From a virus: a stretch of DNA of 44,431 bases. The stretch covers positions 1 through 44,431 of IMG/VR virus record IMGVR_UViG_3300010397_000022. One strand, written 5' to 3'. Shown in pieces: positions 1 to 44,431 of this stretch; within the stretch, counting starts at the first letter, position 1, and the number at the start of each line of letters is the position of its first letter. Both the position numbers and the translations under genes were made by a program. The notes beneath the pieces were generated by a model. That model was not told the origin of the DNA. It saw only the letters and a list, made by a program, of their open reading frames with translations, and made no database searches.

Positions 1-123
1 CAAGCCGGCTATAACAACTATCTGCAAAACGCCGGCTTCGCGCCAGCGATGCGCCAGCTTTCGCAGGGTGTGACCGGCCAAGGTGCCGCGTCGGGTCTGT
101 TGAGCAGCGGAGCGACGGCGAAG
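1..123. repeat. Left copy of the 123-bp terminal direct repeat (assembly overlap of a circular map)
   Basis: Bases 1-123 are identical to 44309-44431. The repeat lies in the middle of one reading frame (the gp7-like ejection protein), and that frame stays open when the two ends are joined. This is what a circularly permuted, headful-packaged genome looks like when an assembler closes it. A true terminal repeat cutting through a virion gene would be odd. Confidence 0.9.
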
Positions 124-522
124 GCTCTGCAATCGCGCGGAACGGAATTGAATTCCCAATTCTTCAACAATTACCTGCAACAGCTTTCCGGCCTCTCGGG
201 CCTCGGATTGCAGGCCGGCGGGCTCGTGGCGAACACGGGGCAGAAGAGCACCGGCACCAGCACGGGCGGCTCGCCGTCCACGCTCGGCAGCATCGCATCC
301 ACGGTCGGCGGCATCGCCTCGATTTTCTCGGATCGTCGCCTTAAGCGCGATATCGAGCGTGTTGGGGAATTCTCGGACGGCCTCGGGATTTATGCCTACC
401 GTCACGTCATGGGGATTAAGCGCGTGCTCGGCGTGATGGCGGACGAGGTGGCGAAGCTTCGGCCGTGGGCACTCGGCCCGACGCGCGCAGGCTACGCGAC
501 CGTGAACTATGGAGCCCTCTAA
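1..522 (+). CDS. gp7-like DNA ejection protein, C-terminal part, with S74-type intramolecular chaperone signature
   Basis: This is the 3' part of a 245-residue protein that begins at 44093 and crosses the window ends. In P22 the gene at this position encodes gp7, one of three proteins released into the cell envelope to guide DNA entry. The N-terminal two-thirds is rich in Gly, Ser, Ala and Gln. From about residue 182 the signature SDRRLKRDI appears, followed by GLGIYAYR, GVMADEV, a PWAL element and YATVNYGAL at the end. That is the order seen in the intramolecular chaperone / peptidase S74 domain, whose Ser-Lys pair self-cleaves in tailspikes. The stop overlaps the next start by one base (TAATG). 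The domain is unusually short here, so self-cleavage is inferred only from the motif. Confidence 0.85.
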   Translation, partial: QAGYNNYLQNAGFAPAMRQLSQGVTGQGAASGLLSSGATAKALQSRGTELNSQFFNNYLQQLSGLSGLGLQAGGLVANTGQKSTGTSTGGSPSTLGSIASTVGGIASIFSDRRLKRDIERVGEFSDGLGIYAYRHVMGIKRVLGVMADEVAKLRPWALGPTRAGYATVNYGAL

Positions 523-1979
523 TGGCGGACCTGAATAATATCCTGGCTGCGCTCAACAGCCCGAACGCGGGCCTGCCCGATGTTTCGCAGGGGCTCCCAT
601 CTTGGCTCACGGGGCAGCAGCCGCAGGTTGCGCCTCCGGGCGGAAATGTGGAGGTTCCCTCGTGGCTCGCCGCGCAGCCCGATCCGGCCGCAGCGCCCCC
701 GCCGAATTTCATGCAGCAAGCAGGAGTAACGCCCGATGTTCCGCAGCCGGTCCAGACGCCCGCAGCCCCTCCGCAAGTCGAGAGCGCTCGCCAGCCTCGG
801 GAACGGCGTTCGGTGTTGGATACCCTCGGCCGAATTTCGGACGTGCTCGCCAAGGTGGGCGGTGCGGAAGCCCTGTATCAGCCGACCTTGGATGCGCGCG
901 AGGACCGCACGATTGCACAAGGCGACCATGCGCGCGCCGTCGATCTCGACGCGCTCAAGAAAAAGCTCGTTGAACAGCAAATCGGCCAGAACACTACGGC
1001 GGACACAAATCTAGCCGATGATCGGCAGCGCGCAATTCTCGGGCAGGCCGTCAAAGGGCTCGCGGCGATCTCCGCGCGTTCGGGTCCGGCCGGCGTCGCT
1101 GCCGCTTGGCCTCAAATGGCGCAGATGCTCGGCCTCGACCAAGCGAAAACGCAGGAAATCGGGCAGGCGCTCGCAGCCGATCCCGAGGGCACGCTTACGG
1201 GGCTGGCGGCAGCGCTTGACCCAACGGCACGTTCCGGCTCGCAGGCGAAGGAATTGCAGGTTTACGGACTGCTCAAGCAGAACAATCCCGAGCTTGCCGA
1301 GAAATATCTTGCAGGGATCGCGAGCGGCAAGGGTGCGCAGGAAATGACGCCCTACCAGCAGGCGCAGGTAAATCTTGCCATGCGTCGGCAGGGCTTTAAC
1401 GAATATAAATTCCAGCATCCGCAGGTGAAGCCCGACGCAAAGGCGGCTGCGGCCGAGCAGGATCAAGTTGCCGCTGCGGAAGCTGCGGTGCCGATCATCA
1501 CGAGCCTGCGCGACGCTATCGAGCGGATGAAGAATTCCGGCTCCATGAATGCCCCTGGACAGTCGGCCGAGGGTCGCGTTGGTGCGTGGGCGATGCAGAA
1601 CGTCCCTGGCCTCGAACGCATCACGAACCCGGAAGGCTTTTCGGCTCGGCAGGATTTCAACCGGCTCACCACGCAAGGCATCGGCTCGTTGCTGCCGCTG
1701 CTCGGCGGGATCAAGCTTGGTGGCAAGAATATCGACGCCGCGAAAGAGCTTGATACGTGGAAAAATGCCATCACCAGCGCGACGGACTATAATTCGGCGA
1801 TGCGTGCCCTCAAGGGCTTTGAAGATCGTATCGAGCAATTGACGAGCGGCCCGGCCGCACGGGCTCCTGCTGCATCCAGCGGTGGCGGTCGTCGCATTCT
1901 TCCTCGTGCGGCTCCGCGCCGCGCTGCTCCTGCCGCTGCGTCAAGCGACGGGTGGGGCAAGGCTTCGGTGGTGAAATAA
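522..1979 (+). CDS. gp20-like DNA ejection (pilot) protein candidate
   Basis: The 485-residue protein sits between the gp7-like and gp16-like genes, exactly where P22 has gp20 (471 residues). No catalytic motif is visible. Residues 1-75 are rich in Pro, Gln and Ala and contain repeats of the type PSWL. The rest is mainly predicted helix, with long runs of Ala, Glu, Gln and Lys. The C-terminus is low-complexity Ala, Pro, Arg and Ser. The start at 522 was chosen because ATG overlaps the upstream stop by one base and the previous in-frame ATG lies inside the upstream gene. The role in DNA delivery is inferred from position, length and composition; sequence similarity to gp20 cannot be claimed by eye. 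Confidence 0.7.
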   Translation: MADLNNILAALNSPNAGLPDVSQGLPSWLTGQQPQVAPPGGNVEVPSWLAAQPDPAAAPPPNFMQQAGVTPDVPQPVQTPAAPPQVESARQPRERRSVLDTLGRISDVLAKVGGAEALYQPTLDAREDRTIAQGDHARAVDLDALKKKLVEQQIGQNTTADTNLADDRQRAILGQAVKGLAAISARSGPAGVAAAWPQMAQMLGLDQAKTQEIGQALAADPEGTLTGLAAALDPTARSGSQAKELQVYGLLKQNNPELAEKYLAGIASGKGAQEMTPYQQAQVNLAMRRQGFNEYKFQHPQVKPDAKAAAAEQDQVAAAEAAVPIITSLRDAIERMKNSGSMNAPGQSAEGRVGAWAMQNVPGLERITNPEGFSARQDFNRLTTQGIGSLLPLLGGIKLGGKNIDAAKELDTWKNAITSATDYNSAMRALKGFEDRIEQLTSGPAARAPAASSGGGRRILPRAAPRRAAPAAASSDGWGKASVVK

Positions 1980-4870
1980 TGGCGACGTATTCGATCAAGG
2001 CCCCTAACGGGAAAACCTACCGTATCGACGGGCCGGATGGCGCGGACGATGCCGCCGTGCGTGCGCAGGTGCTCAAGCAGTATCCCGACGCAGGCCGGCC
2101 CGCCACCTCTGCGGCCCCGAAATCCGCGCTTCCCACGCGCACCGCAGCGCCGCAGCCAGCCACCATCCCCGAGAAGTGGAAGCGCATTCCCAAGGCGAAA
2201 GCAGCCGAAATTCTCACGAACGCTCAAGCGGCGATCATGAAGAACCTCGGACCTAACGCTACGGAAGATCAGAAGTCGCGTGCCCTATCCCGCTTCAACG
2301 CCGATCCCCGGATGGCCGCAATTCGCCAGATTGCCGGCATGGCTCCGCTCACCACGCGCCGGGATGAAATTCGCCGCGTCGCACGGGAGACGGTGGCGCA
2401 GGAGCGTTCGAGCGGCGTCCCGGACAGCCTGATTGCGTTCAAGGGCGGCGTGACGCGCGGGCTTTTCGGCATTCCCGAACGGCTCGCCGCTGCTGGCCTC
2501 AAACTCACCGGAAATGCCGGCGATCTCTCCTATGATGAAACGCTCGACGCGGTGCGCGCCCGGACGGATGCGGAGCTTGAGCTTTCGACGGGCGGCAATA
2601 TCGCCGGGCAGATTGTCGGCGGCGTCGCGGGCGGTCGTGGTGCCGGGCAGCTTCTCGGCGCTGGTGCCAGCCGCTTGCAGGCCGCAGCCGCTCCGCTGGC
2701 GCAGCGCGCCGGAAATGTCTTGCAATCGCTCATGACACTGCAAAAGGGGAAAAAGGTCGCGAACGCCGGCCGGATTGCCCTGGCTGGTGGAGCCGGCGGT
2801 GCGGCGCAGGCAGCAGGTGAAGGTTCGGACGTGACGCGCGGTGCAGTTTACGGCGCGGGTGGTGCGTCGGTGCTACATGGTGGCGGGAAGGCCATCGGCT
2901 TCATCGGTCGCCCCGTCGCGGATTTTCTCGGCCTTTCGTCTGCGAAATCCATCCTGCGGCGTTACACGAACACGACTGCCGAGGATTTGTCCAAGGCGGC
3001 GGACGAATATCGCGCGCGCACGGGCAGCGAACCGACCGTGTTCGAGCTTCTGCCGCTGGAAGATCGCGAGGCGATGAAAAAAGCGATTTCGCTCATGCCC
3101 GCGAAATCCCGCGAAAAGCTCTCGGGGCTGGTGCGAGAGCGTGGCGCGAATATCGGGCCGGAAATGGCGGCACAGACCGGGCGCATTATCGCTCCCGCGC
3201 AGGCTCGCCGCGTGCGTGGAATTGCCGATGACCTTGCACGGGCACGAGAGCCGGGGGTGCCGGCCGCTGCGCCGACGCCCGAGGAAGCCGCTCTTGCTGC
3301 CCGTGCATCCCGTTCGCCGGTCGATTTGGAGAATGTGCGTGCGACCGAGGCCCGCTCGATCATGGCTCCGCATGACAATACGGTGGTTGCGGCCGATTTC
3401 TCCGATCTCATTCCTACGCAGATGGTTCCCGGCCGGCGGTCGGGCAGTGTCGCCGAGGAAGCGGTTGACCCCGAGGTTGCTGCTGTTCTTCGCTCCGTTG
3501 CCGGCACGCGCCGCCTCGGGACGGATATCACCGTGCGCGATATCACGGACATGGTTTCCGATCTCCGGGATGACGTGACGCGCGGCGGTGCCGAGGGGCG
3601 CATTGCGCAGCGGGCAATTGACCATTTGCAAGATCAGCTTCCGGCCGAGGCACGCGCCGCCGCTGATCAGATGACAGAAGCTTTTGCGGGTCGCTCGCGC
3701 ATGATGGAGGGTATGGCCGAAGGCGGGCGCACGCGCTTGCGTGAGGACGTGCCTGTAGGGGATCGTGCAGCAGCGCGGGGCGTGCGGCAGGCATATGACA
3801 CTCCCGAGGGGGCGAGTGGACGTGCTCTAGGCCAAGCTGCACGCCTCGAACGCGATCTTGTTCAAGCACCGAGCACCACTCTGCGCGCCGTGGACGAGAT
3901 CGCCTCGAACCCTGGCAAGCAGGCGGCGATTTCCGCAAATCTCGGCGCGGACGAGGGCGCTCGCATTGCCGACGCCGCTCGGGCGCAGGGAGAAAGCGCA
4001 CGAAATCTTGCCGGGCTGACAAAGGACGTGCCGGTGAACGCCGAGGCCGAGCTTGGTCTTTCGGATATTGCCCGTTCGCTGATTTCCATGACGCCGGGGG
4101 CTCTGCCCGCGACGCGGCTTTGGTCGCTCGGCCGGCTTTCCCGGATCATGACGCACCTCCCCGCCAAGCAGTCGGACGAAATCGTGTCGGGCCTTTTCTC
4201 GCAAAATCCGGGAGAAATCGCAAAGGCGATGAAATTCCTGAATAACGAGGGCGACGGCGGTCGGCAGATGCTCCGGGAATTGGGTGTTGCGTTGCAGGCT
4301 GGCAAGCTCGCAGGGCAGGCCGGGCAGACGGCGGGCGATCCCGACAATTCGACGCAGCCGCTTCCCGCCGATCAAATGCCCGGTGGCCTCACGATCCCCG
4401 ATGCAAACGCCGATACGGGAATTCCCGCAACGGACGACCAAGGCCCGCTGGCCGAGGGAGACAGCCCGTATGCGGCGGATTTGCAGCATATTTACGACAA
4501 CGAGGACCCGGATTTGCTGGACCTCGTGGAGCGTGTGCAGGGGCAGGAAAGCGGCGGCGATCAGTCGGCCGTGTCGTCGGCTGGTGCCGTGGGCGTTATG
4601 CAGGTGATGCCAGACACGGCACCCGAGGCTGCGGCGATGGCCGGCTTGCCCTGGGACGAGGAAGCTTATCATAACGATGCAGCCTATAATAAGCTGCTCG
4701 GGATCGCTTATCTGTCCAGCCTGCTCGAAAAATATGACGGCGACGTGGAAAAAGCGCTTGCCGCCTATAATGCCGGGCAGGGTCGCGTGGACAACGCACT
4801 ATCGCAGGGCGGCGACTGGATCGGCGCTCTTCCCGCAGAAACACAAAATTACGTGGCGAAAATCGGATGA
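1979..4870 (+). CDS. gp16-like ejection protein with C-terminal lytic transglycosylase domain
   Basis: A 963-residue internal virion protein. Residues 2-42 (YSIKAPNGKTYRI then a GPDGADDAAVRAQ stretch) form a short N-terminal domain that I recognise from ejection proteins of other podophages. The middle is long and Ala/Arg-rich, with an apolar Gly/Ala segment around residues 205-310. The C-terminus from about residue 850 is an SLT goose-type fold: catalytic Glu at residue 857 in QESGG, then GVMQVMPDT near 875 and AAYNAGQGRV near 928. The domain would open peptidoglycan locally during DNA entry. P22 gp16 has 609 residues, so this one is much longer. It starts on an ATG overlapping the previous stop (TAATG) and ends overlapping the next gene (ATGA). 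Confidence 0.85.
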   Translation: MATYSIKAPNGKTYRIDGPDGADDAAVRAQVLKQYPDAGRPATSAAPKSALPTRTAAPQPATIPEKWKRIPKAKAAEILTNAQAAIMKNLGPNATEDQKSRALSRFNADPRMAAIRQIAGMAPLTTRRDEIRRVARETVAQERSSGVPDSLIAFKGGVTRGLFGIPERLAAAGLKLTGNAGDLSYDETLDAVRARTDAELELSTGGNIAGQIVGGVAGGRGAGQLLGAGASRLQAAAAPLAQRAGNVLQSLMTLQKGKKVANAGRIALAGGAGGAAQAAGEGSDVTRGAVYGAGGASVLHGGGKAIGFIGRPVADFLGLSSAKSILRRYTNTTAEDLSKAADEYRARTGSEPTVFELLPLEDREAMKKAISLMPAKSREKLSGLVRERGANIGPEMAAQTGRIIAPAQARRVRGIADDLARAREPGVPAAAPTPEEAALAARASRSPVDLENVRATEARSIMAPHDNTVVAADFSDLIPTQMVPGRRSGSVAEEAVDPEVAAVLRSVAGTRRLGTDITVRDITDMVSDLRDDVTRGGAEGRIAQRAIDHLQDQLPAEARAAADQMTEAFAGRSRMMEGMAEGGRTRLREDVPVGDRAAARGVRQAYDTPEGASGRALGQAARLERDLVQAPSTTLRAVDEIASNPGKQAAISANLGADEGARIADAARAQGESARNLAGLTKDVPVNAEAELGLSDIARSLISMTPGALPATRLWSLGRLSRIMTHLPAKQSDEIVSGLFSQNPGEIAKAMKFLNNEGDGGRQMLRELGVALQAGKLAGQAGQTAGDPDNSTQPLPADQMPGGLTIPDANADTGIPATDDQGPLAEGDSPYAADLQHIYDNEDPDLLDLVERVQGQESGGDQSAVSSAGAVGVMQVMPDTAPEAAAMAGLPWDEEAYHNDAAYNKLLGIAYLSSLLEKYDGDVEKALAAYNAGQGRVDNALSQGGDWIGALPAETQNYVAKIG

Positions 4871-5352
4871 CCATTGATTTCCTAGGCGTTGCACCGTTTG
4901 CTGCTTTGTCCGCTGCCGCTGCGTGGCTCGGGCAACTTTGGCTCTATCGTGAGCGTCGCGCGGACAAGCGGGAAGAAACGCACGAGCGGTTGGAAATCCA
5001 CCGTGACGAGCTTGCTTTTGAGCTTCTGAAAAACGCGCGGCAGGAAATGGCGAGCGCTCGCGTGGAGGTGGAGGACCTTCGCGACGAGGTGCGCAAGCTG
5101 CGTGCGATGGAGCAGCATTTCTATCATTTCCAGCAGGCTCTTGACCATCTCGAAGCGCTGCTATTCCCCAAGGACAGCGCCGAACGTGACGCCGCCGAGC
5201 GGGCCGCGCGCGCTTTTCTCAACCGCATGAAGCGCCTTAACGACGCAAAGGGCACCATCGCAAACGAGGTGCAGCGCAATTTGGCGAAAACGCAAATGGA
5301 CGGCCGAAAGCTGGATGATATCGAAAAGGGCATGGACGATGCTAACGGATAA
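4867..5352 (+). CDS. Membrane-anchored coiled-coil protein between ejection and lysis genes
   Basis: A 161-residue protein of unknown family. Residues 5-26 form one hydrophobic segment (FLGVAPFAALSAAAAWLGQL). The rest is highly charged helix, dense in Arg, Glu, Asp and Lys with heptad-like leucines, which suggests a coiled coil. It overlaps the upstream ejection gene by 4 bases (ATGA) and the endolysin by 14. It could be a virion-associated protein or a lysis regulator; the sequence does not decide. Confidence 0.75.
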   Translation: MTIDFLGVAPFAALSAAAAWLGQLWLYRERRADKREETHERLEIHRDELAFELLKNARQEMASARVEVEDLRDEVRKLRAMEQHFYHFQQALDHLEALLFPKDSAERDAAERAARAFLNRMKRLNDAKGTIANEVQRNLAKTQMDGRKLDDIEKGMDDANG

Positions 5353-5977
5353 GGAAATTTTCGACGCGATCCGGGAACGGGTCGGGCCGCTCAATCAGGC
5401 GCAGGTGGACGCGATCAATTCCGTCCTGAAATCCGCGCCGCTCTCGCCCACGGCACCGCCGGCTGCGCTTGCATGGGGCAACCGGGTTTCGGCCGCTTTC
5501 CGTGCCCGTGTGCGCGGCGTGGCGGCGAATATCGGCGTCGATCCCTCGGACCTCATGGCGTGCATCGCATGGGAGAGCGGCCGAAGCTTCTCGCCCTCGG
5601 TGAAAAATGCCGCCGGCTCTGGCGCGGTTGGCCTCATTCAGTTCATGCCGACGACCGCGACGGGCCTCGGAACGTCCACGGCGGCGCTCGCTGCCATGAC
5701 GGCCGAAACGCAACTGGATTGGGTGGAAAAATACTTCAAGCCCTATAAGGGGAAGCTCCACAATCTCGCCGATCTCTATATGGCGATCCTCTGGCCCAAA
5801 GCCGTAGGACAGCCGATGGAGTATGTGCTATGGGACAAGGACAGCCGCCCGACGACCTATCGGCAGAACGCCGGCCTGGATATCGACAAGGACGGTGAAA
5901 TCACCAAGGCCGAATGCTCGGCCAAGCTTTACACCATGAAGGCGGAAGGCCAGCGCCCGGAGAATATTGCAGCATGA
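5339..5977 (+). CDS. Endolysin with lytic transglycosylase-like domain
   Basis: A 212-residue muralytic enzyme. The SLT-type core runs from about residue 65 to 150: the putative catalytic Glu is residue 79 in AWESGRSF, followed by AVGLIQFMPTTATGLG around residues 95-110. The C-terminal part holds an EF-hand-like loop (DIDKDGEITKAE). There is no signal peptide or membrane anchor, so release should depend on the holin encoded next. The start at 5339 is preferred because it gives the start of the conserved helix LTDKEIFDAIR. The stop overlaps the holin start by 4 bases. Confidence 0.85.
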   Translation: MLTDKEIFDAIRERVGPLNQAQVDAINSVLKSAPLSPTAPPAALAWGNRVSAAFRARVRGVAANIGVDPSDLMACIAWESGRSFSPSVKNAAGSGAVGLIQFMPTTATGLGTSTAALAAMTAETQLDWVEKYFKPYKGKLHNLADLYMAILWPKAVGQPMEYVLWDKDSRPTTYRQNAGLDIDKDGEITKAECSAKLYTMKAEGQRPENIAA

Positions 5978-6261
5978 ATTTCTGGCAGTTCCTTGACAAG
6001 CAGCTTTCCCGAATCTCTCCGTCCGGCGTTGCCGGTGCGGGGATTTTCCTGCTGACTTATTGGGTGCTGGATATGCTGGCGAAGGATCGCACGCTTGCGG
6101 ACAACGATCTTTTCAAGACGCTCTCGCAGGCAATCATCGTGCAGGGCCTTATCGGGCTGGCGATGGCGGCGTGGTTCACGAAGAATTCCGCGCCTTCCCG
6201 GACGGAAATCACGAACACACCGGAAAATCCCGTCCCGACCGAAAGTCAGGAGAATAAATAA
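5974..6261 (+). CDS. Holin, two transmembrane segments
   Basis: A 95-residue membrane protein with two hydrophobic stretches, about residues 18-36 (GVAGAGIFLLTYWVLDML) and 51-67 (QAIIVQGLIGLAMAAWF), and a hydrophilic tail rich in Thr, Glu, Asn and Pro. Size, topology and position between endolysin and Rz are those of a holin. ATGA overlaps couple it to the endolysin upstream, and its stop is immediately followed by the Rz start (TAATG). Confidence 0.8.
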   Translation: MNFWQFLDKQLSRISPSGVAGAGIFLLTYWVLDMLAKDRTLADNDLFKTLSQAIIVQGLIGLAMAAWFTKNSAPSRTEITNTPENPVPTESQENK

Positions 6262-6602
6262 TGCCGCCGTTCCTCGTGAAATACTGGCCCGCTATCGCTG
6301 GTGCCGTCCTCGTCGCCGTGGTGCTCTCCCTCGCATATTGTCAGGGCAAGCAGTCCGGCAAATCGAGTGAGATCGTCAAGCAGCAGGGCCGCGAGATCGA
6401 GACGCAACAGGACCTCGGCCGGGCGAACAGCAACGCGGCCGAGGATCGAGTAAACGACGCGGTGAAAGCCGCCAATGAGCGGAAGGAATTGGACGATGCA
6501 ATCCAGAATTCGGGCGATCCTGCTCGCCAGCGCGCTTTGCGTGGTTGTGTCATCCTGCGCCAGCAGGGTAGAGACACAGCGAACATTCCCGGATGCCGCT
6601 GA
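6261..6602 (+). CDS. Rz: Rz-like inner-membrane spanin (i-spanin)
   Basis: A 113-residue protein with a single N-terminal transmembrane segment (about residues 9-27) followed by a charged, Gln/Glu/Lys-rich helical periplasmic domain. It ends with LRGCVILRQQGRDT and a terminal GCR, a C-terminal pattern common in phage Rz proteins. Rz pairs with the lipoprotein Rz1 to fuse inner and outer membranes at the last step of lysis. The Rz1 frame starts inside this gene, the nested arrangement typical of lambdoid spanins. Confidence 0.85.
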   Translation: MPPFLVKYWPAIAGAVLVAVVLSLAYCQGKQSGKSSEIVKQQGREIETQQDLGRANSNAAEDRVNDAVKAANERKELDDAIQNSGDPARQRALRGCVILRQQGRDTANIPGCR

Positions 6603-6795
6603 TCTCCAATATCAGCCCGAGCCCGCCTATCCCCTCGCCGCGCTCGATCCTAGCGATGCCGGCAAAGCGGCCGAGGACGCATGGCGCGACGAGGTGCTGA
6701 TTTGGGGCCGCACCGGCTGGCGGCAGAATGCCCGCGTCTGCAAATGGGCGGTCGATCTCGGGCTTAAGGTTCCGGCCGGCTACTGCGGCCCTTGA
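6496..6795 (+). CDS. Rz1: Rz1-like outer-membrane lipoprotein spanin (o-spanin)
   Basis: A 99-residue protein in the +1 frame relative to Rz, overlapping its last 107 bases. The start at 6496 gives a signal peptide MQSRIRAILLASAL followed by a lipobox ending VSSC at Cys21, the lipidation site. The earlier ATG at 6475 would only add charged residues before the signal peptide. The mature part contains Pro and aromatic residues but is longer than the classic Rz1. Its last 16 bases overlap, tail to tail, the last gene of the leftward unit. Confidence 0.85.
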   Translation: MQSRIRAILLASALCVVVSSCASRVETQRTFPDAADLQYQPEPAYPLAALDPSDAGKAAEDAWRDEVLIWGRTGWRQNARVCKWAVDLGLKVPAGYCGP

Positions 6796-6893
6796 TTTTT
6801 CTTATCCTCGGCATTGCCAGCCGCGAACATGGACGCAAGCGCCATGCCGAGGACGATCCCGATCATAAGACCGATGATAATTCCGATAATCAT
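6780..6893 (-). CDS. 37-residue single-span membrane peptide at the end of the replication unit
   Basis: Starts at ATG 6893, which overlaps the stop of the RuvC-like gene (ATGA), with GGAGG nine bases ahead. Residues 1-25 are almost entirely Ile, Leu, Met, Gly, Val and Ala (MIIGIIIGLMIGIVLGMALA...), followed by a short hydrophilic tail (NAEDKKNQGPQ). Glycine spacing in the helix suggests helix packing. Its 3' end overlaps the Rz1 gene on the other strand. Function unknown; it could be a small holin- or antiholin-like peptide or a membrane-targeting peptide. Confidence 0.7.
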   Translation of the reverse strand: MIIGIIIGLMIGIVLGMALASMFAAGNAEDKKNQGPQ

Positions 6894-7360
6894 AGAAATT
6901 TCCTCCCATAGTGCGCGATCAAGGTCGCCTCGGCCCTACCGTCATCCTTTACCCTCGTAAGCTGGTGCGCGCTCTTTGGGTAGAGGACACGGCATTTTTC
7001 CCGGCTGGCCCCCTTGCTGCTGTTGAGCAGGCCGAGCTTGGCTTTCCACACAGCCGGCGTGACGAAGTGGACCGGGACGCGGCATCGAGCGGCTAGGCCA
7101 TGTGCGAAGCCAAGCGTGCGGCCGAAAGTGAACATGCTCGTCACACCCTGGCCCGGCCGGGCGGCGATATCTTCGATCACGATCATCTGCGGGCCGTGGA
7201 AATCCAGCGCCGGCCACCACGTCGCTTCCCAATCGGCCCACGCCGGCTTGTCCTTCCCCTTGATCTCGACGCGCGGCACGTCCAGCAAGAAAACCTCGCC
7301 CGTTTCATAGGTGATCGAGAGCGCGCCTGTCTTGCCGGGATCGATTCCCGCGATGATCAC
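6890..7360 (-). CDS. RuvC-like Holliday-junction resolvase
   Basis: A 156-residue nuclease of the RNase H-like RuvC fold. Acidic motifs in order: first strand IAGIDPGKTGAL with the first Asp, VIEDIAARPGQG with the second acidic residue, and KDDGRAEATLIAHY near the C-terminus with the last Asp/Glu set. A central FTPAVWK-type element (here VTPAVWKAKLGL) is also typical. Such enzymes resolve branched DNA before packaging. The GTG start at 7360 is chosen because GTGA overlaps the upstream stop and the protein then begins right at the conserved first strand. Confidence 0.85.
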   Translation of the reverse strand: MIIAGIDPGKTGALSITYETGEVFLLDVPRVEIKGKDKPAWADWEATWWPALDFHGPQMIVIEDIAARPGQGVTSMFTFGRTLGFAHGLAARCRVPVHFVTPAVWKAKLGLLNSSKGASREKCRVLYPKSAHQLTRVKDDGRAEATLIAHYGRKFL

Positions 7361-7740
7361 GATTTGTAGCCCGGCAGGAAGCGGACGCCGACTGTATCGA
7401 CCTTCGCCGGTCGCCACACGGTCCCGCAGCCTTGGCAGGCGTGCGTGTGATGGGGCTTGTCCGCATATTCCCCCTCGTCAATATGTCGCTCGCCGCAGAC
7501 AGGGCAGTTGAGCAGCATCGGGATCGGCGGGCCAGCCGGCACGGGGACTTGCTCGGGATAATCCTGCAAGCCGAGCCGTTCGTTCAACTCCATCTTCGCG
7601 ATATTCTCGCATCCTTTGGGGACGTAAATTATGCGAAAGTCGTCGGTAGAAACTGTGATGACGCGAAAAAGATTATCGTCTTTCGCAATAAGCTCGTCCA
7701 ATTTTGGGAGCAAATTTTTAACGTCAAAATGGGCAATCAT
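7357..7740 (-). CDS. Small zinc-ribbon-like protein
   Basis: A 127-residue protein. The N-terminal half is mixed alpha/beta with no known motif. Residues 79-105 carry CPVCGERH, a HHTH segment and ACQGCGTVW, giving two CxxC pairs that could bind one zinc ion. It sits between the HNH and RuvC-like genes, with coupled starts on both sides, so a nucleic-acid-binding role is plausible but not proven. Confidence 0.75.
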   Translation of the reverse strand: MIAHFDVKNLLPKLDELIAKDDNLFRVITVSTDDFRIIYVPKGCENIAKMELNERLGLQDYPEQVPVPAGPPIPMLLNCPVCGERHIDEGEYADKPHHTHACQGCGTVWRPAKVDTVGVRFLPGYKS

Positions 7741-8233
7741 CGGAAATTTCCTTCTCCGGCATAAAGGGCTTGAGCCACGCGGGCGGATCGTAAAACGGCA
7801 TATCGGGAATTTCCCGTGGAACCTCTCGATATTCTTCTAGTCCGACCTCGATAAAAATCCAATAGCGCTTGGTCGCCATATCTTGATCGCAGCGTCCCGG
7901 ATTGGTGCGGATCATCTCGTTATTCTGTGCGACGGTCATCCCGGCGAGGTGTTCGACGCATAGCGTGTGCGGGCCGCAGGGGCAGCAATGACCAACCGGC
8001 AAACCGCTGATATCGAGCCCGTGGATATTGTGCGCTGCCCATCGGTGCGCGAACCATCGCTTGCGGTCCCAAAACGTCCCGTAGCGCGCGTTCTTGCCAT
8101 GGCCGGACGTGGTGCCACCGATCCACATTACGCAGCCCGTGTAGGGGTCGAACGCGCATTTCTCGGCGAAACGCTGCAAAGCGGTTTTTCCTTTCCGGTT
8201 CGCCGCGTAATTGTTCCCCGGCCGCGCAGCCAT
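7724..8233 (-). CDS. HNH-type endonuclease-like protein with an SSB-like C-terminal tip
   Basis: A 169-residue protein. The core WFAHRWAAHN (residues 60-69), VGHCCPCG (80-87), CVEHLAGMT (92-100) and an Asn pair near residue 104 follow the pattern of phage HNH proteins in which His and Cys residues form the beta-beta-alpha metal site. Homologues are often free-standing homing-type nucleases, but this one is embedded in the replication unit with TAATG and overlapping junctions. The last residues, EISDDCPF, resemble the acidic Pro-Phe tip of bacterial SSB. Confidence 0.75.
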   Translation of the reverse strand: MAARPGNNYAANRKGKTALQRFAEKCAFDPYTGCVMWIGGTTSGHGKNARYGTFWDRKRWFAHRWAAHNIHGLDISGLPVGHCCPCGPHTLCVEHLAGMTVAQNNEMIRTNPGRCDQDMATKRYWIFIEVGLEEYREVPREIPDMPFYDPPAWLKPFMPEKEISDDCPF

Positions 8234-10233
8234 TATTTCCGATACCTCAACATTTCCTCGACGTTGGCTTTGACACGGAATTTCCGTTCACGCGCCCACG
8301 GCTCCACGTCCTCCATAATCTGCGTCACCATCTGGACGAGATCGTTGCGGGGCTTTTCCTCGAAAACCAATTCGTCGTGGACCTTAAAAATTCCGAACAG
8401 GCCGGCGGCTTCGGCGCGCTTCATGGCACCGACCATAAGCTGCCGAGCGCTGCCCTGGATGCAGTCGGCGGTGATCATCCCGTGCCATGCGAGGTGACGG
8501 CGGAATTTCTTGCCCTGATAGGACATGAAGGTCCACGCCGGATGCTCCTGCCCCGTGTTGGGATTGAAGGTCTTATCCTTGCGCGGTCGGTGGTAATAGA
8601 GTTTTTTCCCGTCCGGCAGGCGCATCGTGAGAAAATCGCCGTCCTCTTTGCGGAATTCAATGCCGGCATAGGAATAGGTTTTCGAGTGCGAGCACCAGAC
8701 GGCATCAACCGACGCCTGCCAAAGACCATACCAGAATTTCGGCACCATCGGCGCGACCTCTTTCCGGTAGGTGTTAATAGCGAGCATTGCCAGTTCAATG
8801 CTTTCGTTCGGCGCGAAGCGTGCGCGGAACCCGACCGGCCCGAGGCCATAACCCGAGCCGAGAAAGGTATTCTTGCCGATTTGCCCTTCCTTCTGATCGA
8901 CCTTCCGGTTGATCGGCCGCTTGAAGATCATGGAGGCGGTTTCGGAATACACGTCGAGCCCCGCGTGCATCTGCTCCACCCGGTCGTGCTGGCCGGCCAT
9001 GGAGAGCAGGTTGCGCGCTTCGACGGCGGCATAGTCCCCCGAGATGATCACCTTGCCTTCCTCGGGCACAATGCAGGACCGCAAGGACGAGATGATGGCC
9101 GAGAAAATGTCCGACCCCCAAAGCTCTTGGATATACTCGATATCGCGTGTCAGGATCGCGTCGGCAAGGATATCGGCCGTGAGCCCCTGCCGGTCGCTGA
9201 TCTCGCCTCGGGGATAGTTCTGCACCTGAATGAGTCGACCAACATCGCGACCCGTCCGCGCGCCGTGGAATTGCGTCGCATAGCGCACGCGCATATCGGT
9301 CGCCGAGGCGCATTGCAGCATCCGTTCGAGCTTGGCGACGCTGGACGAGGCGAGCGAGCGCCGCAGGGTCAAGACCTCGTGGATATGGTAGGGCAGCGCG
9401 TCGGAGAAATCCTCAATCCCGAATTCGTCGCCCGGATCAAGGATCGCGTCGAGCGTGGCCTTTTTCATGTTGTCGAGCGGCACGCCGTTGTCGTTTACCC
9501 AATTCAGCACCTTTTCGCGCTGCGTCGGATTGAGGCCCGTCAATTCCCGAAAACGCTCGGTCATCGGCACGCGCACCTTGTCGAGCACTTCAATGCAGGC
9601 GTTGACGAAATTCGTGTCGATCTTAATTCCGCGTTGATTGTAACGCTGATCGACGATCCATGTGTGCCGCTCGGCCGGGCCTAGACCCTGGATCGAGACA
9701 TAGACGCCGTATTGTGCATCGCAGTCGGACCCGCAGTAGTCATAAAGGATCTTCAAATTATATTCGTTGTGCTGTGACCAGCCGCCATAGCGATCCGGCT
9801 TGCACATGATGAGCATGTGCCGGTGGCCGTCCATATCCTTCTTCACGGGCAGTTCCAGCGCCGTCACCAGCGCGTCCAGCCCGAGGGGAAGGCCCTTCAT
9901 GCCAGCGACGGCCATCGTGTCGTGCCAGCGCTCGGGAGGCAGCGCAGGATAACCCATCGGCTCCATGTGGAATTTCCACATAGCTTGCTCGAAGCCAGCG
10001 TTATGCGCGACGAAAATCACCGTCTCGTCAAGGCATAGCTCCATAAGCTCGGGATCAATCGCGTGCATCTGCTTTTCGGACAGGACGCGGGTTTTCGCCG
10101 GTCGCTTGTCCGTCACGACTTTGAGCCCGAGGCAGAGCGGGAATGTGCTCATGTCGGCGGCGTATTTCCACGCCCCGATTTTCTGCAAGTCCGCCCGGCT
10201 CGCGGTTTCAAAGTCGGCGACGACATACCTCAT
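8233..10233 (-). CDS. Family A DNA polymerase with 3'-5' exonuclease domain
   Basis: A 666-residue replicative polymerase. The exonuclease domain has VVADFET (Asp7, Glu9), an Exo II-like FVAHNAGFE (74-82) and YDYCGSDCDA (165-174). The polymerase domain has motif A ISGDYAAVEAR (Asp400), motif B KNTFLGSGYGLG (454-465) with its Lys and Tyr, and motif C VHDELVFE (His619, Asp620, Glu621). The GDYAAVEAR form is characteristic of the bacteriophage-type branch of the PolA family. It overlaps the neighbouring genes by 4 and 1 bases. Its partners are the primase/ATPase, SNF2 helicase and ssDNA-binding protein encoded upstream. Confidence 0.95.
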   Translation of the reverse strand: MRYVVADFETASRADLQKIGAWKYAADMSTFPLCLGLKVVTDKRPAKTRVLSEKQMHAIDPELMELCLDETVIFVAHNAGFEQAMWKFHMEPMGYPALPPERWHDTMAVAGMKGLPLGLDALVTALELPVKKDMDGHRHMLIMCKPDRYGGWSQHNEYNLKILYDYCGSDCDAQYGVYVSIQGLGPAERHTWIVDQRYNQRGIKIDTNFVNACIEVLDKVRVPMTERFRELTGLNPTQREKVLNWVNDNGVPLDNMKKATLDAILDPGDEFGIEDFSDALPYHIHEVLTLRRSLASSSVAKLERMLQCASATDMRVRYATQFHGARTGRDVGRLIQVQNYPRGEISDRQGLTADILADAILTRDIEYIQELWGSDIFSAIISSLRSCIVPEEGKVIISGDYAAVEARNLLSMAGQHDRVEQMHAGLDVYSETASMIFKRPINRKVDQKEGQIGKNTFLGSGYGLGPVGFRARFAPNESIELAMLAINTYRKEVAPMVPKFWYGLWQASVDAVWCSHSKTYSYAGIEFRKEDGDFLTMRLPDGKKLYYHRPRKDKTFNPNTGQEHPAWTFMSYQGKKFRRHLAWHGMITADCIQGSARQLMVGAMKRAEAAGLFGIFKVHDELVFEEKPRNDLVQMVTQIMEDVEPWARERKFRVKANVEEMLRYRK

Positions 10234-10877
10234 GGCAGAAGGGTTTCCCGTGCTTGGGTATTCGGCTGACCGATCAGCGTATAGGCCGTGCTCATCGCCT
10301 CTTTCCAGCGTGCATTGTCGAGCGGGAAACAGCCGTGTTTTTCAAGGAAACAGTCGGTCAATTCCGCGAGCGCCCGTGCATACTGCGTTGACGTGAAGCG
10401 GCGAGGAATTTCCGGCAGTGAAATATCGGCAGTCTTGATCTCGTGCAGAGCTTCCGTCCGTGTCCCGAATTTCCTCGTCTCTGCCAGGGCAAGATATCGC
10501 ACAGCGCGGTCGTGCTGCCGGCTCGTGTGCATGATCTCTTTTTTCTTCCGGGCGATGAAGCTGGCACGCGCAAGCTCCCGCGTCGGGTGAGCGTGACGAA
10601 CGCCGGCACCTTCCAGCACAAATTTCCAGTGTCGTTTGCGCCGCTCCATGTCCTCAAACATATATCCGGCGACCCAAGTCGGTTCGATCCATGCACCGCA
10701 CGGGGTCCGCTTGACGACAACAAATTCAATTGCACTGATCGCAAGAATATCATCCGACATGCGCGAATTGACTTCTCGGTAAAAGAAATGGTTTTCATGA
10801 AAAGCGCGCTCCCCGCAATTCTTGCAGGTATCGGGAGCCCCGAACACATAAGCGTGCTGCGGCATATCCTCGCTCAT
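10230..10877 (-). CDS. Conserved-type phage protein of unknown function (Cys/His N-terminus)
   Basis: A 215-residue protein directly upstream of the polymerase, with ATGA overlaps at both ends. Residues 15-30 contain a CKNCGERAFHENH cluster that could be a small metal site. The rest is helical and rich in Arg, Lys and Glu, with no catalytic motif that I recognise. Position alone suggests a role in DNA replication. Confidence 0.75.
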   Translation of the reverse strand: MSEDMPQHAYVFGAPDTCKNCGERAFHENHFFYREVNSRMSDDILAISAIEFVVVKRTPCGAWIEPTWVAGYMFEDMERRKRHWKFVLEGAGVRHAHPTRELARASFIARKKKEIMHTSRQHDRAVRYLALAETRKFGTRTEALHEIKTADISLPEIPRRFTSTQYARALAELTDCFLEKHGCFPLDNARWKEAMSTAYTLIGQPNTQARETLLP

Positions 10878-11188
10878 AGGTCATACTCCAATGGAGGGCG
10901 AACCGGCTTCGGCCGTGTCTCGGGATAGTGCTCGTAAATCCATTCGCGGACCTCGTGCGCTGTCTCGATATAATTCGTCGTCGGGTTCTTGGCGGTTTCT
11001 TGACCGGGAGAGAAATTCACCCAAATCTTGCCGCGCAGATTGTAGGGCAGCATTGCCCAATGCTTTTTGCAGCCCCACATGGCGGGAGGCACTTTCGCGT
11101 CGCAGGTAGGCCAATGGCAGTGATGCCCGCCGGCCCCGTGCTTCGCCTGCTGCCGCACATAATCGGCTTTTTCTGCGATGCTCGTCAT
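10874..11188 (-). CDS. Small His/Cys-rich protein with EYDL tail
   Basis: A 104-residue protein. The segment HHCHWPTCDAKVPPAMWGC followed by KKHW looks like a zinc-binding site and is a pattern I associate with phage proteins of unknown function. The C-terminus is PPLEYDL, one of nine DL-ending tails in this genome, encoded GAG TAT GAC CTA and overlapping the next start as TATGA. The start at 11188 follows the upstream stop by one base and removes a non-conserved N-terminal extension. Confidence 0.75.
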   Translation of the reverse strand: MTSIAEKADYVRQQAKHGAGGHHCHWPTCDAKVPPAMWGCKKHWAMLPYNLRGKIWVNFSPGQETAKNPTTNYIETAHEVREWIYEHYPETRPKPVRPPLEYDL

Positions 11189-11189
11189 G

Positions 11190-11441
11190 TCAAAACCCCT
11201 GCCGGTCGATTTCGCGAGCGCCGAGCGGCTTTGCGCTGGCATCCCCGATATCGACGATCTTAATTGCGCCAAGCAGCGCGGCAACTTCGACGAATTTTTC
11301 GAGCGGGATCAACGCCGCGCATTTCTGCTGATTGCGTTGGTCCGCGACTTCGATCAGCACCGCATCGCCGGCACGGCTCAAAACGAAATAGGACAGGTAA
11401 TGCGGGCTGTCCGCGTCCGTGGGGAATCTGATTTCCATCAC
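11190..11441 (-). CDS. Small protein of unknown function
   Basis: An 83-residue protein, mainly beta-type pattern in the first half (YLSYFVLSRAGDAVLIEVAD) and helical afterwards. The start is either GTG at 11441 (GTGA overlap with the upstream stop) or the adjacent ATG at 11438. No motif recognised. Confidence 0.65.
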   Translation of the reverse strand: MMEIRFPTDADSPHYLSYFVLSRAGDAVLIEVADQRNQQKCAALIPLEKFVEVAALLGAIKIVDIGDASAKPLGAREIDRQGF

Positions 11442-11668
11442 AGCACCAGCGAGAGGCTAACGGCCTTCGTCCTGCGCTCGTGATACCATGAGGAAGGCAA
11501 CGGCTGCGGATTATAATCCGCGTGCTGCCAAATCCTTGAGGCGTTTTTAGCGCCGCCCGCTGTGCGGAAAACCTTCGCGTCATTCAGAAAAGCCGAATAT
11601 CCGCAGCCGGTGAAATAATTGGGGTTTGTGTCGGGACCGATTTCCACGACAAATCCGTGACGTTCCAT
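11438..11668 (-). CDS. Small protein of unknown function behind a hairpin leader
   Basis: A 76-residue protein beginning MERHGFVVEIG, with aromatic and Gly-rich content. The ATG at 11668 is preferred over upstream candidates because GGGAG lies at proper distance in the leader CATGGGAGAATAGTC, a leader word repeated ahead of other genes here. An 11-bp hairpin (11689-11728) sits just upstream. No family recognised. Confidence 0.65.
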   Translation of the reverse strand: MERHGFVVEIGPDTNPNYFTGCGYSAFLNDAKVFRTAGGAKNASRIWQHADYNPQPLPSSWYHERRTKAVSLSLVL

Positions 11669-11688
11669 GACTATTCTCCCATGAAGGC

Positions 11689-11728
11689 GAGGGATCGGCG
11701 CGACCGTGGGAGAGCCGGCCGATCCCTC
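11689..11728 (-). promoter_or_regulatory. Hairpin leader before the 11668 start
   Basis: Arms GAGGGATCGGC and GCCGATCCCTC (11 bp, perfect) enclose an 18-base loop. On the minus strand it follows the ssDNA-binding protein gene and is followed by CATGGGAGAATAGTC and ATG. There is no U-tract, so it is not a standard intrinsic terminator; RNA processing or attenuation is possible. Confidence 0.6.
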
Positions 11729-11749
11729 TACTGCGTCCAAACCTAGGAC

Positions 11750-12499
11750 TTAGAACGCAGGTTCTTCCTCCGCAGCGCCGCCCATCGTCTGATTGTCGGG
11801 AGCGTTCGCAGTGGGGTCATAGTCGGTGTAGTGGGAATAATTCCCGAACACCTCGTTATTGCCGGGTCCGCCAGCGCCGGCAATGCGCTCGCCCTTGCGG
11901 ACGTAGAGGCAGTTTTGCAGGTATGCCGTCACGCCGTCCTTCGCGTCCAGCGTCTTGCGACGGAACGCCTTGAGGGCGACCGCCGGGACGACATAGGCAC
12001 CGGGATAGAACAGGTCCTTGCCCGCCTGCGCGCGTGCGTGCTCTTCGGCCGGAATATCGACAACCTTCGAGCCGCCCGCAACAGGTTCGAGCCGTGCAAG
12101 CTCGATATCATATTGGGACGACGCGGTGAGGATGCCGGCATAGGGCTTGTAAAGCTCGGCGCGCTTCTGTGCCTTCTCACGGAGCTTGAATTTGTCGTCC
12201 TCGGACAAGCCGGGGGCCGAACAGTCAAATTCCGCCTTTTCCAGCGCACGCTTTCCGGCGGTCGTGCCGCTCTGGCACGCGAGGTAATAATCGCCGGGGT
12301 TTGTGAAGGTGCCAAGCTCGGCCTTGATCGCGCGGACCATGAATTCAACGATAGCGTCGAAATCTTCCTTCTCGATCCCGAAGGTTCCCGAGAATTTGGG
12401 CACTGCGCCCTGGACGTTGCGGGGAGCGCTTTTCGCCGTGATGGACGAGAAGAGCAGACGGGCGGGCTTGATCAGCGTGTAGCGGTGAGTTTCGGCCAT
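11750..12499 (-). CDS. ssDNA-binding protein, DUF2815-like, with acidic Phe-terminated tail
   Basis: A 249-residue protein. The opening (TLIKPARLLFSS then KFSGTFGIEKEDF), the middle KPYAGILTASS and the later DLFYPGAYVVPAVALKAF follow the pattern of the phage DUF2815 proteins, which are treated as functional analogues of SSB / T7 gp2.5 with an OB fold. The C-terminus is disordered and acidic, ending AAEEEPAF. A terminal Phe after an acidic run is how SSB and gp2.5 contact partner proteins. The gene order ssDNA-binding protein, DUF2800 nuclease is a common phage pairing. It has its own short leader after the nuclease gene. Confidence 0.75.
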   Translation of the reverse strand: MAETHRYTLIKPARLLFSSITAKSAPRNVQGAVPKFSGTFGIEKEDFDAIVEFMVRAIKAELGTFTNPGDYYLACQSGTTAGKRALEKAEFDCSAPGLSEDDKFKLREKAQKRAELYKPYAGILTASSQYDIELARLEPVAGGSKVVDIPAEEHARAQAGKDLFYPGAYVVPAVALKAFRRKTLDAKDGVTAYLQNCLYVRKGERIAGAGGPGNNEVFGNYSHYTDYDPTANAPDNQTMGGAAEEEPAF

Positions 12500-12537
12500 T
12501 TTCAGTTCCTTTGCTTCATCGTGGTTGCTTCATGGCT

Positions 12538-12561
12538 GCGGCGCTTAAATTTCCCCGCCGC
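12538..12561 (-). promoter_or_regulatory. Hairpin and shared ACCACGATGAAG leader before the ssDNA-binding protein
   Basis: The 80-base gap 12500-12579 holds a GCGGCG / CGCCGC stem (6 bp) and then, on the minus strand, AACCACGATGAAG. The same leader word occurs before the gene starting at 14072. AGGAAC before the ATG at 12499 is a weak ribosome binding site. Confidence 0.4.
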
Positions 12562-12579
12562 CGGGAATTCTTCTATACT

Positions 12580-13818
12580 CTAAAATCCAGCTTCCTCCAA
12601 CGGAATAATCTGTGCGTGGCCTTCAAAAACCGTCGCATTTCCACGCGGTTTCGCTTCGGGACGCGGATCGGAGAGCGGTGCAATCGTGAGGCCAGCGCTA
12701 TCCGGCTTGAAACCATATTCCAGCGCCAATTCCTTGCCACGGCTGGACAGTTTCTCGATTTGCGCAGGCGACCGGATTTCCTTCGGCGCATAGGCTTTGT
12801 CGCCGAACGCTTCGAGCAGGGCCGCTTGCGCGCCGGGCTTCCAGACGCGGGCAACCTTTTTCTCGACGAACTTCGCGCTCTTGATCGAGCCGGGCGCTGC
12901 GATCATCCGCGCACGGACAGTATTTTCCAGCGCGGTCATGAAGCGACGGGCGTATTCGCGCTGCGAATAAAGCTCGTCCAATTCTGCGTTCGTAAGCATG
13001 GTGATAAAATCCTCGCCTGCGTCCGCATAGGTGCGGAACGCGCGTTGCATGACAATGCAGTCCAGAAGGACCGGGCAAAACTGGCAGTGATCGCCGGGCA
13101 CATAATCCGCCTCGGTGATCTCGCAATCCTCATCCGTCCCCGTGAGAAAATTCATGCGGGGCAGAAGCTCGTTGTCCAGCCAGTCGAGCACGAAGCCGAC
13201 CGTAGTTTCCCAAATGTCCGGCTCTTCAAAGATGCCGTAGAAATTGGGCTGCACGATCCCGAGGGAAACCCGCAGGCCCCTATTCTCGGGGCGAGTTAGC
13301 CAGGGCTGCGATTTGATCAGCAGCGCGCCGTAATAGAGCAACTGCTTGTTGCCGACTGCGTGGACGCCGACGCCTTCGCCATTCTTGTAGTCGCGCAGGA
13401 AAACCCCGTGCGACGGATTGAACAGGCCGAAATCGACGGTGCCTTTGAACAGCGGGTGGATTTCGGGCAAGTGGATCGTCTCTTCCAACAGCAGGGCCGA
13501 ATTCTCGCCGCCGTAATTTTCCAGCAGCTTTTGGCACTCGTTGAAATAGATTTGCACGGCGTCGAGCGCGATGCCATCGGGCCAGCCGGCGAGATACCCG
13601 TTGAAATCCTCGCCGAGAAATTCAAATGGCTCGCGATCCTGTTCGATGGCTTTCGCGCCTAGCTCATGCGCGCCGGTTCCCCTGTCTGCATATTCGCTCG
13701 GCGTGTCCTCGAATTGACCGGCAAGGATTTGTTTGCGCTGTTCGAGAAACGAGGCGGTGCAGTTGAAAAACCGATGCGCGCCAGAGCCCCCAAGCGGGGA
13801 ATGCTCTAGCTCGATCAT
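12580..13818 (-). CDS. DUF2800 / Cas4-like PD-(D/E)XK nuclease with four candidate Fe-S cysteines
   Basis: A 412-residue protein. Nuclease core: His51 in TGAHELG, Asp129 in GTVDFGLF, Asp143 and Lys145 in LRDYKNGEG, and a Q-x-x-x-Y element near 159-163, which is the PD-(D/E)XK order of Cas4, AddB and RecB nucleases. Cys20 (RFFNCTAS) and the cluster C245, C248, C254 (HCQFCPVLLDC) match the four cysteines that hold a 4Fe-4S cluster in Cas4/AddB. It probably processes DNA ends in phage recombination-dependent replication. The start at 13818 overlaps the upstream stop in TATGA. A 23-bp repeat lies at this junction. Confidence 0.85.
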   Translation of the reverse strand: MIELEHSPLGGSGAHRFFNCTASFLEQRKQILAGQFEDTPSEYADRGTGAHELGAKAIEQDREPFEFLGEDFNGYLAGWPDGIALDAVQIYFNECQKLLENYGGENSALLLEETIHLPEIHPLFKGTVDFGLFNPSHGVFLRDYKNGEGVGVHAVGNKQLLYYGALLIKSQPWLTRPENRGLRVSLGIVQPNFYGIFEEPDIWETTVGFVLDWLDNELLPRMNFLTGTDEDCEITEADYVPGDHCQFCPVLLDCIVMQRAFRTYADAGEDFITMLTNAELDELYSQREYARRFMTALENTVRARMIAAPGSIKSAKFVEKKVARVWKPGAQAALLEAFGDKAYAPKEIRSPAQIEKLSSRGKELALEYGFKPDSAGLTIAPLSDPRPEAKPRGNATVFEGHAQIIPLEEAGF

Positions 13819-13834
13819 AGGTCGAATTCCTGCG
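13812..13834 (-). repeat. 23-bp gene-junction direct repeat, copy 1
   Basis: The sequence around the stop/start junction of the genes at 13815 and 13818 is identical over 23 bp to 16658-16680. It encodes QEFDL, the stop and the first codons of the next gene. See the matching copy. Confidence 0.8.
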
Positions 13835-14072
13835 CAGGCTTGGCCGGCTGGACCGGCTTCGGGAGATCGCACCAGAATTCGGGATTGATGATCCACACGG
13901 CGTAACCGCATGTGTCCACCACGTCGAATTTCCCGATGCGCTCCTGCGTCACCTTGGCGGCGCTGGTGAGGGGTTCGGCGGCGTAAAGCTCGCTCTCGAT
14001 TTCCCCGCCGCAAACCAAAAAAGGTTCGCTGCTATGTGGGGCGGTGGAAATGTGTTTCCAGTCCTTTGCCAT
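13815..14072 (-). CDS. Small protein with QEFDL tail, DUF551-like opening
   Basis: An 85-residue protein. The start MAKDWKHISTAP is like the W-x-x-I-x-T-A-P opening of DUF551-type phage proteins, usually followed by an aromatic region; here the sequence continues to INPEFWCDLPKP. The C-terminus AKPAQEFDL belongs to the shared tail set and overlaps the nuclease start as TATGA. The protein ending at 16661 has the same tail and also an EFWC element, so the two may be related. Confidence 0.7.
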   Translation of the reverse strand: MAKDWKHISTAPHSSEPFLVCGGEIESELYAAEPLTSAAKVTQERIGKFDVVDTCGYAVWIINPEFWCDLPKPVQPAKPAQEFDL

Positions 14073-14118
14073 GATTGGCTCCTATGTCGTCGGCTTCATC
14101 GTGGTTTCTTCGTGGTTA

Positions 14119-14149
14119 GCAGACTGCCGATTTCTCGGCCCCGGTCTGC
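14119..14149 (-). promoter_or_regulatory. Two-tier hairpin with GAAA tetraloop and shared leader before the 14072 gene
   Basis: In the 134-base gap 14073-14206 the minus strand folds as GCAGAC ... GCCGA-GAAA-TCGGC ... GTCTGC, an outer 6-bp and an inner 5-bp stem closed by a GNRA-type loop. It is followed by AACCACGATGAAG, the leader word also found before the ssDNA-binding protein gene, and AGGAGCC before the ATG. Confidence 0.55.
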
Positions 14150-14206
14150 CAGCGGGTGCGACCCGAGCACGCCCGGCTTTTTCAGCCTAAGCGCGCAGGG
14201 AACAGA

Positions 14207-14941
14207 TTAGCCAGCGAATTCGATGCCGGCCTTAGCTTCGATAGCCGCCGCGAACGCAGCGCGCTTGTCCTCGGGGATATTCCGCGAATGCGGCGTCTCG
14301 CCCTCGGTGACATATTCAGCGATGATCGCCTTGACCGGCGCAGGATCGCCGAGCTTCACCGCCGCCTGATTGCAGAGCGCGCCGAGATCGGCATCGGTCC
14401 ACTTGCGGGCCGGCACGCTGGCCTTCGCCGTGGCGTCCTCGGCATCGGTCTTGGCGGCAGCAGCGCGGAACGCGGCGAATTCGTCGTCATCGTCCCCCGC
14501 AGTCGCGGCCGGGGCGGGGTCCGCTTGGGTCGCAGCCGGGGCGGACGCAGAAGTCGGAGACGTTGCCGTGGCGGTGCCAGTGTCCTTTGGGAAACCGGGG
14601 AGATCGGCCGGACGGCTCACGCCGACCTTCATGCGCCAATAGCCGTCCTTGGTCGTGCCGCGCGTCGAAGCGTGGAGATCGGCCGACCACGGATGACCGC
14701 CTGCATCGACCTCGTTTGGATCACCAGCCGGTGCCGTCTCGGTGGAGGCGACTGCGGGAGCAGCTTCCGATGCGGCCGGTGCGTCCGAAGTGGGCGACGG
14801 CTGCACCGATACGGGCTTTCCCCCGGAAGCCAGGGCGACGGGCGATGCACCGCCGAGCAGCGCATAGACGGCTGCAAGCTGCGCGCTGCTGGTGATCATC
14901 ACCGGCACCAACTGCGGGAAATGTGCGTCCAGATTACTCAT
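14207..14941 (-). CDS. Replication-region protein with HPWSADLHAS domain
   Basis: A 244-residue protein in three parts: a helical N-terminus (1-40); a low-complexity Ala/Pro/Thr/Ser linker that includes, at residues 78-119, a short domain EVDAGGHPWSADLHAS...KDGYWRMKVGVSRP; and, after a second linker with a DDDDEF run, a compact C-terminal domain (about 160-244). The middle domain is nearly the same as residues 70-112 of the virion-region protein at 37316. A related HPW...IHAS...W+ pattern is known to me from other phage proteins of unknown function. The start at 14941 follows the helicase stop by 5 bases with AAGGAAGG ahead. Confidence 0.75.
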   Translation of the reverse strand: MSNLDAHFPQLVPVMITSSAQLAAVYALLGGASPVALASGGKPVSVQPSPTSDAPAASEAAPAVASTETAPAGDPNEVDAGGHPWSADLHASTRGTTKDGYWRMKVGVSRPADLPGFPKDTGTATATSPTSASAPAATQADPAPAATAGDDDDEFAAFRAAAAKTDAEDATAKASVPARKWTDADLGALCNQAAVKLGDPAPVKAIIAEYVTEGETPHSRNIPEDKRAAFAAAIEAKAGIEFAG

Positions 14942-14946
14942 GATAT

Positions 14947-16578
14947 TCAACCTTCCTTCTGATCGAGAACGCGATGGATCACGTTCATTTTTTCCAGTGC
15001 CTTCACCAGAATTTTTTCGGAGATGGAGCCGGGGGCGACAAATAATTCAGCGCTCACCAAATTCTCCTGTCCGATACGGTCTAACCGTGAAACTGCCTGC
15101 TCGTTCTGTGCCGGCACCCAATCAGGTTCGGCAAGGTAGCAGCGGGAGCAAACTTTTTGGAGGCCGTCCAAGCCAGTTCCCGCCGCTTGGATATTTCCTA
15201 AGAATACTCGCACATTACTTTTTCCGACAAAATCGTCAACCGCTTTCTGCCGTGCGTTGGGGCTTTTACGCCCGTCCACGCGAACGGTTCCATAGCGGGA
15301 CAGTTCTTCCTCGAAAATGTCGAGCACTTCTAGGTGCCAACCGAAGATGGTTAGCTTTTCCTCGGACCCGTCCAGAAACTCCCGTGCGTAGTCGGCAATG
15401 TGCGGTGCGAGCGCAATTCCCATCTGCCTGCGGACGGCGGCAATGTGCCCTAAAATCTCGAAATCCTTGGTCGTCTGGATATCTTCAATGTCGATATCTA
15501 GCATCCCCTCGGCGTCGAGCGCGGCTTTGATCGCGCCGCCGCTCTCGGAGATTTTCACCAGCCCGTAGCGCGGTGGCTTCATGAACCGCAGCACGTCCTT
15601 TTTCTCGTGCCGGGCCATGATGTTCACGCGCAGCCGGTTTTGCAGTTCCAGTTCCAGCGACGTGCTTTCCAGCTTGAACCGCTTTCCCTCAATCGTGACC
15701 ATATCGGCCTGTTTGTTGTATTTGTCCTTGAAATCGTCCTCGCTCATGAAGTCGATCGATTCCCAATCGAAATGCCGGAACAGCACGAAACACTCGCTCG
15801 GCCGGTTGAGCAGCAGCGTTCCCGTGAGCGCGATATGGTCGCGGCAATATTGGGAAATCGCCTTCATCTTGTGTTCGCCGTGGACATATTCGCCCCGGCC
15901 GTTTCCGAGGATCGCGCGCGTCGTGAGAGCGTCGATATTTTTCATCTTGTGGGCTTCGTCGCAAATCAGCACGTCCCAATTATATTTGGAGATCGCACGG
16001 ATGATCGCGGGATTTCTCGCGGCGTCGTAGGAAAGCACCTGATAGTGCGCGGTCGGATGAATTCCGTCCTTCACCTTGAGCATGACCGACGCCTTGACGT
16101 TCGGGATCGTGCTCCATGCGCGGATAACCTCACCCCATTGCAGCCGGACGGACGCGGGGACGATCACAAGCACGCGCTGCGCCTCAACCTCGTTGCAATA
16201 GGCAATGCTCGTCGGCGTCTTGCCTAGCCCCGGCTGGTCGCCGTTGATCCCGCCGCGCCGCTTCAAAAGATAGTCGAGCGTGGCTTTTTGATAATCCCAA
16301 AGCTCTTTGCCGGGCGGAAGCCGCTTCGTGCCCTTGCCGTCGAGCGCCCGGCTCAAGTCGATCATGCGCTTGAACGGTGCGAGGCCGGGGCAATCATCGT
16401 TCGCGAGATCAGCCAGGGCGTAGGGATTGACCGCGAACAGCACGGCTTTCTCGCGGGAGCTTGCCGCTGTGCTCATCACGACGCCCCGGTAGGCCATCAT
16501 GTCGGCAATCGTCTTTTTCACGTTCGGCCCGGTCGGGACCTCACAAATGAAATTCTCGCCGTTCTGCCAAACCTTCAT
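14947..16578 (-). CDS. SNF2-type (superfamily 2) DNA helicase
   Basis: A 543-residue ATPase. Motif I is GDQPGLGKT (113-121), preceded by the Q-type element WDYQKATL; motif Ia is VIVPASVRLQW; motif II is LICDEAHKMKN (DEAH 207-210); motif III is ALTGTLLLNRP; in the second lobe motif V/VI is AGTGLDGLQ ... QAVSRLDRIGQ. SRLDRIGQ is typical of the SNF2 branch. Such helicases remodel or unwind branched DNA in phage replication. It starts at 16578, where ATGA overlaps the stop of a 29-residue peptide gene. Confidence 0.9.
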   Translation of the reverse strand: MKVWQNGENFICEVPTGPNVKKTIADMMAYRGVVMSTAASSREKAVLFAVNPYALADLANDDCPGLAPFKRMIDLSRALDGKGTKRLPPGKELWDYQKATLDYLLKRRGGINGDQPGLGKTPTSIAYCNEVEAQRVLVIVPASVRLQWGEVIRAWSTIPNVKASVMLKVKDGIHPTAHYQVLSYDAARNPAIIRAISKYNWDVLICDEAHKMKNIDALTTRAILGNGRGEYVHGEHKMKAISQYCRDHIALTGTLLLNRPSECFVLFRHFDWESIDFMSEDDFKDKYNKQADMVTIEGKRFKLESTSLELELQNRLRVNIMARHEKKDVLRFMKPPRYGLVKISESGGAIKAALDAEGMLDIDIEDIQTTKDFEILGHIAAVRRQMGIALAPHIADYAREFLDGSEEKLTIFGWHLEVLDIFEEELSRYGTVRVDGRKSPNARQKAVDDFVGKSNVRVFLGNIQAAGTGLDGLQKVCSRCYLAEPDWVPAQNEQAVSRLDRIGQENLVSAELFVAPGSISEKILVKALEKMNVIHRVLDQKEG

Positions 16579-16664
16579 CGCGAAATCGCCAATCCGATAA
16601 CGAGAATTCCGCAGCAGATAATCCAACCTGCCGTTTCAATGAGCGTTTGCAGCAGCGCGATCAT
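16575..16664 (-). CDS. 29-residue membrane peptide
   Basis: The frame ATG 16664 to TGA 16575 is exactly bounded by two 4-base junctions: its ATG lies in the TATGA of the upstream gene and its stop overlaps the helicase ATG. The product is almost entirely one hydrophobic span (about residues 4-26, with WIICCGILVIGLAI). Tight coupling on both sides is the main evidence that it is real. Function unknown. Confidence 0.65.
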   Translation of the reverse strand: MIALLQTLIETAGWIICCGILVIGLAISR

Positions 16665-16680
16665 AGGTCGAATTCCTGCG
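16658..16680 (-). repeat. 23-bp gene-junction direct repeat, copy 2
   Basis: Identical to 13812-13834. Both copies code for a QEFDL C-terminus, its stop codon and the start of the next gene, although the following genes (membrane peptide here, nuclease there) are unrelated. It may be a site where gene cassettes recombine. Confidence 0.8.
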
Positions 16681-16903
16681 GTGCGGGGACAACGGTCGGT
16701 TTCGTTTCGCCGCGCTTGAACGCGGGCAACGGGCCGACCCATCCATAGACGGTGCCGGGAGGATTTCCCTGCCAGCCGGTGCCCATGTGCCAAGTGCGAA
16801 TTTGCTCGACGCACCAGAATTCGGAAATCGGGTCCTCGACATAAGCGACATAGACGCCGCCGATAGGAGGTTTCCCCTTTCGGATTTTATAGTCGTCCAT
16901 CAC
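16661..16903 (-). CDS. Small protein with QEFDL tail
   Basis: An 80-residue protein (79 if it starts at ATG 16900 instead of GTG 16903). It contains GVYVAYVEDPISEFWCVEQI and a Gly/Trp-rich stretch, and ends VVPAPQEFDL. The tail codons CAG GAA TTC GAC CTA TGA are the same as in the gene ending at 13815. No family recognised with confidence; a DUF551-like relationship to the 13815 protein is possible. Confidence 0.65.
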   Translation of the reverse strand: MMDDYKIRKGKPPIGGVYVAYVEDPISEFWCVEQIRTWHMGTGWQGNPPGTVYGWVGPLPAFKRGETKPTVVPAPQEFDL

Positions 16904-17235
16904 AAATCAAACTCCAATGCGGGCTTGACCTCGGGCGGCTTGGGAAGCTGCTCGCCGAGACGAACGCAGGCGCGGGCCTGATCGGCGAGCCGGGTCATAA
17001 GAGCCTCGAAAACCTCCGCGTCATAGGACAGGAGCATTTCCTTGATTTCTTCCAGCTTCCAGCCGCCGAATTGCGCGGCGGCGATGATCTTCGCCTTGTC
17101 AAGCTGCTCGTCCGTGTAGCGGCGATTTCCGCCGGACGAACGCTCGACCTTGCCAAGCATTTCCTCATCTTCCCAATACCGGACGCCGCGTGCAGTGGTG
17201 CAACCGGCGCGGCACATATCCTCAACGGTGTGCAT
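16900..17235 (-). CDS. MerR-like DNA-binding protein with LEFDL tail
   Basis: A 111-residue protein. Residues 2-70 follow the MerR winged helix: helix-turn-helix TVEDMCRAGCTTARGVRYWEDE, wing with GGNRRYTDEQLDKAKII, and the following FGGWKLEEIKEML helix. No C-terminal effector cysteine pair is evident. The protein ends VKPALEFDL with codons TTG GAG TTT GAT TTG, different from the other copies of this tail. It may regulate the phage transcription units or recruit a partner to DNA. The ATG at 17235 lies inside the end of the upstream gene. Confidence 0.75.
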   Translation of the reverse strand: MHTVEDMCRAGCTTARGVRYWEDEEMLGKVERSSGGNRRYTDEQLDKAKIIAAAQFGGWKLEEIKEMLLSYDAEVFEALMTRLADQARACVRLGEQLPKPPEVKPALEFDL

Positions 17236-17641
17236 CAATTTCCCTTTCGATTTCGTTGCCGCGAAGCCGGCTCAACTCGTGAATTCTTTCGACGATGAAA
17301 AATTGCCGATAGCCCGTGTCGAACCGGGGCAGTCCCGCATAGTCCAACTCGAATTCCAGCCGCCGGGCGCTCTTGAGCACGGAAGGCCAGCGGGTCGCGA
17401 AACCGACCGCGATAGCCAGGGCGGGCCACATGGGCGCAAGCTCGTCGGCGGTGTAGAACGGGCGGCACTGCCAATGGGGGAGCCATGACCGCACGGCCTG
17501 CGCGTCGGGATCGTTGACAGGGCGCATAGCAGCCCAATCCTCCATTTCCGCTTTCCACTGCGCGATAACCCCCGGCCGGTTGCCCGTGGCCTTCATCGCC
17601 TTGACGATGGCGTAGGTTTCGCCTTTCCAGAAATCGTTCAT
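17222..17641 (-). CDS. Protein of unknown function between primase and MerR-like gene
   Basis: A 139-residue protein, Trp-rich (WKGETY, WKAEMEDW, WLPHWQCRPFY), mostly helical. It is coupled to the primase gene by TATGA and overlaps the MerR-like gene by 14 bases. No motif that defines function. Confidence 0.7.
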   Translation of the reverse strand: MNDFWKGETYAIVKAMKATGNRPGVIAQWKAEMEDWAAMRPVNDPDAQAVRSWLPHWQCRPFYTADELAPMWPALAIAVGFATRWPSVLKSARRLEFELDYAGLPRFDTGYRQFFIVERIHELSRLRGNEIEREIDAHR

Positions 17642-19545
17642 AGGTCATACTCCCGCGTCGGAATTGCCCACTGCCCTTTCGTCGGCTTGAGGGAAACTAG
17701 CTCTTCGTTCTTCGCCAGTTGCTTGCGGACCAAATCTTTTTCGATCCCGTATTGTCCGGCGATTTCCTGCACAAGCGTTGCGTCGCTGCATTCACCGCCC
17801 TGACTGGCAATAACTTTCATAACTTCCAGCATGGACGCCCAATCGTAACGCGATTTCTGCGGTTTCCCGCTCGTCGCTTCCGGCAGTGCGCCCGAGCGCG
17901 CCAGCACGATAGACGAGCCAAATTCCTTCGGCTCAAAATAGCTGATTTCGTCGCTCACGTCCGCGTCTTTTTGCTTCTTCACGCGAAGCTCTGTCCCGCC
18001 TTGACGCAATCGAGTGGAAATCACCGTGTCCATATTCGCGTAAAAAGCCGACGAGCCGCGAGCGCCCTTCGATTGATCCTTGCCGGTATGGTGGATTGCG
18101 AGCACGAAGCATTCATAGTAGCGGGCCAATTGCTCCATGAAATTCGTGACAATGCTCGCGTCCTTCGTGTTGTTTTCATCCATGCCGGTGAGCAGGCGCG
18201 TTAGTGTGTCGATCACGATCAGGGCGGGCTTGGCTTTCATTTCCCCGAGATCAGCCTTGATATGCTCCCATGCGTCGGAATCTGTGTAGAACGGCACGCG
18301 GTCTTTGATGATAAACCGATGGTCGTTCCGAAATTCAATTCCCTGCCAGTCCATCCACGCGGGCCAGCGCTTGCGCGCCGTCGCAACGGGACCTTCGCCA
18401 GCGAGGAAAAGCACGTCGTTTTTCACGGGCGGCGCATTCCATTGGCCGGGCACGCCGAACGCCAAGCACAAGGCCATGTCCAGCGACAAAAAGGATTTGA
18501 ACGAGCCGCTTTCGCCGTAAATCATTCCCGTGCCATTGGCGGGCAGCACGCCGGGAATTAGCCACTCGGGATCGCGCACGTTGTCGGCGTAATCGTGCAG
18601 CCACTTCAATTTGTCGCGGCTGCGATCCTCGGGCGCTTCCGGCTCGAATTGCTGGCCGACATAATTTGCAAAGGCGTCCTCGTTCGCCTGAAACCCCTTC
18701 ACGCCGCCCTCTGTGTCCTCTCCGTAGGCAGAGGCGTTGCGGATGATCCCTTCCAATTCCCAATCGTCCCACGGCGGGGAGCAAGCCGGGTTCCAGTGCT
18801 CCCACATGAGATCAAAACAGACGCCGGGGGAAATTGCCTTGTCGAGAATTGAAGCGGCGACCTGAAAGGCGAGATTGTTGCCGCCTTTACCCTGGATAGA
18901 AACCCGTCCGGTTTCCGTGTAATTTTTCAGGAGATCGAGCGCCCATGAGACATTGCGGGGTTTGTCTGCGTCCGGGTTCTTCGCCAGCCCTAGCGTGTCG
19001 GTTTTCTTCCGCTCGGGCACGATTGCCGACATGAACGCGGGTAGCGGCTGGATCGTGCCGCCGGGCAGCGCCGTATAGCTGCCATCAACGCGGCCGGGGC
19101 CTGCCTTGGTCTTGCTGCCGGGGAGGACGACATAACCGCCCGAGACTATGCGCCCTTCGCGGTTGATACCGCCGCGCGTGTCGATCCCGTCCGCAATGCG
19201 GCTGGCAGTGCTCGGGCCTTCGCCCTTGAAATAGACGTGCAAGCCGCCCTTGGGGGTCCGAACCTGAAAGGCTGCGTCCACGGCGGCTTTTATCGTCGCG
19301 TCGCGCTCTAGCAGCTTCGCCCACCAGTCTAGGCCGTTGGGGTCGATATCGAAAACGAATAGGCCGGATGGACCGCAGGCAACGCCCCAATTGATTTCGG
19401 TCCCTAGGGCGCGTTGCCATTCCGCAATCTGTGCGGGGTCGCTGCTTGCATCTTTCCAGCCGTTCTTTGTCGCCGGGTCTTTTGTGCCAGCGATGATCGG
19501 AAAAACCTTGCAGCCCCGGAGAATGTCGGGTAATCCTTGCAACAC
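17638..19545 (-). CDS. Bifunctional primase-polymerase / RepA-like helicase ATPase
   Basis: A 635-residue fusion. The N-terminal domain is an archaeo-eukaryotic-type Prim-Pol: KVFPI at the start, catalytic FDIDP (Asp66, Asp68), GGLHVYF with His103, and the RGG...SGGYVVLPGS element. The C-terminal domain is a RecA-like hexameric ATPase of the RepA/AAA_25 kind: Walker A GESGSFKS (344-351), Walker B LIVIDT (442-447), then HHTGKD (485-490) and ARGSSAF. It would prime and unwind phage DNA. It ends PTREYDL. The GTG at 19545 is preferred because CATGGGAGCAGT precedes it and the conserved part begins right after; ATG at 19590 lies inside the upstream hairpin. Confidence 0.9.
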   Translation of the reverse strand: MLQGLPDILRGCKVFPIIAGTKDPATKNGWKDASSDPAQIAEWQRALGTEINWGVACGPSGLFVFDIDPNGLDWWAKLLERDATIKAAVDAAFQVRTPKGGLHVYFKGEGPSTASRIADGIDTRGGINREGRIVSGGYVVLPGSKTKAGPGRVDGSYTALPGGTIQPLPAFMSAIVPERKKTDTLGLAKNPDADKPRNVSWALDLLKNYTETGRVSIQGKGGNNLAFQVAASILDKAISPGVCFDLMWEHWNPACSPPWDDWELEGIIRNASAYGEDTEGGVKGFQANEDAFANYVGQQFEPEAPEDRSRDKLKWLHDYADNVRDPEWLIPGVLPANGTGMIYGESGSFKSFLSLDMALCLAFGVPGQWNAPPVKNDVLFLAGEGPVATARKRWPAWMDWQGIEFRNDHRFIIKDRVPFYTDSDAWEHIKADLGEMKAKPALIVIDTLTRLLTGMDENNTKDASIVTNFMEQLARYYECFVLAIHHTGKDQSKGARGSSAFYANMDTVISTRLRQGGTELRVKKQKDADVSDEISYFEPKEFGSSIVLARSGALPEATSGKPQKSRYDWASMLEVMKVIASQGGECSDATLVQEIAGQYGIEKDLVRKQLAKNEELVSLKPTKGQWAIPTREYDL

Positions 19546-19572
19546 ACTGCTCCCATGAAGGCAGTTCCCATG

Positions 19573-19602
19573 AACCCGCCGAGTGCCCATGCTCGGCGGG
19601 TT
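19573..19602 (-). promoter_or_regulatory. Hairpin leader before the primase gene
   Basis: Arms AACCCGCCGAG and CTCGGCGGGTT (11 bp) with an 8-base loop. On the minus strand it follows the 19618 gene and is followed by CATGGGAACTGCC and CATGGGAGCAGT ahead of the GTG. On the plus strand it is followed by TTTTT, so it could also stop stray rightward transcription. Confidence 0.65.
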
Positions 19603-19617
19603 TTTGCTTATGTTCCC

Positions 19618-19992
19618 CTAGGGAAGCTCTGTCAATGGATCATTGCGGGACACTATATCTTGTGTCTTGATTTCCCGAATGACCACTTCCCCGGTGTCAA
19701 GCTTTTCCATTGTGACCTCTGCGGATTTATCCGGGCCGCTCGCGAAATCCATTCCCATGATCGTTGCGAATTTTTCCTTACTGATTTGCGCGGCTAAAAT
19801 TCTCTGCTCTAGCCACGAATAATCGGGCACGTCGAGAAAAGCGATTACCGGCGCGGTTTTCCCAATCCTTACGCAACGTGAAGGGCGGAAAAATTGCATT
19901 TCCGGCTGGCTAGGAATTCTCCCCGTCATCGTGCGGATAGGTTCCCCACTCATGACAGCATCATAAACCGACCGTTGGTAGGGATAGAGCAT
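19618..19992 (-). CDS. Protein of unknown function upstream of the primase
   Basis: A 124-residue protein beginning MLYPYQRSVYDAVMSG and later FATIMGMDFASGPDKSAEV, ending DPLTELP. The start lies inside an overlapping 44-residue frame, and no good ribosome binding site is visible, so expression may depend on translation of that frame. No family assigned. Confidence 0.65.
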   Translation of the reverse strand: MLYPYQRSVYDAVMSGEPIRTMTGRIPSQPEMQFFRPSRCVRIGKTAPVIAFLDVPDYSWLEQRILAAQISKEKFATIMGMDFASGPDKSAEVTMEKLDTGEVVIREIKTQDIVSRNDPLTELP

Positions 19993-20095
19993 GTCGCGAA
20001 ATAGAGCGCGTCTCGAAATCGAGAATTACCCGACGCCGTGGCGCTGGCTTCCGCGCGGCCCGATGGACCTTGCGCCATTTGCGAAGCTTGCTCAT
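19961..20095 (-). CDS. 44-residue basic peptide, overlapping
   Basis: ATG at 20095 overlaps the stop of the upstream gene (GGATGA), and the frame runs to TGA at 19961 across the start of the 19618 gene. The N-terminal half is very basic (KLRKWRKVHRAARKPAPRRR), followed by VILDFETRS, which resembles the first exonuclease motif of DNA polymerases. It may be a real coupling peptide, or the remnant of a longer gene that lost frame into the 19992 gene. Confidence 0.45.
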   Translation of the reverse strand: MSKLRKWRKVHRAARKPAPRRRVILDFETRSISRHALSLPTVGL

Positions 20096-20451
20096 CCTGC
20101 CATCGCCCGGACAATCAGTGCCTCTAGTCGTTCGATCCTCTGCCCGGCATAGGTGGACGCGGGGGAGCCGGGCTTAAGCTTGCGCGCCCGTTCCTTTTCC
20201 GCCGTCACGCATAGCCGCACCGCGTCGAGCAATTCCGGTGCCATCTTGCGCAGGTTCCGCGCCTTGACGCGCTCGGGCCGGTGGTAGCCTTCTTGCAGCG
20301 TCCGGCGCTCGTCCACCATAGCGGAAGCCACGGAGTAGGCGCGGCGCGCTATCGTCGCCTCGTGCCCGGCTTCCTCTCCCTGAAAATGAAAGAGGATCGC
20401 GGGCAAAGCCTCGCTGGCGAAATAGTCGATCAGTGAAAATCGTTCGGTCAT
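20092..20451 (-). CDS. Helical protein of unknown function
   Basis: A 119-residue protein starting MTERFSLIDYFASEALPA, rich in Ala, Arg and Glu, largely helical. The start overlaps the upstream stop by 4 bases. The opening is like that of small phage proteins that begin with an IDYFASKAL-type sequence, but no function is known to me. Confidence 0.7.
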   Translation of the reverse strand: MTERFSLIDYFASEALPAILFHFQGEEAGHEATIARRAYSVASAMVDERRTLQEGYHRPERVKARNLRKMAPELLDAVRLCVTAEKERARKLKPGSPASTYAGQRIERLEALIVRAMAG

Positions 20452-20747
20452 TTCCGATACCTCCGAGCGCCTAGCGCCATTTCGTTTTGCAGCGTGGACG
20501 AGCGACCATCCCAAGGCGGATTTTCGACCATCGCCCCGCGCAAGTCGCGTTGCTCTGTGCTTTCCATGCAGAGGACGCCGTTTTGACGGTAGAGCCTGCG
20601 GCCGAGATCGGCGCGCGCTGGCTGGTTGAACGTCTCGCGAAAATCCTCTGCAATGCCGCTATTGCCTCCGAGCGGATAGAAAACGCGCGGCGCTGTCTGC
20701 AAGCAAATCATGCCGTCTTTCTCGACGATTTCCCCGAGCAAGGTCAT
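20448..20747 (-). CDS. Small protein of unknown function
   Basis: A 99-residue protein with two short similar segments, KDGMICLQTAPRVFY and QNGVLCMESTEQRD, which may be a repeated beta-hairpin. Preceded by GTTGGGAGAATATAA, the extended ribosome-binding leader seen before several other genes. ATGA overlaps at both ends. Confidence 0.65.
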   Translation of the reverse strand: MTLLGEIVEKDGMICLQTAPRVFYPLGGNSGIAEDFRETFNQPARADLGRRLYRQNGVLCMESTEQRDLRGAMVENPPWDGRSSTLQNEMALGARRYRK

Positions 20748-20899
20748 TTATATTCTCCCAACGCATGATGATCGAGATTGATATAATAGCGCCATGCCCC
20801 GCCGCGCGATTGCTGGCGAAAGAGGGTAGGATTTGCAAAGCCGCCCTTGTCGTAAAATTCGACTTTCGTAATCCGTTCCTTGCGGGTTTTTTGTGCCAT
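20744..20899 (-). CDS. 51-residue protein of unknown function
   Basis: Starts MAQKTRKERITKVEFY, with a basic N-terminus and aromatic second half (WRYYINLDHHALGEYK). The ribosome binding site GGAAGGAA lies in the end of the upstream gene, one base after whose stop this ATG begins. No motif recognised. Confidence 0.65.
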   Translation of the reverse strand: MAQKTRKERITKVEFYDKGGFANPTLFRQQSRGGAWRYYINLDHHALGEYK

Positions 20900-20900
20900 G

Positions 20901-21062
20901 TTATTCCTTCCCGACCGTGAGAAACCGCACCTTGTCGCCAAGTGAGAGGCGGCGCGTTTTCAGTGCTTCCGCGTCCTCACGCGAATAAGGTGCGCCGTGT
21001 GCGATGAATTTCCAGCGATTGCCGCCCTTTTCCATGACGACTATTTGCACGCGCTTTTGCAT
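20901..21062 (-). CDS. 53-residue basic protein
   Basis: Starts MQKRVQIVVMEKGG, contains WKFIAHGAPYSREDAEALK and ends LTVGKE. The pattern suggests a small alpha/beta domain. The ATG overlaps the upstream stop by one base (TAATG), which supports this start over longer candidates. Function unknown. Confidence 0.65.
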   Translation of the reverse strand: MQKRVQIVVMEKGGNRWKFIAHGAPYSREDAEALKTRRLSLGDKVRFLTVGKE

Positions 21063-21517
21063 TAGAAATCCCTCCCCTGAATTTCGGGTCCTTTGCCGCC
21101 GCTCTGCCAGGGTATGTTGCGGAAGGTGAAGCTTTGCAGCCCCGCGCCATAGGCCCGATAGACAGGCACGCAATGTTCCCCGCGTGCGCCGATCCAGTCA
21201 AAGCGCACAAGCCGGAAATGGTCGAATTTCTCGATAATCGCCGCTTGCGTGGCGTCCCACTTTTTCGCGTGACGCTTGTTCCGCAGCACCTTAAGCCCGG
21301 CCTCGTGCAAATCGCCATGGGCGATGACATGCGTTGTCGCGATCAGGTGCAACAGGTGCTCAAGCTCTTCGCTCGTGATCTTCGCCGCCGTGACGCCAAT
21401 CGACCAGCCAGCCGAGCGCCGCGCGTCCATATTCAGCGCCTTACGCAGTCCGATGATATTCGTCCGCGTGACGCGCCCGCTTTCGATAGCGGCAAGATGC
21501 TTTTGATAGGGGCTCAT
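21062..21517 (-). CDS. Protein with possible helix-turn-helix N-terminus
   Basis: A 151-residue protein. Residues 4-32 (YQKHLAAIESGRVTRTNIIG) have helix-turn-helix character. The middle is helical with His-rich ELEHLLHLIATTHVIAHGD. The C-terminal part is aromatic and basic. The start at 21517 overlaps the upstream stop (ATGA). Function not assigned. Confidence 0.7.
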   Translation of the reverse strand: MSPYQKHLAAIESGRVTRTNIIGLRKALNMDARRSAGWSIGVTAAKITSEELEHLLHLIATTHVIAHGDLHEAGLKVLRNKRHAKKWDATQAAIIEKFDHFRLVRFDWIGARGEHCVPVYRAYGAGLQSFTFRNIPWQSGGKGPEIQGRDF

Positions 21518-21777
21518 GCTTCCAACTCCCAAATCACGACAAGAGCCACGGCAAGGACCAAATCAGCAGCCGAATAGATATCGCTCTGCGATGCGTCGCC
21601 GCCCCGGATCATTTCGCGGTATGCGTCCGCCACAAGGCGCGATGCGCGCTCAAGCGTGTGGCAGGATTTCAGATAGGGATTTGTGGAAGCCTTGCGCAGT
21701 TGCTCGATTTCTAGCAGCCGGTCGTAATGTTCGCGGCTGCTTTCGATCCATGCAAGGATATGGTCTTGTGCGGTCAT
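21514..21777 (-). CDS. Helical protein with C-terminal hydrophobic segment
   Basis: An 87-residue protein: charged helix, then a C-terminal hydrophobic stretch (ADLVLAVALVVIWELEA) that may anchor it in a membrane. It is the first gene after a 54-base gap that contains one copy of the operator-like element (21815-21823), so a promoter may act here. Confidence 0.65.
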   Translation of the reverse strand: MTAQDHILAWIESSREHYDRLLEIEQLRKASTNPYLKSCHTLERASRLVADAYREMIRGGDASQSDIYSAADLVLAVALVVIWELEA

Positions 21778-21831
21778 TGTGTCGCTCCGTTGAAAGCGTT
21801 GCTGATAAATCCTTACGTAACGGAAGGTCCG

Positions 21832-22401
21832 TCACAAGTCAAACGAATTTTTCCCCGGCGCGCAAAAAACTGTTGCGTTGCGTGTGCCATTTTGAACCAA
21901 GCGCCAATAGCCGGAAAAACTCTCATGCTTGCGCACATTCAAGAGGACGCGGGGAATTCGGGGAATGTCATTCACGCGATCAATGGGCGGAATTCCCAGG
22001 ATCAAGCGCACCGCGACATAATTGTAAGGGACAGGCTTGCGCGGGATGATCTTGCGCAGCCACGCGATAATTTCGCCTTGTGCATGGGGATCATTACCCG
22101 CCGCGTCCGCGATATAGGCCGAAACCATAAGGGGCGCTTTCTCGTCGAGCGCATCGCCAAGCGGTGCGAGCGCGGCTAGGGCCTTGTCGGCATATTTGCC
22201 AAGGTCCATTTTCCAGCCCGGATTTTCGATCAGCCCGGCAAGGTGCGACGCGCTAAGCGGCTGGCCTCGCAAAAGCAGGTGGCGAATTTCCTGCACCTCG
22301 TCCGGCGTGTTTTCGTCGAGCCGTAGCACGTTTGCTTTTTCCATCCGCCGCGCTTTCGCCAGCGAGATATTGAAACGGTCGCAAAAATCGAAAATGTTCA
22401 T
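21832..22401 (-). CDS. HTH-like protein with SFDL tail
   Basis: A 189-residue protein. Residues 1-25 (FDFCDRFNISLAKARRME) resemble the DNA-reading helices of an excisionase/MerR-type fold. The C-terminal part is compact and ends APGKNSFDL, codons TCG TTT GAC TTG, so it shares the DL tail through yet another nucleotide version. TAGGAATTC from the upstream stop serves as ribosome binding site. No catalytic residues recognised. Confidence 0.7.
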   Translation of the reverse strand: MNIFDFCDRFNISLAKARRMEKANVLRLDENTPDEVQEIRHLLLRGQPLSASHLAGLIENPGWKMDLGKYADKALAALAPLGDALDEKAPLMVSAYIADAAGNDPHAQGEIIAWLRKIIPRKPVPYNYVAVRLILGIPPIDRVNDIPRIPRVLLNVRKHESFSGYWRLVQNGTRNATVFCAPGKNSFDL

Positions 22402-22410
22402 AACGAATTC

Positions 22411-22497
22411 CTAGACATAGGGCTTATCGTAAAAGAAATGGATGGCGAGAAAGAGGACAAACAAAATCCCCAAATCGAGCAACAGACTTCCCGTCAT
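22411..22497 (-). CDS. 28-residue membrane peptide
   Basis: ATG at 22497 overlaps the stop of the methyltransferase-like gene (ATGA), and the stop lies nine bases before the next gene. Sequence MTGSLLLDLGILFVLFLAIH then FFYDKPYV: one hydrophobic helix with a short polar end. This is the third tiny membrane peptide in the leftward unit. Confidence 0.6.
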   Translation of the reverse strand: MTGSLLLDLGILFVLFLAIHFFYDKPYV

Positions 22498-23231
22498 GCG
22501 GCAATCTCCGCGCATCCCATGGCGAAGCCGCCCCATTGTTCGGCCATGGCTTTTGCCACGGTCGGGAAAAATCGGCTGCGCTCTTTGCTGCGATCAACGC
22601 TTGTCGAGCCAAGCGAATGCACGCGGTTGACCGGACGGCCGGTCATGTCGAGCGCTGCGGCGCATTCGGCTTCCGTTGCATAGATCGGCTTAAGCGGGGG
22701 AATGCCGCGCAACCAAAAACAGGTGCGCTTGCGTTCCCAATCGCCGAATTGCCATGGCTGGATAGTTTGGGCGAATTCCTGATAATTGCGGATGCGAGAT
22801 TTTGCGTGCGAGTGCATGACGGGATTTTCTACCGCGACGCGCGGCACTGGCGCATTCCACAAATCGGAGAATAGCTCCGCGCCTTCGTCCAGTGTTTGCC
22901 ACATGAACGCTAGGCGCGCGTCGCGGTCCATCGCCTGATAGGCTGCGCGCTGCGCTTCGCTATAGTCCGTGCCGATTTTGCCCGGCGGTTCCGAAAGCCA
23001 TCGCACGCCCGAATTGCAAAGCCGCGTGCAAGGCGGATGCGCGACAATGAGCAAATCCCATCCCCAATCAAGGATTTCGCGCACGTCGCCCTTTATGTGG
23101 CGATTGCTGCGGTCCTCACTGTCTCGCGTGTCGCACGACCAAACGTCATGCCCTAGCGCGTCAAAGGCGCGGCGCACAACGCCCGAAAATTCGCACGCGA
23201 TCAGCACGCGCAAGGCTTCACCCTGGCTCAT
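22494..23231 (-). CDS. Cytosine-C5 methyltransferase-like protein
   Basis: A 245-residue protein. SAM-site motif I is LIACEFSGVVRRAF (10-23); an acidic element CDTRDSED follows; motif IV VAHPPCTRLC has the catalytic Pro-Pro-Cys (Cys68); motif VI is VENPVMHS. The protein lacks much of the target-recognition domain of host Dcm-type enzymes. This short form is frequent in phages and may modify phage DNA against restriction. Position VI has Glu-Asn as expected. The start at 23231 removes a non-conserved extension and lies one base after the upstream stop. Confidence 0.75.
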   Translation of the reverse strand: MSQGEALRVLIACEFSGVVRRAFDALGHDVWSCDTRDSEDRSNRHIKGDVREILDWGWDLLIVAHPPCTRLCNSGVRWLSEPPGKIGTDYSEAQRAAYQAMDRDARLAFMWQTLDEGAELFSDLWNAPVPRVAVENPVMHSHAKSRIRNYQEFAQTIQPWQFGDWERKRTCFWLRGIPPLKPIYATEAECAAALDMTGRPVNRVHSLGSTSVDRSKERSRFFPTVAKAMAEQWGGFAMGCAEIAA

Positions 23232-23232
23232 T

Positions 23233-23424
23233 TCAATACCTCTCAATATTCTGGCAATTGGTCGGGAAGTCGCTTTCTTCCATCGCCCACAAATCGCCGC
23301 CAGCACCTTGACAGCCTTGCGCGATCAAGCGCGGCATAGGCCGATTATGCGCTAGATAAATGTCCGCTGCAATGTGCCCGACAAGCAAGCCGATCAGCGC
23401 TAGAATGATCGCGGTTTTCTTCAT
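23233..23424 (-). CDS. Small membrane or exported protein
   Basis: A 63-residue protein starting MKKTAIILALIGLLVGHIAA, a signal peptide or single membrane helix, followed by a polar domain with two cysteines (QGCQGAGGD and PTNCQN) that could form a disulfide bond outside the membrane. Overlaps the upstream stop by 4 bases. Function unknown. Confidence 0.65.
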   Translation of the reverse strand: MKKTAIILALIGLLVGHIAADIYLAHNRPMPRLIAQGCQGAGGDLWAMEESDFPTNCQNIERY

Positions 23425-23654
23425 GGGTAGGGCACTCCGGTTCCCGCGTCGGGCTGGACGGTAGCGCCGTAGGGAAATTCCGGCCCATCCGTGCGATGGT
23501 CGCAATTCAGACAATCAAGCTCTTGTCCGCCTTGGTCGTCGCGTGCGTCCAGCACCCAATTTCCCGCTACGTGGTCCCAACGTGCATCTATGGTCACATA
23601 GAGCGCGCCCTTGGAGCCGTCATTACCGCATTTCTCACAAACCGGGCCAGTCAT
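23421..23654 (-). CDS. Zinc-ribbon protein
   Basis: A 77-residue protein with two Cys pairs, CEKCGNDG near the N-terminus and CLNCDH around residue 50, separated by a beta-type region (ALYVTIDARWDHVAGNW). The spacing fits a zinc ribbon. ATGA junctions on both sides. Confidence 0.7.
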   Translation of the reverse strand: MTGPVCEKCGNDGSKGALYVTIDARWDHVAGNWVLDARDDQGGQELDCLNCDHRTDGPEFPYGATVQPDAGTGVPYP

Positions 23655-23959
23655 CGCACCTTCTCCAATTTCTCGACGGCTTGATAAATCGAGCGGGCAG
23701 GATCGCCGCAAGCGCCGCGCCCCATTTCCAGATGACAGGGACGCCAGCCGGTCGATTTCCCGACGACGAATTTCCGCACCTCGCCAGCCATATCGACGAC
23801 TTTCACGCGCCAGCCTTCAAGGCCGATCAATTGTGGCGTGAGGTGCGAATTGTCTCGCATGGCTTCGCGCTGCGCCAATGAGAGGGAATTCCAGCGATCT
23901 TGCGTCATCCCGTCAAGGCGCGAGGGGAGAGGATCGGAATAAAGGAAATAGTCGCGCAT
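23651..23959 (-). CDS. Protein of unknown function
   Basis: A 102-residue protein with central WRVKVVDMAGEVRKFVVGKSTGWRP, a beta-rich core that recalls small phage proteins binding nucleic acid, though no function is established. GGAAGG in the upstream gene end is the ribosome binding site. Confidence 0.7.
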   Translation of the reverse strand: MRDYFLYSDPLPSRLDGMTQDRWNSLSLAQREAMRDNSHLTPQLIGLEGWRVKVVDMAGEVRKFVVGKSTGWRPCHLEMGRGACGDPARSIYQAVEKLEKVR

Positions 23960-23961
23960 GA

Positions 23962-24321
23962 TTAATTCCTTCCGTCAAGCATGACAGCCGCAGCCGTGCG
24001 AATGTGAGGCGGAATGCACTGCAATTTGCACGCGACGTTGAGCGAGATAACCGCCGTGCCAGTATTGGCACAGATGCTTTCGGCACGCTCGCGCTCTGTC
24101 TGATCTTCGTCGCCTACAGTGTCATAGGCAATCAGACAGGCATTCTTGCTGGCGCGCGCCCCTTGCTTGGCACGCTCGTTATGGGAAAGCTCCACATAAT
24201 CCGCGTGCATGTTTGCTTGCGCAATCAGCGCGTCACGAAAAAGCGAAGGATGCGCGATAATTGAGCGCTCGATAATATCGGCTGCGCTCGGCTTTTCGGG
24301 AAGTGCATAAATTCCGGTCAT
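23962..24321 (-). CDS. Helical protein of unknown function, promoter-proximal leftward gene
   Basis: A 119-residue protein starting MTGIYALPEKPSAADIIER. The ATG at 24321 is chosen because GGAG lies nine bases upstream; an ATG at 24336 is in frame but has poorer context. Two copies of a palindromic element (24355-24380, 24463-24488) lie just upstream. No motif recognised. Confidence 0.65.
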   Translation of the reverse strand: MTGIYALPEKPSAADIIERSIIAHPSLFRDALIAQANMHADYVELSHNERAKQGARASKNACLIAYDTVGDEDQTERERAESICANTGTAVISLNVACKLQCIPPHIRTAAAVMLDGRN

Positions 24322-24354
24322 TGTCTTTTGCTCCATTGAAAGCAGGTTCAGCTT

Positions 24355-24380
24355 GGCAAAGCTTATTCTGCACCTTTGCA
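24355..24380. repeat. Palindromic operator-like element, copy 1
   Basis: GGCAAAG, 12 bases, CTTTGCA: 7-base arms in near-perfect dyad. The left arm and the first nine spacer bases (CTTATTCTG here, CTTATTCTA in copy 2) are almost the same in the copy at 24463-24488. It lies 34 bases ahead of the 24321 start, so a dimeric regulator binding here would control leftward genes. On the minus strand each copy contains an AGAATA word that could be a -10 element. Confidence 0.55.
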
Positions 24381-24462
24381 CGCTCTTTAATCGCCCGTCA
24401 ATATGAAATCGTATCGCACGCATATTTTGACGGTAAACGGCGCATTTACACAAGATCAGGCT

Positions 24463-24488
24463 GGCAAAGCTTATTCTACCCCTTTGCC
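24463..24488. repeat. Palindromic operator-like element, copy 2
   Basis: GGCAAAG, 12 bases, CTTTGCC: a perfect 7-bp dyad, 108 bp from copy 1 (about ten helical turns, same face). Only three or four positions differ between the copies. Confidence 0.55.
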
Positions 24489-24698
24489 TAGGCATGGCGT
24501 GCATGGGCTTTGCTTATTACGCGCGTGCGCGGTGAATGCTAGACGCATGTCAATCGCTGCGCTCCGACGCTTCGGCCTGCGGCCTACGCGCTCCGCTCCG
24601 CTTAATGAGGACAAGGAAAAATATTTCTAATCGGGAATTTCTAAAAACCGATTTTCGCCTTTCCCAATTCTCTCGCGCGTATCCGTGGCTTTTGGAAT

Positions 24699-24839
24699 TC
24701 ACCTCCGCCCCGTCCGGGCAAAATGCTCCCGTGTCTGCCGTTGGATGCGCCGCAAACGCTGGAATTCCTCCCGTGCAGCGCAATGTGCGCAGGCGTTCCC
24801 GTCAAAGTAGGACATTTCCGAATAGCTTGCCGTGTTCAT
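24699..24839 (-). CDS. 46-residue CxxC peptide, first gene of the leftward unit
   Basis: ATG at 24839 with GGAGAAC eight bases upstream. Product MNTASYSEMSYFDGNACAHC followed by a basic, Arg/Gln-rich helix ending ARTGRR. The CAHC pair could bind metal with a partner subunit. It is the leftward gene nearest the control region, which is where phages often place host-takeover peptides. Identified from start context and frame only. Confidence 0.55.
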   Translation of the reverse strand: MNTASYSEMSYFDGNACAHCAAREEFQRLRRIQRQTREHFARTGRR

Positions 24840-24884
24840 GGTCGTTCTCCGTTGCTGTTGATCCTGTCTAGCAGCCAAATCCTA

Positions 24885-25012
24885 ACGAAGCGTAAAGGCG
24901 TCCGGTTGAAAACCTGTCACGTCCAGCAATTTAGGACTTGACGCAACGTAAGCATTGCATTAGATCATGACGCAACGTCACCATTGAGGACATGCAAATG
25001 ATTACGCAACGT
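24885..25012. repeat. Cluster of ACGCAACGT-type elements
   Basis: Cores at 24885-24893 (ACGAAGCGT), 24941-24949, 24970-24978 and 25004-25012 (all exactly ACGCAACGT). Related cores: 25150-25158 (ACGTTACGG), 21815-21823 (ACGTAACGG) and 19871-19879 (ACGCAACGT). Flanks often extend to CCTT on the left and AAGG on the right, making an imperfect palindrome of about 17-18 bp. Best read as regulator binding sites or iterons. Confidence 0.6.
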
Positions 25013-25178
25013 CAACCAAGCGCACGCAAGGGGAGGAAAGGGGACCCGCCAGGGTTTTTTCAGGGGACCGGGGGGTATGGTTCTTTTCGTTTCAGCGACG
25101 GCCGGGCCTCCCCGGCGTAAACGATAAACCCCATTTTCCCCTGTCCCTTACGTTACGGCAGCATTTGAATAGCAGAGC

Positions 25179-25268
25179 GCATCACCCCGCGCCCGCCGCA
25201 TTCCGGGGCTTTCTAATCCATCGCAACAGTGCTAGAGCATCACCCCCCGGCCCCGGCATCTCGGGGCT
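25179..25268 (+). repeat. Duplicated leader unit with hairpins before the Acb2-like gene
   Basis: GCATCACCCC ... CGGGGCT-TTCTAA at 25179-25216 recurs as GCATCACCCC ... CGGGGCT-ATTAA at 25237-25273, offset 58 bp. Each unit can fold through its C-run and CGGGG arm; in the second the stem GCCCCG/CGGGGC (25250-25267) is followed by CATGGGAGAATATCA and the ATG at 25290. Confidence 0.6.
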
Positions 25269-25289
25269 ATTAACCATGGGAGAATATCA

Positions 25290-25850
25290 ATGAACGGAAT
25301 TCATCCAGCCCCGGCCAACTTCACCGCCGAGCAAATCTCGACCGACCCCATCCTGCATTTCTTCCACTATGCCCACTTGCCTGCGGCGCTCCAATCCGCC
25401 TCGTCCCCATTCTGCGCGCTGGCCTCCCACATTATCACGACGCTGCCGCGCAACGCCGAGCGGACGGTAGCTCTGCGCAAGCTGCTCGAAGCGAAGGACG
25501 CCGCAGTCCGGGCCAACGTGGGGCCGGCCGCTCGGGTGGAAGAGACTTTCGAGGATCGCCTTCGGAAAGAGCGCACCGACCTCTACGATCGGTTGAAGAA
25601 ACTCACGCCGTTCATGGGCACGACGAGCTTCTACGCGCTGCCGATGGCGCAGCAGGAAATGCTTAACGAGCAGCACGACGCCATGGCGCAATATCTCGAC
25701 GTGCTGACACGCCGCTGCCTCGACCTCGGACTGCTCAAGCCTTCCGATTTCCCCGGAGGCGTCGGGCTGGAAATCGACCCCGAGGAAGGGCGGTCGGACG
25801 TGCATGTCATCGGTGATTTCTCCGAGGACCCTCCGCGCTTTGGGAACTAA
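25290..25850 (+). CDS. Acb2/Tad1-hairpin protein (probable anti-CBASS cyclic-nucleotide sponge), two domains
   Basis: A 186-residue protein, first gene of the rightward unit. Residues 21-76 (ILHFFHYAHLPAALQ ... TLPRNAERTVALRKLLEAKD) match the helical hairpin of the Acb2/Tad1 family as I recall it: an N-terminal helix, then P-x-x-x-ER-x-x-AL-x-K-L-x-E-A. Acb2 proteins assemble into hexamers that bind cyclic di- and trinucleotides and so blind CBASS defence. Residues 84-146 form a second helical unit (YDRLKKLTPFMG ... ALPMAQQEMLNEQ ... YLDVLTRR) similar to the crAss001_48-like domain often found beside it. Immediate-early position fits anti-defence. Ligand binding is inferred. Confidence 0.75.
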   Translation: MNGIHPAPANFTAEQISTDPILHFFHYAHLPAALQSASSPFCALASHIITTLPRNAERTVALRKLLEAKDAAVRANVGPAARVEETFEDRLRKERTDLYDRLKKLTPFMGTTSFYALPMAQQEMLNEQHDAMAQYLDVLTRRCLDLGLLKPSDFPGGVGLEIDPEEGRSDVHVIGDFSEDPPRFGN

Positions 25851-25872
25851 TCCCCGGCCAGGGTATTGAGGG

Positions 25873-25900
25873 GGTGCCGGTTGGCGGGAGCCGGCACCCT
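25873..25900 (+). promoter_or_regulatory. Hairpin before the 25920 gene
   Basis: Arms GGGTGCCGG and CCGGCACCC (9 bp) with a 10-base loop, then CATTTGGAGATGGACT and ATG. No U-tract follows. Part of the recurrent hairpin-then-start layout. Confidence 0.6.
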
Positions 25901-25919
25901 ACTCATTTGGAGATGGACT

Positions 25920-26300
25920 ATGACCGACAAGCACAAATCCGCACCCGGCACCCCCGACCATGGCACGCCGGACACGTCCCGCGAAAAGATCGACAAGATG
26001 GCCCATACCGGCATCGAGGGCCAGCAGGACAGCAACCCCGGCGATCCCGTCTTGAACGACGCCACGGACAGCAGCGTCCCCAACGCCACGCAGCCCTTTT
26101 CCTCGGGCCTCCAAGCCTCGGGCGAATTCCGGGTCGGCGAGAAGATCACCTTCGGCGTCCGCAATGGCAATATCCTGGTCCGCAAGGCCGGCTCGGGCGA
26201 CGAAATCGAAGTGTCGGAAAGCACCATGGCCGGCATCTTCCTCGATACCCTGTTCGGCCCCGACGCCAAGAAATACGCCGCCAATATTGACAGGGGCTAA
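25920..26300 (+). CDS. Early protein of unknown function, acidic disordered N-terminus
   Basis: A 126-residue protein. Residues 1-65 are polar and probably disordered (many Asp, Ser, Pro, Thr). Residues 70-126 form a small beta-then-helix domain (EFRVGEKITFGVRNGNILVRK ... STMAGIFLDTLFGP). The ATG at 25920 has GGAG eight bases ahead. A terminator follows, so this gene and the Acb2-like gene may form their own early transcript. Confidence 0.7.
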   Translation: MTDKHKSAPGTPDHGTPDTSREKIDKMAHTGIEGQQDSNPGDPVLNDATDSSVPNATQPFSSGLQASGEFRVGEKITFGVRNGNILVRKAGSGDEIEVSESTMAGIFLDTLFGPDAKKYAANIDRG

Positions 26301-26354
26301 CACCCCCGATATGGGGAGCGCGCCTTTCAGGCATCCTCTCCTATGAAAACTTCC

Positions 26355-26395
26355 GAGCCCCGGTCCCACTTTGGGATTTCGGGGCTCTCTTTTTA
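26355..26395 (+). terminator. Rho-independent terminator after the two first rightward genes
   Basis: GAGCCCCG / CGGGGCTC outer stem with an inner CCCA/TGGG stem, followed by TCTTTTT. Placed between the 25920 gene and the next gene, it would limit immediate-early transcription unless bypassed. The 163-base gap 26301-26463 also holds the leader CACATGGGAGAATTCAA. Confidence 0.8.
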
Positions 26396-26463
26396 CCCTT
26401 GCCAGTCGAAACGGATTGCGTCATGAAGAGCACGGCCAGCAAGGCACACATGGGAGAATTCAA

Positions 26464-26817
26464 ATGGATCGTAATTATGCAGCCGAGGCACGGGCACAAG
26501 ACCCCCGTCGCGCGACCCGCAGCAGCTTCGACGAGCAGCAGAGCTATGCCGGCGAACAGTGCGAGCCCCGGCCGATGATCGCCGAGATTTCGCAGCGGGT
26601 CCGCAACGCTGGCCTTCACGCCCAACTCATTCTGGACCGCTTGTCCGGGGTCGGGGATCGCCTTTTTGGTCCGCAGCCCGAGGCCGGCGAGAATTGCGCA
26701 ACCGGGATCGCCGAGCAGCCGGCCGATATGGACGTGCTGTTTATCGAGCTTGGTCGGCTCGACCGCATCCTGTCCGCCCTTGAGCACGCGGAAAACCGCA
26801 TTCACTCGCTCGCCTAG
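26464..26817 (+). CDS. Helical protein of unknown function
   Basis: A 117-residue protein with a polar first part (MDRNYAAEARAQDPRRATRS) and two amphipathic helices, MIAEISQRVRNAGLHAQLIL and VLFIELGRLDRILSALEHA. This may be an oligomerising coiled coil. Start chosen for GGGAG in the shared leader. No family assigned. Confidence 0.65.
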   Translation: MDRNYAAEARAQDPRRATRSSFDEQQSYAGEQCEPRPMIAEISQRVRNAGLHAQLILDRLSGVGDRLFGPQPEAGENCATGIAEQPADMDVLFIELGRLDRILSALEHAENRIHSLA

Positions 26818-26845
26818 GGGAGCCTAGTCATGATCGGACGGAAAA

Positions 26846-27118
26846 ATGGATCGCAACACGGAGATAGCAGCCATCGGAGCACGGCTCGTAAAGCTGCGGG
26901 AGAAATTGGCAGCGCGGGACGGCACGCCGGGGTTCGAGCGGAATTGCACGGCTATCCGGCAGGAGATCGCGAGACTGGAAAGGTCCACCATCCCTTCGAC
27001 GGAAGAAGCGGACATGGAATTCCAGCGCACGGCCGAGCGGAAAAAATCCGCGACACAATCGGAGATAGCGACGGGAGCGACGGAGCCTAGCGCTGGCGTC
27101 GAAAATCCCGAAGCGTAA
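26846..27118 (+). CDS. Small coiled-coil protein
   Basis: A 90-residue protein, MDRNTEIAAIGARLVKLREK ... NCTAIRQEIARLERST, one long charged helix, then a polar tail. CTAGGGGAGCCTAG, a short palindrome containing the probable ribosome binding site of an upstream in-frame start, lies just before. ATG 26846 is the more compact choice with GGACGG ahead. Function unknown. Confidence 0.6.
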   Translation: MDRNTEIAAIGARLVKLREKLAARDGTPGFERNCTAIRQEIARLERSTIPSTEEADMEFQRTAERKKSATQSEIATGATEPSAGVENPEA

Positions 27119-27119
27119 G

Positions 27120-27134
27120 GCGGGCGCAGCCCGC
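27120..27134 (+). promoter_or_regulatory. Short hairpin in the gap before the winged-helix gene
   Basis: GCGGGC / GCCCGC with a 3-base loop, followed by AAGGTGAGAGT and the ATG at 27147. Confidence 0.45.
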
Positions 27135-27146
27135 GAAGGTGAGAGT

Positions 27147-27464
27147 ATGACACATGACGCAGCGGAAGGTCCGCCTTCACCATCGGTTAAATTCCTGCTC
27201 TCACTGCGGAAGATCGACCGCGAAGGAATAACCGCGCGTGACGTGCTCATACTCTACACCGTCATGTCCACGCCGGGGTGCAACGGGAAAGATATTCTCC
27301 GCGCGCTCATGATCAAGGATCGCTCGTCGATCCAACTGTGCCTGCTGCGGCTGATCGCCCACGGGCTGATTGAAGATCACCGAACGGACGTGCGCAAGTC
27401 GATCCCGGTTTGCCTGCACATTACGCCGCTCGGGCTCGAATTCTGGAATGACCTGAAACCATAG
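27147..27464 (+). CDS. Winged-helix (MarR-like) DNA-binding protein candidate
   Basis: A 105-residue protein. The pattern LRKIDREGITARDVLILYTV, GCNGKDILRALMIKDRSSIQ, LCLLRLIAHGLIEDH, then a wing-like RTDVRKSIPVCLHITPLG matches the helix-turn-helix plus wing of MarR-type regulators. A phage-encoded transcription regulator of middle genes is a reasonable role. Helix assignment is by eye. Confidence 0.65.
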   Translation: MTHDAAEGPPSPSVKFLLSLRKIDREGITARDVLILYTVMSTPGCNGKDILRALMIKDRSSIQLCLLRLIAHGLIEDHRTDVRKSIPVCLHITPLGLEFWNDLKP

Positions 27465-27474
27465 GAGACGCGCC

Positions 27475-28311
27475 GTGACGAAAGTCCTTGGGCACTATCG
27501 ACTAGCGTCGCTCGCTATGGGCGACGATGTGACCCTCACGCGCTACGTGCGCGACGACCGGGGCCACAATTCCCGTCGCCGGACGCAACCGCGTCTGCCA
27601 GGGCTCGAAGCCGGTTTCATCCAAGAGGGCCGGACTAAATTTGGCAAGAGCGTGAAGCGCGTCGATCAGATGAAGCACATGCTCGTGTCCGGGCACAGCA
27701 ACGTCAAAATCGGCCGCGACGTGCGCAAGGGGCATCACCGGGGCAAGCGCATCTACACGCTATCGCTGGAAGAGCGTAAAACCTGCCCACGCACCTGCCA
27801 GCACTGGCAAAGCTGCTACGGCAACAATATGCCCTATGCGAAGCGGATAGATCACACCGACGCCGATTTCCTGCCGACGCTGGAAAAGGAAATCAAATGG
27901 CTCTTGAGCCTGCCGACGCACAAGGCCGGCGTCCTCATCCGCCTGCACGCCCTCGGGGATTTCTTCGACGTGCCTTATGTGCTGTTCTGGCACCGGATGC
28001 TCACCGAACACCCTCGGCTCGCGATTTTCGGCTACACGGCCCGCCAGCCGTGGCGCAAGCCCGATGGCTTCCCCATCGGCTCGTTCGTCGGAAATGCGCT
28101 TGCCGACATGAACAACAAATTCCCCGGCCGCTCCATGATCCGATTTTCGGACGGGAAGCGCCCTACCATGTCAACCGTGAGCATTGGCGAGGCGTCCAGC
28201 CGTCCGGCGAACGCTTTCCAGTGCCCGGAGCAAACCGGACAGACCCGTTGCTGCGCGACGTGCGGGGCTTGCTGGTCAACCACGAAAAACGTCGCCTTTT
28301 TGGAGCATTGA
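27475..28311 (+). CDS. Gp88-family phage protein
   Basis: A 278-residue protein with the marks of the Gp88 family: VKIGRDVRKGHHRGKRIYTLSLEE (about 77-100), the cysteine set CPRTCQHWQSCYGNNMP (Cys104, 108, 114), VLIRLHALGDFFDVPYV and AIFGYTARQP, and a second cluster near the C-terminus, TRCCATCGACW. The three-cysteine opening has been compared with radical-SAM enzymes, but no reaction is known to me. GTG start with GGAG seven to ten bases ahead. The family is widespread in actinobacterial and proteobacterial phages. Confidence 0.8.
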   Translation: MTKVLGHYRLASLAMGDDVTLTRYVRDDRGHNSRRRTQPRLPGLEAGFIQEGRTKFGKSVKRVDQMKHMLVSGHSNVKIGRDVRKGHHRGKRIYTLSLEERKTCPRTCQHWQSCYGNNMPYAKRIDHTDADFLPTLEKEIKWLLSLPTHKAGVLIRLHALGDFFDVPYVLFWHRMLTEHPRLAIFGYTARQPWRKPDGFPIGSFVGNALADMNNKFPGRSMIRFSDGKRPTMSTVSIGEASSRPANAFQCPEQTGQTRCCATCGACWSTTKNVAFLEH

Positions 28312-28312
28312 A

Positions 28313-28468
28313 ATGGACGGATGGGATAAATTGACGGGCGCGCTCGCGGAAGCGATCAAAGCCAACGACGAAACCGCGACGCTGATCACGGGGCTTGCCA
28401 TTCTCGCCGAATTCGGCCGACTGGCGGAACGCTTCGTGGATGCCGTCGAAAAGCGCGCGGAGAATTGA
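28313..28468 (+). CDS. 51-residue helical protein
   Basis: MDGWDKLTGALAEAIKANDE then TATLITGLAILAEFGRLAER, ending AVEKRAEN. It follows the Gp88 gene by one base, with GGAGCATTGAA as ribosome binding site. The middle is hydrophobic enough for peripheral membrane contact. Function unknown. Confidence 0.65.
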   Translation: MDGWDKLTGALAEAIKANDETATLITGLAILAEFGRLAERFVDAVEKRAEN

Positions 28469-28469
28469 C

Positions 28470-28961
28470 ATGGACGGGGACAACGAAAACTCCATGCCGG
28501 CGGTAGGCGTCACGCTGTCCCCGTCGCAGTCCTTGCAGCTTATGGCGCTCGGCGTGATGGTGAAGGATGGCGAAATCATGATCCGGGGCGACGAGGAAAA
28601 TCGGGCAACGGAATTATTGATCGACATTTCGCAGGAATGCGCGCTGCAACTCGATTTGAGCGGAAAGCACGAAAAGGTCGCCGCTGCTGCGGAAAATGTG
28701 ACTTCGTTCGCGTCCGCCCGATTTTACAAGCGCCAGGACCCGGCTATCCACAATCCGCGCTCGGCACTCGAAGTTGCAACCGAATGGTTCGACCAAAATC
28801 CCGAGCCGCCAAACCACTGCATCGTCATTTTCGGCCGAGACACGGCAGACGGCGGCAGTGGCACGCGATTTTTCCAAGCCGGCTCCTACCGGCACCACGG
28901 CCAGATGGGCGTAATGCTCGAAGGCATGAACATGATCAGAGAAAGCGGGAAATTCTCATGA
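28470..28961 (+). CDS. Protein of unknown function
   Basis: A 163-residue protein. Residues 10-40 look like a regulatory beta-helix segment (VTLSPSQSLQLMALGVMVKD), then a long helix, and a C-terminal CIVIFGRDTADGGSGTRFF region with strand-loop character. The ATG at 28470 lies one base after the previous stop. No family assigned. Confidence 0.65.
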   Translation: MDGDNENSMPAVGVTLSPSQSLQLMALGVMVKDGEIMIRGDEENRATELLIDISQECALQLDLSGKHEKVAAAAENVTSFASARFYKRQDPAIHNPRSALEVATEWFDQNPEPPNHCIVIFGRDTADGGSGTRFFQAGSYRHHGQMGVMLEGMNMIRESGKFS

Positions 28962-29545
28962 GCGCTCCCTTCATCACCGACGACGAAATCCGCAAGCTGC
29001 TCGTTTATCCGCTCGAAAGCGGGCTGGACTGGCGCGCGCACGGGATCGGCTTCATGAAAGCTTATCTCAATCCCGAAAAAACGTGGCGCATCAATGTCTA
29101 TCACGAAATGCTGCGCGTGCCGGGAATTTCCATCATGCACGATCACCCGTGGGGCCTGCAAAGCCACGTCCGGGCGGGCCAGTTGACGAATATGCGCTGG
29201 CATCGCGCGAATAAGAAATCGCAGGGTGCCGTGTCGTTCAACGAGGGCCGGATTAACTGTGCCAAATATGCCGGGCTCGAAGGCACGCCGCAGATTGTTT
29301 CGCTGGTGAAAGAGCGGCGCGAGATTTATCACGCCAGCGGCTTCTACCAGCAAAATCCCGAGGAAATCCACGAGACGATTGCGATCAACGGCACGGTGAC
29401 GCTGCTTGAGCGAATTCCGACCCATTCGGACGGGTTCGCGCATATCTTCTGGCCCGTGGGCGAAGAATATGGTGACGCCACGCGCAATTTGAGCGATGAT
29501 GAGGTTTACGCCGTCGCCGCGTCCGCGCTGCGCACCATGGGATAG
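28958..29545 (+). CDS. Cupin-like protein
   Basis: A 195-residue protein. SIMHDHPWGLQSHVRAGQL (His61, His63, His70) and the later EEIHETIAINGTVTLLERIP fit the two metal-binding motifs of a cupin barrel (HxH...then His). Cupins include dioxygenases, isomerases and mere binding proteins, so the reaction is open. Phage members of this kind, with DHPW, occur as uncharacterised proteins. It is coupled to the preceding gene by ATGA. Confidence 0.65.
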   Translation: MSAPFITDDEIRKLLVYPLESGLDWRAHGIGFMKAYLNPEKTWRINVYHEMLRVPGISIMHDHPWGLQSHVRAGQLTNMRWHRANKKSQGAVSFNEGRINCAKYAGLEGTPQIVSLVKERREIYHASGFYQQNPEEIHETIAINGTVTLLERIPTHSDGFAHIFWPVGEEYGDATRNLSDDEVYAVAASALRTMG

Positions 29546-29549
29546 ACCG

Positions 29550-29906
29550 ATGCCGAACGAGCTTGCCAAATTGCCCGAAACCCGCACCGACCCGTTGCAG
29601 CCGACGCGCGACGTGGCGAAACTGCCGATGATCTCGGCAGAGAGCTACCAGCATGTCGGCCGCTTCGCGGGTGCCCTGGTCATGTCGTGCTTCGAGCAGA
29701 TGGGCGGGCTCCCTCGCATGGCGAATTGGGCGGACGAAAACCCGACCGATTTCTACACGAAACTATTCCCCAAGATGATTTCCCGCAGTCAGCAAGTTGA
29801 CGTGTCGGGCACGGTGACTATCGACGACGCGATTTCGCGCCTCGAACGGCTGGATAATGCGATTGAAGCAGAATTCACCGAAATCCCCAAACAATACGAC
29901 CTGTAA
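29550..29906 (+). CDS. Candidate small terminase subunit or packaging-associated protein, QYDL tail
   Basis: A 118-residue protein. YQHVGRFAGALVMSCFEQMG, RMANWADENPTDFYTKLFPK and MISRSQQVDVSGTVTIDDA form the sequence typical of short phage proteins encoded shortly before the large terminase, often taken as small terminase or DNA-recognition subunits. It ends EIPKQYDL with codons CAA TAC GAC CTG TAA, not the TATGA overlap used elsewhere. The packaging role rests on position and pattern. Confidence 0.6.
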   Translation: MPNELAKLPETRTDPLQPTRDVAKLPMISAESYQHVGRFAGALVMSCFEQMGGLPRMANWADENPTDFYTKLFPKMISRSQQVDVSGTVTIDDAISRLERLDNAIEAEFTEIPKQYDL

Positions 29907-29908
29907 CC

Positions 29909-29929
29909 GGCAAAGGGAGAACATTTGCC
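29909..29929 (+). promoter_or_regulatory. Ribosome-binding-site hairpin directly before ATG 29930
   Basis: GGCAAA - GGGAGAACA - TTTGCC, immediately followed by ATG. The 6-bp stem presents the ribosome binding site GGGAG in its 9-base loop, the form of a translational operator. The arms match those of the palindromes at 24355 and 24463. Confidence 0.6.
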
Positions 29930-30127
29930 ATGTATGATGACCGCTTTGGAAGCCGGGAGGGTCTTGTGGATCGTCTCGAAGAGTGGGCACGACGACTTGG
30001 ACAAGACAAGTCGCTGCCGTGGGCCGGCCTCGGCCTGATCAAAGACCTGACAACTACCGTGGAAGTGCTGCGCGGCGAACCGCCCAAGCCCGATCCCCGC
30101 CAGACGACATTGGAGTTTGACCTATGA
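29930..30127 (+). CDS. 65-residue protein with LEFDL tail
   Basis: MYDDRFGSREGLVDRLEEWA then a helical middle and the C-terminus DPRQTTLEFDL. The tail QTTLEF fits the loose consensus Q-x-x-L-x-F of bacterial sliding-clamp binding peptides; this copy is the best match of the set. The stop overlaps the next start in TATGA. Function unknown, but position before the terminase suggests late replication or packaging. Confidence 0.7.
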   Translation: MYDDRFGSREGLVDRLEEWARRLGQDKSLPWAGLGLIKDLTTTVEVLRGEPPKPDPRQTTLEFDL

Positions 30128-30603
30128 CCGCCCCGAAGCCCCTCCCCGCCGGCCGGGCGCGCAAGGTCGCATCGAAGAATCTCGGGATCGCGCTGCAAGC
30201 CGCCTACCGCCGGATGATCGAAGCGAACGGCAACGATGAAATCCAAGTCGCGGCAATCGAGCTTGGGCAGCTTTTCAACACGAATATCGAATTCGTCATT
30301 TGGGTGCTCAAAGCCTATGGCGGCGTCCAGCAAATGCCCGCAGAGCGGAATTTCGCGCCGCGCCCTATGCCGGTGGCGTCGAACGACCGGCCGGCCCTGT
30401 CCATCGTCAATCCCGAGCATGTCAACGAGGAAAACAAGCTGCCGGTGCTCGGCGAATTGCTCACGGGCGATCCCGCGCCGAAAAAGCGCAGCCGGAAAAA
30501 GCCCGAGGAAGTCATTCCCAAGGGCTGCACCTGCCCGCCGCTCGAAGCGGGAATTATCGGACGCGACCGGCACATGACCTCGTGCCCTGAATATCGGGTG
30601 TAA
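30124..30603 (+). CDS. Protein of unknown function before the large terminase
   Basis: A 159-residue protein: helical residues 10-70 (ALQAAYRRMIEANGNDEIQV ... GQLFNTNIEFVIWVLK), a Pro-rich linker, a basic KKRSRKKPEE patch, and a C-terminal CTCPPLEAG ... MTSCPE motif with three cysteines that may bind metal. Possibly DNA-binding; could be the true small terminase instead of the 29550 gene. Confidence 0.65.
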   Translation: MTAPKPLPAGRARKVASKNLGIALQAAYRRMIEANGNDEIQVAAIELGQLFNTNIEFVIWVLKAYGGVQQMPAERNFAPRPMPVASNDRPALSIVNPEHVNEENKLPVLGELLTGDPAPKKRSRKKPEEVIPKGCTCPPLEAGIIGRDRHMTSCPEYRV

Positions 30604-30605
30604 AA

Positions 30606-32393
30606 ATGGATATCGCAGCTAAGGCCGCAGCTTGTGGGGTTTCCCCCGATGAATACCGCGAGCGGTTCCTTACGCTGCGTGTCGCCCTCTGGAAATCCGA
30701 TTTTCGGCGCTTCGCCCGTGAGGTGATCCGCATCCGAACGAAGAACGGCGACCTCGAACCGCTCGACCTGAATTCCGCGCAGGAAATCTTGCATGACGCG
30801 GCCGAGGCGCAGCTTGCCGAAGAGCGTTGGGTGCGCCTCACCGGCCTGAAAGGGCGGCGGCAGGGATTTTCGACCTACGTCGCCAGCCGCGCCTATTGGC
30901 GCACGACGCTTTGGGATCGCCAGCGCGCCTATATCCTCTCGCACGAGATGGCGTCCTCCAACACGCTTTTCGACATGACCGCGCTCATGCAGGAAAAGCA
31001 CCCATTCCCGCCTGCGGTCGGCACCGACAACGCGAAGGAATTGGAATTCGTCAAGCGCGGGTCGTCCTACACCGTGGCGACGGCCGGGCAGAAGGCCGGC
31101 GGGCGCGGCGGCGCTGTGACGTTCTTCCATGGGTCGGAAGCGGCATGGTGGACGAACGCCGAGGATCACTTTTCCTCGTCGGTGCAGTCGGTGGACGAGG
31201 TTCGCGGCGTGTGGGGCGTTTTGTGGCGCGAGCCGGAAAATCCGCTGCCGTTCGAGAAAGGCATTGGGGAAATTCACGGATGGGTAAAACCGCCGTCCGA
31301 AATATGGTTGGAAACGACCTCGGCAGGCCCGCAGGGCAGCTTTTTCCGCCGCTACAACGAGGCCATGCGGAAGATCGGTCGCTACCGGCATGTGTTCGTG
31401 CCCTGGACAGCGCAGGCGGAATACACCGAGGAAGGCGATTTCGTCCCCCACGGTGAGGCCGAGGAAGAGGGCGACCTTTCCGAAGTCGAATATCAGGAAT
31501 TGCACGGCCTCACCGATGGGCAAATGCTCTGGCGGCGCAGCAAGACGCGCGAGCTTGGCTCGGCGGGCAAATTCCGCCAGGAATACCCGATCAACATCAC
31601 GGAAGCCTTCGCGTCGGCCGACACGGACAGCTTTATCAAGCCTGCGCTCATCCTGCGCGCCCGCAAGCGCGAAATGGAGATGCCCGACGCGCCGCTGATC
31701 ATCGGCGTTGACCCGGCCGGCGCGGGCGGCGACCGTTTTGCGGTTGCGTGGCGGCGCGGCGATAAAATCTACAAAATCGAGCACCGGAACAAGCTTGAGC
31801 ATGATGAGGCCGTGGCATGGCTTTCCCAAATTCTCGACGAGGACCGCCCGAACCGCATGTGCATTGATCGCGGTTCCATGGGGCAAAATATCGTGTCCGC
31901 CCTGCGGAATTTGAACAAGCATTATGCCGATGTTGTGAAGGGGATCGATTTCGGCGGCACCAGCCGGCACAAGCTCGCGACGCCGAAGCGTGCCGGGCCG
32001 TGGAACCGCCGCGCGGAAATGTATGGGGACTTCAAGGATTGGCTCACGGACGGCGGCGCGATCCCCGACGATGACGATCTCGCGTCCGACGCCAGCGGAC
32101 CCAAGCAGAAATGGCGGGCCAATAATGATTGGCTGTTGGAGAGCAAAACCGAGATGAAAGCGCGGGGCTTGCGCTCGTCCGATCTCTCCGACGCTTGCGT
32201 ATTGACCTTTGCAACCCGCGAGTTTTTCGATACATGGTCGAAACCCGAGAAGCCGGTTGGATTTGGAGCGGGCCGCGACCCGCGCGACGGGATCGGCGGC
32301 AATGGCGGACCCAAGCTGATCGACAATACGGGCGGCAACGCATGGGATTTGCCGGATTATGACGGTGGCGGCGGCTACGGTTGGATGAGCTAG
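30606..32393 (+). CDS. terL: Terminase large subunit
   Basis: A 595-residue packaging motor. ATPase domain: Walker A-type GRRQGFST (83-90), Walker B with catalytic Glu in VTFFHGSEAAWW (171-182). Nuclease domain: IIGVDPAGAGGDRFAVAW with its Asp, the RMCIDRGSMGQNI strand, and the last acidic SDACVLTF. The nuclease cuts concatemers and the ATPase drives DNA into the prohead through the portal encoded next. P22 gp2 is about 100 residues shorter. P22-type packaging is headful, which agrees with the circular map. Confidence 0.92.
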   Translation: MDIAAKAAACGVSPDEYRERFLTLRVALWKSDFRRFAREVIRIRTKNGDLEPLDLNSAQEILHDAAEAQLAEERWVRLTGLKGRRQGFSTYVASRAYWRTTLWDRQRAYILSHEMASSNTLFDMTALMQEKHPFPPAVGTDNAKELEFVKRGSSYTVATAGQKAGGRGGAVTFFHGSEAAWWTNAEDHFSSSVQSVDEVRGVWGVLWREPENPLPFEKGIGEIHGWVKPPSEIWLETTSAGPQGSFFRRYNEAMRKIGRYRHVFVPWTAQAEYTEEGDFVPHGEAEEEGDLSEVEYQELHGLTDGQMLWRRSKTRELGSAGKFRQEYPINITEAFASADTDSFIKPALILRARKREMEMPDAPLIIGVDPAGAGGDRFAVAWRRGDKIYKIEHRNKLEHDEAVAWLSQILDEDRPNRMCIDRGSMGQNIVSALRNLNKHYADVVKGIDFGGTSRHKLATPKRAGPWNRRAEMYGDFKDWLTDGGAIPDDDDLASDASGPKQKWRANNDWLLESKTEMKARGLRSSDLSDACVLTFATREFFDTWSKPEKPVGFGAGRDPRDGIGGNGGPKLIDNTGGNAWDLPDYDGGGGYGWMS

Positions 32394-32405
32394 GGAGCAT
32401 GGGCG

Positions 32406-34511
32406 ATGGCAGGTATTCGTGACAATCTAGCGCGTGAAGATCGGGTGATCCCCCGCAGCCGCGCTAAAGTCCCGCAGGGGTTCGACAACAAGGAAGATTT
32501 CCTTGAGGACATGCGGAATAAATATGAATGGGGCTACGGCTTCAACGAGCACAACATTCTCGCCGGGAAAGACGACGCGAAATTCGCGGTCGGCAACCAG
32601 TGGGACCCCGTGGTGGAGCAGCGTCGCAAGGACGCACGCAAGCCGGTTCTGACTTTCAACCGATTGGTCGCCTTCATCGCGCAGATCATCGGCAACCGCC
32701 TCATGAACGAGACGGAAATTCGGGTTTTCCCGGACAAGGCCGGCACGAAGGAAATCGCGCTGGTGCGCGAAGGGCTCATCCGCTCGATTTTCAAGAATTC
32801 GCAGGCCGATTTTGCGCGTGACGAAGCGAACAAGTATCAGGTCGTCGGCGGCGAAGGTTATTACACGCTCGGCGTGAATTACGCGAACGATGACGTGTTC
32901 GAGCAGCAGATTGAGCTAGGCGCGGTCACGGACCCCTACTCGGTCGTCATGGACCCGCTCGGGATCGAGCCGTCCGGCGCGGATTGCCAATGGGGCTTCG
33001 TCGGCGACGACATTCCGCAGCAGGAATTCAAAAAGCGCTGGCCGTGGGCGTCCGAAACCTCGTTCATGAACGAAAAGCGCTGGAACCAATCCGGCTTTTG
33101 GCTTTCCGAGGACTGCGTTCGGATTGTTTCCTACTGGCGCATGGTCGTGGACGGGATCAAGGTCCTCGCGCTCTACAAGGACGGCACGGTCCATGACGTG
33201 ACGGACATGGAAGAATTCGAGTATATCAATTTCGTCGAAGAGCGCTCGGACGGGTCCCCCTACACCCGCGAAGTGCCGAACCGCATGGCGCGCATGTATG
33301 TGTGCAGCGGCAACGAAATTCTCGAAGGCCCCTACGATTATCCGATTTCCTCTCTACCGATTTATCGCGTGCCAGGGTGGGAATTGAACGATGGCGAGAA
33401 AATCCATCGATGGGGCTTGATCCGGTTCCTCAAGGACCCGCAGCGCCTTCACAATTATTGGCGCTCGACCGTGGCCGAACAGCTTGTGGCCGCGCCGCGC
33501 AACAAGTGGCTGGCAACGCCGGACAGCGTGAAGGGTCACGAAGTCAAGTGGCGGCGCGCGCCGTCGAGCGACGACCCATTCCTGTATTACAACGATGGCG
33601 AGCAAGCGCCCGTCCACATTCCGCCGCCGGGGATCGACGCCGCGTTGGTCAACGAAGCCGGCATGGCGACGCAGGACCTCAAGGACATTTCCAATATCCA
33701 TGAGGCCGCGCTTGGGATGCCGTCGAACGAGGTTTCCAAGGTTGCGATCCAGCAACGCCAGATGGTTTCGGACGTTGGCACCTACATTTACACCGACCGT
33801 CTGAAAATCGCCGATCAGCGCTGCGCGAAAAATATCAACGAGCTTATCGGGTATATTTACGACACGATGCGCTCGGTGACGATTATCGGCCGCGACGACA
33901 AGGCAATCATGATGGTTCTCAACGATCCATCGGACCCGAATTCGGACGTGACGATGGGCAAATACGGCGTGACCGTCGCGATTGGCCCGGCGACCGAAAC
34001 CAAGCGTGCGCTGGCCTCGGAACAGATGATGGCGTTTGTCAACGCGAACCCGCAGAGCGCGGGCCTCGTCATGGACCTGATCGCCGACGCGCAGGATTGG
34101 CCGAAGGCTGGCGAATTTGCCCGCCGGTTCAAGATGCAGCTTCCTCCGGGCATGGTGCCAGAGGACGAGATGACGCCCGAGATGAAGGCGATGCAGGAAT
34201 CGAACAATCAGGTCCAGCAGATGCAGCAGCAAATCGAGCAAGCCATGGCGCAGGCCGATATTGCGAAAAAGACGGCCGACGCGGCGAAAGCTCAAGCCGG
34301 TGTCCAGCTTGCACGGGCGCAAGCCTACAAGGCCATTCTCGACGCGCAGTCCCGTGCGTCGGACGTGGAAGGCAAAAACGAGGATCGAGATTTTCAGCAG
34401 GTTTTGGACAGTCTCGATCAGCACAATTCCTTGGAGAGCGAAGATCGGGCCTTCGATCACCAGCGGGAACAGGACAACAAGCCCGAAACCAAACCAACCG
34501 GAGAACAGTAA
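32406..34511 (+). CDS. Portal protein, P22 gp1-like
   Basis: A 701-residue protein, close to the P22 portal (725). It begins with a helical arm, then has GVNYANDDVFEQQIELGAV and YSVVMDPLGIEPSG, a pattern shared by P22-type portals, later GWELNDGEKIHRWGLIRFLKDPQ and a QRQMVSDVGTY element. The C-terminal 130 residues are Gln/Ala/Met-rich helix (QVQQMQQQIEQAMAQADIA), comparable with the helical barrel of P22. It forms the dodecameric ring through which DNA passes. Confidence 0.9.
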   Translation: MAGIRDNLAREDRVIPRSRAKVPQGFDNKEDFLEDMRNKYEWGYGFNEHNILAGKDDAKFAVGNQWDPVVEQRRKDARKPVLTFNRLVAFIAQIIGNRLMNETEIRVFPDKAGTKEIALVREGLIRSIFKNSQADFARDEANKYQVVGGEGYYTLGVNYANDDVFEQQIELGAVTDPYSVVMDPLGIEPSGADCQWGFVGDDIPQQEFKKRWPWASETSFMNEKRWNQSGFWLSEDCVRIVSYWRMVVDGIKVLALYKDGTVHDVTDMEEFEYINFVEERSDGSPYTREVPNRMARMYVCSGNEILEGPYDYPISSLPIYRVPGWELNDGEKIHRWGLIRFLKDPQRLHNYWRSTVAEQLVAAPRNKWLATPDSVKGHEVKWRRAPSSDDPFLYYNDGEQAPVHIPPPGIDAALVNEAGMATQDLKDISNIHEAALGMPSNEVSKVAIQQRQMVSDVGTYIYTDRLKIADQRCAKNINELIGYIYDTMRSVTIIGRDDKAIMMVLNDPSDPNSDVTMGKYGVTVAIGPATETKRALASEQMMAFVNANPQSAGLVMDLIADAQDWPKAGEFARRFKMQLPPGMVPEDEMTPEMKAMQESNNQVQQMQQQIEQAMAQADIAKKTADAAKAQAGVQLARAQAYKAILDAQSRASDVEGKNEDRDFQQVLDSLDQHNSLESEDRAFDHQREQDNKPETKPTGEQ

Positions 34512-35579
34512 ATGGCAAAGGAAGTGAGCGCCGCAGAGGCGGCAGAGTTTGAGGCTTTCGCCAATTCGGGCGAAGTCGAAATCGGCGAAAGCAACGTCGC
34601 GGCACCGGCCGAGGGCGAAACCGACGCAGCGGCGACGAAAAATCGCCAGCAGCGCCGCGCCGAACGCACGGGCAAGGCCAATCGTGAGGCGGCAGCGAAG
34701 GCAGCGGCCCCGGCGGACGACGCAGGCGACGGTGACGAAGGCGACGCGGGAGACGCCGACGAAAACGACGAGCAGGGCGACGATGAGGGCGACGAGGACG
34801 AGCAAAAGCCGTCCGAGAGCCACCTTAAGCGGCTCAAGCGCGAGCGCGCCGAGGCGAAAAAGGAAGCTCGCGAGCTTAAGGCTCGTCTGGCGGCGCTCGA
34901 AGGAACCGGCCTTGCGGCGCGTCTCGAAGCTCTCGAAAAAGGGGGCTTGCCAAATTCCGGCGCTGCCGGTAAATCTGGCGACCAGGGAACACCCGCGCCC
35001 GATCCCACGGACACGGACAAATACCCTCTCGGGCACCTCGACGACCGATATATCGAGGATAAGCTTGAATGGCTCGCCGAGAAAAAGGCGACCGAACGAG
35101 CCGATGCGGTCCTGCAACGTCAGCAGGAAGGCGAGCGAAATCAGAACGCGCAAGCAGCGCAGCAGGTTTTGCTCGATAAGGTCGATGACCTCGCAGAACG
35201 CGGCTCTGATCTCCATGACGACTATCAGGAAATCGTTGTCGAAGCTGGTATGCGAGGCGATTGGGACTTGTCCCAAACGACCTTCGAGGCTTGCCACGAA
35301 GCCGAGCACGGCGCTCAAATTCTGCTGGACCTCGCCAACGACAAAAAGGAAGCGACCCGCGTCGCGAAACTTAGTCACTTGGCACAGTTGCGGTATGTCG
35401 AAGAGAAAAACGCCGAGATCGACAAAGTGACCAAGCCTCGGCGAATTCCCCGCGCAGGGGAGCCGCCGCAGAATGCCGCGCGAGGGGCCAACTCCCGAAC
35501 GCAGATTAATCCGGCAACGGAAAACCTGGACGATTTCGAGAAGGCTTGGTTGGCCGACGAGAAAAAGACCAAACGCTAA
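34512..35579 (+). CDS. Scaffolding protein, P22 gp8-like
   Basis: A 355-residue, very charged helical protein between portal and coat, as in P22 (303 residues). The N-terminal 110 residues are dominated by Ala, Asp, Glu and Gly (acidic runs such as DDAGDGDEGDAGDADEND), followed by heptad-like Lys/Arg/Glu/Leu helix and a basic C-terminal part ending EKKTKR, which in P22 scaffold contacts the coat. Starts one base after the portal stop. Assigned by position and composition. Confidence 0.8.
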   Translation: MAKEVSAAEAAEFEAFANSGEVEIGESNVAAPAEGETDAAATKNRQQRRAERTGKANREAAAKAAAPADDAGDGDEGDAGDADENDEQGDDEGDEDEQKPSESHLKRLKRERAEAKKEARELKARLAALEGTGLAARLEALEKGGLPNSGAAGKSGDQGTPAPDPTDTDKYPLGHLDDRYIEDKLEWLAEKKATERADAVLQRQQEGERNQNAQAAQQVLLDKVDDLAERGSDLHDDYQEIVVEAGMRGDWDLSQTTFEACHEAEHGAQILLDLANDKKEATRVAKLSHLAQLRYVEEKNAEIDKVTKPRRIPRAGEPPQNAARGANSRTQINPATENLDDFEKAWLADEKKTKR

Positions 35580-35586
35580 TTTGCGG

Positions 35587-35633
35587 CATCGGGATAGTCC
35601 GATCCGCCTTTTGAGGAAGGGACTATCCCGATG
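35587..35633 (+). promoter_or_regulatory. 14-bp hairpin that sequesters the capsid start codon
   Basis: Arms at 35587-35600 (CATCGGGATAGTCC) and 35620-35633 (GGACTATCCCGATG) are perfect complements. The right arm ends with the coat ATG itself, and the 19-base loop carries the ribosome binding site GAGGAAG. Fully folded mRNA would have its start codon paired, so translation of coat should respond to unfolding. No U-tract, so not a terminator. Confidence 0.75.
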
Positions 35634-36935
35634 GGTGCTGTAACCGCTGAACAACAGAAGCTCGTTCTCAACTCCTTCGCCATGGTGTTGCAGAACAATC
35701 TTGTCACTGGCGACGCCGTGACGTGGAACGAATATGACGGCGAGATGGACGACCGCAACGGCTTGCAGGTCCTCGAACAGATCACGCCGCGCTACAACAT
35801 CACTCGCACCGAAAACGGCGTGAAGGACCTTTCGGCCGGCACGGACGGCACGGTCTTTGGTTCCGAGCTTTTCGAGGTGACGGGCACGTTCAACGCCAAC
35901 ATGGGGTGGGGCGATTTCGTCAAGATCAAGACCATCGGCGACGCTCGCGAGAGCAAGGCACTCCTGGGTGCTGCTACGTCGCTGGCGGAAAAGATCGACG
36001 CCTACATTCTGCAAATCGCTACGCTGGCCTCGGGCGACTGGACCGGCACGCCCGGTAACAACGTGTCCGATTTCATCGACGCGGTGGGCGGCTATACCCG
36101 CCTCAAGGAAAACGGTGTCGGCGACAACGATCTCTCCTACATCATGAACTATTTCGACAAGCAGTTGCTTGGCGATCAGGTCGTGAACCTGCCGAACGAA
36201 ACCGGCGCGGGAATTTTCCGCAAGGGCTTCACGGGTGAGATCAACGGCATCCGCACGATGTTCACCAATCAGCTTCCGGTGCTCACCACGGGCACGCGGG
36301 CGCAGACGACCGGCGCAGTCAACGGCGCGGCGCAGAACGTCAATTACGCGGACGTGGCGAAGGCGGGCACCGTCAACGGTCGCCACCTCACGCAGACGCT
36401 CGCCGTCGATACCTTCACGGGTGCGGCGACGATCAAGCAGGGCGAAGTTTTCACCCTGCCCGGCGTATATGCCTATGACAACCGGAAGCAGGCCCTCGTG
36501 CAGCCGCCGCGCTTGCAGCAGTTCACGGTGGTTGCCGACGCAACGATGACGGCCGGTGCCGGCAATATCATCATCTGGCCGGCGATGATCGTCCCCGGCT
36601 CGGGTGCCGGCGACAACATCAACATCAACACCGCGCACGCGACCGTTTCGGCCGTGGTGGCGGATGGTGCTCTGCTGTCCTTCATCGGTGCTGCCAGCGC
36701 GAATATCGCGCCGCGTCTGATCCTCCAGAAAGAGGCCATCGTCGTTAACACGGTGCCGCTGATCCTGCCGGCTTCGGACACGTCCATGCGTCGCAAGCTC
36801 TCGAAAATTCCGCTGACTGTCCGCATGTGGCAGCACAGCGACTTTTTCACGGGCGCGCATGGGGTCCGCTTCGACGTGGCGATCAACGCGAATATCCGTG
36901 AGCGTTACCGCTTGAGCCGTTTCAACGGCGCATAA
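35631..36935 (+). CDS. Major capsid (coat) protein, P22 gp5-like
   Basis: A 434-residue protein, nearly the same length as P22 coat (430). It opens with a helical arm (EQQKLVLNSFAMVLQNN), then NITRTENGVKDLSAGTDG, FGSELFEVTGTFNANMGWGD and an Ala-rich spine helix; the LPNETGAGIFRKGFTGEING and VNGRHLTQTLAVDTFTGAAT sections are typical of P22-family coats of environmental podophages. It builds the icosahedral shell around the scaffold. Followed by a strong terminator. Confidence 0.88.
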   Translation: MGAVTAEQQKLVLNSFAMVLQNNLVTGDAVTWNEYDGEMDDRNGLQVLEQITPRYNITRTENGVKDLSAGTDGTVFGSELFEVTGTFNANMGWGDFVKIKTIGDARESKALLGAATSLAEKIDAYILQIATLASGDWTGTPGNNVSDFIDAVGGYTRLKENGVGDNDLSYIMNYFDKQLLGDQVVNLPNETGAGIFRKGFTGEINGIRTMFTNQLPVLTTGTRAQTTGAVNGAAQNVNYADVAKAGTVNGRHLTQTLAVDTFTGAATIKQGEVFTLPGVYAYDNRKQALVQPPRLQQFTVVADATMTAGAGNIIIWPAMIVPGSGAGDNININTAHATVSAVVADGALLSFIGAASANIAPRLILQKEAIVVNTVPLILPASDTSMRRKLSKIPLTVRMWQHSDFFTGAHGVRFDVAINANIRERYRLSRFNGA

Positions 36936-36972
36936 GAACAAGCGTCGCACCGTTCTCCGGGCGAAGTTTGGG

Positions 36973-37007
36973 GGCCGTCATCACTCCCGCGTGATGACGG
37001 CCTTTTT
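36973..37007 (+). terminator. Rho-independent terminator after the coat gene
   Basis: GGCCGTCATCAC / GTGATGACGGCC (12-bp perfect stem), 6-base loop TCCCGC, then TTTTT. It would make the coat gene the end of an abundant transcript and reduce expression of the downstream head and tail genes. Confidence 0.92.
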
Positions 37008-37044
37008 CACCCGGAGAGGATTTTCGGCGGGGAAGGAATTTCGC

Positions 37045-37296
37045 ATGGCGCAGATCAAGGAATATTACCGCGCGCAGCCGATGGCCGCAGGGTCCTCATT
37101 CAAGGTCGGCGGCGTGCATATCAGCGGCTTTCTCGGAACCATCGCGGGGACCATGACCATTACGGATGACGATGGCACGGTGCTGGTGGACACGCTCCCC
37201 GTCGCGGTCGGGTTCAACCGCATCCCGATCATGTTCAAGACGCCTGCGGGGGGCACGGTCGCATTGACCACGGCAGCGGGAACCCTGCTGCTCTAA
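37045..37296 (+). CDS. Small beta-rich virion-region protein
   Basis: An 83-residue protein starting MAQIKEYYRAQPMAAGSSF, with alternating hydrophobic pattern (FLGTIAGTMTITDDDGTVLV, TVALTTAAGTLLL) suggesting a beta sandwich. Location after coat suggests a decoration or head-completion protein. The ATG at 37045 has AAGGAA ahead; an earlier start would lie in the terminator. Confidence 0.65.
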   Translation: MAQIKEYYRAQPMAAGSSFKVGGVHISGFLGTIAGTMTITDDDGTVLVDTLPVAVGFNRIPIMFKTPAGGTVALTTAAGTLLL

Positions 37297-37315
37297 TTCA
37301 ACACGGAGAACGAGA

Positions 37316-37684
37316 ATGGAAAAGCAGAATTGGCCGTCCTGGCGCTATGGACCCAAGGGCGAAGCGCAGGTTTTCGAGAAGGCGGGCGACGTGCCGGCCG
37401 GCTGGAAAGAGCACCCTTCCGAGCATGGCGCGACCAAGGCCGCTCCGACCCCCACGCCGACGCCCACACCCTCGGCCGCTGCCCCGGTGGCTTCCACCGC
37501 CGCTCCGGTCGCCAGCGATCCCAACGTGGACGCGCACGGCCATCCGTGGAGCGCCGATCTCCATGCGTCCAGCAAGAGCCGGACCAAGGATGACCTTTGG
37601 CGCATGAAGGTTGGCGTGAGCCGCCCGGCACCGCTGGAAGGCTATCCCAAGCCGGCCGCTCCCGCGCAGCCGCTCGACCTGTAA
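37316..37684 (+). CDS. Virion-region protein with HPWSADLHAS domain and PLDL tail
   Basis: A 122-residue protein. N-terminal domain WPSWRYGPKGEAQVFEKA (5-22) then VPAGWKEHP, a W-P-S-W-R-Y-G pattern I know from phage head-region proteins. A Pro/Thr/Ala linker follows, then residues 70-112 (NVDAHGHPWSADLHAS ... LWRMKVGVSRP), nearly identical to the replication-region protein at 14207. It ends PAQPLDL. GGAGAACGAGA precedes the ATG. It may be a capsid decoration protein or a link between capsid and another component. Confidence 0.7.
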   Translation: MEKQNWPSWRYGPKGEAQVFEKAGDVPAGWKEHPSEHGATKAAPTPTPTPTPSAAAPVASTAAPVASDPNVDAHGHPWSADLHASSKSRTKDDLWRMKVGVSRPAPLEGYPKPAAPAQPLDL

Positions 37685-37708
37685 TCACTCTGCCTATGGA
37701 GAGCTTCC

Positions 37709-38479
37709 GTGACCCTAGTTTCGACGATCCTCACCCAAGCATACCGCGAGAGCAACATTATCGCGCTGCGGAAGGTTTTGACCGCCGAGCAGAGCACGGA
37801 AGCTCTTTTTCTGCTCAACGGCATTTTCGCGGGAATTTACGGCGGCGACGCGGGCGAAGCGCTCACGGATTGGCCCCTTGGAAATTTCGGTCGTGAAAAT
37901 CCGATGTATGACGACGATGCGCTGAATTTCAACAAGCGCAACCGCGATCATCCCCCGATCAATCAGCGCATCATCGCGACGAACGAACAGGCCCGGACGG
38001 TGTGGCTCACGCCTTATCCGCAGGACGGTTCGCGCATGGGGATCGCCGATCCTTTCTCGCGGCTGGCGACGGTGCCGGTCACGCTCGACGCCAACGGCCG
38101 GACCATTGAAGGTGCGGCGAGCATCACGCTCAACGTGGACGGTGCTTTTACCGAATGGTTCTATCGCGCCGATCTCGCGTCTTGGGTGAAGCTCACGGGC
38201 GTTATCGCGACGGACGAAATGCCGTTCCCCGAGAAATTCGATAATTTCTTCATGATCCTGCTCGCGATCCGGTTGAACCCGCGTTACGGCCGGGAATTGG
38301 ATGCGCAGAGCCAAATCATTTTCAAGCAGCAGCGCCGCGAATTCGTCGCCCGCTATTTGCAGTCTCGCCCGCTCGAAATTCTCGACGATGTTTCGTGGCC
38401 GTTCATGTCCACGCAGGGCTATGACCAGCAGCGCGCATTCTCGTCACAGCGGAATTTCGACCGTGGCTATTGGGGATAA
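37709..38479 (+). CDS. gp4-like head-to-tail adaptor candidate
   Basis: A 256-residue protein starting on GTG with GGAGAGC ahead. STILTQAYRESNII ... EALFLLNGIFAGIYGGD at the N-terminus, and ILLAIRLNPRYGRELDAQSQ near residue 185, follow the P22 gp4 family of tail accessory factors, which bind below the portal. Length exceeds P22 gp4 (166), with an inserted middle (about 85-170). The order portal, scaffold, coat, gp4, gp10 supports the call. Confidence 0.75.
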   Translation: MTLVSTILTQAYRESNIIALRKVLTAEQSTEALFLLNGIFAGIYGGDAGEALTDWPLGNFGRENPMYDDDALNFNKRNRDHPPINQRIIATNEQARTVWLTPYPQDGSRMGIADPFSRLATVPVTLDANGRTIEGAASITLNVDGAFTEWFYRADLASWVKLTGVIATDEMPFPEKFDNFFMILLAIRLNPRYGRELDAQSQIIFKQQRREFVARYLQSRPLEILDDVSWPFMSTQGYDQQRAFSSQRNFDRGYWG

Positions 38480-38482
38480 ACC

Positions 38483-39742
38483 ATGGCCGATGTTCCTCTC
38501 GCTCGAAGCGATTATTTCCGGGAAGTAGCCAAGGAAGCGCGCATCCGCACGCGCAACCGCTACTATGAGGCAAATCCCGCGCTTACGGCGCAGCAAGTCG
38601 CCCTCCTGGCCCGTATGGGGCTCAATCGCTGGCGCTATGTGGGTGACGGCCCTATCCGCGCCGTTTACAGCCAGCCGGGCAGCTTCCGCGATTGCCTGTT
38701 CGTCGTGAGTGGCGATCAGCTTTGGCGCGTGGACGTGGACGACACGCAGACGCTTATCGGCACCGTCGAGAGCGCGAGCCCGAAAACCTATGTCAGCATG
38801 GCGGCGACCTCGAATATTGGAGACACGCCGGCTTTCCTGTTCGTCGCGGCGGGCAGTGCGCTCATGTGCTATATTGAAAACGGCTATGCGCGGGGCTCGA
38901 TCACGGGAATTCCGGCAAACGGAAATGTCGTGCGCGTCGGCGATATGTATTATCAGTTCACGAACGCGAGCGTTGACGCGGGCACGCCGCTTGGCACGGT
39001 CGGAAATCCGTGGCTCGTGGCCTTGGGCGGGACAACCAGCACCGCTTGGGAAAATTTCAAGGGGGCGCTCGGCGCGGCCGGTGTCGCGGGTGTCGATTAT
39101 TCCTCGGCGCTCACCCTCAACGATAAGGTGATTGTCACGCTGAAATCCACCGATACCGTGCAGGTTCGGGCGACGGCGACGGGGCTTTTCGGAAATGCGG
39201 TCGTGACGACCGAAACCGGCGGCGCAATCGCATGGGGAGCCGGCACGCTCACGGGCGGCGGCACTCCCGCGTGGTTTCAGGTTGAAACGCCGGATGACGT
39301 GGGCATTGTCAGCCTCGGCTACATCGCGTCCTATGTCGTCCTCGTGCCCGCGCAAGGCCAAGGGATCAACGGCCGGTTCTTCTGGATCAATCCCGGCGAA
39401 ACGACCGTGGACCCGCTGGACTTCGCGACGGCCGAGCGTGCGCCCGATCCTGTCTTGCAGGTGATCGTGTTCGGCGATCAATTCTGGCTCCCTGGCACCG
39501 ACACGACCGAAGTTTGGTATTTCACTGGAAACGTCGATAGCCCCGTTGCCCGTATGCAGGGCGTCGTTTTCGACCGGGGCGTGTGGGAGGGGACGGCTGT
39601 TCAAGTCAAGGACAGCATGGTATTGGTCGATAGTGAAGGCGGGGTTTTTCAGATTTCCGGCAGCGCCAAGCGAATTTCTCGGCCGGACATTGAAGAACGC
39701 ATCCGTAAAGCGATCCAATATCAGGCATCGCAGCTAATTTGA
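38483..39742 (+). CDS. gp10-like packaged-DNA stabilisation protein with inserted domain
   Basis: A 419-residue protein after the gp4-like gene, as in P22. The beta-propeller pattern is visible: LFVVSGDQLWRVDVDDTQTL, FLFVAAGSALMCYIEN, QVIVFGDQFWLPGTDTTEVWY, VWEGTAVQVKDSMVLVDSEG. Residues about 150-260 are an insertion (GNPWLVALGGTTSTAWENFK ... VQVRATATGLFGNAVVTTETGG ... WGAGTLTGG), which resembles a module I have seen in other phage tail proteins. gp10 forms the hexameric tail plug that retains DNA. Confidence 0.75.
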   Translation: MADVPLARSDYFREVAKEARIRTRNRYYEANPALTAQQVALLARMGLNRWRYVGDGPIRAVYSQPGSFRDCLFVVSGDQLWRVDVDDTQTLIGTVESASPKTYVSMAATSNIGDTPAFLFVAAGSALMCYIENGYARGSITGIPANGNVVRVGDMYYQFTNASVDAGTPLGTVGNPWLVALGGTTSTAWENFKGALGAAGVAGVDYSSALTLNDKVIVTLKSTDTVQVRATATGLFGNAVVTTETGGAIAWGAGTLTGGGTPAWFQVETPDDVGIVSLGYIASYVVLVPAQGQGINGRFFWINPGETTVDPLDFATAERAPDPVLQVIVFGDQFWLPGTDTTEVWYFTGNVDSPVARMQGVVFDRGVWEGTAVQVKDSMVLVDSEGGVFQISGSAKRISRPDIEERIRKAIQYQASQLI

Positions 39743-39754
39743 GGGAGCCCGACT

Positions 39755-40825
39755 ATGTTGCTTTTCGCAGATAATTTTGCCCTCTATGGGCTCGGTGGAC
39801 AGGCGCTCATGACACAGGGCGTTTATGCGGACGTGAATGGTTCGTCGCTCGTGGATGATCCCGACCCGGACAGCACGGATATTGTTGTTCGGCAGCAGGG
39901 CAGCGGCGGTAATATTTCCCGCATCCGCTACGTGCTGCAAAACGGCGGCGAAGATCGCGTGGGCATGTTGATGCGTTTTTGGCTCGCCGTGCTGCCTGAT
40001 ACCACGAATGGCGCTCCAACGCCGTTCTCGTGGCGTGATGCCTCCAACAATGTGATTGCCACCGTGACGGTTTCGACGACTGGCACGCTTGAGCTTCGCA
40101 ACGGCGACGTGACGGGCACGATCCTCTATGAAACCCCCGTCCCGGTGATCACCGCGAACGGCTGGTATCATATGGAATGTTGGGTCGATTTCGACGGCTT
40201 GACGAGCCATGTCGAGCTTCGCGTTGAAGGTCGGCCGGTGATCGACGAGGATGCAGCTTTTACCCTTGTCGCAGAGTGCGCGCAGGTGGTGGTGGAAAGC
40301 CGCGTGCGGAGCAACTTTTCGTCCGCGCCGACGCAGTATATCCGCGATTTTGTCGTGTGCTCGGGCGCGGGCACGCACAACACTGATTTCCTCGGTTCGG
40401 TCATCGTCTATGACCTTCGGCCGGAAAGCGACGTGGACCTGAATTGGATTCCTAGCGTCGGCGTGGCCGGCTATCCGATCCTGGCGCAGTCGCCACCCGA
40501 CAACGCGGAATTCATCACGGCCGAAAATCCGCCGCCGGCTCCCTATGTCTGCACGATCACCGACCTTCCGCCGGACGTGACGAGCGTCAAGGGGATCGTC
40601 GCATGGGTGCGCGCGGCGAAATCGGACGGCGGCGATGCCACGATCCAGACGGGAGTTATCTCGGACCCGGACGGCACGCCCGATACGGTGCTCGGCGAGG
40701 ATCGTCCGATCACGACTGCGCAAACCTATTGGCGCGATGTTTTTGAAGAGGACCCGAAAACCGATGCGCCGTGGCTTCCGAGCGCGGTCAATGATGCGAA
40801 CCTGCAACTCAACCGGACGAGCTAA
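39755..40825 (+). CDS. Tail-region structural protein, lectin-like fold candidate
   Basis: A 356-residue beta-rich protein. FADNFALYGLGG at the start, then GWYHMECWVDFDGLTSHVEL and VRSNFSSAPTQYIRDFVVC, follow the concanavalin-like jelly-roll pattern found in phage adsorption proteins. The C-terminal 130 residues are a second, beta-type region that may contact another tail component. Starts after GGGAGCC. No P22 counterpart; it sits where P22 has gp26. Confidence 0.65.
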   Translation: MLLFADNFALYGLGGQALMTQGVYADVNGSSLVDDPDPDSTDIVVRQQGSGGNISRIRYVLQNGGEDRVGMLMRFWLAVLPDTTNGAPTPFSWRDASNNVIATVTVSTTGTLELRNGDVTGTILYETPVPVITANGWYHMECWVDFDGLTSHVELRVEGRPVIDEDAAFTLVAECAQVVVESRVRSNFSSAPTQYIRDFVVCSGAGTHNTDFLGSVIVYDLRPESDVDLNWIPSVGVAGYPILAQSPPDNAEFITAENPPPAPYVCTITDLPPDVTSVKGIVAWVRAAKSDGGDATIQTGVISDPDGTPDTVLGEDRPITTAQTYWRDVFEEDPKTDAPWLPSAVNDANLQLNRTS

Positions 40826-40828
40826 ATC

Positions 40829-42637
40829 ATGGCGCGCGCTGCAATTCGCTACAAGCCGTTGGCTGGTGCCAGCGTAAGCGGGAATGTTGTCAAGCATCAA
40901 TATGGGGGCACTCTCGCCTATCTCGGGCAGGGGGAATATCGCTTCACGTTTGACGTGCCGTTGACGAACACAAATTATCTGGTGATGGGCGGCTGCGACC
41001 GCTCGGCGCTGGTGATCGACCCGGCGAATTGTGGCTCGCTGAATATCACGTTGAAGGACACGGATTTCGTGGAATTCTCCACGACCTACGGGAATGGGGC
41101 GCTTTTCAATTTTGAAAACGTCAACATGCTCGTGTGGGACGAGGACGTGGATTTCTATAATCCAACCGTCTATAAACCTATCGCCCTGGCAAATCTCGAC
41201 GGCCGGAATAAGGTTTCGCGCGTCGAATATGGCTGTTCGATCACCTATGGCGCAGACGGCGTTTTTACGCTCACCTTCGATACGCCGCTTGGCGATGATG
41301 AGTATTACATCACGACGACCGGCGGCGATCAGGTGCTTGCGGCGCTGCGAGCCGTCAACACGTCCGCCTATGGCACGACGACCATCGAATTCGGAACGAC
41401 GAATACCGATGGAAATCTCGTGCTTGCGGATTATGTCGATATCATCGTGTGGCCGGGAAATCCCGATGGCTACATTGGCGACTATAAGCCAATTCTCGCG
41501 GTGAGCTTCAACGGCATTACGCCCGCCGTGAAAACCGAATACGGCCTTGCGTCGCTGGTGCGCAACAGCACGGGCAATTTCTCCGCGAATTTCGACGTGG
41601 CGCAGTCGTCCATCAATTATTACATCATCGGCGCTGGTGGGCGCACGTCCGGCCGGCAGGAGCAGTTCATGCCCTGCCCCGGCCAATATGACGTGGGCTT
41701 TGCGCGGCTCGTCACGACCTATGCGAATGGTGGTGCGGAGAATTACGAAAACAGCTTTTTCATGGTGTGGCCGGAAATTCCGGCCAATTTCCCGTCCGAG
41801 GGTGCCGACGACACTCAAGCGGCGGTGATGGCGGTTGTCCGCATTCCTGCACCCGAAGAGCATGTTGCGCAATACCAAGCACTCGCGATCATCAATTTCC
41901 CGGCCGATTTCGAGGACGTGACCTCTGTCCAAGCGACGGTGCCCGTGCGGCAGTCCTCGCCTATCGAAGTCGAGCAGGCACGCTTTGCGGTCGTCGCACG
42001 CGGCCGGACGGCAAACCCGCAGTTGCACGCTTGGGCATTCACGCTCGACGGGCACGATTTCTATGTGCTGCGCCTCGGCGACCGGGAAACGCTGATCTAT
42101 GACACGTCCACGGAACAATGGGTAGAGTGGGGCGACCTCGGCCTGCCATTCTGGCGACCAACGGTCGGGCAAAATTGGGTCGGTGGCATCCGGCTTGGCA
42201 CGGGTTATGGCAGCGACGTGATCGCCGGGGATGACACTTTCGGCCTGCTATGGGTGCTCAATCCGCAGCAGCCATTCGATCAGCACCCGGATTATCTCAA
42301 TTACCGGCAGGAAATCTATTTTGACCGGGTTGTGATGGGGCAGGTAGTGCAGCGCGGCCGGGAGGAAATTCCCTGCTATGCGGTGTGGCTCACAACGGAC
42401 ATGGGACAGCCGGCCTATACGGGCGCAGGCGTGCGGTTGGAGATCAGCGACGACGCCGGTCGGTCCTATGACGATATGGGGCTCGTCACGGTCACGCCGG
42501 GGCTCTATGAACCGGAATTGGAATGGTTGAGCCTTGGTCAAATCCAAGCGCCCGGCCGGCTTTTCAAAATCACCGACGATGGCGCGGTAGCGCGGATCGA
42601 CGGCTTGGAAATGAACGATCCAGACGATGACGGGTAA
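40829..42637 (+). CDS. Tail protein with three tandem beta repeats
   Basis: A 602-residue protein. Residues 18-103, 128-208 and 233-314 are three copies of one unit: V-x-x-x-YG near the start, then G-x-Y/F-x-F-x-FD-x-P/A-L, NYYI/NYLV/EYYI, and V/I-V-WP/WD at the end. The remaining half (320-602) is beta-rich with DFYVLRLGDRETLIYDTSTE and YDDMGLVTVTPGLYEPELEW. Such repeats often form elongated fibres or shaft segments. Its end overlaps the fibre gene by 11 bases. Confidence 0.7.
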   Translation: MARAAIRYKPLAGASVSGNVVKHQYGGTLAYLGQGEYRFTFDVPLTNTNYLVMGGCDRSALVIDPANCGSLNITLKDTDFVEFSTTYGNGALFNFENVNMLVWDEDVDFYNPTVYKPIALANLDGRNKVSRVEYGCSITYGADGVFTLTFDTPLGDDEYYITTTGGDQVLAALRAVNTSAYGTTTIEFGTTNTDGNLVLADYVDIIVWPGNPDGYIGDYKPILAVSFNGITPAVKTEYGLASLVRNSTGNFSANFDVAQSSINYYIIGAGGRTSGRQEQFMPCPGQYDVGFARLVTTYANGGAENYENSFFMVWPEIPANFPSEGADDTQAAVMAVVRIPAPEEHVAQYQALAIINFPADFEDVTSVQATVPVRQSSPIEVEQARFAVVARGRTANPQLHAWAFTLDGHDFYVLRLGDRETLIYDTSTEQWVEWGDLGLPFWRPTVGQNWVGGIRLGTGYGSDVIAGDDTFGLLWVLNPQQPFDQHPDYLNYRQEIYFDRVVMGQVVQRGREEIPCYAVWLTTDMGQPAYTGAGVRLEISDDAGRSYDDMGLVTVTPGLYEPELEWLSLGQIQAPGRLFKITDDGAVARIDGLEMNDPDDDG

Positions 42638-43583
42638 ATTGCAGCCTCTCGATCAGAAATTTCCCATCGTCGATTTGGCGACCGGGCAACCGACCATTTA
42701 TTTCATTAAATGGGCGCAGCAGCGGCAAATTGATATCAGCGACGGGATCACCGCCGAGCAGGCGCTAGAGATCGTCAAGAATTGGGCGAGCGAACGCGAG
42801 ATTATCGCGGGCGTGGCTTTGGACGGCGGCGGGCCACTCTCGGCGGACGTGACGATCAATCACGCCGACCAAGCGAACGATGTAGGCACCTTCGGCACTT
42901 CGACGAAGGTCGCCCGGATCACGGTGGACGACCAAGGCCACGTCACGGACGTTGAGGAAGTGAATATTTCCGGCGGGGGTGGAGGTGGTGGCGGACCTTT
43001 TGCGCCGTGGACAATTCCCGCGCTCGCGGATTTTACACCGCTCAACCAGGGCGGGCAGTCCTATACCGATAATCTCAACGGGATCGTTTTTCAAAACCCG
43101 GCCGGCATGGGATTTCAGACGCGCGGCCTTATCGCGAACGCGGCACCCCCCGCTACGCCGTGGAACCTCTACGCACGGATGGACACGAGCTTAGTTGCTG
43201 GTGAAGGTAATAGCCGCGTCGGCGTCACTTTGCAGAATGCAGGCGGGCGGTTGTCGCAATTCGGTTTCCGTAATGATGGTAATGCGCAACACCTTGTCGA
43301 TATCATCCACTGGAATTCGCCGTCCTCCTATTCAGGCGAAGCGACCTATGCCTATTATCTGACTTCCGCCACTTGGATACGTATTGAAAATGACGGCACG
43401 AACCTGAATTATTATATCGGGGACGGCTATAATTGGATGCAAGTCTTGACGGAGACACTGGCAAGCTGGCTCGGTGCTGTAACCGGCGCGGGCATTACGC
43501 TCCAATCGAGCAATATTAGCATGTTCTCATTCAATTCCTTTTCGTTCACAGCCCCGGCAGCGGGCGGCGGTTCCCCGCAATAG
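42627..43583 (+). CDS. Tail needle or fibre, probable receptor-contact protein
   Basis: A 318-residue protein in four parts: N-terminal attachment domain (1-60, GKLQPLDQKFPIVDLATGQP); a segment TFGTSTKVARITVDDQGHVT typical of fibre shafts; a run of eight glycines at about 115-122 as hinge; and a C-terminal beta domain (125-318, TRGLIANAAPPATPWNLYAR ... WIRIENDGTNLNYYIGDGYN) with a lectin-like pattern. P22 needles are 233 residues without this head, but the related Sf6 needle carries a globular knob. Host range is likely set here. Confidence 0.7.
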   Translation: MTGKLQPLDQKFPIVDLATGQPTIYFIKWAQQRQIDISDGITAEQALEIVKNWASEREIIAGVALDGGGPLSADVTINHADQANDVGTFGTSTKVARITVDDQGHVTDVEEVNISGGGGGGGGPFAPWTIPALADFTPLNQGGQSYTDNLNGIVFQNPAGMGFQTRGLIANAAPPATPWNLYARMDTSLVAGEGNSRVGVTLQNAGGRLSQFGFRNDGNAQHLVDIIHWNSPSSYSGEATYAYYLTSATWIRIENDGTNLNYYIGDGYNWMQVLTETLASWLGAVTGAGITLQSSNISMFSFNSFSFTAPAAGGGSPQ

Positions 43584-43590
43584 GGGCAAC

Positions 43591-43619
43591 TTGACACTCG
43601 CGGGGATCGAGCATATCAC
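43591..43619 (+). promoter_or_regulatory. Sigma70-type promoter before the gp14-like gene
   Basis: TTGACA (43591-43596), 17-base spacer, TATCAC (43614-43619). The -35 is perfect. A GCGGGGA(T)C / GGTCCCCGC hairpin (43600-43633) overlaps spacer and -10. It could give extra late transcription of the ejection and lysis genes. Confidence 0.55.
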
Positions 43620-43695
43620 ATGCCGGTCCCCGCCGCTTCGGCGCTCAACAGATAACAGGCCCAACGGGGAAATAGGCCAGTCTGGAAAAGAGCGC

Positions 43696-44091
43696 GTGAG
43701 CAAGCACCAAACCATAATTTCAGCAATCGACGCCGCAGCCCTCAACATGGGTGTGTCCGGCGCTGACTGGCTTTCCAATCCCGAAAATGTCGCGCTCGCC
43801 TTCGAGAATGGCGACATTGTGCTGTTCGAGCATGAGGGCGACCGGGATTATCAGGTCCACGTCCTTTTCGTGTCCGGCGGTCGCGTCGCGATCCAGCACG
43901 TCCGGGAAGCATTTGCAGCCATGTTCGACAATGGCGCGGAATTGATCTTCGGCCTTGTGCCGGATGAGCGCCGCGACGTGAAGATGATGGCGCGGTGGAC
44001 GGGTATGAAATTCGCGGGCAAGCGCCCGATCCCCGAGGGCGAGTGCGATCTTTTCGTGCTCTCGAATATCATGTGGAAGGGTGGCAACTAA
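43696..44091 (+). CDS. gp14-like protein, GNAT-type fold (DUF2824-like)
   Basis: A 131-residue protein at the position of P22 gp14. FENGDIVLFEHEGDRDYQVH, GRVAIQHVREAFAAMFDNGA, ELIFGLVPDERRDVKMMAR and WTGMKFAG give the strand-helix order of GNAT acetyltransferase-like proteins. P22 gp14 is needed for assembly of infectious heads. The GTG at 43696 with GGAAAAGAG ahead is preferred; a start at 43591 would begin inside the promoter and has no conserved sequence. Confidence 0.7.
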   Translation: MSKHQTIISAIDAAALNMGVSGADWLSNPENVALAFENGDIVLFEHEGDRDYQVHVLFVSGGRVAIQHVREAFAAMFDNGAELIFGLVPDERRDVKMMARWTGMKFAGKRPIPEGECDLFVLSNIMWKGGN

Positions 44092-44092
44092 A

Positions 44093-44431
44093 ATGGGCTT
44101 TCTGAAACCGAAGGCGGCTAAGTCCACCTCGTCGAGCGAAAACGTCAACAATGACCTGATCAAGTCCACCTATGGCGGGCAGATGCAGCAGGGCACCGGG
44201 GCGACGAATTTCCTCTCGCAGCTTCTCGGCGTGAGCCCTGGCGCGGTTTCGGGGACAGCGGCGACTATCGGTAATGCAGCCAACGGGATCGCAGAGGGAG
44301 GCGGCGCACAAGCCGGCTATAACAACTATCTGCAAAACGCCGGCTTCGCGCCAGCGATGCGCCAGCTTTCGCAGGGTGTGACCGGCCAAGGTGCCGCGTC
44401 GGGTCTGTTGAGCAGCGGAGCGACGGCGAAG
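44093..44431 (+). CDS. gp7-like DNA ejection protein, N-terminal part (continues at base 1)
   Basis: The first 113 codons of the 245-residue protein whose remainder is at 1..522; bases 44309-44431 repeat 1-123. Starts MGFLKPKAAKSTSSSENVNN with ATG two bases after the gp14-like stop. The GFLKPK-type opening and the Gly/Ala/Gln-rich following region are common in gp7-like proteins, which are cleaved on ejection in P22. Confidence 0.85.
   Translation, partial: MGFLKPKAAKSTSSSENVNNDLIKSTYGGQMQQGTGATNFLSQLLGVSPGAVSGTAATIGNAANGIAEGGGAQAGYNNYLQNAGFAPAMRQLSQGVTGQGAASGLLSSGATAK
44309..44431. repeat. Right copy of the 123-bp terminal direct repeat
   Basis: Identical to bases 1-123. Joining at this repeat gives a circle of 44,308 bp and restores the gp7-like gene. 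Confidence 0.9.

Follow-up and report, generated by a model that had tools for sequence, protein, structure and literature searches.

One of the closest described systems with which the locus was compared is Acb2, a viral sponge that takes up bacterial immune signals, represented by T4 Vs.4 (7uq2), the protein of Pseudomonas phage p26 (8h2j/8ixz), homolog 43 (9ptq) and the Pfam family PF24729. The Acb2 protomer consists of one short N-terminal helix and two long antiparallel helices (PMC10419184). In T4 Acb2, cyclic dinucleotides are no longer bound after the Y8A substitution, and F82 forms a stacking contact with the ligand (PMC12657218). Published work describes Acb2 as relatively rare and limited to certain phage groups (PMC11722364). 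Another established sponge is Tad2 (PMC12043709). The gene analyzed here is located in a virus sequence of 44,431 nt from IMG/VR (hereafter the window) and encodes a protein with two small helical domains and a C-terminal tail. The N-terminal helical domain (N-domain) is best explained as a divergent module of the Acb2 superfamily with a nucleotide-sponge function, and we assign this reading a probability of about 0.6.

The coordinates of the features are given in the table below, where L numbers denote the loci compared. An earlier note made from the sequence had described an open reading frame with two helices, HYAHLPAALQ and TLPRNAERTVALRKLLEAKD, followed by a second helical domain. The translation indeed includes both stretches, and its ATG follows a GGGAG sequence. 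Seventeen residues precede the N-domain. Two relatives, L001 and L002, share both domains and show 71% and 63% identity across the whole protein; for the N-domain by itself, over 500 relatives were found in IMG/VR. The gene is therefore not a chance reading frame. Residues 14–78 matched the family phrog_1761 (E 1.8e-25) and also phrog_5120 (E 3.4e-15). Neither family has a functional label, and phrog_1761 is very common in phages.

Table. Features of the two-domain gene and its flanks in the window.
Feature	Position	Strand	Basis
Three direct repeats, TGACGCAACGT type, operator-like	24935..25014		divergent intergenic region
GGGAG, candidate ribosome-binding site	25278..25282	+	sequence; ATG 7 nt further on
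Two-domain gene	25290..25850	+	open reading frame and translation, 186 aa; same-architecture relatives L001, L002
N-domain, phrog_1761 family, divergent Acb2/Tad1-hairpin-like	25341..25526	+	residues ~18-79; phrog_1761 match, AlphaFold2, family-level PF24729 signal
crAss001_48 domain	25542..25715	+	residues 85-142; PF21825; predicted helical hairpin
C-terminal tail, acidic, PP-x-F at end	25740..25847	+	alignment with L003, L004; L084 similar
Perfect 9-bp inverted repeat, no T-run	25872-25880 / 25891-25899		3' of stop codon

The second helical domain was found to belong to a named family, crAss001_48 (PF21825), with an E-value of 3.4e-15 and 56.1 bits, above the gathering score of 24.8. Its model is a helical hairpin (pLDDT 95.6), and a Foldseek search of the BFVD library with this model placed a crAss001 protein at rank 8. 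The domain had earlier been said to be of unknown role; its function still has no label, but the family has a name and elsewhere is fused or adjacent to Tad2. In L003 and L004, the N-domain and the tail are present and the crAss001_48 domain between them is absent, and in L004 the gene directly upstream ends with a crAss001_48 domain. Comparison of these architectures with those of L001 and L002 indicates that the domain comes and goes as one unit, the tail being retained without it. The fusion of phrog_1761 to crAss001_48 was seen only in the window protein, L001 and L002; most crAss001_48 members found are stand-alone or located behind other N-terminal domains. Scans of IMG/VR for further crAss001_48 loci returned only loci already known, or no usable pattern. 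One mixed full-length alignment was left out, in which rows containing only crAss001_48 had been set on the N-domain. A stand-alone crAss001_48 gene was observed in Aeromonas phage 44RR2.8t.2 (L201:1489-1692) near a pyruvate formate-lyase-like gene, a neighbourhood that we take to be the one where T4 has vs.4 (Acb2).

The relationship to Acb2 was assessed using profile searches. The window protein had no match to PF24729 at E<=1, and the whole window had none at E<=10; the curated cut-off of this model is 27 bits, and the positive control, T4 Vs.4, scored 71.5 bits. Thus, the profile search proposed in the earlier note as a check turned out negative for this protein. Searches of Pfam, NCBIfam, PADLOC and the PDB that started from the window protein likewise gave no match to the hairpin family. 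A different result was obtained at the family level. When a diverse sample of 119 members of the N-domain (phrog_1761) family was scanned with all 24,736 Pfam models, PF24729 was matched below threshold by 20 of them (best E 3.5e-4), which made it the most frequent Pfam family, the runner-up being matched by nine members (best E 0.026). In a PF24729 search of 32 records, sub-threshold matches of 13–16 bits fell exactly on the N-domain family genes of phiV141, AGM16 and martha; one comparable match fell elsewhere, in DumpsterDude, and this result is therefore weak by itself. L298 and L299 were considered as bridge sequences and rejected, as they match PF24729 and are not members of the N-domain family.

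A search of 177,635 PDB sequences with the N-domain family profile placed Acb2 homolog 43 (six chains) second, with an E-value of 0.67 and an alignment that is ungapped across the hairpin loop. The member L290, from a Brevibacterium genome, shares 17 of 32 residues with the 9ptq fragment (single-comparison E 3e-7). In an ungapped comparison over 40 residues, the window protein has 13 identities with homolog 43 (score 40) and the best member 17 (score 60), and neither score was matched in any of 3000 shuffles; this comparison was picked after the profile search, the hypothesis under test having been stated earlier. BLASTP with the window protein alone produced no alignment with the Acb2 homolog fragment. 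A profile–profile comparison (hhalign) of the family with alignments of 10–17 Acb2 sequences did not reach significance and did not outperform controls with shuffled columns, so it was not used as support.

Modeling of the N-domain using AlphaFold2 (116 sequences) led to a single-chain model with a pLDDT of 96 and helices at residues 3-8, 15-34 and 39-57, that is, one short helix followed by two long antiparallel helices. In the model, this is the layout of the Acb2 protomer. A Foldseek search of BFVD with the model returned proteins named Acb2/Tad1 hairpin at 14 of ranks 7–31; six matches rank above these names, at least five of them 44–66% identical. With the crAss001_48 hairpin as a control, no Acb2/Tad1 protein was found in the top 50 of the same library, and the enrichment is thus not general to helical hairpins. 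Foldseek against the PDB with the N-domain model gave no Acb2 in the top 50 and only noise.

These data bear on whether the resemblance could be a convergence of simple helical hairpins, the N-domain family being unrelated to Acb2. Helical hairpins are common, and neither the direct profile–profile tests nor the PDB structure search recovered Acb2. On the other side stand the first place of PF24729 among the Pfam families matched by members, the identity between L290 and the solved homolog 43, which share the hairpin register without a gap, and the silence of the control hairpin, and we regard convergence as quite improbable. The N-domain and the Acb2/Tad1 hairpin superfamily are likely to be homologous. 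The earlier designation "Acb2/Tad1-type" is accordingly retained at the superfamily level, on the sub-threshold PF24729 matches, the 9ptq homolog and the predicted fold with its control, but not in the sense of a direct Pfam match of the window protein. A literature search of incomplete coverage found no paper on phrog_1761, nor on crAss001_48 together with Tad2; neither the Acb2 link of phrog_1761 nor its association with crAss001_48 and Tad2 was found in the literature covered, and the Acb2 link is new here.

The residues of the ligand site were then compared. Y27 stands at the place matching Y8/Y11 of Acb2, with a register off by about one residue, and this position is Y, F or W in 109 of the 119 members. 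K26 is invariant in the Acb2 sequence set compared; no counterpart in the first long helix was found in the 119 members, where the matching stretch S38-x-P-F41 carries no conserved lysine. The C-terminal stacking phenylalanine (F82 in T4) also has no counterpart, the third position after R74 being L, V or I in 118 of the 119. The N-domain family has its own invariants, namely H29, L30, E57, E67, K69 and R74, of which E57, E67, K69 and R74 are invariant across all 119 members. The pocket of this predicted Acb2-like fold must therefore differ from that of Acb2, the K26- and F82-like positions not being conserved, and the ligand may differ too.

Sequence conservation in the N-domain family is very high, which counts against an arms-race protein, where it would be unusual. 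Together with the spread across phyla and the loss of both pocket positions, this would fit a protein that is homologous to Acb2 and no longer a sponge, whose strictly conserved surface (HLP, E57, RKLLE-KD, R74) is a docking site for a conserved protein of host or phage, crAss001_48 being another protein-binding hairpin. Stand-alone members occur in many places, including among the head–tail genes of Gordonia phages and beside a holin, which is also in line with such an accessory role; however, small sponge proteins have no fixed place in phage genomes either. The operon and fusion link to Tad2 described below, including a swap in one slot (L255 versus L235), argues against this explanation as well, and we consider it unlikely.

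The genetic neighbourhood was surveyed in 221 non-redundant loci of the N-domain family (1.46 Mb). Tad2 was found in five of them, always on the same strand and within 300 bp; the Tad2 model had been built partly from these loci, and Pfam confirms Tad2 at E 8e-26 to 2e-23. Neighbouring crAss001_48 domains were found in 10 of the 221 loci, in eight of them within 210 bp. Tad2 therefore adjoins only about 2% of the family loci and crAss001_48 4–5%, and among 79 virus records with the N-domain family Tad2 was present twice and adjacent once, G024 being the record of L028. Because most N-domain family genes have no such neighbour, the link is an association and not a proof. The N-domain of L241 and L255 is preceded, within the same protein, by an N-terminal domain that carries Tad2 in L235. 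A fusion of crAss001_48 to Tad2 occurs in Bacteroides phage BS162P1 (L207:890-1516, WAX08897.1), and Alcaligenes phage QDWS595 encodes them in adjoining genes that have PF13876 in common. At the level of association, then, Tad2, the N-domain and crAss001_48 act as modules that can replace one another.

Several further arrangements were observed. A domain absent from Pfam (domain X; IGTK...GYxSWSPxxVFExaY; phrog_872/9467/32732) was located at L235:5189-5450, L255:4734-4995 and L216:5228-5446; what comes after it depends on the phage and may be Tad2, crAss001_48 or the phrog_1761 domain. In a Novosphingobium profundi prophage (L218:4321-5422), genes for X-Tad2, the N-domain and crAss001_48 follow one another with 4-nt overlaps, which makes this locus a candidate for a ready-made anti-defence operon. 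At L218:4321-4980, its Tad2 is preceded by a Cys-rich, anti-TRAP-like N-terminal segment, and Ochrobactrum phage OH (L005:765-1133) has a similar Cys-rich segment (CxxCxG-type) ahead of the N-domain; in both cases, "anti-TRAP" is only a sub-threshold label.

The known sponge genes adjoining the family are Tad2 and never canonical Acb2: no canonical Acb2 above the PF24729 cut-off was found in the records carrying the N-domain family. This could mean that the signals sequestered by the N-domain are of the Thoeris type (cADPR), like those of its Tad2 neighbours, and not those of CBASS; this would be a ligand variant of the sponge reading. Nevertheless, the Tad2 and Acb2 families each bind several signal types (PMC12043709), so the ligand cannot be deduced from a Tad2 neighbour. 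Canonical Acb2 was present in only 9 of 399 genomes, and given this rarity its absence beside the family is weak, uninformative evidence. Restriction to Thoeris signals appears rather unlikely.

The gene opens the rightward arm of the window and is preceded by about 0.4 kb of non-coding DNA that contains three ACGCAACGT repeats, in agreement with the earlier placement of it as the first rightward gene behind a control region. There are four exact copies of ACGCAACGT in the window, three of them in the intergenic array, against an expected 0.38; four copies were reached in none of 100 shuffles. Genes whose products replicate or modify DNA (DNA polymerase, primase/helicase, methyltransferase) lie leftward, and further along the rightward arm are those for the terminase large subunit (30606), the portal, the scaffold and the major head protein. 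In view of this arrangement, the suggestion of immediate-early expression is unsupported. The terminator placed behind the gene in the same note is a hairpin only; an intrinsic terminator was rejected as unproven because the inverted repeat lacks a T-run.

Just upstream of the gene, two GC-rich 35-nt copies with 80% identity (25176-25210 and 25234-25268) end in CCGGGGCT and CTCGGGGCT; in the second, CCCCGG...CTCGGGG is formed ahead of the ribosome-binding site, and L001 is preceded by a similar leader. The next gene (25920-26300) encodes 126 aa with the motif GEFRVGExIxFGxRNGNxLxR; it had no Pfam or PHROG match, and a gene like it adjoins the N-domain gene in L001 and L004 too. Further on in the rightward run, the gene at 27475-28311 encodes a GP88 family protein (PF17338 E 1.5e-6, phrog_2554 8e-26), a family without known function. 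The closest N-domain relatives that share the N-terminal extension (iHPAPxxFTxxEI) were found in Sphingopyxis, Novosphingobium and Sphingobium genomes, which suggests that the host is probably a sphingomonad.

According to the preferred sponge reading, the gene product would be a counter-defence protein of two small phage modules. The N-terminal module would represent a divergent branch of the Acb2/Tad1 hairpin superfamily (PF24729) that has carried no label until now; it would oligomerise, presumably into a hexamer, and hold a nucleotide immune signal between protomers. A CBASS, Thoeris or other signal-based effector would then stay off. The crAss001_48 domain would be an interchangeable partner, shared with Tad2, that probably contributes additional oligomerisation or binding. 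The computational analysis showed the two domains, the distant relationship to Acb2, the layout of the protomer and the genetic link with Tad2 and crAss001_48; the window protein could plausibly sequester CBASS signals.

A broader version of this reading, which we put forward tentatively and with odds somewhat against it, is that phrog_1761 forms a branch of the Acb2 superfamily, very large and so far overlooked, which takes up a nucleotide immune signal by a pocket chemistry of its own, within a modular sponge toolkit in which it, Tad2 and crAss001_48 are exchanged behind common N-terminal domains; in that case, crAss001_48 would be a sponge or an oligomerisation module in its own right. The phrog_1761 family occurs in phages of Proteobacteria, Actinobacteria, Planctomycetes, Cyanobacteria and others, and if it is an Acb2 branch, few small phage proteins would be commoner than Acb2-like sponges. 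A large unannotated family would thereby gain a testable function, and a lead would be provided on crAss001_48, a domain ranging from crAss-like to T4-like phages. Since the pocket residues differ from those of Acb2, a different signal is suggested, possibly a defence signal not yet known as a target.

With respect to known families, the N-domain is a member of phrog_1761/phrog_5120, for which a functional label is absent, and the second domain is a clear member of crAss001_48 (PF21825). Tad2 (PF11195, DUF2829) has fusion partners and operons in common with the N-domain (domain X, crAss001_48) and differs from it in fold and sequence; no Tad2 domain was found in the window. The C-terminal two-helix hairpin of Tad1 (Thoeris anti-defence 1) belongs to the same Pfam family, PF24729; unlike the window protein, in which no beta strand is predicted in residues 18-80 and only a 17-residue tail stands ahead of the helices, Tad1 has an N-terminal beta-sheet domain. 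The N-domain differs from Acb2 in having no over-threshold PF24729 match and no counterpart of K26 or the stacking Phe, in its own invariant HLP and RKLLE-KD signature and in its fusion to crAss001_48. It shares with Acb2 the predicted short N-terminal helix and two long antiparallel helices, an aromatic residue ahead of the first long helix, there in a register off by about one residue, and the K-L-x-E-A register in the second, and with Acb2 homolog 43 also the hairpin length and loop, without gaps (LPEGREKS versus LPDGPEKS).

Follow-up and report, generated by a model that had tools for sequence, protein, structure and literature searches.

Sequence analysis places a strong hairpin in the gap between the scaffold and coat genes at 44 distinct loci, the window included, that belong to a single clade of P22-type coat genes, and this hairpin probably acts as a cis-acting RNA gate on coat translation. 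The window is the whole stretch of DNA analysed, the 44,431-nt (44.4 kb) IMG/VR virus record IMGVR_UViG_3300010397_000022. The original prediction, made from the letters of this record, had described a translational switch for coat, with scaffold-finishing ribosomes, RNase cleavage, or a regulating protein as its control; its core, a conserved structure that hides the start, is strongly supported by the comparisons below, whereas the opening of that structure by ribosomes is not supported by calculation.

Between 30.6 and 36.9 kb the gene order is large terminase, P22-type portal, scaffold, and P22-type coat. The scaffold gene (34512-35579, + strand, 355 aa in the ORF list) matches PHROG 8865, head scaffolding protein (E 8.4e-17), and its TAA stop at 35577-35579 agrees with the predicted end at 35579. 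The coat gene (35631-36935, + strand, 434 aa) matches Pfam P22_CoatProtein (E 3e-18) and PHROG 283, major head protein, and begins with the ATG at 35631-35633. Just 3' of it, on the + strand, is an intrinsic terminator-like hairpin with a T run (36973-37007; a 12-bp perfect inverted repeat, then TTTTT), and most clade loci have hairpins at the matching position. On the opposite strand an open frame of 1198 codons (33354-36950) runs antisense across the end of the portal gene, the scaffold, and the coat; this is probably a shadow frame of GC-rich coding DNA. Both ends of the record (1-123 and 44309-44431) carry an exact 123-nt direct repeat, so the genome is probably complete and either circular or terminally redundant.

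The 51 nt from the scaffold stop to the coat ATG are mostly occupied by a 14-bp stem and its 19-nt loop, set off from the stop by a 7-nt linker (35580-35586, + strand). The left arm (CATCGGGATAGTCC, 35587-35600, + strand) is the exact reverse complement of the right arm (GGACTATCCCGATG, 35620-35633, + strand), which extends from the Shine-Dalgarno sequence to the coat start codon, the ATG being its last three bases. Both the perfect complementarity and the place of the ATG were thus as predicted, and RNAfold of 35560-35700 returns exactly this 14-bp stem, at -54 kcal/mol as compared to -35.2 ± 3.6 kcal/mol for shuffled sequences (z -5.3; 0 of 200 as good). In the same fold the loop (35601-35619, + strand) holds a weak inner helix of three extra pairs (35603-35605 with 35615-35617) past a 2x2 internal loop. 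A probable Shine-Dalgarno sequence read from the letters, AAGGGA (35617-35622, + strand), has a spacing that would fit the AUG at 35631. The ribosome binding site had been placed in the loop, and this is true of the first half of AAGGGA; its last three bases, however, are the apical bases of the right arm. A stem this long at the most strongly expressed gene had been called unexpected. In simulations, only one window of 40 contained a perfect hairpin of at least 14 bp (loop 3-40), for a mean of 0.025 per window. The 14-bp repeat ranks top among the inverted repeats within 60 nt across the 44-kb window. A separate feature of the window is a near-identical GGARTWYGACCTATGA, covering ribosome site through start codon, at five start sites (10874-10889, 13815-13830, 16661-16676, and 17638-17653 on the - strand; 30112-30127 on the + strand). 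None or few such matches are expected by chance (mean 0.34), and the shared sequence could be a favoured start signal or a common translational operator.

Using the coat protein and coat alignments as queries against IMG/VR and GTDB genomes, we recovered well over 100 coat loci, nearly all metagenomic, with a few relatives in Sphingomonas, Erythrobacter, and Verrucomicrobiota assemblies. The details of the hairpin vary across the 44 loci. The right arms have a mean identity of 60% and exist in 27 distinct versions, loop sequence and length differ, the start codon is within the stem in some relatives and immediately 3' of it in others, and in some the loop is shorter and the whole Shine-Dalgarno sequence is hidden. 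Numbered from the AUG, the right arm of the core helix has its first base between -10 and -18 and its last between -4 and +9. The core stem starts 5-12 nt past the scaffold stop (0-8 nt when outer pairs are counted), and the left arm overlaps the scaffold gene in none of the 44 loci. (At L027 the hairpin is present in folds, and the helix finder chose a different pairing.) The constant is the pairing of the initiation region, with a mean of 81% of positions -13 to +2 paired. Comparing the loops of the clade loci, we found neither a motif common to the whole clade nor a conserved cleavage motif. Some loop segments are alike within the main subclade (e.g., CCGATCCGC), a likeness that is gone in the deeper branches L034, L036, L037, L039, L042, L045, L059, and L070.

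Covariation in relatives had been named beforehand as the observation whose absence would count against the prediction, and covariation was found. With 20 loci placed in a plain sequence alignment, 99.2% of cells are paired (33-49% in slid-alignment controls), both members have changed in four pairs, and covariation scores 0.206 versus 0.093 in shuffles, with none of 500 shuffles as high. Parsimony on the coat tree counts 12 double compensatory changes, 7 single changes that keep the pair, and 1 break among the aligned loci; the double changes are not evenly spread, since nine of the 12 sit on one mid-stem pair. At this pair, 35597/35623 (A5 columns 15 and 44), all four Watson-Crick types are seen, next to nearly invariant neighbors. 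An alignment-free comparison gives the same picture: when arms are swapped between phages with different right arms, binding drops from -28.1 kcal/mol for own arms to -17.0 kcal/mol, whereas outside the clade own and swapped arms are alike (-8.2 and -7.0 kcal/mol). When the left side is shuffled, z is below -3 at every one of the 44 clade loci and for none of 66 other coat genes (L017, tabulated as outside the clade in this test, is a clade member). As judged from these alignments and swaps, selection is acting on the pairing while the sequence changes, and the excess of G-U over A-C within helices (20 vs. 5), together with the greater stability of the sense RNA strand in 37 of 45 cases, argues that the selected molecule is the mRNA.

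On a maximum-likelihood coat tree the hairpin requires a single change, with 43 rows beyond one branch. Support for this branch is 84/77, one change suffices in 88% of bootstrap trees, and none of 500 shuffles was as low. The hairpin is absent from the sister pair L043 and L050 and from 28 further rows of the tree, and the 66 coat genes tested outside the clade are without such a hairpin. Among cultured phages we found no relative above about 33% coat identity; in three cultured phages other than P22 the scaffold-coat gaps are only about 11-23 nt. Four AT-rich loci outside the clade (L090, L094, L135, and L136) have short hairpins of ∼8-10 bp in a similar layout, in which the loop carries the Shine-Dalgarno sequence and the right arm runs up to the AUG (TTAGCTA...TAGCTAATG). 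These are weak, none has z below -3, and individually they are not significant; they may be a second, independent case.

For naked RNA at 37 C, freeing positions -15 to +5 is calculated to cost 18.9 kcal/mol on average in the clade and 25.0 kcal/mol in the window, as compared to 7.1 kcal/mol outside the clade, and arm pairing at the other gene starts in the window is -5 to -18 kcal/mol versus -32 kcal/mol at coat. With so high an opening cost and weaker pairing at other starts, the coat start should be nearly closed on the intact scaffold-coat message. The sense-RNA hairpin fills the gap and pairs the Shine-Dalgarno sequence through the AUG; its folded form would leave coat translation nearly off on the scaffold-coat mRNA, and coat synthesis would become a separately controlled step. 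A closed start would be odd for a heavily used structural gene and would imply an opening step.

A role for the repeat outside translation appears improbable. Perfect inverted repeats can in general be DNA-binding sites, and this one could instead be a DNA-level element (a protein-binding inverted repeat, or a recombination or packaging site) or a transcription terminator; however, the G-U excess and the more stable sense strand speak against this, as does a position fixed to the AUG while the sequence drifts, and we consider this whole group of explanations very improbable. The intrinsic terminator was rejected as a candidate on its own account, the stem being followed by GGTGCTGTAACC with no T run, and no + strand terminator-like site was called there. 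Scaffold-coat fusion by recoding (readthrough, frameshift, or bypass) was likewise rejected for want of a conserved frame or stop context: over the 44 loci the scaffold-coat spacing modulo 3 is divided 18/13/13, and the scaffold stops are TAA in 33, TAG in 10, and TGA in 1. No Rfam model reaches its gathering score anywhere in the window, and within 35500-35720 even a cutoff of E = 10 yields no match. Somewhat less improbable is a role in mRNA processing or stability, with the hairpin acting as a barrier at the 3' end of the scaffold message or as the target of a double-strand nuclease, and the hiding of the start as a side effect. Conservation of pairing alone would suit a sequence-blind nuclease or exonuclease block. 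Start hiding is nevertheless hard to regard as a mere side effect, because the right arm stays locked on the Shine-Dalgarno sequence and AUG in every clade member despite changes in stem, loop, and sequence.

If the hairpin is a gate, loss of its left arm would be the likeliest way of opening it, with translational coupling close behind, and we propose left-arm loss tentatively; for the gate and this route taken jointly we would go slightly further, still short of an even chance. The left arm would be lost by cleavage in the hairpin or through a 5' end inside it, a logic we liken to that of T4 genes e, soc, and I-TevI. Once the left arm is gone and the RNA starts within the loop, the calculated cost for -15 to +5 falls to 8.8 kcal/mol, near that of hairpin-free phages. 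The result would be a coat-only message ending at the terminator just 3' of coat, and in view of that terminator-like hairpin such an RNA would be a complete message. A consensus scan found no sigma70-like promoter at the hairpin, and when promoters initiating within the loop are scored, 38% of controls do as well or better. A phage-specific promoter is possible; a search for phage RNA polymerase gave no matches in 16 records, and the control genomes likewise gave none. In the coupling alternative, which we regard as possible and a little less probable than left-arm loss, ribosomes terminating on scaffold either open the stem or restart beyond it, which would confine coat synthesis to sites of immediately preceding scaffold synthesis. 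The stem base always lies just past the scaffold stop and within reach of a terminating ribosome, the lack of a conserved motif suits a sequence-blind opener such as the ribosome, P22 overlaps its scaffold stop and coat start codons, and known coupled pairs with hidden starts have similar spacing, e.g., rpmI-rplT at +52 nt (PMC12548453). However, the opening by scaffold-finishing ribosomes that had originally been suggested finds no support in the calculations, since the left arm shares no base with the scaffold gene at any locus and 17-21 kcal/mol remains to be paid: with a ribosome at the scaffold stop and a footprint of 10 or 13 nt past it, the cost is still 20.8 or 17.3 kcal/mol, and 79% or 70% of -13 to +2 is still paired. 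Nor is there a leader frame through the left arm conserved among the clade loci, and both frame and scaffold stop codon vary. In addition, a review reports that structure just past an upstream stop lowers coupling and that coupling drops with distance (PMC12548453). The third route, in which scaffold or coat protein, a host helicase, or some other RNA binds the hairpin in trans and opens or holds it in a capsid-assembly feedback, appears improbable to us. The P22 scaffold protein regulates its own synthesis, and some loop segments are shared in the main subclade; however, the similarity is lost in the deeper branches, so a trans factor would need to read the fold alone, and no antisense copy of the left arm that could supply a complementary RNA is encoded elsewhere in the window. 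A protein-recognized motif confined to one subclade is possible. A search for alternative partners of either arm within 300 nt found own partners not clearly stronger than swapped ones, and the open-access literature yielded nothing useful on P22 scaffold autoregulation or on capsid-gene RNA structures.

Going further, one may suppose that the RNA lock, which by calculation opens neither for a free ribosome nor for a scaffold-terminating one, makes coat synthesis depend on a dedicated, undescribed unlocking step that reads the fold rather than the sequence. We consider this strong form unlikely; if it is true, a nuclease, a helicase, or some factor tied to assembly would do the unlocking and so set the timing of coat or the ratio of coat to scaffold. 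The dose and timing of coat versus scaffold in tailed phages is a basic question of assembly, and the element marks coat translation as a controlled step across a clade of uncultured phages. Natural variants are at hand in the 44 folded loci and in the sister lineages L043 and L050, which are without the hairpin.

Among known systems, the MS2-type operator is likewise a hairpin at the start codon of a phage gene, through which coat protein represses replicase. That operator is short and weak and is recognized through sequence-specific features, whereas the coat stem described here is long and strong and has no conserved loop or bulge motif across the whole clade. In P22 the order of gene 8 and gene 5 is the same, the portal and coat families are related, and a stem-loop is annotated after coat; P22 differs in having no intergenic hairpin, because its scaffold stop and coat start share one base. 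Translationally coupled gene pairs (f1 VII-IX, rpmI-rplT, and MS2 coat-lysis; PMC12548453) resemble our loci in their adjacent genes, in a hairpin hiding the second start, and, for rpmI-rplT, in a spacing of about 50 nt. In the f1 example, however, coupling occurs only if the upstream gene extends into the hairpin (PMC12548453), whereas here the left arm begins past the scaffold stop in 44 of 44 loci, so upstream translation would neither enter nor cover the structure as in coupling by unfolding.

The closest parallel is T4, in which the start sites of e (lysozyme), soc, 49, and I-TevI are hidden on longer transcripts and translation is expected to use RNA that lacks the left arm, with an effect of about 100-fold in the case of e (PMC3014915, PMC2988022). 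As in T4, a late or structural phage gene has its Shine-Dalgarno sequence and/or AUG buried in a stable helix on longer transcripts: here the AUG and half of the Shine-Dalgarno sequence lie in the stem, behind the 25.0 kcal/mol of the window and the 18.9 kcal/mol of the clade mean. In T4, late promoters mapped a short way upstream yield transcripts that lack the left arm, and we do not file the coat hairpin as a member of this type because that defining promoter was sought here and not found. By analogy, the coat hairpin would nonetheless work like the start-site hairpins of T4 e, soc, and I-TevI, with the difference that it would control the major coat gene, within that gene's own late operon, and that its fold has been kept by covariation across a clade.
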